37,170 nt of DNA from Bacteroidales bacterium. Its GTDB lineage: Bacteria; Bacteroidota; Bacteroidia; Bacteroidales; WCHB1-69. The position numbers were made by a program, and so were the translations under genes. The notes beneath the pieces are model-generated. The model made no database searches, was not told the DNA's origin, and was given only the letters and a program-made list of their open reading frames with translations. The DNA is taken from NCBI GenBank assembly GCA_017650305.1, contig JAGCFD010000045.1:1-37170 (forward strand). Direction: 5' to 3'. Each line of letters opens with the position of its first letter. Within the stretch, counting starts at the first letter, position 1. Of the stretch, positions 1 through 37,170 are shown piece by piece.

Positions 1-7
1 CGGGAAT

Positions 8-190
8 GCCGACATGGCGAGGCGGACGCGGCGTGAATGGCCGGCCTCCAACAGCGGCGTGCAAAGGCGCTTGCGTTTACAAAAATGCCAAGCCTTCGGA
101 GTTAGTTTCCTTTTTGCTCTGGCCGGCATTTTTGTTCACGTTTGCCGCCGCTGTCAGAGGGCGGACAGAGCGGGCGGCATTCATGTCGGC
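8..190. repeat. Long nested imperfect inverted repeat
   Basis: Three pairs of perfect complementary segments are nested symmetrically: gccgacatg at 8-16 with 182-190 (9 bp), acagcggcg at 51-59 with 146-154 (9 bp), and caaaaatgcc at 80-89 with 125-134 (10 bp). The outer arms are G+C-rich and unlike the A+T-rich DNA that follows. No convincing protein is encoded. The segment could be a miniature mobile element or a folded non-coding RNA. It starts close to the window edge, so its left boundary is uncertain. Confidence 0.5.
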
Positions 191-201
191 TTGATCTTTT
201 G

Positions 202-227
202 TAACTTTTCTATCAAGAGAAAAGTTA
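202..227. repeat. Perfect 10-bp hairpin
   Basis: TAACTTTTCT (202-211) and AGAAAAGTTA (218-227) form a perfect 10-bp stem around a 6-nt loop. A second pairing, cttgat (190-195) with atcaag (212-217), would compete with it. Similar ctttt/aaaag palindromes are common between genes in Bacteroidota. From 228 to 352 I see only A+T-rich DNA without a gene. Confidence 0.45.
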
Positions 228-352
228 AAGACTATAATTATTTAATGCACTGATACTTACAATAAAGCACAATGTTACTTTTTGCCAAGAAATCTAGAAC
301 AAAAAGGTTTAGTTTTCACCATCACATTTGTGCCATCAGGTATATAATCACC

Positions 353-380
353 AAAAAAAAAGCCCCGCACGAATGCGGGA
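353..380 (-). terminator. Rho-independent terminator of the decarboxylase operon
   Basis: Read on the minus strand, the stem tgcggg/cccgca (374-379 and 364-369, 4-nt loop) is followed by a run of nine T (complement of 353-361). It lies about 60 bp after the stop codon of the beta subunit, where the four-gene operon would be expected to end. Confidence 0.85.
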
Positions 381-439
381 CCCTTTCCATTTAATCATAT
401 CAGTTCACCTCACTAAATCTCTTCCATACAATATTTATA

Positions 440-1585
440 TTAGTAGAGGAAACTCAGAAGGATACCGGCGGCTACTGCACTACCGATCACACCGGCCACA
501 TTGGGACCCATGGCGTGCATGAGCAGATAGTTGGTCTTGTCGTACTTCATACCTTCCACGTAGGAGACGCGGGCGGCATCGGGCACGGCAGAGACACCTG
601 CGTTGCCGATGAGCGGGTTGATCTTGTTGCCCTCTTTCAGGAAGAGGTTGAGGAACTTCACGAAGAGCACGCCCGTAGCGGTGGCAACCACAAAGGAGAA
701 TGCACCCAACACGAAGATCAGGATAGACTTCGGAGTCAGGAAGTTGGTGGCCTGGGTGGAGGCACCGACAGTGAGGCCGATGAGGATGGTCACGATGTCA
801 ATCAGTGGACCGGAGGCGGTGTTGGCCAGACGTTTGGTCACGCCGCATTCTTTCAGCAGGTTGCCGAAGAAGAGCATACCCAACAACGGAATGCCGGACG
901 GCACGAGGAAGGCGGTCAGCAGGATGCAGAACAGCGGGAAGAGCACTTTCTCACGATGGGTGACGGCTCTCGGCGGGCGCATGCGGATGACGCGCTCTTT
1001 CTCGTTGGTGAACAGACGCATGATGGGCGGTTGGATCACCGGTACCAATGCCATGTAAGAGTAAGCTGACACGGCGATGGCACCCATCAGGCTGGGAGCT
1101 AACTTGGAGGACAGGAAGATGGCGGTAGGACCGTCAGCGCCACCGATGATGCCGATAGCACCAGCCTCCATGGGCGTGAAACCTAACAATAAGGAGGTGG
1201 CGTATGCGGCAAAGATGCCGAACTGGGCAGCCGCACCCACCAAAATCAACTTAGGATTCGATATTAGCGCCGAGAAGTCTGTCATGGCGCCAATGCCCAG
1301 GAAGATCAATGGCGGATAAAAGCCCTTGATGACACCGAAATAGAGATAGTTCAGCACGGCACCGTTCTCATAGACGCCGATCTGCAGACCATCGGTGAAC
1401 GGGATGTTGCCGATGATCATACCGAAGCCGATAGGAACGAGCAGCATGGGCTCAAACTCTTTAACCACACCCAAGGTGATAAAGAACAAGCCTACGCATA
1501 TCATGATAATGTGGCCCCACGTACAATTCCCGAAGCCGGAATAGCCGAAGAACTGGATGAGACCCTCTTTAAAAAATTCAAACAT
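440..1585 (-). CDS. mmdB: Na+-translocating decarboxylase beta subunit (MmdB/OadB family)
   Basis: This 381-residue, highly hydrophobic protein belongs to the OadB/MmdB/GcdB family. Family members decarboxylate the carboxybiotin carried by the gamma/biotin subunit and export Na+ across the inner membrane. The family signature GGADGPTA is at residues 148-155 and includes the membrane Asp (D151) implicated in Na+ binding. A second conserved block, GNAGVSAVPDAARV, lies near residues 327-340. The length is normal. It is the last gene of the operon, 45 bp after the biotin carrier and before the terminator at 353-380. The methylmalonyl-CoA rather than oxaloacetate assignment rests on the neighbouring alpha subunit. 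Confidence 0.93.
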   Translation of the reverse strand: MFEFFKEGLIQFFGYSGFGNCTWGHIIMICVGLFFITLGVVKEFEPMLLVPIGFGMIIGNIPFTDGLQIGVYENGAVLNYLYFGVIKGFYPPLIFLGIGAMTDFSALISNPKLILVGAAAQFGIFAAYATSLLLGFTPMEAGAIGIIGGADGPTAIFLSSKLAPSLMGAIAVSAYSYMALVPVIQPPIMRLFTNEKERVIRMRPPRAVTHREKVLFPLFCILLTAFLVPSGIPLLGMLFFGNLLKECGVTKRLANTASGPLIDIVTILIGLTVGASTQATNFLTPKSILIFVLGAFSFVVATATGVLFVKFLNLFLKEGNKINPLIGNAGVSAVPDAARVSYVEGMKYDKTNYLLMHAMGPNVAGVIGSAVAAGILLSFLY

Positions 1586-1630
1586 ATCTTTCTACGTTAA
1601 AATGATGAAACTTGTTGGTTAGGGTTTGGT

Positions 1631-2083
1631 TTATTCGAATACGACGAGCACGTCGCCCTCCATGACGGAGTCGCTGCGGTGCACTCTGACCTCTTTGACC
1701 ACACCGTCCTTCTCGGCATCGATGTTGTTCTCCATCTTCATAGCCTCGAGGAGGAAGAGACGTTGGCCAGCCTTCACGCTGTCGCCCTCTTTGCAGAAGA
1801 CATCCAGGATGACGCCGGGCAGCGGGGATTTGAGGGTGGCGCCAGAAGCGGTGGCGGCAGCCGGGGCGTTCTTGACACTGGCGGTCGGAGCAGCGGCGGC
1901 AGCCTTCGGGGCGGCAGTGCTGACCTTGACCACCGGCTTCACCTTCGCCGGAGTCGCAATCTGGGTTTCCAATTCTACTTTGTATGCGGAACCATTGACT
2001 TCCACATCAACCATGTTGTTGTCAATGTCGCCAACTTCTACGGAATATTTGTTACCGTTAATCGTGAATTTATAGTTTTTCAT
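1631..2083 (-). CDS. mmdC: Biotin carboxyl carrier subunit of methylmalonyl-CoA decarboxylase
   Basis: This 150-residue protein has an N-terminal beta-rich segment (about 1-45), an Ala/Pro-rich flexible linker (about 46-83) and a C-terminal biotinyl domain (84-150). The biotin attachment motif EAMKMEN is present, with Lys116 as the expected biotinylated residue. The mobile biotin arm carries CO2 from the carboxyltransferase to the membrane beta subunit. The gene lies between the OadG-like and beta-subunit genes, as in other Bacteroidales decarboxylase operons. Biotin carriers of acyl-CoA carboxylases look alike, but no biotin carboxylase gene is nearby, which favours a decarboxylase. Confidence 0.92.
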   Translation of the reverse strand: MKNYKFTINGNKYSVEVGDIDNNMVDVEVNGSAYKVELETQIATPAKVKPVVKVSTAAPKAAAAAPTASVKNAPAAATASGATLKSPLPGVILDVFCKEGDSVKAGQRLFLLEAMKMENNIDAEKDGVVKEVRVHRSDSVMEGDVLVVFE

Positions 2084-2100
2084 CTTATTGTCGTTTTATG

Positions 2101-3069
2101 TTATTTTCTAATTCTCGGTGCTCTCTTCATGACGAGCTCTTTCTGTGCCCAAGGAGAATAGTGGGCAGAGGGCATGTCAATGGTGATGATCTCACTCTCC
2201 TCGTCGTGCATGCTGTTGAAGTGCAGATGCAGGGCCATGGCGATGGCGGCAGCCTCTTCGCCCGTCAGCTGATCGGGAAGGTCTTCCTTCTTGCTGGCGT
2301 CAGCAGTGGCAGCCGGGACAGCAGCAGCGGCAGCAGTCTTTTGGGCATTGCGTTGAGCAATCTTCTTGGAACCATAGCCGAAGAGTTTCAGCATGCAAAA
2401 GATCAGGATCAAGGCTGTGAAGACTACCGACATGGAGATGATGGCCAAGCCGATGCCGTATGGGTCGTCCCTTTTCAGACGCTCCTGCTTGGAAACGGTG
2501 GCCTTGACCTCATTGCTGGAGCCAGGGGTGAACTGATCCAGGAAATGGGCGTCGCCGGTGATGCCGTCTTTCTCCAGACCATAGGAGAGGGTAGAGTCCA
2601 TCAATGCCTCCTTGGGATAGTGCATGATGTCGATAAGATCTTTGCCATCGGCAGAGATTAATGCCAGGTAGTCAGTCTCGGAAGTACGTGGATCGAAATT
2701 GGCGTGGAAGGTTCCGTACAAGGGCTCGGCATCCAGATAAAACACCAGGTAGGAGCGTTGCGGCATGTTGGTGTGCACGTCCGTCTTGGGAATGCGGTAC
2801 CAATGCTCGGGAATCTCGCCGCCTTTCTTGCCGGCAGCAGTGAACCCCGTGGTGTCGTCCGTCAAGTAACATCCTGCCATGTTGACATTGTTGTAGGCAG
2901 TGTTGAAAATCTCGACCCAAGGCACATGACGACCATACTCGTCGTCAAAGTTGTCTGTGTTCTTGATCAGAATCTCGTTGAAGCGGAGGTCGCGCACCGA
3001 CTGGCCAAAGGCACTGCCGGCGAATAACACCACTGCCAACAAGATCACATATTTGTAAATTGATTTCAT
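2101..3069 (-). CDS. mmdD: OadG-family decarboxylase subunit with N-terminal lamin-tail domain
   Basis: This 322-residue protein starts with a signal peptide (1-23, ending SAFG-Q). A lamin-tail (LTD)-like beta domain follows (about 25-188, with RFNEILIKN and WVEIFN strand motifs), then one transmembrane helix (about 205-230) and an Ala-rich, charged cytoplasmic tail. The helix plus tail matches the OadG/MmdD small subunit that holds the sodium-pump complex together. A free OadG is usually under 120 residues, so the extracytoplasmic LTD region is an addition. I chose the ATG at 3069. An in-frame TTG at 3081 adds four residues before the signal peptide and is less likely. The gene ends 17 bp before the biotin carrier gene. 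Confidence 0.85.
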   Translation of the reverse strand: MKSIYKYVILLAVVLFAGSAFGQSVRDLRFNEILIKNTDNFDDEYGRHVPWVEIFNTAYNNVNMAGCYLTDDTTGFTAAGKKGGEIPEHWYRIPKTDVHTNMPQRSYLVFYLDAEPLYGTFHANFDPRTSETDYLALISADGKDLIDIMHYPKEALMDSTLSYGLEKDGITGDAHFLDQFTPGSSNEVKATVSKQERLKRDDPYGIGLAIISMSVVFTALILIFCMLKLFGYGSKKIAQRNAQKTAAAAAVPAATADASKKEDLPDQLTGEEAAAIAMALHLHFNSMHDEESEIITIDMPSAHYSPWAQKELVMKRAPRIRK

Positions 3070-3095
3070 AAAAATGTTCAATAATTTGGGTTAAT

Positions 3096-3120
3096 GTAGA
3101 GACGCAAATTGCGTCTCTAC
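3096..3120. repeat. Perfect palindrome inside the mmd operon
   Basis: Two 12-bp arms (gtagagacgcaa and ttgcgtctctac) flank a single central A. The palindrome lies between the carboxyltransferase gene and the OadG-like gene, so it is transcribed and would form a strong RNA hairpin. No T-run follows on the minus strand, so it is not a classical terminator. It could tune the dose of the distal genes or be a dispersed repeat. Confidence 0.75.
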
Positions 3121-3133
3121 GAATAATGTAATG

Positions 3134-4693
3134 TTACAACGGCAGGTTGTCGTGTTTCTTGGCCGGGTTCTCCAAACGTTTGTTCTTGAGGGACTCCAAG
3201 GCGCGGATCACTCTGAAACGCGTGTTGCGCGGCTCAATGACATCGTCAATGTAGCCATATTGAGCAGCCACGTACGGGTTGGAGAACTTCTGACGGTAGT
3301 CTTCCACTTTCTCATTCAAGAAGGCAGCCTTCTCCTCAGGGTTCTCAATCTTCTTCATCTGGGAACCATAGAGGATCTCGGCGGCGCCGCTGCCACCCAT
3401 GACGGCGATCTCAGCGGTAGGCCATGCGTAGTTGATGTCGCCACGCAAGTGCTTGGAGCTCATCACGCAGTATGCACCACCGTAGTTCTTGCGCAAGATG
3501 ACGGTGACTTTCGGTACGGTGCACTCGCCATAAGCGTAGAGCAACTTGGCGCCGTGCAGGATGATGCCGCCGTACTCTTGGCCCGTGCCGGGCAGGAAGC
3601 CGGGCACATCCACTAACGTCACGATGGGGATGTTGAAGGCGTCGCAGAAACGGACGAAACGAGCACCCTTGCGGGAAGCGTTGATGTCCAATACACCGGC
3701 CAAGTATTTAGGCTGGTTGGCGACAATACCCACAGACATACCGTTGAAACGAGCAAAGCCGATTACCAGGTTGGGGGCATATAACGGCTGGATCTCCAGG
3801 AATTTACCATCGTCCACAATGCCATTGATGACATCCTTCACGTCGTAAGGCATGTTCGGATTGTCGGGGATGATGGAGTTCAGATGGTCTTCCAGACGGT
3901 TGATGGGATCCTCGGTCGGCTCGTATGGGGGCTCTTCCATGTTGTTGGAAGGGATGTAGCTGATGAGCTCGCGCAACAAGGCGATACCCTCTTCTTCGTT
4001 CTCCACGGCGAAGGAGGCCACACCAGACTTCTTGGCATGCACGGAGGCACCGCCTAAGTCTTCCGTAGTCACATCCTCGTTAGTCACGGTCTTCACCACC
4101 TTGGGACCTGTCACGAACATGTAGCTCGTGTTCTTGGTCATCATGATGAAGTCGGTGAGGGCAGGGGAGTAGACCGCACCGCCGGCACAAGGACCGAAGA
4201 TGGCGGAAATCTGCGGGATGACACCGGAAGCCAAGATGTTACGCTGGAAAATCTCGGCGTAACCGGCCAAACTGTTGACACCCTCTTGGATACGGGCGCC
4301 ACCGGAGTCATTGAAGCCGATGACGGGCGCGCCGACCTTCATGGCTTGGTCCATCACCTTGTATATCTTCAAGGCGAAAGTCTCGGAAAGCGAACCGCCA
4401 AACACGGTGAAGTCTTGGGAGAAGACGTACACTAAGCGGCCGTTAACGGTACCATAACCGGTTACCACACCGTCAGAGAGGTATTTCTCCTTCTCCAGAC
4501 CGAAATTCTGGCAACGGTGCTGCACAAACATGTCGAATTCTTCGAAGCTGCCTTCGTCAAGGAACATCAGGATGCGCTCGCGTGCCGAGTATTTGCCCTT
4601 GGCATGCTGCTTCTCAATACGATCCTGACCTCCGCCTAAACGAGCCTTCTCACGCAGGGAGAGTAACTCGTTGATTTTATCTTGCATTGTCAT
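3134..4693 (-). CDS. mmdA: Methylmalonyl-CoA decarboxylase alpha subunit (carboxyltransferase)
   Basis: This 519-residue biotin-dependent carboxyltransferase has two crotonase-like halves and the usual length for the MmdA/PccB family. It moves the carboxyl group of (S)-methylmalonyl-CoA to biotin, giving propionyl-CoA. The oxyanion-type motif GGARIQEGV is at 131-139 and [12 protein letters not shown] at 167-178. In the second half, [15 protein letters not shown] and [11 protein letters not shown] are characteristic. It is the first gene of the operon and is followed by OadG-like, biotin carrier and Na+-pump subunits, so decarboxylation is favoured over propionyl-CoA carboxylation. The methylmalonyl-CoA epimerase gene that often precedes mmdA in Bacteroides is not present here. 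Two ATG codons (4693 and 4687) are possible starts. Confidence 0.92.
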
Positions 4694-4761
4694 AAGATGA
4701 TGATATTTAATTTGTTACAAATAATAGATTCAATATTGGTCTTAAAAAATGAAAAGATTTG

Positions 4762-4769
4762 CAAAAATA
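4762..4769 (-). promoter_or_regulatory. Bacteroidota -7 promoter element for the mmd operon
   Basis: On the minus strand the sequence reads TATTTTTG, a full match to TAnnTTTG. It is about 70 bp before the mmdA start. No clear -33 element was found at the expected spacing. Confidence 0.5.
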
Positions 4770-4980
4770 AGATTTTTAGAGAATAATCCAAATGTCGAAA
4801 ATGCCTTTTTTATAGAAGCGTGTGGATTCTATCATCATCAAAATTCCAATGTTTCTGATGTTCTCTTTTTATGATGGTGCAATCAATTATGACTCGACTG
4901 AAGAATCAACCATACGCATTGATTCACAGATATATATGATGTCATTCTGGATATTTGCAAAAATTATTTTTCAAAAAAAA
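4770..4980. other. A+T-rich intergenic region between divergent operons
   Basis: This is the middle of a gap of about 355 bp between mmdA (minus) and the padR gene (plus). It is A+T-rich. I see no credible gene or structured RNA beyond the promoter elements listed at each side. Confidence 0.5.
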
Positions 4981-5005
4981 TAGTACTATGCGATACAAGG
5001 TACTA
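4981..5005. promoter_or_regulatory. Candidate PadR operator
   Basis: The inverted repeat TAGTAC (4981-4986) and GTACTA (5000-5005) has a 13-nt spacer. It ends nine bases before the -7 element of the padR gene, so a bound dimer would cover the -33 region. PadR-family regulators commonly repress their own operon from such dyads. Confidence 0.4.
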
Positions 5006-5014
5006 AAATTTTTG

Positions 5015-5022
5015 TATTTTTG
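5015..5022 (+). promoter_or_regulatory. -7 promoter element of the padR/efflux operon
   Basis: TATTTTTG matches TAnnTTTG, 27 bp before the padR ATG. The start site should lie near 5028, leaving a very short leader. Confidence 0.6.
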
Positions 5023-5048
5023 CCGCATCAAATTTAAAGCAAGAAACG

Positions 5049-5384
5049 ATGAATATCAATGCGGAAAATGTGAAATCGCAGATGCGAAAAGGGTACTTGG
5101 AATACTGTATCCTATTGATAATAAATAAGAAGCCTGCGTATGTGTCCGATATTATCAGCGAACTGAAAGAGGCGAAGATGATTGTGGTGGAAGGCACGCT
5201 TTACCCCCTCCTCACGCGATTGAAGAATAATGGTATCCTGCAATACCAGTGGCAAGAGTCCGCTTCCGGTCCCCCGCGCAAGTACTACGAGCTCACCGAG
5301 TCGGGTCGAGTCTTCCTCGCTGAACTCGAAGCCGGCTGGGAGGAACTGAAGCAAGCGGTGGAACATCTCAAAAATGAAGAATGA
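5049..5384 (+). CDS. PadR-family transcriptional regulator
   Basis: This 111-residue protein is a single winged-helix PadR domain of the short (PadR-s1-like) type. It has the typical N-terminal segment (QMRKGYLEYCILLII), the recognition-helix/wing region VEGTLYPLLTRLKNNGILQYQWQ (residues about 50-72) and the family's PRKYYELTESGR strand-loop. The final helix serves dimerisation. Homologues repress adjacent transporter genes and release DNA on binding a hydrophobic ligand. It is the first gene before a PspC-domain protein and a MacB-type efflux system, so control of that efflux locus is the natural inference. The inducer is unknown. Confidence 0.9.
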   Translation: MNINAENVKSQMRKGYLEYCILLIINKKPAYVSDIISELKEAKMIVVEGTLYPLLTRLKNNGILQYQWQESASGPPRKYYELTESGRVFLAELEAGWEELKQAVEHLKNEE

Positions 5385-5428
5385 AGAATTAAAAATGAAG
5401 AATCTCAAAATCACATTATCCCCACAAC

Positions 5429-5531
5429 AACTAATCAACAGCCGAAGGCTACTAACAGCGAAGCTAATCAACAGCGAAGCTAACCAACAGCCGAAGGCAA
5501 ATCAACAGCGCAGCTAACTAACAACGAAGTT
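5429..5531 (+). repeat. Array of six mini-hairpin repeats
   Basis: Six imperfect units each end in a tiny palindrome with a three-base loop: AGCCGAAGGCT (5440-5450), AGCGAAGCT (5457-5465 and 5473-5481), AGCCGAAGGC (5489-5498), AGCGCAGCT (5507-5515) and AACGAAGTT (5523-5531). They are separated by A+C-rich linkers such as aatcaac. Stems change in compensating pairs while the loop stays GNA. The array fills most of the gap between padR and the PspC gene. Confidence 0.8.
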
Positions 5532-5548
5532 TAATAACATTTTATAAC

Positions 5549-6757
5549 ATGAAAAAAACCGTAACCATCAATCTTGGCGGAGTCGTCTTTAACATCGATG
5601 ACGACGCTTGTGATCGGCTGAGTCGTTATCTCGCCGACATTGAAAAACATTTCCCCGAAGAAGAGAGGTCGGAAATCCTCCGCGACATTGAGGTCCGCAT
5701 GGCCGAACTCTTCACCTTCAAACTCCAGAATCGCAATGTCATTGAAATTGACGATGTGGGGGAGGTTATAGAGGTGATTGGCCGCCCCGAACAGTTCGAT
5801 GACGTCACCGAAGAGGAGAAGGCTGCCTCCGACGGTGCTTCCGCACAATTCAACTCCGAGCCAACCGGCCCAAAGAAGAAGTCGTATCGTCCGCGCAAGC
5901 TTTACCGCAATAGTTTCGATCGCGTCATCGGCGGTGTGGCGAGCGGCTTGGCAGCCTACTTCGACATCGATCCGACCGTGGTGCGCATCCTTTTCGTCGT
6001 GCTCGGCTTCCTGAGCTTTGGGTGGGGCATCCTCATCTACCTCATCCTGCTCATCGCCATGCCTGAGGCCAAGACGAAAGCGCAACTCTTGGAGATGCAG
6101 GGCGTTGAGCCGACGCTGGAAAACATCAATAACTTCCATCAGGAGCCTATTGACCATGGCACCACGACCACCACATTTGGCAAGATCCTGAGAATCTGTT
6201 TCATCGCCCTGGGCATCATCATTGGGGTCAGCCTTGCCATTGCCGTGCTTGGTATCTTCCTCGCCATGTTCGTGGCCCTGCTGACGCACGCGCCCGGCAC
6301 TTTCGGTGACGCCATCGACATGGGCATGCTCGGCAGCTGCGCTCTCTTCCTGCTTTGTCCTGTCATCGGCATCGCCGTCCTCTGCGTGCGTGCTGCTAAA
6401 GGAGAGCGCAAACACAAATGGGTCGGCTGGACCTTGCTGGCGGTATGGGTGCTCAGCCTCTTCGGCATCGTCGGCTTCGGCATCGAGATGGATAAACGAG
6501 AAGATATCGGGAGACGGCTGGAACGTACCGGCGAACGCTGGGAACGTTGGCTCGAAGATCATGACTACATCAGCACAGACAGTTATTACGATACTAAAGA
6601 ACTCGACAGCATCATAGATCCTGTCCTTGATGAGCTCCGCGACGACAACACCTCCTACGACATCACCATCCACACTAATCCCGATAAAGGCGTGAATTTA
6701 CATATCAGCAGCAATAAAAGGGGAGATAGTACGTTGGTAAAAAATGATAGCCTTTAG
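5549..6757 (+). CDS. PspC-domain membrane protein
   Basis: This 402-residue protein has a cytoplasmic N-terminal domain (1-95) rich in acidic residues, a PspC domain (about 115-175, with KLYRNSFDRVIGGVASGLAAYF and a first transmembrane helix), three or four more transmembrane segments between about 210 and 310, and a charged C-terminal tail. PspC domains are membrane modules linked to envelope-stress signalling. The pairing of a PadR regulator with a PspC protein before an ABC efflux locus is common in Bacteroidota. It is probably cotranscribed with padR and the ABC genes. The exact role is unknown; a sensor or adaptor of membrane stress is an inference. Confidence 0.85.
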   Translation: MKKTVTINLGGVVFNIDDDACDRLSRYLADIEKHFPEEERSEILRDIEVRMAELFTFKLQNRNVIEIDDVGEVIEVIGRPEQFDDVTEEEKAASDGASAQFNSEPTGPKKKSYRPRKLYRNSFDRVIGGVASGLAAYFDIDPTVVRILFVVLGFLSFGWGILIYLILLIAMPEAKTKAQLLEMQGVEPTLENINNFHQEPIDHGTTTTTFGKILRICFIALGIIIGVSLAIAVLGIFLAMFVALLTHAPGTFGDAIDMGMLGSCALFLLCPVIGIAVLCVRAAKGERKHKWVGWTLLAVWVLSLFGIVGFGIEMDKREDIGRRLERTGERWERWLEDHDYISTDSYYDTKELDSIIDPVLDELRDDNTSYDITIHTNPDKGVNLHISSNKRGDSTLVKNDSL

Positions 6758-6763
6758 CTATTA

Positions 6764-6785
6764 GCTGTTGGCTTTCGCCAATAGC
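6764..6785 (+). repeat. Intergenic hairpin between PspC and ABC genes
   Basis: GCTGTTGGC (6764-6772) pairs with GCCAATAGC (6777-6785) through a 4-nt loop, with one G.U pair in RNA. It belongs to the TTAGC-type intergenic repeats seen elsewhere in the window. There is no T-run after it, so termination is not expected. Confidence 0.5.
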
Positions 6786-6817
6786 CGATGGCCAAAGCAT
6801 TTAATCTAAGTCACATC

Positions 6818-7540
6818 ATGTTAATAGATCTCCACAACATCCACAAGACCTACGACAACGGCCAGCCGCTGCACGTGCTGAAGGGCATCGACCTCGGGAT
6901 TGGCGAGGGCGAGTTCGTCTCCATCATGGGCGCGTCTGGGTCGGGGAAATCCACATTGCTGAACATCCTCGGTATCCTCGACAATTACGACGAGGGAGAG
7001 TACTGGTTAGATGGCAAGCTCATCAAGAATCTGAGCGAGAAGGAGGCGGCGCACTACCGCAACCGGATGATCGGCTTTGTGTTCCAGTCGTTCAACCTCA
7101 TCAACTTCAAGACGGCGGTGGAGAACGTGGAGCTGCCGTTATACTATCAAGGGGTGAGCCGCAAGAAACGCAGCGAGTTAGCCATGCACTACTTGGAGCG
7201 TTTTGGATTGGCGGACTGGGCGACGCATTACCCCAATGAGTTGTCGGGCGGGCAGAAGCAGCGTGTGGCCATCGCGCGGGCGCTCATCACGCAGCCGCGC
7301 ATCCTGCTCGCCGACGAGCCCACCGGTGCCCTCGACTCTAAGACCTCCGTGGAGGTCATGGACCTGCTCACCGAACTCAACCGAACCGAGAAGGTCACCA
7401 TCATCGTGGTGACGCACGAGAGCGGCGTGGCCAACTGCACCGACAAGATCATCCACATCAAGGACGGCATCATCGGCGAGACGACGCTCAACGAACAGCA
7501 CAAAGCCTCCATTTTCGGGTCATCCACCATTATGAAATAG
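6818..7540 (+). CDS. ABC transporter ATP-binding protein (MacB/LolD type)
   Basis: This 240-residue ATPase energises the two adjacent FtsX-type permeases. Walker A is GASGSGKST (38-46), the ABC signature LSGGQ (142-146) and Walker B ILLADE (162-167), followed by the D-loop ALD and an H-loop His in VVTHE. The pattern fits the MacB/LolD/FtsE class, which drives mechanotransmission rather than transport through a membrane channel. I chose the ATG at 6818. An upstream in-frame ATG at 6788 adds ten residues that fall in an intergenic repeat and do not belong to the fold. It ends 2 bp before the first permease gene, so the two are cotranscribed. Confidence 0.93.
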   Translation: MLIDLHNIHKTYDNGQPLHVLKGIDLGIGEGEFVSIMGASGSGKSTLLNILGILDNYDEGEYWLDGKLIKNLSEKEAAHYRNRMIGFVFQSFNLINFKTAVENVELPLYYQGVSRKKRSELAMHYLERFGLADWATHYPNELSGGQKQRVAIARALITQPRILLADEPTGALDSKTSVEVMDLLTELNRTEKVTIIVVTHESGVANCTDKIIHIKDGIIGETTLNEQHKASIFGSSTIMK

Positions 7541-7542
7541 CC

Positions 7543-8811
7543 ATGAAAGACCTGCTGACAGAGATATGGGAGTCCATCCGGCGCAACAAGCTGCGCACTG
7601 CCCTCACGGGTTTCGCGGTGGCGTGGGGCATCTTCATGCTCATCGTGCTGCTCGGTGCTGGCAACGGCCTGATGAACGCCTTCATGAACCAGGGAGGACA
7701 GTTTGCCACCAACACGATGGCGGTGTTTGGGGGAGTCACCAGCAAACCCGCAAATGGCTATCAGACCGGTCGGCGCATTAGTCTCAACGACCAAGATGTG
7801 GCCATCACCCAAAGCGCCCTGTTTTCCGGAAATGTGGACAAGATTTCCCCTGAGCTCTTCAAAGGTCCTTATACATTGGCCTTCAAAAGCCGCCACACAT
7901 CCGTCTATCTGAACGGTTGTTATCCGACATTGCAGGAAATGAACAAGATTGAGATGCTGGAGGGCCGTTTTATCAACCCAAATGACATAAAGCAGCACCG
8001 GAAGTCTATTGTTTTAGCCGCTTCTCATGCTATTGAGTTGATGAATGGCGGCGAAGATTACGCCTCCCTGATAGGCAAGACGGTGACCACCGACAACATC
8101 ACATGGGTGGTGGTAGGCGTATATAAGACAGACCGCACGGCGCAACGTGTGGAGGCTTTTGCTCCGATCACGACCATGCAGATGATCACGAATGACATCA
8201 ACAATGTTGACCAGATCAACTTCTCTTTCCATGGATTGACAACCAAGGAGGAGAATGAGCAGTTTGAGAAGACCTACCGTGCCGCGCTCAACCGGGCGCA
8301 CAAAGCGGCGCCGGATGATGAGAGTTCGATCTGGATCTGGAACCGTTTCACACAGAACATGCAGATGGACAAGGGGACGCATTTCATCCGCACGGCATTG
8401 TGGATTTTGGGCATTTTCACGCTGGTGGGCGGCATCGTGGGTGTCTCCAACATCATGCTGATCACCGTGAAAGAGCGCACCCGCGAGTTCGGCATCCGCA
8501 AGGCCATCGGCGCCTCACCGTGGGAAATCATGAAGCTGATTTTAGCGGAGAGCGTCTCCATTACCGCGCTGTTCGGCTATATCGGGATGTTCCTCGGCAT
8601 GGTGGCCTGCGAGGTGATGAAGATGACCGTGGGGCAGTCATCGGTGGAGTTCTTCGGCGAGACCATCCGGCTGTTCGTCAACCCGACCGTCGGCCTCGGC
8701 ATCTCCGTCGGCGTCACCATCCTATTGGTCATCGCCGGCACCCTCGCCGGCATCTCCCCCGCGATGAAGGCCGCAAAGATCCGCCCCATTGAGGCACTGA
8801 ATGACTGCTGA
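7543..8811 (+). CDS. ABC transporter permease (MacB/FtsX type), first copy
   Basis: This 422-residue inner-membrane protein has the MacB layout: N-terminal transmembrane helix (about 20-42, FAVAWGIFMLIVLLGAG), a large periplasmic core domain (about 45-280), then three C-terminal FtsX helices, beginning with LWILGIFTLVGGIVGVSNIMLI. The cytoplasmic loop KERTREFGIRKAIGASPWEI is the family hallmark that contacts the ATPase. It starts 2 bp after the ATPase gene and is followed by a second permease of the same type. The pair probably forms a heterodimer. Confidence 0.92.
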   Translation: MKDLLTEIWESIRRNKLRTALTGFAVAWGIFMLIVLLGAGNGLMNAFMNQGGQFATNTMAVFGGVTSKPANGYQTGRRISLNDQDVAITQSALFSGNVDKISPELFKGPYTLAFKSRHTSVYLNGCYPTLQEMNKIEMLEGRFINPNDIKQHRKSIVLAASHAIELMNGGEDYASLIGKTVTTDNITWVVVGVYKTDRTAQRVEAFAPITTMQMITNDINNVDQINFSFHGLTTKEENEQFEKTYRAALNRAHKAAPDDESSIWIWNRFTQNMQMDKGTHFIRTALWILGIFTLVGGIVGVSNIMLITVKERTREFGIRKAIGASPWEIMKLILAESVSITALFGYIGMFLGMVACEVMKMTVGQSSVEFFGETIRLFVNPTVGLGISVGVTILLVIAGTLAGISPAMKAAKIRPIEALNDC

Positions 8812-8855
8812 CATTTAACTATAAACTTCTAACTGACAACTGATAACTTTTTTTG

Positions 8856-10088
8856 ATGCATTTCGACACAGACACATACCGGGAAATCCTCGATGCGCTG
8901 ACGCGGAACAAGCGGCGCAGCTTCCTCACGGGCTTCGGCATCTTCTGGGGACTATTCATGCTGTTGTTCCTCATAGGCGGCGGTCACGGCCTGAAACAGC
9001 TGTTAGAGAAGAACTTTGAAGGGTTCGCCACGAACTCGGTCATCGTTGCGGCAGAGGAGACCACCAAGCCGTATAAGGGATTCAAGGAGGGGCGGCAATG
9101 GAACTTACGATACAAAGACATCGAACGGCTGAAAACGATGGTGCCCGAACTGGAGGTCGTCACCCCGTTGTTGCCCGAGTGGGGGCGTACTGCCACCCGC
9201 GACGAACACACCGCCAGTTGCTCTGTCAAAGGGGTGGAGGCCGACTACGTCAAGGTGCAGGCCCCCACCTTGAAATTCGGGCGTTATCTCAACCAGGTCG
9301 ATGTGATGCACAAGCGGAAAGTCTGCGTTATCGGCGAGCGAGTTTGGAAGACTCTGTTTCCCGATGGCGACGATCCTTGCGGACAGTATATCTGTGTGGG
9401 AGGGATTTACTATCAGGTCATTGGCGTGGATGTCTGCACCTCCAACATCAACCTCTGGGGCAACAGCGCGGATGAGATCACCATACCTTTCACGGTGATG
9501 AGCGACATTATGAACAGCGGCGACAAGGTGGGTGTGATCTGTACTGTGGGAGGCTCCGGGGTCAATATGAACGAGTTGGAAGGAAGGATACGGCAAGTGA
9601 TTGCCCGTCAGCATTATATCGCTCCCGATGATAAGGAGGCTATGACGCTGCTCAACATGGAGGTGATGTTCAGCATCATCGACAACCTGTTCCGAGGCAT
9701 CAACTTCCTGATCTGGTTGGTGGGCATCGGCACGTTGTTGGCAGGTGCTATCGGGGTGAGTAACATTATGTTGGTAGTCGTGCGCGAGCGGACGGTGGAG
9801 ATTGGCATTCGCAGGGCCATCGGGGCCACGCCGCGTGACATCCTCACGCAGATCATCCTTGAAGGCGTTACGCTCACCATTGTCGCGGGCATGTCCGGCA
9901 TCGTCTTCTCCGTGCTGCTGCTCAACCTTTTTGAGGTCATCACCAAGCACCAGGCCGTATTCCAGATCCAGTTTGGCACGGCGATAGCGGCGTTGCTCCT
10001 GTTAATGCTCTTGGGCCTTCTCGCCGGCATCGCCCCTGCCTACCGCGCCATGCACATCAAACCCGTAGATGCGATGCGAGACGAATAA
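8856..10088 (+). CDS. ABC transporter permease (MacB/FtsX type), second copy
   Basis: This 410-residue protein has the same topology as the preceding permease: one N-terminal transmembrane helix, a periplasmic MacB core domain and three C-terminal helices. The coupling loop reads RERTVEIGIRRAIGATPRDI. The two permeases clearly arose by duplication but differ in the periplasmic domain, which fits a heterodimeric exporter. I chose the ATG at 8856; the TTG just before it adds one residue. The 44-bp gap before it is a TAAC-type low-complexity repeat. Substrate is not predictable from the sequence. Confidence 0.92.
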   Translation: MHFDTDTYREILDALTRNKRRSFLTGFGIFWGLFMLLFLIGGGHGLKQLLEKNFEGFATNSVIVAAEETTKPYKGFKEGRQWNLRYKDIERLKTMVPELEVVTPLLPEWGRTATRDEHTASCSVKGVEADYVKVQAPTLKFGRYLNQVDVMHKRKVCVIGERVWKTLFPDGDDPCGQYICVGGIYYQVIGVDVCTSNINLWGNSADEITIPFTVMSDIMNSGDKVGVICTVGGSGVNMNELEGRIRQVIARQHYIAPDDKEAMTLLNMEVMFSIIDNLFRGINFLIWLVGIGTLLAGAIGVSNIMLVVVRERTVEIGIRRAIGATPRDILTQIILEGVTLTIVAGMSGIVFSVLLLNLFEVITKHQAVFQIQFGTAIAALLLLMLLGLLAGIAPAYRAMHIKPVDAMRDE

Positions 10089-10217
10089 ACAGTTACTAAT
10101 TGGTAGTGAACAGTTAATAGATATATTGTAGATGAAAAACCATTCCCATTTTCTTGGAAGAGGTGCCCGGAAGGGGATGATAGATAATAAATGGAATAAT
10201 AAAAAAACCAACATACA

Positions 10218-11309
10218 ATGAAAAAGAAACTCAAATACGTCATCGGGCTGCTAATTGCCCTGATCTTCATCGGAACCTTCGTCTTTCTCTTCAAGAAGTC
10301 GAGACCCGAAAAGGAGATGTTCAACGAGTACGAAGTCACATACATGGATATCAGTCGGAAGACGCTGATCACCGGACAGATAGGGCCGCGCAACGAGGTT
10401 GCAGTGAAACCACAAATCAACGGTATCATCGCTGAGCTCTACAAGGAGGCCGGTCAGGAGGTAAAGGAGAACGAGGTCATCGCCAAGCTCAAGGTCATCC
10501 CCGACATGAACTCGCTGAGCGCCGCGCAGAGCCGTGTGCGACTGGCCGATATCAACTACAACCAGGCCAAGGCCAACTACGATCGCGAGAAGGCCTTGTA
10601 CGACAAGAAGTTGGTCAGCAACGAGGAGTTTGAGCAGGTGACGCAGGCGTTGCAGCAGGCTCGTGAGGAGAAGTCGGCGGCGCAGGACGCGCTGGAGATC
10701 ATCCGAGACGGTGTCTCCTCCACCAACGCCAAGTCCAGCTCCACACTCATCCGCTCCACCATCTCTGGCTTGATCCTCGACATCCCCGTCAAGGTAGGTA
10801 ACTCCGTCATCCAAGCCAACACGTTGAACGACGGCACCACCGTGGCCACCGTGGCCGACATGAACGACTTGATTTTCAAGGGGAACGTCGATGAGACAGA
10901 GGTCGGCACACTGCGTGAGGGTGCCCCGCTGAAGATCACCATCGGGGCGTTGCAGGATTACACTTTCGATGCCGTGTTGGAGTATATCTCCCCGAAGGCC
11001 GTGCAGAACAACGGGGCCAACCAGTTCGAGATCCGCGCCGCTGTCAAGCCGCAGAGCGACAACAAGATCCGTTCCGGCTACAGCGCGAACGCCGAGATTG
11101 TCTTGGAGAGCGCGGAGCACGTTCTCGCCATCCCCGAGGGCGCTTTGGAGTTCTCTGGCGACTCCACCTTCGTCTATGTCAAGAAAGGCAACGACTTTGA
11201 ACGCCGCAGTATCACCACCGGCATCAGCGACGGCATCAACATCGCGGTTACCAGCGGGTTGAAGGAAGGGGAGAAAGTGCGGGGCACGAAGGTGGTTGGC
11301 AGTTTGTAG
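10218..11309 (+). CDS. Membrane-fusion (periplasmic adaptor) protein
   Basis: This 363-residue protein is a MacA/HlyD-type adaptor. An uncleaved N-terminal anchor (about 5-25, YVIGLLIALIFIGTFVFLF) is followed by a split lipoyl/biotinyl-like domain, with the first half near 60-95 (INGIIAELYKEAGQEVKENE) and the second near 175-200. An alpha-hairpin coiled coil (about 95-165) lies between them, then beta-barrel and membrane-proximal domains. It would connect the inner-membrane permeases to the TolC-like channel encoded next. Its ATG overlaps the stop codon of a 29-codon frame upstream (10132-10221), whose significance is unclear. Confidence 0.92.
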   Translation: MKKKLKYVIGLLIALIFIGTFVFLFKKSRPEKEMFNEYEVTYMDISRKTLITGQIGPRNEVAVKPQINGIIAELYKEAGQEVKENEVIAKLKVIPDMNSLSAAQSRVRLADINYNQAKANYDREKALYDKKLVSNEEFEQVTQALQQAREEKSAAQDALEIIRDGVSSTNAKSSSTLIRSTISGLILDIPVKVGNSVIQANTLNDGTTVATVADMNDLIFKGNVDETEVGTLREGAPLKITIGALQDYTFDAVLEYISPKAVQNNGANQFEIRAAVKPQSDNKIRSGYSANAEIVLESAEHVLAIPEGALEFSGDSTFVYVKKGNDFERRSITTGISDGINIAVTSGLKEGEKVRGTKVVGSL

Positions 11310-11375
11310 TTAGAAATTAGCAGTTAGTAGTTAAAACGAAAAGCCTCAATATATGATAAACATATTCCTTGAGCA

Positions 11376-11388
11376 GCCCCGGAGGGGC
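11376..11388. repeat. GCCCC-GGA-GGGGC mini-hairpin
   Basis: A perfect 5-bp G+C stem with a GGA triloop lies just before the TolC-like gene start. Similar gcccc/ggggc palindromes are frequent between genes in Bacteroidota. Its GNA loop is the same type as in the 5429-5531 array. Confidence 0.5.
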
Positions 11389-11400
11389 AAGACGCGCGAA

Positions 11401-12750
11401 ATGCAATTAACCCCAAACAAGCGAAGCGCAGTGTGGGGCTGGACTTTGATCGCAATCATGATGTGTCTATCCGTTGTGGTGTATGGGCAACAAGCCCAAC
11501 CCACCCACTGGACCCTTGATGCCTGCGTGCAGTACGCCCTTGACCACAACCTGACGGTCAAGCAGAGCGAGCTGGTGAAGTCGCAACGGGAGGTCGAACT
11601 GAACACGGCCAAGAACAGCGTATGGCCGGGAGTGCAGGCAAGTGCCTCGCAGAATTTCTCATTTGGAAGGGGACTGTCGCAAGACAACACCTACGTCAGC
11701 TCCAACACCGCCAACACCTCCTTCGGCATTGGGGGCAGCATGAACCTTTTTACAGGTCTGCGGGTCAAGAATAACATTGAGATGGGCAAACTGAATCTGG
11801 AAGCCGCTACCGCTGACTGCGACAAGGCCAAGGAGGACATTTGCATCGCGGTGACACAGGCCTATATGCTGATTCTGTATCAGATAGAGCTGTGTGATGT
11901 GGCCCAGCTGCAAATTGCCATAGACTCGGCGCAGGTGGAGCGGCTCACCGCCCTGTATGAGCTCGGCAAGATAGGGCCGGCGGAGGTCGCTGCCCGAAAA
12001 TCCACCTTGGCGCAGAGCCGACTCACCTACACACAGGCACATAACGGCTTGGTATCTGCCTTGTTAGATATGACCCAGCTGTTGGAACTGGAAAGTCCTG
12101 AAGGATTTACCGTCGCGACACCTGACGACAACGCATCCCTGCCCACCATCCTGCCGTCGCCGGAACAAATCTACCAGAAGGCATTGGGGAACCGAGCCGC
12201 TGTGAAAGCCGAGGAGATTCGCACCGACTGCGCCAAGACCAACGTTGCATTGGCTAAAAGTGGCTGGTATCCAACGCTTTCGATGAATGGAGGACTCGTC
12301 ACCGACTACTACGCGTTGCTCGGGCATACGGGCAAAGGCTTCGGGGCACAGCTGCGCGACAACTTCAGTCCTTACCTCGGCTTCACACTCAATGTGCCCA
12401 TCTTTGACCGTTTGGAAACGCGCAACAACGTGCGGTTGGCCCAGCTGCAACTCGGGAACCAGCAGATACAGATCGAGAACATCAAGAAACAACTCTATAA
12501 GGAGATCCAGCAAGCATATTACAATGCGGTGTCTGCAAAGGAGAAACTCGCCAGTAGCGAGGTGGCAGAAGTCAGTGCAAAAGAGGCCTTTGAGCTGGAA
12601 ACGGCCCTCTATGAGAACGGAAAATCCACGAGTACTGCCTTCAACGAGGCGAAAAACAACTACTTGCAAGCTGCTTCAAACTTGGCGCAGGCCCGCTGCG
12701 AGTTCCTGTATCAGGTCCGTTTGCTGGAGCTGCTGGCAGGAGAGAATTAA
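11401..12750 (+). CDS. TolC-family outer-membrane efflux channel
   Basis: This 449-residue protein has a signal peptide (residues 1 to about 29, ending VVYGQ) and two repeats of the outer-membrane-efflux-protein fold. The first starts at WTLDACVQYALDHNLTVKQSELV, and a second long helical half (about 240-449) ends in a typical NLAQARCEFLYQVRLLELL helix. It forms the trimeric exit duct of the tripartite pump encoded upstream. I prefer the ATG at 11401. An upstream ATG at 11353 would add 16 residues made from a repeat-like intergenic segment and would bury the signal peptide. No clear terminator follows. Confidence 0.9.
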   Translation: MQLTPNKRSAVWGWTLIAIMMCLSVVVYGQQAQPTHWTLDACVQYALDHNLTVKQSELVKSQREVELNTAKNSVWPGVQASASQNFSFGRGLSQDNTYVSSNTANTSFGIGGSMNLFTGLRVKNNIEMGKLNLEAATADCDKAKEDICIAVTQAYMLILYQIELCDVAQLQIAIDSAQVERLTALYELGKIGPAEVAARKSTLAQSRLTYTQAHNGLVSALLDMTQLLELESPEGFTVATPDDNASLPTILPSPEQIYQKALGNRAAVKAEEIRTDCAKTNVALAKSGWYPTLSMNGGLVTDYYALLGHTGKGFGAQLRDNFSPYLGFTLNVPIFDRLETRNNVRLAQLQLGNQQIQIENIKKQLYKEIQQAYYNAVSAKEKLASSEVAEVSAKEAFELETALYENGKSTSTAFNEAKNNYLQAASNLAQARCEFLYQVRLLELLAGEN

Positions 12751-12904
12751 GCGTTTATAAGCGAAAACTGAGAATTTGAATCGTTACGAGTCAGATAAAA
12801 TTGCTATATTCGCTGCGTCATTTCTTCAGATTCTGTTTCACGGACCTCGCAGCATGTGAAGATTTGACGTAATAGATTTCAATGTAGAGGTTTGTTTTTC
12901 TAAG

Positions 12905-13741
12905 ATGTTAAAGATCAATAAAATACTGTTTCTTATACTTCTTGTGCTGGGACCACTCTTCGTGTTGAACGCTCAAGAAGGAAAATGGTCGGCAAAAGGC
13001 GATGCGGCCTATCAGAAGGGGAATTATTCGAAAGCAATCTCTTTGTACAAGAAAGGTGTGAAAGCCGAAGAAGGTGCCTCCTGCTATGGACTGGGACTCT
13101 GCTACCTGGAAGGACATGGAACGTCCCAGGATCTCAATGAGGCTGCTTTCTACTTGTATCGCGGAGCGGAGCTCTCCAACCTGAAAGCCTCTGCCGAGAT
13201 GCTGGTCCGTCTTGCCGATAAGGGCAATGCCGATGCACAGATGCTCGCCGGACACTGCTATCAGGTGGGCTATGGACTGGAAGAAGACCTTTCGAAAGCG
13301 ATACAGTATTATCAGATGTCGCGAAAGTATAACCTGAAGTATCTGGTGGAAGCCCTGCAACTCACCATTGATGAGGAGCTGACGTCGGCTTCTTCTGCCT
13401 CGCAGTCTGGCTCTGATACTCCCGGTGATGAGATTTTCCGTTTCGCGACCCAAGCACCTGAATTTCCCGGTGGGGTTCAGGCGTTGGTGAACATGCTGGC
13501 TCAGAATGCTGTCTATCCGGAATATTGTCGAGCAAGAGAGATTAAGGGCACCGTACTGATTGAGTTTGTGGTGGAGGCTGACGGGCAGGTGAGCCATGTG
13601 AAGGTAAAGCTGTCTTGTTTCCCGTTGTTGGACAACGAGGCGTTGCGGGTAGTCAGCAAGCAGCCGCGGTGGGAGCCTGGAATCTTGGACGGGAAGCCGG
13701 TGAGGTGCTATTATGCTGTTCCTATGAGGTTTGCCATGTGA
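12905..13741 (+). CDS. Sel1-repeat protein with C-terminal TonB domain
   Basis: This 278-residue protein has a signal peptide (1-23, ending VLNAQ), a TPR/Sel1-like region (about 30-155; GLGLCYLEGHGTSQDLNEAAFYLYRGAEL and MLAGHCYQVGYGLEEDLSKAIQYYQMS are recognisable units), a Ser-rich linker (about 160-172) and a TonB C-terminal domain (about 182-278, with the conserved FPGGVQAL, IKGTVLIEFVVEADGQV and PRWEPGILDGKPV). Classical TonB proteins are anchored by an N-terminal helix and contact TonB-dependent receptors. Here the N-terminus looks like a cleavable signal instead. It stands alone, 154 bp after the efflux operon. Function is unknown. Confidence 0.85.
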   Translation: MLKINKILFLILLVLGPLFVLNAQEGKWSAKGDAAYQKGNYSKAISLYKKGVKAEEGASCYGLGLCYLEGHGTSQDLNEAAFYLYRGAELSNLKASAEMLVRLADKGNADAQMLAGHCYQVGYGLEEDLSKAIQYYQMSRKYNLKYLVEALQLTIDEELTSASSASQSGSDTPGDEIFRFATQAPEFPGGVQALVNMLAQNAVYPEYCRAREIKGTVLIEFVVEADGQVSHVKVKLSCFPLLDNEALRVVSKQPRWEPGILDGKPVRCYYAVPMRFAM

Positions 13742-13781
13742 TGGCCGCTTGAAAGAGCGTCAACATAGAAGGCCTTTATTC

Positions 13782-14760
13782 CAATAGATACATGTTGACT
13801 GTTTAGGCCTGTTTTGAAGGCACGTCATAGTGGTCTGACAGTCTTGTATGTGATTACCTGTCCGATTCTCAATAGTATCAATTCGGCCCGATCCTCATTG
13901 AGGTAAGCTGCAGTTCTGTGTCGGAATAATGCTTCGTAGACGTACCTGTGAAATATTGCTGCTGATAAATAGTGGTATACGCCGAAAGTCATTCTTTTCA
14001 GCTGAATCCAGAAACCATTTTCAATATTCTTTTTGCCTTTTCTCCCATCGTGATTCCACCTTGGATCTTCTGTCTGAAACATCTCCTTTTCGCTCTCTGC
14101 AAGAGTTTGGTAACAAATGTACCGATCCTTGTGTATTCTACTTCCGGTTTTTATGAACTCATATAATCTGGGGTGTAGAAAGTTGGGTGGATTCGACCAC
14201 CTGACGCGAAAAGGATTTCCATTCAAGCTTGTTCTGGTTGCGATCTCGCTTCGAATGATGTCTTTAAAATCATCATCAGGATTCCTGAACAGAATTCTGA
14301 TTTTCTGAGCAATGAACCAGGCTGTTTTTTGGGTTACCTCTAGATCCTTAGCTAGTTGACAAGAAGATATCCCCTGTTTGCTATTACAAAGTAAATAAAT
14401 TCCCATAAACCATTTTATTAATGGGAGTTTTGTGTTTTGGAATATTGTGCCGACTAATACGGAAAATGTGTTCCGGCAATTGCTGCATGCATAACGTCCG
14501 TCCTTTTTCCGATAAATCTTCTTGCATCCGCAATATGGACATACTGGTTCGCCTTGCCATCGAATTTCGGCCAAATATTCTCTGCATTTTTTCTCACTAT
14601 TCAGATGTCGTAATAGTGAATGAATGGATTTGAACTTTGAGAAGTCAATTGTTTTCATATCTTTTGATTTTTAATAAAATGTTTTTCAAGTGCAAAAATA
14701 CAAATAATTCATTATAAATACAAGTGAATATTTATTTTTTCAGTCAAGATGTATCTATTG
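13782..14760 (-). mobile_element. IS1595-family insertion sequence
   Basis: A 979-bp element is bounded by 20-bp terminal inverted repeats with one mismatch: caatagatacatgttgactg at 13782-13801 and the complement of 14741-14760 (cagtcaagatgtatctattg). It holds a single transposase gene on the minus strand. The size fits the IS1595 family. The 8-bp flanks (ctttattc and tgatttta) do not match, so no target duplication remains. The element is A+T-richer than its neighbours. Confidence 0.85.
13825..14658 (-). CDS. IS1595-family transposase lacking the first catalytic segment
   Basis: This 277-residue transposase has an N-terminal zinc ribbon (Cys40, Cys43, Cys58, Cys61), the helix-turn-helix-like ISSCQLAKDLEVTQKTAWFIAQKIR segment (98-121) and the C-terminal half of the DDE/N domain: HKDRY at 176-180 (second Asp, D178) and the NIENGFW...LKR block at 211-222 (N211, K221). 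The usual VDETYIGGK block with the first catalytic Asp is missing. Only about 45 residues separate positions 125 and 172, where family members have roughly 100. The frame is open throughout, so this looks like an in-frame internal deletion and the enzyme is probably inactive. The gene starts about 80 bp inside the right inverted repeat. Confidence 0.82.
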   Translation of the reverse strand: MKTIDFSKFKSIHSLLRHLNSEKKCREYLAEIRWQGEPVCPYCGCKKIYRKKDGRYACSNCRNTFSVLVGTIFQNTKLPLIKWFMGIYLLCNSKQGISSCQLAKDLEVTQKTAWFIAQKIRILFRNPDDDFKDIIRSEIATRTSLNGNPFRVRWSNPPNFLHPRLYEFIKTGSRIHKDRYICYQTLAESEKEMFQTEDPRWNHDGRKGKKNIENGFWIQLKRMTFGVYHYLSAAIFHRYVYEALFRHRTAAYLNEDRAELILLRIGQVITYKTVRPL

Positions 14761-14784
14761 TGATTTTAAGATTTTTTTATCCGT

Positions 14785-14910
14785 TATCTCCAGAATTTCC
14801 AATCCCCCCAACTTCCTCACCCAGCCCCACCCCCTGCACTCCATCCTTTTCTGTCAACCTGCTTCCTCCTAATTAACTCTCATCTTCATCTATTCCACTG
14901 TAAATCACCT
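14785..14910. other. C+T-rich intergenic tract
   Basis: Between the insertion sequence and the NrtR operators, the plus strand is almost free of G (about five in roughly 100 bases from 14798) and is rich in C runs. No gene or inverted repeat is visible. The strand bias is sharp compared with both sides. Confidence 0.5.
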
Positions 14911-14921
14911 TGATAAAGATA

Positions 14922-14942
14922 TTTGCGTAAAATTTACGCAAA
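14922..14942. promoter_or_regulatory. Upstream NrtR-type operator palindrome
   Basis: Perfect 10-bp arms TTTGCGTAAA and TTTACGCAAA flank one central A. It lies about 25 bp before the -7 element of the Nudix-regulator gene and is a strong candidate autoregulatory site. Confidence 0.7.
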
Positions 14943-14967
14943 ATGTGTTTTCGTATCATAAAAAGTG

Positions 14968-14975
14968 TATTTTTG
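14968..14975 (+). promoter_or_regulatory. -7 promoter element of the Nudix/VWA operon
   Basis: TATTTTTG matches TAnnTTTG. It overlaps the second operator palindrome (14973-14991), so binding there would block initiation. Confidence 0.6.
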
Positions 14976-14991
14976 CGTCAAAATTACGCAA
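14973..14991. promoter_or_regulatory. Downstream NrtR-type operator palindrome
   Basis: TTGCGT and ACGCAA half-sites flank a 7-nt A+T-rich centre, a weaker version of the palindrome at 14922-14942. The two centres are 50 bp apart, close to five helical turns. Confidence 0.6.
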
Positions 14992-15009
14992 TTAAATAAT
15001 ACACACGAT

Positions 15010-15933
15010 ATGAGTTATACTTACCAGTTCCCCCATCCAGCTGTCGCCACCGACTGTGTGCTTTTTGGCTTTGATGGTAAAGAGTTGAATGTCTTGTTGA
15101 TAGAGAGAGCTATGGATCCCTACAAGGACATGTGGGCCTTTCCGGGCGGCTTTATGCGGATGGATGAGACCGCGGAGGACTGTGCGCAACGTGAACTGCT
15201 CGAGGAGACAGGTCTCAACATCCAGTCGCTCAATCAGCTGGGCGCCTTCTCGGGCGTGCGCCGCGATCCGCGCGAACGGGTGGTCTCTATCGCCTTCTAT
15301 GCTCTGGTGAAGCCCTCAGAGGTGAGTGGGGGAGACGATGCCCGCCAAGCCCGCTGGTTTCCCATCGATGATGTTCCGCAACTGGCTTTCGATCATGATT
15401 TTATCCTCCGCAAGGCCATGAGCCAGCTCCGCAAGGACATCTATTTCGAGCCCATCGGCTTTGAACTGCTCAACAACGCTTTCACCATGTCAGAACTCCA
15501 ACGCCTTTACGAAGCCATCCTCGGAGTCCATTTCGACCGCCGCAACTTCGAGCGCAAGATGCTCCAGACTGGCATCCTCCAAACCGCGGCAGAGTCGGTG
15601 GATGACCTTCCCGCTTCACACTCCAGGGAACAGTTTAAAGATAACCGTTTCTATGGGTCACACCGGGAAATGAAAAAGATGGACATCAACGACTTGTTTG
15701 GTCCTAGTGAATCACCCTCCCAGATATTGCAGGACACTTCGGCACACATCCACTTCCAAACGCTCTCTACCGAACACTTGTCCATGACTGACGATCGTAA
15801 GATGGAAGCAGACGAGACCTCCCCGGAAGCCCTGCCAAAGCGAAAACCCGGGCGGAAAGGTCGGCTGTTTTCCTTTAACAAGGAGAAATATGATCGCTTC
15901 AAACACGATAATAATTTCAGATTCGAGTTCTAA
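15010..15933 (+). CDS. NrtR-family Nudix-domain transcriptional regulator
   Basis: This 307-residue protein has an N-terminal Nudix domain (about 8-140) with a complete Nudix box (Gly47 to Leu69, pattern GX5EX7REUXEEXGU). A winged-helix domain typical of NrtR/AraR regulators follows (about 150-205, FTMSELQRLYEAILGVHFDRRNFERKML), and a basic C-terminal strand (KRKPGRKGRLFSFNKEKYDRFK). NrtR proteins bind ADP-ribose or related ligands and control NAD or sugar metabolism; AraR of Bacteroides is a relative. Many regulators of this family have a degenerate Nudix box, so the intact one is notable. About 70 low-complexity residues (205-275) are inserted before the final strand. The GTG at 14965 is rejected as start because it lies in the promoter. 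Two operator palindromes precede the gene. Confidence 0.9.
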   Translation: MSYTYQFPHPAVATDCVLFGFDGKELNVLLIERAMDPYKDMWAFPGGFMRMDETAEDCAQRELLEETGLNIQSLNQLGAFSGVRRDPRERVVSIAFYALVKPSEVSGGDDARQARWFPIDDVPQLAFDHDFILRKAMSQLRKDIYFEPIGFELLNNAFTMSELQRLYEAILGVHFDRRNFERKMLQTGILQTAAESVDDLPASHSREQFKDNRFYGSHREMKKMDINDLFGPSESPSQILQDTSAHIHFQTLSTEHLSMTDDRKMEADETSPEALPKRKPGRKGRLFSFNKEKYDRFKHDNNFRFEF

Positions 15934-15964
15934 ACCTTATTTAATAACCATAAATATCATCGTT

Positions 15965-17131
15965 ATGTTATTCAAAAAAAACAAAATCCAAGACAAGGTG
16001 GAAGATTCTACAACCCAAGGCGGCAAAGGCTCTGAGGTCGGCGGCGCACCCCACGGCAAGACGAAAGTCTATAATCTGATCATTCTCGACAAGAGCGGCT
16101 CGATGTCGTCCATCGCAAAAGCCGCCATCTCTGGTTTCAACGAAACGGTCGGGGGCATCCGCTCGGCACAGAAACTCTATCACGAGACGCAAGAGCATTA
16201 TGTCTCCCTCTTTATGTTTTGCGACTGCGATAAGTCCTATATCTATGAGAATGTGCCGGTTGAGAATGTTCAAGACTTGACCTCCCGAATGTACAGGCCG
16301 TGTTGTTGTACTCCATTGTATGACGCTATGGGCATCTCGTTGAACAAGCTGCTCAAGCAGATACAGCACGAGGAGAACGCCACCGCTGTGGTGACAGTCA
16401 TTACCGATGGTTTGGAGAATGCTTCCAGAGAGTATTCTGGCAAAGCTATTCAAGCCTTGGTGGACAAACTTAAAGACGAAGAGGGCTGGAGTTTTGCCTA
16501 TATCGGCACTAACCAAGATGTGGAGGAGGTCTCCATGTCGCTGCATATTGAAAATCACCTCTTTTTTGAAGATGATGAGGCAGGGATGTCAAAAGCTTGG
16601 TCCGATGAAAAGAATGCCAGAATGAATATGTATTCCATGATAGCAGAAGATATGGATTGTAGTGCAAGCATGTCTTCCACTGAACGCAAACGCTTTCGCG
16701 CCAAGCGTAATCGGGAGGTTTCCTATTATCGCGAGCAAGAGGATTATACGGGTAGAGTCGCTTCCGATCGCATTGATTCCTTGCGTCGCAACGAGATTTT
16801 TGTCTTCGGTAGCAATCTGGCTGGGGCGCATGGCGGAGGTGCCGCCTATGTGGCCGTTAACAATTTCGGAGCCGTGATGGGACAGGGCGTCGGTCTGCAA
16901 GGTCAAAGCTACGCCATCCCGACCATGCAGGGCGGCGTGGAGACTATCAAGCCATACGTGGACGAGTTTATCCAGTTTGCCAAAGACCATCCCCAGCTGA
17001 CCTTCCTCGTGACCCGTATCGGCTGCGGCATCGCCGGTTTCACTGACCAAGAGATTGCCCCGCTGTTCGTGAAAGCTGTCGATGTCCCCAATATTCATCT
17101 GCCCCAAAGCTTCTGGAATGTCTTGGTATAA
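15965..17131 (+). CDS. VWA domain fused to a macro-like domain
   Basis: This 388-residue protein has an N-terminal von Willebrand factor A domain (about 34-200) with an intact metal site: DKSGS (D42, S44, S46), Thr116 in CTPLYDAMG and Asp148 in ITDGLENAS. A helical linker (205-270) leads to a C-terminal domain (277-384) beginning EIFVFGSNLAGAHGGGAA, with GQGVGLQGQSYAIPT and TFLVTRIGCGIAGF. This last domain resembles the phage-type A1S_2505 family and, by its motifs, macro (ADP-ribose-binding) domains. It lies 31 bp after the Nudix regulator and shares its promoter. There is no signal peptide, so it is cytoplasmic. A role in ADP-ribose or NAD-derived signalling is inference. I chose the ATG at 15965; the longer frame runs into the upstream gene. 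Confidence 0.85.
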   Translation: MLFKKNKIQDKVEDSTTQGGKGSEVGGAPHGKTKVYNLIILDKSGSMSSIAKAAISGFNETVGGIRSAQKLYHETQEHYVSLFMFCDCDKSYIYENVPVENVQDLTSRMYRPCCCTPLYDAMGISLNKLLKQIQHEENATAVVTVITDGLENASREYSGKAIQALVDKLKDEEGWSFAYIGTNQDVEEVSMSLHIENHLFFEDDEAGMSKAWSDEKNARMNMYSMIAEDMDCSASMSSTERKRFRAKRNREVSYYREQEDYTGRVASDRIDSLRRNEIFVFGSNLAGAHGGGAAYVAVNNFGAVMGQGVGLQGQSYAIPTMQGGVETIKPYVDEFIQFAKDHPQLTFLVTRIGCGIAGFTDQEIAPLFVKAVDVPNIHLPQSFWNVLV

Positions 17132-17175
17132 GATTTTTTTAATATTTTGATCCACAATTAGATAATTTTTTTGTC

Positions 17176-17183
17176 GGGGGGGG
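17176..17183 (+). repeat. G8 homopolymer in promoter region
   Basis: Eight consecutive G lie 18 bp upstream of the -7 element of the next gene, after a TTTG at 17170-17173 that could be a -33 element. Such runs are prone to length change by slippage. Confidence 0.7.
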
Positions 17184-17201
17184 TGATTGGAATGTTTTTT
17201 A

Positions 17202-17209
17202 TATCTTTG
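17202..17209 (+). promoter_or_regulatory. -7 promoter element
   Basis: TATCTTTG is an exact TAnnTTTG match, 57 bp before the ATG at 17266. Confidence 0.65.
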
Positions 17210-17265
17210 CCGCGTTGTTCATTTTGAAATAAAACAGTAAAAGTATCACATTAATAACCAAATAA

Positions 17266-18966
17266 ATGAAAAAGATTCTGCTCACCCTCTTGCTCTCTGT
17301 AGCCGCATGGATTTCTTATGCCCAAGCACCCAATCACTTGCGCGTGCTGAACTTCGTGCCCGACGATTGTCACTCGGTCCAATTGTTCAATCTGGATACC
17401 ATGGCCCGCACTTGCGAGCTGAAAGCCATCCAGGACGACAAACTGCTATCTTTTATCAGTAAAGAAGATAAAACAACGTACAAGCTTCTCAAAACCTTGC
17501 TGAAAAGTTGGGTTAACAAGGATAACAAACTCGGTATCGACTTCACCGCCTCTGTCGCCACAGTCGGCAACCGCATCTTCCTGATTCCGCTGAATAACGA
17601 GAAGAATTTTGAGAAGAATCTTCAAAAACTGATCGGCTCCAAGGCTCATTTTAAAACGGTTAACGATGGGGCCGCCGGCACAATTCGCAAGGTGGAATCT
17701 GAGGAACTTGACGTATTCTGCACTCCCTCTGTGGCCTGTATCATGCTTGATATGGCCGAGTTGGAACAGCTCTTCCCCACGCCGCAGAACGGGGCAGATT
17801 TGTGGCAGAAGATGCAGAACTCCCATTTTCTGCAGACCGAACCGGGACAGATGATATTGTCTGGAGAGATCTCAGGTTACACCCTCTATAACGAATCCAA
17901 TCCGATGGTTCAAATATTGGGACACTATGCCACTGCCTTTGCCCAGATATCTCCGGATATGTTGAAAGACCTCAATGTGGAGATTTATTCCCGCGGACAA
18001 GTCACCCGCGACCGGATGACCAGTGTCAGCGAGATCCGCAATCTCTCCACGAAAACGCCAGACTTCTCCTGGTCCGAGGCCCGTCGCGAGCCTCAAGTAG
18101 TGGAGCAACTGCTGCCCTATTTCGGGGATAATATGTTCGCGATGATGGTCAGCACGATGTCGGGAATAAGCAAGATGGGAGAGATCCCGCCCGCTTTTTC
18201 AGAATACAAGTCGTTGCTGCCTCTCATGGACAAGCCCTTTGTGGCCGCCATCATTCCCGATGGGATGTACTATATGATAGCTACGATGATTGATGAGCCG
18301 GAGCAGTTGCCAACTATGCTGAACAACTATGTGGAGGCCCATAACCGCTATATCGATTCGCTGTATCAAGCCCAATCCGAAGCCCCTGCTCCGACGATTG
18401 ATCTGGAGAGCCTGGATGATGAAAATGATGTAGAGGTCTCTTTTGAAGAGATGATGTCCACCCTACAGCAGACCCCCGTGGATCCTGCGGTCAACAAGAA
18501 GTCAGTCATCTATCAACCGGAAGGCGATTTGAAAATCTATTACCTCTTGACCACCAAAAGCCAGATGAACTATGATACATACGAGCGAGAATTGGGGATG
18601 GACACGGCTTATCTGGTGGTGAAAGGCAACAAGCTTTTCTTTGCGCCTAAGAAACAGGTGGTGGAGATGGTGAATCATCCTACAGTAAAGGCACAGCCCG
18701 TCTCTCCGGATTTTCTGCAGCATGCCATTTATGTGCGTATGGATGTGCAAACCCTGATGAATAGCATTGCGGGCGGAAGTCAACTCAATATTACACTTCC
18801 GTTCGACAATATGACCATGTTTGTGGATGACAATTTCTTCACCACCAACATTGAGGCGGTGAAAGGTCTTAAACATGGTATCTTCTATGAGATGGTGAAG
18901 AGTCTCAAAGAATTGTCCGAGCGCTTCTCAAAACCGGTCTATAATAAGCGTTTGAAGGTGTTCTAA
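17266..18966 (+). CDS. Secreted DUF4836-like protein
   Basis: This 566-residue protein has a signal peptide (1-20, ending WISYAQ) and no lipobox. The mature part starts with a 'fVPDDCHSVQLFNLDTM' segment, followed by a helical stretch and LGIDFTASVATVGNRIFLIPL. This resembles the start of DUF4836 proteins of Bacteroidales (alternating strands with a GIDl..pV motif), though the match is weak. There is a low-complexity acidic linker near 380-400. The C-terminus has no recognisable T9SS domain. It is a single-gene unit with its own promoter, and its stop codon overlaps that of convergent prmC. The function is unknown. Confidence 0.65.
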   Translation: MKKILLTLLLSVAAWISYAQAPNHLRVLNFVPDDCHSVQLFNLDTMARTCELKAIQDDKLLSFISKEDKTTYKLLKTLLKSWVNKDNKLGIDFTASVATVGNRIFLIPLNNEKNFEKNLQKLIGSKAHFKTVNDGAAGTIRKVESEELDVFCTPSVACIMLDMAELEQLFPTPQNGADLWQKMQNSHFLQTEPGQMILSGEISGYTLYNESNPMVQILGHYATAFAQISPDMLKDLNVEIYSRGQVTRDRMTSVSEIRNLSTKTPDFSWSEARREPQVVEQLLPYFGDNMFAMMVSTMSGISKMGEIPPAFSEYKSLLPLMDKPFVAAIIPDGMYYMIATMIDEPEQLPTMLNNYVEAHNRYIDSLYQAQSEAPAPTIDLESLDDENDVEVSFEEMMSTLQQTPVDPAVNKKSVIYQPEGDLKIYYLLTTKSQMNYDTYERELGMDTAYLVVKGNKLFFAPKKQVVEMVNHPTVKAQPVSPDFLQHAIYVRMDVQTLMNSIAGGSQLNITLPFDNMTMFVDDNFFTTNIEAVKGLKHGIFYEMVKSLKELSERFSKPVYNKRLKVF

Positions 18967-19817
18967 ATCCGTCCCGTCATAAAACGCGGTCTGCCGTTGA
19001 TGTCATCCTGCTCGGTGACATGGCGCAGGCCGTTATCTTTCCACTGTTGCATCAGTTTGTCGTGGTATTGGTGATAGGTCTCTGCCATCAATACTCCGTT
19101 GGGTTTCAGCGTCTTGACGGCGAGTGCGGCCAGCGCGCGGTAGCACCATAGCGGGTCTTCGTCGGGCACGAAGAGGGCTAGGCCGGGCTCGTGCTCCACC
19201 ACGTTGCGGTGCATCTCCTGCCTGTCGCGCTCCGGGATGTAAGGCGGATTGCTGATGATGAGGTCGAAACGCTGGTCAGGGAAGGGTAGGGTACCATGGT
19301 CGTGCATGTCGTGGCGGGCAAAGGTGACGGCGACATGATGGCGGTCGGCATTCTCCTTGGCGACGGTCAGCGCCTTTTCCGAGATGTCGGTGGCGAAGAT
19401 CTCAACGCCAGGCACTTCGGCGGCAATGGTCACCGCAATGCAGCCACTTCCCGTGCCAACATCCCACACCTTGGGCTCTTTCCGTCCCGACAATTCCCGA
19501 ATGGCCATCAGCACCAACTCTTCGGTCTCTGGCCTCGGGATGAGCACGTCTGGGGTGACTTGGAATCTTCTCCCATAAAAGTCAGCCCGCCCCATGACGT
19601 ATTGCACGGGACACCCTTGCGCCATCTGGAGGAGGTCTTGTTGCCGTTGCCGGTGCTGGGCCTCCGTCAGCGCATCGCCATAGTGCAGGGGCAGCGACCA
19701 CTGCTCCCAGCCGGTCAGATGTTCGTGGTAATATTTAGCGACGGCAGCCGCCTCACGAGGGTCGTAAAGCGGCTGCAGTGCCTGTGTCATTTCTTGTATG
19801 CTCTCCCGGATGGTCAA
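18963..19817 (-). CDS. prmC: Release factor glutamine methyltransferase PrmC
   Basis: This 284-residue protein methylates the Gln of the GGQ motif of peptide release factors, using S-adenosylmethionine. The N-terminal helical domain (about 1-85) binds the release factor. The Rossmann domain has the SAM motif DVGTGSGCIAV (about 118-128) and the catalytic NPPY motif (ISNPPYIP, about 188-195). It is the last gene of a minus-strand cluster and starts 6 bp after the BT_3928-like gene. Its TAG stop shares bases with the TAA of the convergent gene, and no terminator is visible between them. Confidence 0.93.
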   Translation of the reverse strand: MTIRESIQEMTQALQPLYDPREAAAVAKYYHEHLTGWEQWSLPLHYGDALTEAQHRQRQQDLLQMAQGCPVQYVMGRADFYGRRFQVTPDVLIPRPETEELVLMAIRELSGRKEPKVWDVGTGSGCIAVTIAAEVPGVEIFATDISEKALTVAKENADRHHVAVTFARHDMHDHGTLPFPDQRFDLIISNPPYIPERDRQEMHRNVVEHEPGLALFVPDEDPLWCYRALAALAVKTLKPNGVLMAETYHQYHDKLMQQWKDNGLRHVTEQDDINGRPRFMTGRI

Positions 19818-19823
19818 GGCCGT

Positions 19824-21002
19824 CTATTCTTGCACAGCCTTGGCGGGAATGTCACGCCAAGCCCATTTGTCTTTCACGATGCCTTTCTCCAACAACATGA
19901 CACCCGGGTTGGAGCGCATGGCGTCGCGCACCATGAACGGACCGGTGACCGGGTTGATGGGGTTGTGGTAGACGGGGAACTCGATGCCGTACTTCTCCAC
20001 GAAAGCGGCAATCTCCTCTTCTGAAGAGTTGGTGATAGCCACAAAGTCGATCTCTTTGCTTTGGCAGTCCTTGGCCAACGTGATCGCCTTGGCCATGCCT
20101 TTGTCCTTGGCCTCGCTCAAGTCGTGCACATAAAGGACATAGACCACACCCTCGCGGTCGGTGGCGAAGTAGTCGGGCGCATGGTCAGCCCCGTTCTCAT
20201 CCAGCATGTTGAAGCCGTCAATCTTGGCCTTCACCGCCTCCTTGAGGATATTGTCCTCGCGGGATACATACTCGTTGTTGTTGTAGAAGTCCTCATCCTG
20301 GTTCATCAGCTCGTCTTGCGTCAGGGTGACCTTCTCGCCCGTGGCGTTGTTGCGATAGACGAACACCACCTCTTTCTGCGCAGGCTGGGCTACGAAGACG
20401 GACACATCCTTGCCCTTCTTCCAGTCGCTCTTGCCAATGAAGGGCAGATGATGGATGACGTATAGCTGGAAGCCTACTGAAATGGCGGCGAACACCACCA
20501 CGGCGAGCCATTGTCCCAACTCGGTCATGCGACAGTCGCTGAGCTTCTTGCGGTTAAAGAACAAGATCAGAGTCGGGATGATGAAGCCCACATTCTTCAG
20601 GAACGTCTGCATGTTGGTCATCTCAATGACATCCCCAAAGCAGCCGCAGTCTTTCACCACACCAAAGTAGTGGATGCCGGCGGTCTCCAGCTTCTCGGCG
20701 ATGGCGAGCCATAGCGTCAGGAAGAAGAAGAAGGTCATGAAGATAAGATAGCCCCAGGCAGCCCATTGCACCTTGACACGGAGTAGCAACATGCATCCCA
20801 AGACAAACTCGCAGGCAATGGCCACCACCGCGGCAAACAATGCCAACGGATGCAGAAATCCCATGTGGAATGAGGTGAAGTAGTCGTTCATGGTGACGCC
20901 AAAACCCACAGGGTCAATGGCTTTCATGAAACTGGAGGCGATAAACAGACACCCTAACAAAATGCGGATGACCATCAGCCATATAGGTTCTTTACTTTTC
21001 AT
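19824..21002 (-). CDS. BT_3928-family membrane protein (DoxX/MauE-like with thioredoxin-like tail)
   Basis: This 392-residue protein has about five transmembrane helices in its first 195 residues (for example IWLMVIRILLGCLFIASSFM at the N-terminus) and a CGCFGD motif (about 118-123) typical of DoxX/MauE-like redox membrane proteins. The C-terminal half (about 200-392) looks extracytoplasmic and ends in a thioredoxin-like segment (NPGVMLLEKGIVKDKWAWRDIP) without a visible CXXC. In Bacteroides this family is also linked with DUF1599, as here. It lies between the DUF1599 gene and prmC. A role in periplasmic redox chemistry is inference. Confidence 0.82.
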   Translation of the reverse strand: MKSKEPIWLMVIRILLGCLFIASSFMKAIDPVGFGVTMNDYFTSFHMGFLHPLALFAAVVAIACEFVLGCMLLLRVKVQWAAWGYLIFMTFFFFLTLWLAIAEKLETAGIHYFGVVKDCGCFGDVIEMTNMQTFLKNVGFIIPTLILFFNRKKLSDCRMTELGQWLAVVVFAAISVGFQLYVIHHLPFIGKSDWKKGKDVSVFVAQPAQKEVVFVYRNNATGEKVTLTQDELMNQDEDFYNNNEYVSREDNILKEAVKAKIDGFNMLDENGADHAPDYFATDREGVVYVLYVHDLSEAKDKGMAKAITLAKDCQSKEIDFVAITNSSEEEIAAFVEKYGIEFPVYHNPINPVTGPFMVRDAMRSNPGVMLLEKGIVKDKWAWRDIPAKAVQE

Positions 21003-21007
21003 ATCCC

Positions 21008-21050
21008 TTAATTTCTTAGTTTCTTAATTTCTTAACTTGTTAACTTACCA
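21008..21050. repeat. TTCTTAA-type low-complexity spacer
   Basis: Imperfect copies of ttcttaattt/ttcttaact fill the 50-bp gap between the DUF1599 and BT_3928-like genes. It resembles the TAAC-rich spacers in other gaps of the window. Confidence 0.4.
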
Positions 21051-21052
21051 TC

Positions 21053-21613
21053 TTACGCCTTCTCTTTCTCCAGCACCAACCGTATGAGACAGAACATCGC
21101 GTAGTTGATGATGTCGTAATAGTTGGCATCCATGCCCTCCGAGACGAGCGTCTTGCCCTGATGGTCTTCGATGGATTTCAACCGGAAGATCTTCATCAGG
21201 ATGATGTCCGTGATGGAGCTGATGCGCATCTGGCGCCAAGCCTCACCGTAGTCATGATTCTTGTTGCTCATCAACTCCTTGGCCTGATGAATATATTGGT
21301 CGTAGAGCTTGGTGACGGTTTCCACGTCCATGTCAATCTCTTCGGCAGTGTTGGCCACGCCGATTTCAAGCTGGATGAGGGCCATGACGGAGTAGTTGAC
21401 GATGCCGATGAACTCGGGGATGATGCCTTCGTTCACTTTGGACTCGCCTTTCTCCTGGATGCTGCGGATGCGCTGAGCCTTGATGTATATCTGGTCGGTT
21501 AAAGAGGGCAATCGCAGGATGCGCCATGCCGTACCGTAGTCCTTCGCCTTGGCGGAAAAGAGCTCCAGGCATTGCCCAATCAGGGTCTCATATTGTTCGA
21601 GTGTGTCGGCCAT
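21053..21613 (-). CDS. DUF1599 protein (nucleotide modification associated domain 1)
   Basis: This 186-residue, mostly helical protein consists of two copies of one domain: residues about 8-90 (LFSAKAKDYGTAWRILRLPSLTDQIYIKAQRI) and about 100-180 (LMSNKNHDYGEAWRQMRISSITDIILMKIFRL). The repeated (K/N)xxDYGxAWR signature defines DUF1599, which Pfam calls nucleotide modification associated domain 1. The cytoplasmic function is unknown; a nucleotide-binding or pyrophosphatase-like role is conjecture. Its ATG overlaps the TAA of the upstream gingipain-like gene by one base (TAATG), so translation may be coupled. Confidence 0.85.
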   Translation of the reverse strand: MADTLEQYETLIGQCLELFSAKAKDYGTAWRILRLPSLTDQIYIKAQRIRSIQEKGESKVNEGIIPEFIGIVNYSVMALIQLEIGVANTAEEIDMDVETVTKLYDQYIHQAKELMSNKNHDYGEAWRQMRISSITDIILMKIFRLKSIEDHQGKTLVSEGMDANYYDIINYAMFCLIRLVLEKEKA

Positions 21614-24600
21614 TATTGTTTGATGAATTTGGAGATAGAGGAAGTGTTGTCTTCGGTGATGATGCGCACGAAATAGACACCGCTGGTCAAATGATTGACG
21701 TTGAGGGTGTGCTGTGCGCCCATGGCTGATTCTTGAGCTACTTGGCGACCGCTGAGGTCATAGATGACAATCTGTTGAACCGGCTCGGAGCATTCTATGT
21801 GCAGCAGGCCAGTTGTCGGGTTGGGGAAGACGTTGAACTTAAGTTCGTTATGGGATTCAACACCCACATTGTCACTGCCGTCTTCAACACACATGGTTCC
21901 CATGCCGGGGAATGAGACGTTGTCAATCCACGCACAGTCGCTGCCACTGGTTGCGGAGTAGTCTTTTTCATACATGAATTTGTAGGTGTGGGTGCCAGCG
22001 GATACAGGGGTGGAGAATTGTGACCAACTGATATTGCCAGACTGGCTGTCCTTTTCTTCTCCATCTATGAAAAAACGGAAGAAGTCGTAGCTGACCTCTG
22101 AGGATACTTTTCTGAAGAAAGAAATGTTTCCACCAGTAGTGGAAGTCACAGTGACAGAGAGCACAGATTGAGTGTTGTTGTTCAGATTTTGCTTAGAGCG
22201 TGCGCAGTAGGTACCTGCATAGGGCGCTACGTTGGTGATGAACCAAGGATAACTATTGTTCTGCCAAGAGAAAGCGGTCAAGTCGCCAGATTCAAAGGTC
22301 TCGACGGCATTGCCCAAAGAGATGTATGTGGTGTCGATGGTCAGTAAGTTGTTGGCCACGCCTTTGATGTAAAGAGGTACGATGGTCATGTCAGGCACGG
22401 AGGCGCCGATGGACACTTGGTACTGGGCGGTGGCGGTGGCGCCAATTGCCAGCTCGGGAATGGCCTGCGCAGGGGTGACCACCGTAACAGGGCTGTAATG
22501 GCTGATGAGGTGGAGTGTGGCGTTGGTCAAGTTCCGATGTCCTGTGTTCATATATTCAACTGTCACATTTACCATGTCACCAGGGGCAAAGCTGCTGGAA
22601 CCATTGCTGTTTTGAATGGTGGTGTTGGTGATGACCAGCTTCGGGGAGAGGACCGTTACGTTTAATGTCTTGGTGACGGTGACTGAGCCGGAGGTGGTTG
22701 TGATGGTGAAACTCACGATGTCGCCATCCTTTGCGTCGGCGGGCAGCACGGCCGAGAAGGCGTTGTTGTGAGTTACGGTAGCGTCAACTCCCACGCTGTT
22801 GTCACTGACTGTGCCTTGGGTGATATAGACGCCAGGAGTGTTGCTGGTGATAGTGGTTGTCACATTGTATGCCGCATCCACGCCATAGTTAGTCAAGGCG
22901 ATGTCAATGTCGATGGGCGAACCGGGAGATGGAATGCTGAATTGTGACAGACCTGCTGAGGAGATGGCCACGTATGGGCCGGAAGGAGCAATCACCTGCA
23001 CAGGCTGGAAGTATTGGATGTAGTTCTGAGCACTGACGGCCAGTTCATAGGTGCCCGGCGTGGTGATGGAGTTGAAGTTGAGTGTGGCGTGGCCGGTGGC
23101 ATCGGTGAAGGCTGCCGCCACTAATTCGTTGTCGTGGGTTAAGGCTACGTATGCGTAAGGCGCCGCTTGTACGTCGTATTGTGTGGAACCAATCACGAGA
23201 ACATCCGACGCGGAAACAGTCATGGTGCTGGGGATGCCCAGATAAGGTTTCAAAGAAGGATCACCCATCAGATGGTAGATCTCCCAGTAGTAGAGTTTTG
23301 CGTCGGAGCTGGAGGCCTCAATGCCCAAGTTGCCAGCCGTCATCATGCCAGTGATGGTGGTGGCCCATACACCATGGCTCTCTCCATGTGTGTGGAAAAT
23401 GCGGTCGTAGGCACCCAAATTGTTTGAAAGATAGTTGGGGTTGGCTGTGACACTGCTGCGTACACCAACAGCCCAATAGAAATCTTCATCCCAATAGGTG
23501 TTGTTGGATCCTCCAACGTAGCCGACAGCACCCTTGTTGGCAGCACGCACTACCGCCTCGGCAAAGCATTCAGACTCGTCGAATTTGGAGGTCTGACAAC
23601 AGTTGCCAATCATGAAGCCGTATTTGTCTGCATTGGACATGGAGGATACGTCTGAATTGGAGAAGCTGGGGTCTGCCCATCCGGTAGAGGAACCATGGGC
23701 CGTATAGTTCGCCCAACCGCAACCTGCACCAACCTCTGCGCGAATCGTAGCCGCCTGACTGGAACAATTGTACATGTGCTTGTAAACGGTGGTGTATTCG
23801 TGATTGGTGGAGTTTGGATTGACGTAGTTGTTATATACGTAGTTAATCTGGCCGTTGGCATGGGTGGGCGACCAGTTGTTGTCGGTGCCGGCAATCAGAA
23901 CTGCCTTGCCTAAGTAGGAAGGATCCGGCATGGTGAACTGCTCATACATCAAAGTCTTTTCAAATTGCGGATTCAGCTGGCTGACATTTTGTGCTGAGAA
24001 ACGGCCATAGTAACAGTCGGGAAGATGGTCACCAGAGGTCCAGGTCGCATAGTAGAGGTCGGTTTTGTGCGCAGAACTGGATTGGCCCGTGAAGGTGGGC
24101 ACCTGGGCAACGTCACCAATGAAAAGCACAAAGGTGGGTGCGGGATTCTCCGCAGTCGCATTCGTGTACTCTGCCGCAATGTAGTTCTTGATGGCGGTGG
24201 TCGTGGTGCCAATGTTGCTCGTGTAGGCTACCTCTACAATGTATCCGATACGCTTCTTCCAAGCAATGAAAGCAGCCAGATTCTCGTTGTCGGCAAACAT
24301 GGAGTTGGCAATGATCAAATATTTGATAGGGGAGACGGTGAACTCGTCGCGGACTTGGAAAGGATTGATGACCGCCTCTTTGGCAGCATGGAACAAAGGA
24401 CTGTAGTATTTGTCCTTCATCTCCAAAGTGGCCGGGATGTTGGCATTTTCAAACGTGATCTCCACGCTGATGCGGCTGTACAGACGAATGCGGTTGGTGA
24501 CAGGGTTATAAGCCACAGGACTTACTACCACGTTGGCCATGTTCACGTCACGCATGGTGCCGATCAGATGCGAAGTGACCACTTCCGGTTGGGCAATGTA

Positions 24601-25017
24601 GAATGCATTGGTGTGGTAAATGATCTCGTTCTTGTTGAATGGACGCTCACCTTGATATGATTTGGGATAGCTCTGCTGGCACGGCATGATGGTATGCTCA
24701 ATGCCAAGCTCGGCTGCATCATACTCCTCAAAGTCGGCTGAGACGATGTTCACATTGACATCTTCACAAAGCGGAACCTCAATCAATTTGGTCAGCAGTG
24801 GCAATGCAGGACTTCCTACTTCAGTGGAGGAGGTGTAGCCATCCATTGTCAGGCTGGTGTACATGTCAGGACCTGCCTTGAAGGTGCCAGTGACCATTTT
24901 CGGGACGTTGAACTCTATGGATAATTTGTTCATAGAGCTCTGCAAGATGGTGTATTCCTGTGCTGTCATGAAGGCAAATAAAGACAGGAGCACAAATGTG
25001 AAAATACTTTTTTTCAT
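21613..25017 (-). CDS. Gingipain-like C25 cysteine protease with T9SS sorting domain
   Basis: This 1134-residue secreted protease has a signal peptide (1-20), a propeptide-like region (to about 225) and a C25 peptidase domain (about 230-590). The catalytic His is in YTAHGS (about 440) and the Cys in GNCCQ (about 472), exactly 33 residues apart if the second Cys is used, as in RgpB (His211/Cys244). Ig-like and adhesion beta domains follow (about 600-1050, including a segment like the cleaved-adhesin domain with SDCAWIDNVSFPG). A type-A T9SS C-terminal domain ends the protein (about 1058-1134, FNVFPNPTTGLLHIEC to SISKFIKQ). It would be exported by T9SS and attached to the cell surface. The substrate specificity is unknown. 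It heads a minus-strand cluster that continues into DUF1599. Confidence 0.92.
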   Translation of the reverse strand: MKKSIFTFVLLSLFAFMTAQEYTILQSSMNKLSIEFNVPKMVTGTFKAGPDMYTSLTMDGYTSSTEVGSPALPLLTKLIEVPLCEDVNVNIVSADFEEYDAAELGIEHTIMPCQQSYPKSYQGERPFNKNEIIYHTNAFYIAQPEVVTSHLIGTMRDVNMANVVVSPVAYNPVTNRIRLYSRISVEITFENANIPATLEMKDKYYSPLFHAAKEAVINPFQVRDEFTVSPIKYLIIANSMFADNENLAAFIAWKKRIGYIVEVAYTSNIGTTTTAIKNYIAAEYTNATAENPAPTFVLFIGDVAQVPTFTGQSSSAHKTDLYYATWTSGDHLPDCYYGRFSAQNVSQLNPQFEKTLMYEQFTMPDPSYLGKAVLIAGTDNNWSPTHANGQINYVYNNYVNPNSTNHEYTTVYKHMYNCSSQAATIRAEVGAGCGWANYTAHGSSTGWADPSFSNSDVSSMSNADKYGFMIGNCCQTSKFDESECFAEAVVRAANKGAVGYVGGSNNTYWDEDFYWAVGVRSSVTANPNYLSNNLGAYDRIFHTHGESHGVWATTITGMMTAGNLGIEASSSDAKLYYWEIYHLMGDPSLKPYLGIPSTMTVSASDVLVIGSTQYDVQAAPYAYVALTHDNELVAAAFTDATGHATLNFNSITTPGTYELAVSAQNYIQYFQPVQVIAPSGPYVAISSAGLSQFSIPSPGSPIDIDIALTNYGVDAAYNVTTTITSNTPGVYITQGTVSDNSVGVDATVTHNNAFSAVLPADAKDGDIVSFTITTTSGSVTVTKTLNVTVLSPKLVITNTTIQNSNGSSSFAPGDMVNVTVEYMNTGHRNLTNATLHLISHYSPVTVVTPAQAIPELAIGATATAQYQVSIGASVPDMTIVPLYIKGVANNLLTIDTTYISLGNAVETFESGDLTAFSWQNNSYPWFITNVAPYAGTYCARSKQNLNNNTQSVLSVTVTSTTGGNISFFRKVSSEVSYDFFRFFIDGEEKDSQSGNISWSQFSTPVSAGTHTYKFMYEKDYSATSGSDCAWIDNVSFPGMGTMCVEDGSDNVGVESHNELKFNVFPNPTTGLLHIECSEPVQQIVIYDLSGRQVAQESAMGAQHTLNVNHLTSGVYFVRIITEDNTSSISKFIKQ

Positions 25018-25088
25018 TATGGAGAAAGTTTTAATTGTTAATCAATTAGAAAGTTACGGTTTATTAAAAAGGGGTAAGTAAGAAACGG

Positions 25089-25096
25089 CAAATATA
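25089..25096 (-). promoter_or_regulatory. -7 promoter element of the gingipain-like gene
   Basis: On the minus strand this reads TATATTTG, an exact TAnnTTTG match, 72 bp before the ATG. It faces away from the gltX promoter in the same 150-bp gap. Confidence 0.6.
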
Positions 25097-25141
25097 ACAT
25101 TTTTCTTATATGAAGTCGGAAAAAATATGCAGGATTTTTTG

Positions 25142-25149
25142 TAGTTTTG
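25142..25149 (+). promoter_or_regulatory. -7 promoter element of gltX
   Basis: TAGTTTTG matches TAnnTTTG, 18 bp before the gltX ATG, so the leader would be only about a dozen bases. Confidence 0.6.
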
Positions 25150-25167
25150 CGGCCTAAAAATAGAAGT

Positions 25168-26691
25168 ATGAATCCAAGAGTTAGATTTGCCCCGAGTCCT
25201 ACGGGCCCCCTCCATATCGGAGGTGTCAGAACAGCACTTTACAACTACCTTTTTGCAAAGAAAAACAACGGCACACTGCTGCTGCGCATTGAAGATACCG
25301 ACCAGACACGTTTCGTGCCTGGCGCAGAACAATATATCATAGAAGCATTCCAATGGTTGGGAATCCCCTTTGACGAGGGCGTTGGCATTGGGGGCGATTA
25401 TGGCCCCTACCGCCAGTCGGAACGCAAGGCTCTGTACAAACCCTATGCCGAGCAACTCGTGGCCGACGGCTGGGCCTACTACGCCTTTGACACCCCCGAG
25501 ATGCTCGATGCCAAGCGTAAAGAGGCCGAGAGCCAGAAAAAGACCTTCCAGTATGATGTGCATACCCGTATGCAGATGTGCAATTCCTTGACTTTGAGCG
25601 AAGAGGAGGTGCAGACAAGACTTCAGCGCGGCGATGCCTTCGTGGTTCGTTTCAAATATCCTGAGAATACCGACATCCACGTCCATGACCTTATCCGCGG
25701 CGAGGTGGTCATCAACTCCAACCTGCTTGACGACAAGGTGCTGTATAAGTCTGACGGTATGCCTACCTATCACTTGGCCAATATCGTGGATGACCACCTG
25801 ATGAAGATCACCCACGTTATCCGCGGCGAAGAGTGGTTGCCCTCGGCACCGCTGCACGTGATGCTCTACAAGGCCTTTGGCTGGGAGGCTCCCCAGTTCG
25901 CCCACCTGCCCCTGCTGCTCAAACCCGATGGCAATGGCAAACTCAGCAAGCGCGACGGCGACCGCCTCGGATTCCCCGTCTTCCCATTGCAATGGATCGA
26001 TCCCAAGAGCGGCGAGACCTCTTCCGGCTACCGCGAGAGCGGCTATCTGCCTGAAGCTGTCATCAACATGCTCGCCCTCCTCGGCTGGAACCCCGGCAAT
26101 GACCAAGAGATGATGTCCCTGGAAACCCTCACGGAACTGTTCTCCATCGAAAAAATCAGCAAGGCGGGCGCCAAGTTCTCCCTCGACAAGGCCAAGTGGT
26201 TCAATCACGAGTATATCCAGTTGAAATCTGCCGAAGAACTGGCACCCTATATGATCCCTGTCCTGAAAAAAAATGGGGTGGAGTGTGACATTCATTACCT
26301 CCAAAACGTTATAGATTTGGTTAAAGACCGCTTGAATTTCATTAACGACTTCTGGGATCAGGCCTGTTACTTCTTCGTAGCACCGACTGAATATGATCCA
26401 CAGGCCGTGAAGAAACGCTGGAAAGAGGGCATGGGCGACATCCTGCAAGAGGTGATGAAGTTGATAGAGTCCTTTGTGCCCTATGACCAGCAGAAAGCCC
26501 ATGATGCGGTGATGCAATATATCGCCGACCACGAGCTGAATATGGGACAGGTCCTCAATAGTCTCAGACTGGCTATCGTGGGTGCCGCCCGTGGCCCGGA
26601 ACTCTTCACCATGATCGGAGTAGTCGGTGTGCAAGAGGTCCGCAACCGCCTTGATAAAGCTATACAAACGATTGAGGGAGTTAGAAGCTAG
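25168..26691 (+). CDS. gltX: Glutamyl-tRNA synthetase
   Basis: This 507-residue class I synthetase charges tRNA-Glu. The HIGH-type motif is [11 protein letters not shown] near the N-terminus, the KMSKS-type motif is KLSKRDG (about 262-268), and a helical anticodon-binding domain follows (about 330-507). The length is normal. I chose the ATG at 25168; the frame extends upstream to a TTG that lies in the -7 element. The family is unusually well conserved, so this call is firm. Whether it is discriminating or also charges tRNA-Gln cannot be told here. Confidence 0.96.
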
Positions 26692-26699
26692 AGGTCGTC

Positions 26700-26745
26700 A
26701 GTTGATCGTGATTAGCTGATGGCTGACTGCTAACTGCCAAAGTCT
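26700..26745. repeat. TTAGC/CAGTTAGC-type intergenic repeat
   Basis: The gap between gltX and the next gene consists of imperfect copies of gctgatggc, gactgctaactgc and related heptamer-like units. It is the same class of repeat as at 6764-6785 and 37129-37170. Confidence 0.4.
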
Positions 26746-26763
26746 GAAAAAAAACATAAAAAA

Positions 26764-29100
26764 ATGATACATAGGCCCATTATATCAATCTTGCTCCTAC
26801 TGTGTGTGTGTTGGTCGCAAGCTCAAAACCTGACTACTGCATCATTGTCAGGCCAGTCTCCCAACAATATAGTGCAGCAACACCTTGCCGGTGATGGCGT
26901 CTTGCTTAGCGGTGGATTAATCCACATGAATGGCGGCGTCACGATGCAACTGGACCCTGCCAAGTTCAATAATAGCACTGGTAATGTCGCCACTCCCCAG
27001 ATCGGAACTTTCAATAGCAATGGCTTTAATTTCCCGATTTCCCAAGGTCTGATCATGACCACGGGTTATACGTCCGTGGCCAATGGACCTAATTCATCAG
27101 GCAGCTCTTCACAATCGGTTGCCAATAACCAGATATATAGCGATCCCATGTTGAGCAGTATAGCATCCTCGACTTTGAATGCATGCTCCGTGCTGGATTT
27201 CCAGTTTATCGCATTCGCGGACACTTTCTCGTTCAACTATATCTTTGCCTCTGAAGAGTATCCCGAATGGGCCTGTTCTTCCTATAACGACGTGTTTGCC
27301 TTCTATTTGGATGGTATAGATCCCATCACTTTCCTTCCTAGCCATAAGAATGTTGCCATCATTCCCGGAACCGTTCTGCCTGTGACTATTAATGCACTCA
27401 ACTCCGGAGTGGGAACGAGCGGTTCGTCAGGTGCTTCAGGTTGCCACCCGGGTACCTATTCAGCCTTCTATGTGGCCAATCATAACACAGGAACCCCGGG
27501 TGTGGAGTTTGATGGCTATACCGTGAAACTGGCTGCCCAATCGGTGATTCTCGCCTGCCAAACATACGACATGCATCTTTCAGTGTGCAATGTGGGCGAC
27601 AACAGCTATGACTCAGGAGTCTTCTTGGAGGAAGGCAGCTTCTATAGCCCAACTATTGAAATAAGCTCCAACGCTAATGATGTAACTGCCCCAGATCATT
27701 ATATACTTCAGGATGGAGATACGTTGGTGCAGAACTGTAAGAGCGCAGATATCATTATCGATTTGCCTCGTCCCAATATGACCGCCTACACGGTTGAGTT
27801 TACCTATGGCGGGACAGCGTCTATTGGCAACGACTATTTCCTGACTCGTTATGGCAATAACGGCTCATTGGTCAATTTGGATTTGAACAATAGCAACTTC
27901 TCTTTCCAGGATTCTACAGAACTTCATCTGTTTTTGACGATAAATCCGAACGCGACCTTCGAACAGCCCAAAACTGTTGAATTGTGTATTAAGACAGATT
28001 ATTGTGAAATATACACTGATGATGATCAGTATGATACGTTGCGTTTTGTGTTAATGCCTAATCCCAAGGTGCAGGTGTCAGACTCCATCTTCAAAGCCTG
28101 TCACGAATGTACGCAACTGACAGCGGAGGTGACCGGCGGAGGCCCGATGCCGATCTCTTTTCATTGGATAGAGGAAAATGCCGTGCAGAATCCCAACAGT
28201 CAGACAACCGCTTGCTCCATCACTTCGGATGTGACGCTCCATCTGACAGCCACCGACTACTGGGGCTGTAAGTCGGATACGGCGGATATTCAGGTCCAGA
28301 TTACTGAACAGCCCGTCGCTGACCCTGTCATCACCCCGACATTCGGGTGCTCGCCCCTGTCGGTGGTACTGACCACACAAAATCTGCCCGATGGCTGTGA
28401 CGTCATCTGGACCCTGGTAAATGACACCCTCATCCTCACCGACTCCACAAACAACGCTCATCTGACCTTGCCGGATTTCGGCTATTACGACCTTGACCTC
28501 TGGGTGTCCACAGCGCCGGGATGCAATGATTCGATACACCTGAGCAATGCCATTCACGTGGCCGACTTCCCTCACGCCTCCTTTACCTTCACTCCTGATG
28601 AGGCGCAGAATGGCCAGACCGTCACTTTCTTTAACTTGTCTGAAGGCGACAATATCACGAACTACCAATGGCTGTTCGGCGATGGCGGCACATCGTACGA
28701 GTCTGATCCCACCCACGCCTATCATGTCATCAACAGCGAGAATATGCTGGTTCGCCTGACCGTCACCAACGGCGACGGCTGTGCCGATGACACGACTATG
28801 ATCGTGCCCGTGGTCGATAACTTCGCCCTTTGGGTGCCAAACTCCTTTACCCCCAATAACGACGGCAATAATGAAATCTTCCTGCCTATTGTCAATGATG
28901 TGGCTTACTACCAATTTGAGATATATAACCGTACCGGCGAACTCTTCTTTATGACCAATAGCACTGAACAGGGCTGGGACGGTACCGTCAACGGCAAACC
29001 CGTGCAGACGGGTGTCTATGTGTGGCGCATCACCTATGCCAAGTACGCCGATCCGTCCTATTACTATGTCAAGGATGGTCAGCTGATACTGATAAGGTAA
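26764..29100 (+). CDS. Choice-of-anchor L / PKD surface protein with type-B T9SS domain
   Basis: This 778-residue secreted protein has a signal peptide (1-21, ending CWSQAQ), a choice-of-anchor L domain (about 30-300, with the family's IMTTGYTSVANGPN and FNYIFASEEYPEW motifs) and beta-sandwich segments. A PKD domain follows (about 605-680, ITNYQWLFGDGGTSYESDPTHAY), then a gliding-type (type-B) C-terminal sorting domain (about 690-778; VPNSFTPNNDGNNEIFLP, GWDGTVNGKPVQTGVYVWRI). Type-B domains route proteins through T9SS to the cell surface or medium. It likely serves adhesion or surface structure; the ligand is unknown. Confidence 0.9.
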   Translation: MIHRPIISILLLLCVCWSQAQNLTTASLSGQSPNNIVQQHLAGDGVLLSGGLIHMNGGVTMQLDPAKFNNSTGNVATPQIGTFNSNGFNFPISQGLIMTTGYTSVANGPNSSGSSSQSVANNQIYSDPMLSSIASSTLNACSVLDFQFIAFADTFSFNYIFASEEYPEWACSSYNDVFAFYLDGIDPITFLPSHKNVAIIPGTVLPVTINALNSGVGTSGSSGASGCHPGTYSAFYVANHNTGTPGVEFDGYTVKLAAQSVILACQTYDMHLSVCNVGDNSYDSGVFLEEGSFYSPTIEISSNANDVTAPDHYILQDGDTLVQNCKSADIIIDLPRPNMTAYTVEFTYGGTASIGNDYFLTRYGNNGSLVNLDLNNSNFSFQDSTELHLFLTINPNATFEQPKTVELCIKTDYCEIYTDDDQYDTLRFVLMPNPKVQVSDSIFKACHECTQLTAEVTGGGPMPISFHWIEENAVQNPNSQTTACSITSDVTLHLTATDYWGCKSDTADIQVQITEQPVADPVITPTFGCSPLSVVLTTQNLPDGCDVIWTLVNDTLILTDSTNNAHLTLPDFGYYDLDLWVSTAPGCNDSIHLSNAIHVADFPHASFTFTPDEAQNGQTVTFFNLSEGDNITNYQWLFGDGGTSYESDPTHAYHVINSENMLVRLTVTNGDGCADDTTMIVPVVDNFALWVPNSFTPNNDGNNEIFLPIVNDVAYYQFEIYNRTGELFFMTNSTEQGWDGTVNGKPVQTGVYVWRITYAKYADPSYYYVKDGQLILIR

Positions 29101-29144
29101 TGGGCTGAAGATGAGATTTCGTTTTTTCTAAAACTGATGTTGCA

Positions 29145-31283
29145 ATGGAATTGAAAGATTTCGTGGCCTGTATCGCCCAGGAAATGAACCTGCAGCTTGA
29201 ACAGGTCCAAAATACGCTGGAACTGCTGAATGGCGGTGCCACCATACCCTTCATCTCCCGGTATCGTAAGGAGGCGACCGGCAGTCTGGATGAGGTCCAG
29301 ATTGAGCAGATCAAGAATATGTACGCTCGCCTGATGGAACTGGAAAAACGCCGTGCCACCATTCTTGACTCTATTCGCGAGCAGGGCAAACTGACCCCGG
29401 AACTGGAAGCGCAGTTGTCAACAGCAAAGTCGATGAGTGAGCTGGAGGACCTCTATCTGCCATTCCGTCCCAAGCGCAAGACCCGTGCTTCGGTGGCAGT
29501 TGAGCGCGGCCTCGAACCGCTGGCCAAGATCCTGTCTGCCCAACAGCAAGTGGATATGGCCAAAACCGTCCGCCCTTTTATCAACCCTGACAAGGAAGTG
29601 CCCGATGCGGATGCAGCTCTGGCGGGTGCTCGTGACATCCTTGCTGAGCGCCTGAGCGAGAATTTGCAACTGCGTGCCATGCTGCGCAACACCTTCCGCC
29701 AGCATAGCCGTATCACCACCAAACAGGTGAAGGATAAGGTGGATGAGAACGAGAAGTTCAAGATCTACTACAATGCCAGTGAGTTCCTGCCGAAGGCTCC
29801 ATCCCATCGTATCTTGGCCATGCTGCGTGGCGAAGAGGAGGGCATCCTCCGCCTCACCATCGCTCCAGACGAAGAGAAGACACTCTCCGCCATCCGCCGC
29901 AAGCTGATCCGCAACAACTCCAACTGCGCCGAACAGCTCTGGATGGCTGCCCAGGATGCCTATAAACGCCTCCTTCAACCCCAGATGGAAACGGAGATGC
30001 GCAAGTTCTATAAGGAGAAAGCCGACACCGAAGCTATACAGGTCTTTACCGACAACGCCCGTCAGCTGCTGATGGCCGCACCATTAGGACAAGTGACAAC
30101 CCTGGCCATCGACCCCGGCTTCCGCACGGGTTGCAAGGTCGTCATCCTGGATCCTCAAGGGAAGCTGCTCTACAACGAGACCATCTATCCGCATCCACCC
30201 GTGGCCCAGTACAAACTTGCCTCCGACAAACTCAAACGACTTGTGTCGCAATATAAAGTTGATGCCATTGCCATCGGTAACGGCACCGCCGGGCGCGAGA
30301 CGGAACACTTTCTCAAATATATCCCCTTTGAACGAGACGTGAAGGCCTACATGGTCAACGAGAGTGGCGCGTCCGTCTATTCCGCCTCTCCAGTGGCGCG
30401 GGAGGAGTTCCCTAATTACGATGTGACGGTGCGCGGCGCGGTCTCCATCGGCCGTCGCCTCATGGACCCCCTGGCCGAACTCGTCAAGATCGATCCCAAA
30501 GCCATCGGGGTGGGGCAGTACCAGCATGATGTCAACCAGAAGCGCCTCCAGGAGAGTCTGGTCACGACCGTAGAGAGCTGCGTCAACCAAGTGGGCGTAG
30601 AGCTGAATACCGCCAGCAAAGAGCTGCTGTCGTATGTCTCCGGCGTGGGTCCGGCCTTGGCGCAGAATATCGTCTCCTATCGCAATGAACACGGCGCCTT
30701 TGCCAGCCGCGAGGAACTCAAACAGGTGCCCCGCTTCGGCGCCAAGGCCTTTGAACAGGCCGCTGGCTTCCTGCGTATCCGCAATGCCCAGAACCCCCTC
30801 GACAGTAGCGCCGTGCACCCGGAGAGCTATCCCGTGGTCGAAAAGATGGCCGCCAGCTGCAACTGCTCTGTGCCTGAGCTGATGAAAAGTGCCGAATTGC
30901 GCAAGCAACTGAGACTGGAGGAGTTCGTGACCGACAAGGTGGGTCTTCCCACCCTGACCGACATCCAAAAGGAACTCGAGAAGCCTGGCCGCGACCCGCG
31001 CGCCCACTTCGAGATGTTCGAGTTCGACAAGAATGTCCATAAGATGGAAGACCTGACCCCAGGCATGATACTCCCCGGCATCATCACCAACATCACCAAC
31101 TTCGGCTGCTTTGTAGATGTGGGCGTGCACCAGGACGGGCTGATCCACGTCAGCCAACTCGCCGACCATCGTGTTGACCACCCATCCGATGTGGTGCGAC
31201 TGAACCAGAAAGTGACCGTCCGCGTGGTGGGAGTCGAACTGGACCGAAAACGCATCAGCCTCGCCTTGGTAAACCCTTCCTGA
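29145..31283 (+). CDS. tex: Tex-family RNA-binding transcription accessory protein
   Basis: This 712-residue cytoplasmic protein has the Tex order of domains: N-terminal helical Tex region (about 1-190), YqgF-like RNase H fold (about 325-450, TTLAIDPGFRTGCKVVILD), helix-hairpin-helix (about 495-565, ELLSYVSGVGPALAQNIVSYR) and a C-terminal S1 RNA-binding domain (about 640-710, PGMILPGIITNITNFGCFVDVGVHQDGLIHVSQL). The length is normal for the family. Tex proteins bind RNA polymerase and nucleic acids and affect transcription. It begins a short operon with the two small genes that follow. Confidence 0.95.
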   Translation: MELKDFVACIAQEMNLQLEQVQNTLELLNGGATIPFISRYRKEATGSLDEVQIEQIKNMYARLMELEKRRATILDSIREQGKLTPELEAQLSTAKSMSELEDLYLPFRPKRKTRASVAVERGLEPLAKILSAQQQVDMAKTVRPFINPDKEVPDADAALAGARDILAERLSENLQLRAMLRNTFRQHSRITTKQVKDKVDENEKFKIYYNASEFLPKAPSHRILAMLRGEEEGILRLTIAPDEEKTLSAIRRKLIRNNSNCAEQLWMAAQDAYKRLLQPQMETEMRKFYKEKADTEAIQVFTDNARQLLMAAPLGQVTTLAIDPGFRTGCKVVILDPQGKLLYNETIYPHPPVAQYKLASDKLKRLVSQYKVDAIAIGNGTAGRETEHFLKYIPFERDVKAYMVNESGASVYSASPVAREEFPNYDVTVRGAVSIGRRLMDPLAELVKIDPKAIGVGQYQHDVNQKRLQESLVTTVESCVNQVGVELNTASKELLSYVSGVGPALAQNIVSYRNEHGAFASREELKQVPRFGAKAFEQAAGFLRIRNAQNPLDSSAVHPESYPVVEKMAASCNCSVPELMKSAELRKQLRLEEFVTDKVGLPTLTDIQKELEKPGRDPRAHFEMFEFDKNVHKMEDLTPGMILPGIITNITNFGCFVDVGVHQDGLIHVSQLADHRVDHPSDVVRLNQKVTVRVVGVELDRKRISLALVNPS

Positions 31284-31292
31284 AAACGCTAT

Positions 31293-31592
31293 ATGATGAA
31301 AAGAATTGAAAGAATTGAACTGATGGAGCAAAAGCTTGACTCGGTCCTGAGTGTGCTACAGAATATGGAAGAGGCTCTGAACCAATACGAGACTGCTCAA
31401 GAGGATGTGCGCTTGTTGGCTGACTACCTGGAAAGTCGTGAGTGGAAAGCCGACTTTGCCGCCGATGAGGCAGGCAGACTGCCTAAAACCCTGAAACGCG
31501 GTGTGCTGAGCGAGGACGGGATATGGAATGTGCTGGAACGGAACCGGGAACTGGTGGAACGGATGAAGGCGAAAGATAGTTTGAATGAATAG
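31293..31592 (+). CDS. DUF4298 protein
   Basis: This 99-residue, strongly charged protein is mostly alpha-helical, with a likely coiled coil (about 4-50: ERIELMEQKLDSVLSVLQNMEEAL). The second half (LESREWKADFAADEAGRLPKTLKRGVLSEDGIWNVLERNREL) matches my knowledge of the DUF4298 family. No membrane segment or signal is visible, so it is cytoplasmic. It starts 9 bp after tex; two ATG codons (31293 and 31296) are possible. Function unknown. Confidence 0.8.
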   Translation: MMKRIERIELMEQKLDSVLSVLQNMEEALNQYETAQEDVRLLADYLESREWKADFAADEAGRLPKTLKRGVLSEDGIWNVLERNRELVERMKAKDSLNE

Positions 31593-31604
31593 AAAACTGG
31601 GTTT

Positions 31605-32684
31605 ATGAAGAAGTTGCTCCTGTTGTCTTTTATCCTTTCTCTGGTCCTGAACAGTATGGGTCAGGTTGTTCTTCTTTATCCCAATTGTGTAAAGTCCCAG
31701 TCCACACAAGAGGCCCTTGCCCAAGAGGATTCTGATTTTGTAAAAGACGGTCTGGCCATGTCCCCTTTCCATCCTCGTGCCCATACAGGTCATTTCAGGA
31801 CGCTTCGCCTGCTGGACACGATGAGGTTGGAACTTTATTCAAAAGAAACCAAGGAGACCCTGAAGCGTTTTCCTGATTTCAGCAATGACTATGATGATGT
31901 GGTACATTGGTTTAATGACCAGTCGGTGGGTTTCCGAGTCGTAATGCGGGGCGCGGATACGTTGTTCTTGGACAACGTGCTCGGAATGGTATTCGACACA
32001 GTTTTGCCTAAATTTCATCCCAATGGTCTGGATGTATTAGCCTTTATGCCAGATTACGATGATTGGAGTTCGGTCAGTTCTATACAAGTATGGTCCGTAA
32101 AAGATGGTCATTGGGATTTAATGGACTATAAGCCAGCAAATGAGCAGGACTCGGTCAGGCCCCTGTACCGTGACGGGAAGTGGTGGGTCCAAGCTTGGAT
32201 GCCCTATTCCGATGAGGTCGCATGGCAGCCTTTGGAAGACAATACAGCATATCATCACCTTTGTGGTCTGGAAGCACATTGCTCGGAGATGGATACTGTC
32301 TTGTTCCGTTCAATGGTGAAGAAGGATTTGAAACAAATGCATTTTCTGGACCGCCAAGGCTATGCCGCAGAGCAACTGCCCGAGATAGTCGATCCCAATT
32401 GCTGGCCGATTATCTCAGGTCAGCATTTCTACTACCAATCGTTCGCTTCTCAAGATCAAGTCTATTTTCTCCATCTTTTTCCGCTAAAAGACGAATTTCG
32501 GAATATGCGTTACCACACACGCGGTTACAAGGCACGTCTTACTCCACAACCGGATTATGTGGAGCAACGTGTGGTAAACGGTTACTTGGTGCTTCTGTAT
32601 GTCTCCAATCCCACTGCTGAAAAAGAAAGAACCCTTCAGCACCTGTCGCAAGTCGTGCGGAAGTATCTGAAGAAACGAAAATAG
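31605..32684 (+). CDS. Secreted protein of unknown function
   Basis: This 359-residue protein is not recognised. A signal peptide (1-20, ending LNSMGQ) indicates export; there is no lipobox and no T9SS C-terminal domain. The mature part is rich in aromatic residues (several Trp-containing strands such as QVWSVKDGHWDLMDYK and DGKWWVQAWMPYSDEVAWQP), which suggests a beta-rich extracytoplasmic fold. The C-terminal 25 residues are basic and helical. It begins 12 bp after the DUF4298 gene and is probably cotranscribed with tex. The frame is open, and codon use resembles its neighbours. Confidence 0.7.
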   Translation: MKKLLLLSFILSLVLNSMGQVVLLYPNCVKSQSTQEALAQEDSDFVKDGLAMSPFHPRAHTGHFRTLRLLDTMRLELYSKETKETLKRFPDFSNDYDDVVHWFNDQSVGFRVVMRGADTLFLDNVLGMVFDTVLPKFHPNGLDVLAFMPDYDDWSSVSSIQVWSVKDGHWDLMDYKPANEQDSVRPLYRDGKWWVQAWMPYSDEVAWQPLEDNTAYHHLCGLEAHCSEMDTVLFRSMVKKDLKQMHFLDRQGYAAEQLPEIVDPNCWPIISGQHFYYQSFASQDQVYFLHLFPLKDEFRNMRYHTRGYKARLTPQPDYVEQRVVNGYLVLLYVSNPTAEKERTLQHLSQVVRKYLKKRK

Positions 32685-32719
32685 TTTCCTGTGTTTTATA
32701 GGGGATGTTTTTTTCTGTA

Positions 32720-32756
32720 AATCATCATTTTTGGGGATGTCTCAGGGGTGATGATT
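32720..32756. promoter_or_regulatory. Inverted repeat upstream of feoAB
   Basis: AATCATCA (32720-32727) and TGATGATT (32749-32756) form perfect 8-bp arms with a 21-nt spacer, about 90 bp before the feoAB start. It could be a binding site for an iron-responsive regulator. It does not look like a classical 19-bp Fur box, and no clear -7 element was placed nearby. Confidence 0.35.
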
Positions 32757-32844
32757 GTCGCACTTTTGCATGCTCCAAAAAGAAGCTGAAAATCAGAGCG
32801 AATGAGGAGCTGAAGTTAACGTATATAGTCAAAGCTGTTATAGA

Positions 32845-35349
32845 ATGGAAGATCAGAGACTTAGACTGGTGGATATGCCGACAGGTTCGCAGTGTGTCGT
32901 CGTGAGACTTAGCGGTTACGGCGGTTTCCGGCACCGCCTTATGGAATTGGGCTTTGTGCTCGGCGAGAAGGTGAAGGTCATCAAGAATGCCCCGCTGCAC
33001 GATCCCATTGAGTACGAGATCATGCAGAGCCACGTCTCCCTGCGCCGTATCGAGGCCGAACATATAGAGGTGGTGCCGCTTGAGAAAGAGGTGGCCGACA
33101 ACTACACCTTCAACGGTACAATCACAGAGGAGACCCGGCGCATCTTGGGTGAGAAGGGCAAGACCATCTCCGTGGCGCTCGTGGGCAACCCGAATTGCGG
33201 CAAGACCTCCTTCTTCAATCACGCCACGGGCATGCGCGAGAAGGTGGGCAACTACAGCGGCGTCACCGTTGATTCCAAGACCGGCTATTTCAAATACCAC
33301 GACTATACCATCCGCATAGTCGATCTGCCCGGCACCTACTCGCTCACCGACTATACCCCAGAAGAGCTCTATGTGCGCAAGCATATCTTCGACAATCACC
33401 CCGATGTGGTGCTCAATATCGTGGATGCCTCCAATCTGGAACGCAACCTCTTCCTCACCACCCAACTTATCGACATGAACATGCCGATGGTGATGGCCCT
33501 CAACATGTATGATGAGCTGGAGAAAAACAACGACACGTTGGATCTTACCGCACTGAGCAAGATGTTGGGTTTTCCCATCGTGCCGACCATCTCCTCGAAA
33601 GGCTCCGGCATTGAAGAGGTGATGCGGATGATTGTGGAGATTTATGAGAATCTGGAGGAGAACTCCAAACATATTCATATCAACTATGGTACAGAAATCG
33701 AGAAGAGTATTGATGTTCTAAAGGAGATTATCAAAAAAGATTCCCGATATGATACCGAATACCCGACCAGATATATTGCCATCAAGTTTTTGGAGAATGA
33801 CGAGACTACCATCCAGGACTTCTCGGAGCATTCCGAGATCGAGACTTTGAAGAGAGAGGCCCACGAACAGCGCGCCCGACTGGAGAAATGTTACCACGAA
33901 GATGCCGCTACCGTCATCTCCGGTGCCAAATATGGTTTTATCCGGGGCGCCTTGGCCGAGACGTATACCATTGGCAAGGACCGCAGTAAGCAACGTGCCT
34001 ACACCGTCGATAAGTTCATCACCAACAAATGGCTCGGCTTCCCGATCCTCATCTTCTTCCTCTGCTTTATGTTCTTGATGACCTTTATCTTAGGCGCCTA
34101 CCCGCAGCAATGGCTGGAGTCGTTCTTCGGCTGGCTGGGTGGTACCATCTCGCGGGTGATGTCCGATGGCATCCTCAAGGATCTGCTCGTGGACGGCATC
34201 ATCGCCGGAGTCGGTGGGGTCTGCTCGTTCCTACCTAACATCTTGATACTCTTCTTCTTCATCTCTATTCTGGAAGACACGGGCTACATGGCGCGCGCCG
34301 CCTTCATCATGGACAAACTGATGCACAAGATGGGCCTCCACGGCAAGTCGTTTATCCCATATATCATCGGTTTCGGATGCAGTGTGCCCGCTATCATGGC
34401 CACCCGCACCCTCGAAAACCGCAAGGACCGCATCCTGACCATCATCACGGTGCCCTTCATGTCGTGCTCGGCCCGGCTGCCTGTATATCTGCTGCTTATC
34501 TCCGCCCTCTTCACCTCATCGGCCCAAGGCATCTTTGTGACGGGCCTGTACAAAGGACTGATACTCACTGGCATCTATCTCTTGGGCGTGGTGGCGGCTA
34601 TCCTCACCTCCCTGCTGATGAAGAGAATCTCGTTCAAAGATGATTCCGACCAGTTTGTGATGGAGCTGCCGCCGTATCGTATCCCGACTTTCCGCAACGC
34701 GGTCATCCACATGTGGGACAAGAGCGTCCAATACCTCAAGAAGATGGGTACCGTCATCCTCGTTGCCACCATCATCATCTGGGCGTTGGAGTACTTCCCG
34801 CAACATAGCCCGCAAATCGATCGCTATACGGCTCAGATTGAACAGGTTGAAGCTGATGAGACGATGGATGAGGCTGTCAAGGCCGAAACGATAGACCAGT
34901 TGACGCTCGACCGCACCATCGTGCAGACAGAGAACTCCTATCTCGGACGTATCGGGAAGGTCATCTCTCCCGTGTTCCGACCGTTGGGCTTCGACTGGAA
35001 GATGAGCGTCTCCCTGCTGACCGGCTTCGCCGCTAAGGAGATTGTGGTCTCCTCCATGGGCGTGCTCTATCATACATCCACCGATGCCGACGAGCACTCC
35101 GCGGCCCTTCAGCATAGCATTCATGAGCAAACCTGGACCTCCGGGAAACTCAAGGGACAACCGATATTCACACCCCTGGTTTCCATCTGCTTCATGATCT
35201 TTATCCTGCTGTATGTGCCCTGCGTGGCCACCGTGTCGGCAGTCTATAAGGAGGCCGGCGGAAAATGGGCGGCCTTTACCGTGTTCTATAACACGTTTGT
35301 CGCCTGGCTGGTCTGTTTCCTGATCTATCAAATCGGCATGTTGTTGTAA
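32845..35349 (+). CDS. feoAB: Ferrous iron transporter FeoA-FeoB fusion
   Basis: This 834-residue protein fuses an N-terminal FeoA SH3-like domain (about 5-78, GGFRHRLMELGFVLGEKVKV) to FeoB, a fusion common in Bacteroidales. The G-protein domain (about 107-275) has G1 GNPNCGKT (114-121), a switch region VGNYSGVTVD, G3 DLPGT, G4 NMYD and G5-like SSKGSG. The membrane part (about 390-834) carries the Gate regions and the conserved GFGCSVPAIMATR motif. It imports Fe2+ across the inner membrane. The gene is followed after 10 bp by a CDF exporter and then by a FeoB-associated small protein, forming a metal-handling operon. Confidence 0.95.
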   Translation: MEDQRLRLVDMPTGSQCVVVRLSGYGGFRHRLMELGFVLGEKVKVIKNAPLHDPIEYEIMQSHVSLRRIEAEHIEVVPLEKEVADNYTFNGTITEETRRILGEKGKTISVALVGNPNCGKTSFFNHATGMREKVGNYSGVTVDSKTGYFKYHDYTIRIVDLPGTYSLTDYTPEELYVRKHIFDNHPDVVLNIVDASNLERNLFLTTQLIDMNMPMVMALNMYDELEKNNDTLDLTALSKMLGFPIVPTISSKGSGIEEVMRMIVEIYENLEENSKHIHINYGTEIEKSIDVLKEIIKKDSRYDTEYPTRYIAIKFLENDETTIQDFSEHSEIETLKREAHEQRARLEKCYHEDAATVISGAKYGFIRGALAETYTIGKDRSKQRAYTVDKFITNKWLGFPILIFFLCFMFLMTFILGAYPQQWLESFFGWLGGTISRVMSDGILKDLLVDGIIAGVGGVCSFLPNILILFFFISILEDTGYMARAAFIMDKLMHKMGLHGKSFIPYIIGFGCSVPAIMATRTLENRKDRILTIITVPFMSCSARLPVYLLLISALFTSSAQGIFVTGLYKGLILTGIYLLGVVAAILTSLLMKRISFKDDSDQFVMELPPYRIPTFRNAVIHMWDKSVQYLKKMGTVILVATIIIWALEYFPQHSPQIDRYTAQIEQVEADETMDEAVKAETIDQLTLDRTIVQTENSYLGRIGKVISPVFRPLGFDWKMSVSLLTGFAAKEIVVSSMGVLYHTSTDADEHSAALQHSIHEQTWTSGKLKGQPIFTPLVSICFMIFILLYVPCVATVSAVYKEAGGKWAAFTVFYNTFVAWLVCFLIYQIGMLL

Positions 35350-35359
35350 ATTCTGTATT

Positions 35360-36391
35360 ATGTCTGAACATATTGAAGATAAAGAGCTTGAATTGAATGA
35401 TCATACTCATGGGCATGATCATTGTGAGAATCATGCACATCACCACGAACATGAGCATCGTGAGGAACATGACGAGCATCATGCGCATGGACATCATCAC
35501 CATCATCATCATGACCATAGCCATGTGATCACCTCTCTGAACCGCGCATTCATCATCGGCATCACGCTGAACATTGTCTATGTGTTGGCGGAAGCGATTG
35601 CGGGATTTGGATTTCACTCGTTGGGACTCCTTTCCGATGCGGGCCATAACTTGAGCGATGTGGTCAGCTTGGTGCTGGCCCTGATTGCCTTTAAGCTCTC
35701 GGATTCTTTGGCCACGCGCAAGTTCACCTATGGTTATAAGAAGAGCACTATCCTCATCTCTTTGCTGAATGCCTTGATTTTGGGCGTGGCGGTCGTGCTG
35801 ATTGTCGTGGAGAGTGTCCGCAAGATCATCCATCCGGAACCTATCCAAGGTGAGGTGATTTCCATCGTGGCAGCCATCGGTGTGGTGATTAACGGCATTA
35901 CCGCTTGGCTGTTCATGAAGGATCAAAAGCGCGACCTGAATGTGAAAGGTGCCTATCTGCACATGTTGGCAGATACGTTGGTCTCCATCGGTGTGGTGGT
36001 CTCCGGAATCCTCATCTACTTCACCGGCTGGTATATCGTGGACCCCATCATCGGGTTGGTGGTGGCAGTCGTCATCATCTTTGCCTCGTGGGAACTGTTG
36101 CGCGACAGCATCCGCCTATCCCTGGATGGTGTGCCCATGCATGTCAACTATGACCAGGTGGTTTCACTGTTAGGGCAGGCTGATGGTGTCAAGGGCGTAC
36201 ATCATCTCCATATCTGGGCTATCAGCACCACCGAGAATGCCCTCACCGCCCATATCCTGGTGGATGAGTTGGACAAGATGGAGGAGATCAAGGAATACCT
36301 CAAACATGAGTTGAAAGAGCATGGGATCTCACATGCCACCTTGGAGTTCGAGACACCTCAAAGCAAGTGCACTGGAAAGTGCCATGAATAA
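35360..36391 (+). CDS. CDF-family metal cation exporter with His-rich N-terminus
   Basis: This 343-residue cation-diffusion-facilitator protein has a cytoplasmic His/Glu-rich tail (about 12-54, with a run of consecutive His near 45-51) and six transmembrane helices. The metal-site motif SDAGHNLSDV is near residue 92, and its partner site HMLADTLVSIG near 201. A C-terminal cytoplasmic domain (about 255-330) and a Cys-containing end (CTGKCHE) follow. The HxxxD/DxxxD pattern of the ZitB/CzcD branch suggests Zn2+ or a similar metal, exported by proton antiport. It lies between feoAB and the FeoB-associated gene, 10 and 12 bp away respectively. The metal is not certain. Confidence 0.92.
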   Translation: MSEHIEDKELELNDHTHGHDHCENHAHHHEHEHREEHDEHHAHGHHHHHHHDHSHVITSLNRAFIIGITLNIVYVLAEAIAGFGFHSLGLLSDAGHNLSDVVSLVLALIAFKLSDSLATRKFTYGYKKSTILISLLNALILGVAVVLIVVESVRKIIHPEPIQGEVISIVAAIGVVINGITAWLFMKDQKRDLNVKGAYLHMLADTLVSIGVVVSGILIYFTGWYIVDPIIGLVVAVVIIFASWELLRDSIRLSLDGVPMHVNYDQVVSLLGQADGVKGVHHLHIWAISTTENALTAHILVDELDKMEEIKEYLKHELKEHGISHATLEFETPQSKCTGKCHE

Positions 36392-36403
36392 ACGACCAAG
36401 AGT

Positions 36404-36580
36404 ATGAACTGGCAGCTGGTTATTGTAATAGTGATTGTGGCGGCGGCAGTCATCTATGCTGTGGTGCGGGTGACCCGTCGTGTGCGCCATGCCCGGCGGG
36501 GTATCGTGGATTGCGGCTGCGGCTGCGGCATGGATTGCCCCAGTTGTTCACAAGCATGCAAAAAACGCGAACAACTGTAG
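36404..36580 (+). CDS. FeoB-associated Cys-rich membrane protein
   Basis: This 58-residue protein starts MNWQLVIVIVIVAAAVIYAV, a single N-terminal transmembrane helix (about 4-22). A basic stretch (RVTRRVRHARRG) and a Cys-rich tail with DCGCGCGMDCPSCSQAC, containing six Cys, follow. The layout (short helix, basic linker, CGCGC tail) is that of the small FeoB-associated proteins found next to feoB. It is thought to assist Fe2+ import, but the mechanism is not established. It is the last gene of the operon, before the terminator at 36566-36595, and starts 12 bp after the CDF gene. Confidence 0.85.
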   Translation: MNWQLVIVIVIVAAAVIYAVVRVTRRVRHARRGIVDCGCGCGMDCPSCSQACKKREQL

Positions 36581-36595
36581 GTTGTCGCGTCTTTT
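36566..36595 (+). terminator. Terminator of the feo operon
   Basis: CGCG (36566-36569), a bulged A and ACAAC (36571-36575) pair with GTTGT (36581-36585) and CGCG (36586-36589) around a 5-nt loop, followed by TCTTTT. The hairpin overlaps the stop codon of the FeoB-associated gene. Confidence 0.75.
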
Positions 36596-36630
36596 AGCCT
36601 GTTGATGATCTGTCTCGTGGCGGGCAATCC

Positions 36631-37050
36631 CTATTTTTGTTCCCGTATGGAACTCTCCCTCGTCCAGTCCACCGTCATGCCGAAGAGGGATACCCCTAAG
36701 TACCCACGCATCTTCATCGTCTTGTTCTCATTGGTTAAGCGAATGTAGGTTTTGTATGTGCCCGATTTGCCCGGGTATTTCAATTTGCCGCCCTGATATT
36801 CGTTATCCTTGGCATTGTATTTGAGGCCGGTCATAAACACTAACCCCAATTGGTTCTTTTTCTTTGGGTTCTCTACCCACACCACCTTGGCCTCGTAGGT
36901 GCCATCGGCAGCCTTGTAGATTTGACATTGCGAACCTTCTTTGGAAAAAGGATCCTTGGAGTGATATATACCGCAAATAGCATCCGGGTTCTGTGCGAAC
37001 ACAGATCCAATTGCCATGATGAACAAACTGATGAACAATATTTTTTTCAT
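36631..37050 (-). CDS. DUF2147-family exported protein
   Basis: This 139-residue protein has a signal peptide (1-19, ending GSVFAQ) and a single beta-rich domain. The conserved pattern fits DUF2147: an N-terminal GIYHSKD strand, DGTYEAKVVWVENP, the LGLVFMTGLKYNAKDNEYQGGKLKYPG segment, and MRGYLGVSLFGMTVDWTR at the end. No lipobox is seen. It faces the feo operon convergently and ends 35 bp after its terminator. Function unknown; an extracytoplasmic location is likely. Confidence 0.85.
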   Translation of the reverse strand: MKKILFISLFIMAIGSVFAQNPDAICGIYHSKDPFSKEGSQCQIYKAADGTYEAKVVWVENPKKKNQLGLVFMTGLKYNAKDNEYQGGKLKYPGKSGTYKTYIRLTNENKTMKMRGYLGVSLFGMTVDWTRESSIREQK

Positions 37051-37128
37051 TTTTGATTTTTTTTAGACGGGAGTCTTGATTATTTTTGAGAACAAAAGTT
37101 TAACCCACCTCCCTAGAAACTTTGGCCG

Positions 37129-37170
37129 TTAGCCCTTAGCCATTAGCCATTAGCCATTAGCCGTTAGCCA
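37129..37170. repeat. 7-bp tandem repeat at the window end
   Basis: Six exact-length units of TTAGCC followed by C, A, A, A, G and A run to the last base of the window, so the array may continue. It lies upstream of the DUF2147 gene. Confidence 0.85.

Follow-up and report, generated by a model that had tools for sequence, protein, structure and literature searches.

The window analyzed here (the whole stretch of 37,170 nucleotides, contig JAGCFD010000045.1 of a Bacteroidales bacterium) harbors two genes on the forward strand separated by a gap of 31 bp. The first gene (15010..15933) encodes a 307-aa transcriptional regulator of the NrtR/AraR type with a Nudix domain and a winged helix, as assigned from Pfam and PDB matches, and the second gene of the operon (15965..17131) encodes a 388-aa protein in which a VWA domain is fused to an A1S_2505 domain. 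The two-gene composition noted in the original prediction (a Nudix regulator and a VWA-macro protein) was confirmed. The host genome assembly is 2.09 Mb in size and 84.65% complete.

A TonB_C/Sel1 protein was identified by Pfam at 12905-13738, and the gene downstream of the pair (17266-18963) had no Pfam family match. Among the five window neighbors scanned with Pfam, no phage gene, no sugar-utilization gene, and no match to TerB, TerC, or TerD was recognized, the last of which sets the window VWA apart from the Ter stress system. An IS1595-type transposase-like ORF (13825-14658, reverse strand) gave a zinc ribbon and a partial DDE match in Pfam, covering just the latter portion of that profile (positions 70-151 of 153), and a close homologue was found at the same position in the closest relative. 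Because this ORF is partial and positionally matched in the closest relative, the suggested link to a mobile element was not supported, and a recent mobile insertion was rejected. No ADP-ribosylglycohydrolase (ARG) gene lies next to the two genes, and a search of the 84.65% complete window genome likewise gave none.

The Nudix-type regulator and its predicted operators

The regulator matched PF00293 (NUDIX), PF21906 (NrtR_WHD), and PF19368 (AraR_C), all above the Pfam cut-offs, with the Nudix domain at residues 11-131 (15040..15402, forward strand) and the winged-helix DNA-binding domain at residues 150-195 (15457..15594, forward strand; PF21906, E 4e-16). Its best PDB match was the arabinose regulator BtAraR (5bs6, E 4e-44), and SoNrtR (3gz5) was matched with an E of 4e-22; the N-terminal Nudix domain, winged helix, and palindromic operators are shared with both. 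Unlike NrtR and AraR, the window regulator has an additional basic C-terminal tail (15841..15930, forward strand), which was strongly conserved in an alignment of 10 sequences and lies outside the matched AraR and NrtR ranges. In PADLOC, the regulator matched PDC-S07 (E 5e-11), and four other proteins, including the VWA-macro protein and two ARG proteins, were unmatched.

In the alignment, in which positions were counted by hand from the printed output, Arg88 of the window regulator corresponded to SoNrtR Arg98 and BtAraR Gly89, and Arg33 corresponded to SoNrtR Arg41. According to the accessible part of PMC4666351, the SoNrtR arginines aligned with these two residues, Arg98 among them, contact ADP-ribose, and NrtR and AraR regulators carry an impaired Nudix signature. 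The window regulator keeps both arginines, and its Nudix box (G47-L69) fits GX5EX7REUXEEXGU. Of 59 regulators, that of the window among them, 51 showed this strict signature in full and all 59 retained the catalytic core, in contrast to the impaired sites of NrtR and AraR. Judging from the two arginines and the Nudix signature, an ADP-ribose-like ligand is more likely than a sugar, and since the signature and catalytic core are intact, the Nudix domain may be an active hydrolase.

Two 19-bp palindromes, 50 bp apart from start to start, were identified upstream of the regulator gene. Operator O1 (TTGCGTAAAATTTACGCAA, 14923..14941) was picked up as both an inverted and a direct repeat and is kept upstream of the regulators of relatives, and operator O2 (TTGCGTCAAAATTACGCAA, 14973..14991) overlaps a likely -7 promoter element, TAnnTTTG (14968..14975, forward strand), the Bacteroidetes -7 consensus. 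O1 and O2 were the sole exact operator matches across the 2.09 Mb genome (84.65% complete), which differs from NrtR and AraR in that the exact operators lie at the regulator's own promoter alone. With up to three mismatches, 19 genome hits were obtained, four of which represent the two known sites, compared with 16 for the reversed-pattern control; a wider operator-based regulon was therefore rejected.

The same operators were searched in 59 upstream regions, i.e., those of 57 of the 80 loci described below, the window, and a phage contig (L202). At least one operator with up to two mismatches was observed in 57 of the 59 regions (4.45 expected from shuffles) and at least two in 54 (0.35 expected), as counted with a pattern written after viewing these same loci and with shuffles that ignore relatedness. 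At this threshold, the operator was absent upstream of the regulators in L175 and L177. In regions with exactly two operators, the spacing was 50-53 bp or 116-118 bp, and the gene-proximal operator overlapped TAnnTTTG in all 57 operator-bearing regions of the 59 examined. Given this overlap with the -7 consensus, binding of the regulator to its predicted operators should block the promoter.

The best PDB match to BtAraR and the AraR_C match speak for an AraR/XylR-like sugar regulator that lies beside the VWA-macro gene by chance. This explanation is highly improbable: the residue equivalent to BtAraR Gly89 is an arginine as in the ADP-ribose-binding SoNrtR, the Nudix box impaired in AraR is intact, both exact operators are at the regulator's own promoter in the 84.65% complete genome, the five neighbors scanned include no recognized sugar-utilization gene, and the pairing of regulator and fusion is conserved. 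It was ruled against on the first three of these points.

The VWA-A1S_2505 fusion protein

The fusion protein consists of an N-terminus of low confidence (pLDDT < 50 for residues 1-28), the VWA domain, a helical linker, and the C-terminal A1S_2505 domain. The VWA domain (about residues 32-228; 16058..16648, forward strand) has both the fold and the MIDAS residues (D42, S44, S46, T116, and D148), as originally described. The A1S_2505 domain (residues 269-388; 16769..17128, forward strand) has a predicted macro fold of the TARG1/DarG type. The profile search proposed for the C-terminal domain placed it in the A1S_2505 family, with 148.4 bits against NF049995 (NCBIfam A1S_2505_Nterm; curated cut-off of 45), and the domain also matched phrog_2072. 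Pfam on the fused protein and phmmer of the A1S_2505 domain alone against the PDB were uninformative, and Foldseek gave nothing below an E of 0.001 (best match 0.011). The proposed macro fold is supported as a predicted fold. The window domain is a clear member of the phage non-structural A1S_2505 family; it differs from that family in being fused to VWA under a predicted Nudix repressor, and from TARG1, DarG, and SCO6735 in being shorter (120 aa) and fused to VWA.

In a weak alignment (E 0.06), the catalytic Lys84 and Asp125 of TARG1 corresponded to Met53 and Ala89 of the window domain. At position 53, lysine was present in 32 of 44 viral sequences and in none of the 20 others, and at position 89, alanine was present in 63 of 64 sequences. 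As both TARG1 residues are replaced, hydrolysis by the window macro domain is doubtful. The macro domain may then act solely as a reader or scaffold, binding ADP-ribosylated protein without cleavage, with the VWA domain recruiting or holding the target and removal taking place elsewhere. The residues at these two positions favor such a role, as does the joint occurrence of VWA-A1S_2505 and ARG-A1S_2505 proteins in three loci (L165, L167, and L180). Against it, His21, G85, and C86 were invariant in all 64 sequences, with His21 a candidate catalytic residue. Moreover, the available portion of PMC9411070 reports that the SCO6735 macro domain is active without the TARG1-type Lys/Asp and that SCO6735 and DarG function with other residue sets, and a pure reader in the window, which has no ARG gene, would be without a known eraser partner. 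We consider this reader-only role possible, at low probability.

Conservation of the gene pair and exchange of its parts

A scan of public genomes using an alignment of seven fusions as the query confirmed 99 loci, of which the 80 best were used. The loci were from related Bacteroidales, mostly with rumen- or gut-source titles, and several contigs appeared twice. Among the best 80 loci, 53 contained intact fusions. In 51 of these, the regulator preceded the fusion on the same strand at a distance of no more than 3 kb, with no recognized gene in between in 49 (an ARG-A1S_2505 gene was inserted in L167 and L180). The two intact fusions without an upstream regulator were L144, the contig of which begins there, and L170. 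Hence, the gene pair is conserved elsewhere; neither of the findings named beforehand as refuting the original prediction (no macro fold; genes not paired elsewhere) occurred. The regulator was also present in L123, where a single in-frame stop interrupts the VWA-macro linker of the fused gene (L123:1939-3075); relatives have intact copies.

The other 26 of the 80 loci had a VWA gene with no fusion seen. For 19 of them, the ORF ended inside the contig and adequate upstream sequence was available, after exclusion of L173, L179, and L199 (cut by the contig end) and of L183, L188, L193, and L197 (no upstream room); L123, with its interrupted fusion, was also left out of this comparison. The regulator was present in three of the 19 (L174, L175, and L178). 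The contrast in regulator presence between fused and unfused VWA genes was strong. Of these three loci, L174 had VWA and ARG with A1S_2505 not found, L175 had VWA and an ARG-A1S_2505 fusion, and L178 had neither A1S_2505 nor ARG in its 12.7 kb. In 40 loci with A1S_2505 but without VWA, a regulator-type Nudix domain was observed in three (L103, L104, and L105); in L104, A1S_2505 was fused to a Nudix domain that had no accompanying winged-helix match. Across 393 genomes of the order, 92 matched either or both domains, and seven matches, including that of the window itself, spanned both; in their 1.5-kb flanks, the regulator was upstream in four, downstream in two, and not seen in one. In one genome (G052, L067), regulator, VWA, and A1S_2505 were three separate ORFs.

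Three further arrangements were observed. VWA, TerB, and A1S_2505 were adjacent genes in L057:2416-4048, tying the VWA family to a Ter-type component; a VWA gene without A1S_2505 adjoined an ECF-sigma-like gene in L058:9167-10084; and two divergent loci carried a DUF1810 gene downstream of their fusion (L165:8598-9080 from Pfam and L170:5672-6094 from similarity).

ARG enzymes belong to a family known to take off ADP-ribose tags. Of 54 fusion loci, L123 among them, 31 had an ARG-like gene within 2.5 kb. For 55 fusions (the window and L202 included, L123 excluded), ARG was present in 31, absent in 17 with adequate sequence, and indeterminable in 7. These counts rest on resemblance to two seed sequences, and divergent ARG genes may have been missed. 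The downstream ARG gene started 18-258 bp after the macro domain of the fusion in 28 of 29 listed cases (1105 bp in L169), and five examples matched PF03747 (E 3e-32 to 2e-37). On a quick tree of the 55 fusions, which has some long branches, the presence or absence of ARG needed 10 changes, and at least six were forced by well-supported branches. A1S_2505 was elsewhere fused to or located beside ARG, Nudix, DSP-PTPase, and YAcAr-SLOG domains, in agreement with the predicted link to NAD/ADP-ribose biochemistry. Stand-alone A1S_2505 genes were near a small Nudix gene (132-143 aa) in L065:7110-8360, L064, L070, L072, and L081; in L065, the one of the five scanned with Pfam, the Nudix gene had no winged helix and a TSCPD-domain gene was alongside.

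The operon may instead perform metabolic housekeeping without taking part in any conflict. It would then sense and clear free ADP-ribose, O-acetyl-ADP-ribose, or ADP-ribose phosphate that arises during normal NAD turnover or RNA repair. The complete Nudix box (51 of 59 regulators) and catalytic core (59 of 59) and the five loci with A1S_2505 beside a small Nudix gene are in line with this, as are the statements, in the accessible parts of the sources, that several characterized NrtR regulators control NAD metabolism (PMC4666351) and that macro domains can process soluble ADP-ribose derivatives (PMC9503650). However, the exact operators were at the regulator's own promoter alone in the 84.65% complete genome, and therefore no NAD genes were seen in the regulon. 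The patchy occurrence (92 of 393 genomes matching either domain) and the ARG changes (at least six on well-supported branches) also make for a poor fit, and we regard housekeeping as unlikely.

Phage relatives, predicted counterparts, and probable function of the operon

A1S_2505 relatives were found in 305 of 50,697 phage records, with one hit annotated as N4 gp14-like and another as a Poa1p-family macro domain, and in at least 589 IMG/VR stretches (589 of 600 among the matches listed). The A1S_2505 ORF was shorter than 240 aa in 69 of 80 viral loci, and phrog_7371 and phrog_2072 are phage families. Ten long phage-side A1S_2505 ORFs were scanned, and an A1S_2505-DSP-PTPase fusion (L209), an A1S_2505-YAcAr-SLOG fusion (L254), and A1S_2505-DUF7666 fusions on four viral contigs (L221, L228, L235, and L269) were identified; the remaining four had no informative partner. 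Two IMG/VR scans with the fusion as the query yielded one fusion-bearing contig; one of these scans, with the fusion query alone, gave a single locus with A1S_2505 only. The regulator and a VWA-macro fusion were located at L284:400-2669 on a 58-kb viral contig, which also carries DnaB, single-strand-binding, portal, and terminase genes.

A phage-derived or phage-serving device, in which macro and VWA domains of phage origin act for the element against NAD/ADP-ribose-based host immunity, would account for the abundance of A1S_2505 relatives in phage records and IMG/VR, the two phage families, and the set on L284, which is about 4 kb from the DnaB helicase gene on a contig with portal and terminase genes. 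It agrees less well with the recurrence of the fusion in many Bacteroidales genome contigs, where the neighboring ORFs differ by locus, with the single fusion-carrying contig from the two IMG/VR scans, and with the lack of a recognized phage gene among the five window neighbors in Pfam, the other window ORFs having been inspected by eye. We consider such a device rather improbable.

The claim that no characterized system has this composition was weakened, as section 3.8 of PMC9503650 predicts, computationally, host systems of a like kind, in which a Nudix or WYL repressor is combined with a vWA chaperone and an ADP-ribosylglycohydrolase, Macro being an accessory, and proposes that these ARG-centered systems act against viral ADP-ribosylation. 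The accessible parts of other open PMC papers described no composition of this kind. A Nudix or WYL repressor was reported in more than 42% and a linked phosphatase in slightly more than 55% of the ARG-centered systems (PMC9503650). The groups mentioned in section 3.8 include actinobacteria, planctomycetes, and proteobacteria, and the main text of PMC9503650, in its accessible part, contains no word starting with Bacteroid. The ARG-centered systems and the window share a Nudix-sensor repressor (repression in the window being predicted), a vWA protein, and an ADP-ribose-processing domain, as well as a modular gain and loss of parts, with an ARG gene in many window relatives. In contrast to those systems, an ARG gene is missing from the window and no phosphatase was recognized alongside the pair, the effector consists of one VWA-A1S_2505 fusion, and predicted operators were mapped, of which section 3.8 describes none. 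The window composition is a variant of this predicted kind and does not form a category of its own.

Computation gave the gene pair, the predicted folds, the operators with their overlap of the promoter, and the linkage to ARG. Taking these together, we favor, at a probability of roughly 0.55, a self-repressed, ADP-ribose-induced operon that recognizes, and perhaps removes, macromolecular ADP-ribose, most likely as a guard against ADP-ribosylation by phages or toxins. The mechanism proposed follows the model of PMC9503650 section 3.8 for ARG-centered systems. The Nudix/winged-helix protein would occupy the tandem operators and shut the promoter, until ADP-ribose or a derivative, released by ADP-ribosylation of macromolecules or NAD breakdown, binds the Nudix domain and frees the DNA. 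The VWA domain would then grip the target protein through its MIDAS metal, and the macro domain would bind the ADP-ribose mark and remove it or present it for removal, which in many relatives would be performed by the ADP-ribosylglycohydrolase of the neighboring gene. Finally, cleavage of the inducer at the intact Nudix site may return the switch to its starting state. We infer the ligand, the order of events, the chaperone role, and the protective purpose. An anti-ADP-ribosylation role is plausible, since hydrolases of the PARG type can shield bacteria from a transferase toxin that targets RNA, as stated in the available part of PMC11833690. Against the favored operon stand the absence of ARG beside the pair and in the 84.65% complete genome, the replacement of the catalytic TARG1 residues by Met and Ala, the best Foldseek match of only E 0.011, the lack of a PADLOC match for the VWA-macro and two ARG proteins, the locus L178 with regulator and VWA in which neither A1S_2505 nor ARG was found, the presence of the set on a phage contig, and the upstream position of the regulator in just four of the seven both-domain matches from 393 genomes.

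The last step of this mechanism leads to a tentative reading, in which the repressor is a self-resetting enzyme that senses and destroys ADP-ribose and controls a one-protein VWA-macro module finding ADP-ribosylated targets. If true, this would represent a compact, ARG-optional anti-ADP-ribosylation class of gut Bacteroidales that draws on a macro family widespread in phages. The window version appeals for experiments because it lacks ARG, keeps its Nudix core intact, and has a changed macro active site, and the operon could be used to probe whether a transcription factor consumes its own inducer. Host systems undoing hostile ADP-ribosylation have been predicted and little tested, and this operon is a small, tractable case, in that it has just two genes, its candidate operators have been mapped, and its inducer is predicted. 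In addition, it would supply a fold and a biochemical theme for A1S_2505, a common phage family whose NCBI name says no more than non-structural.
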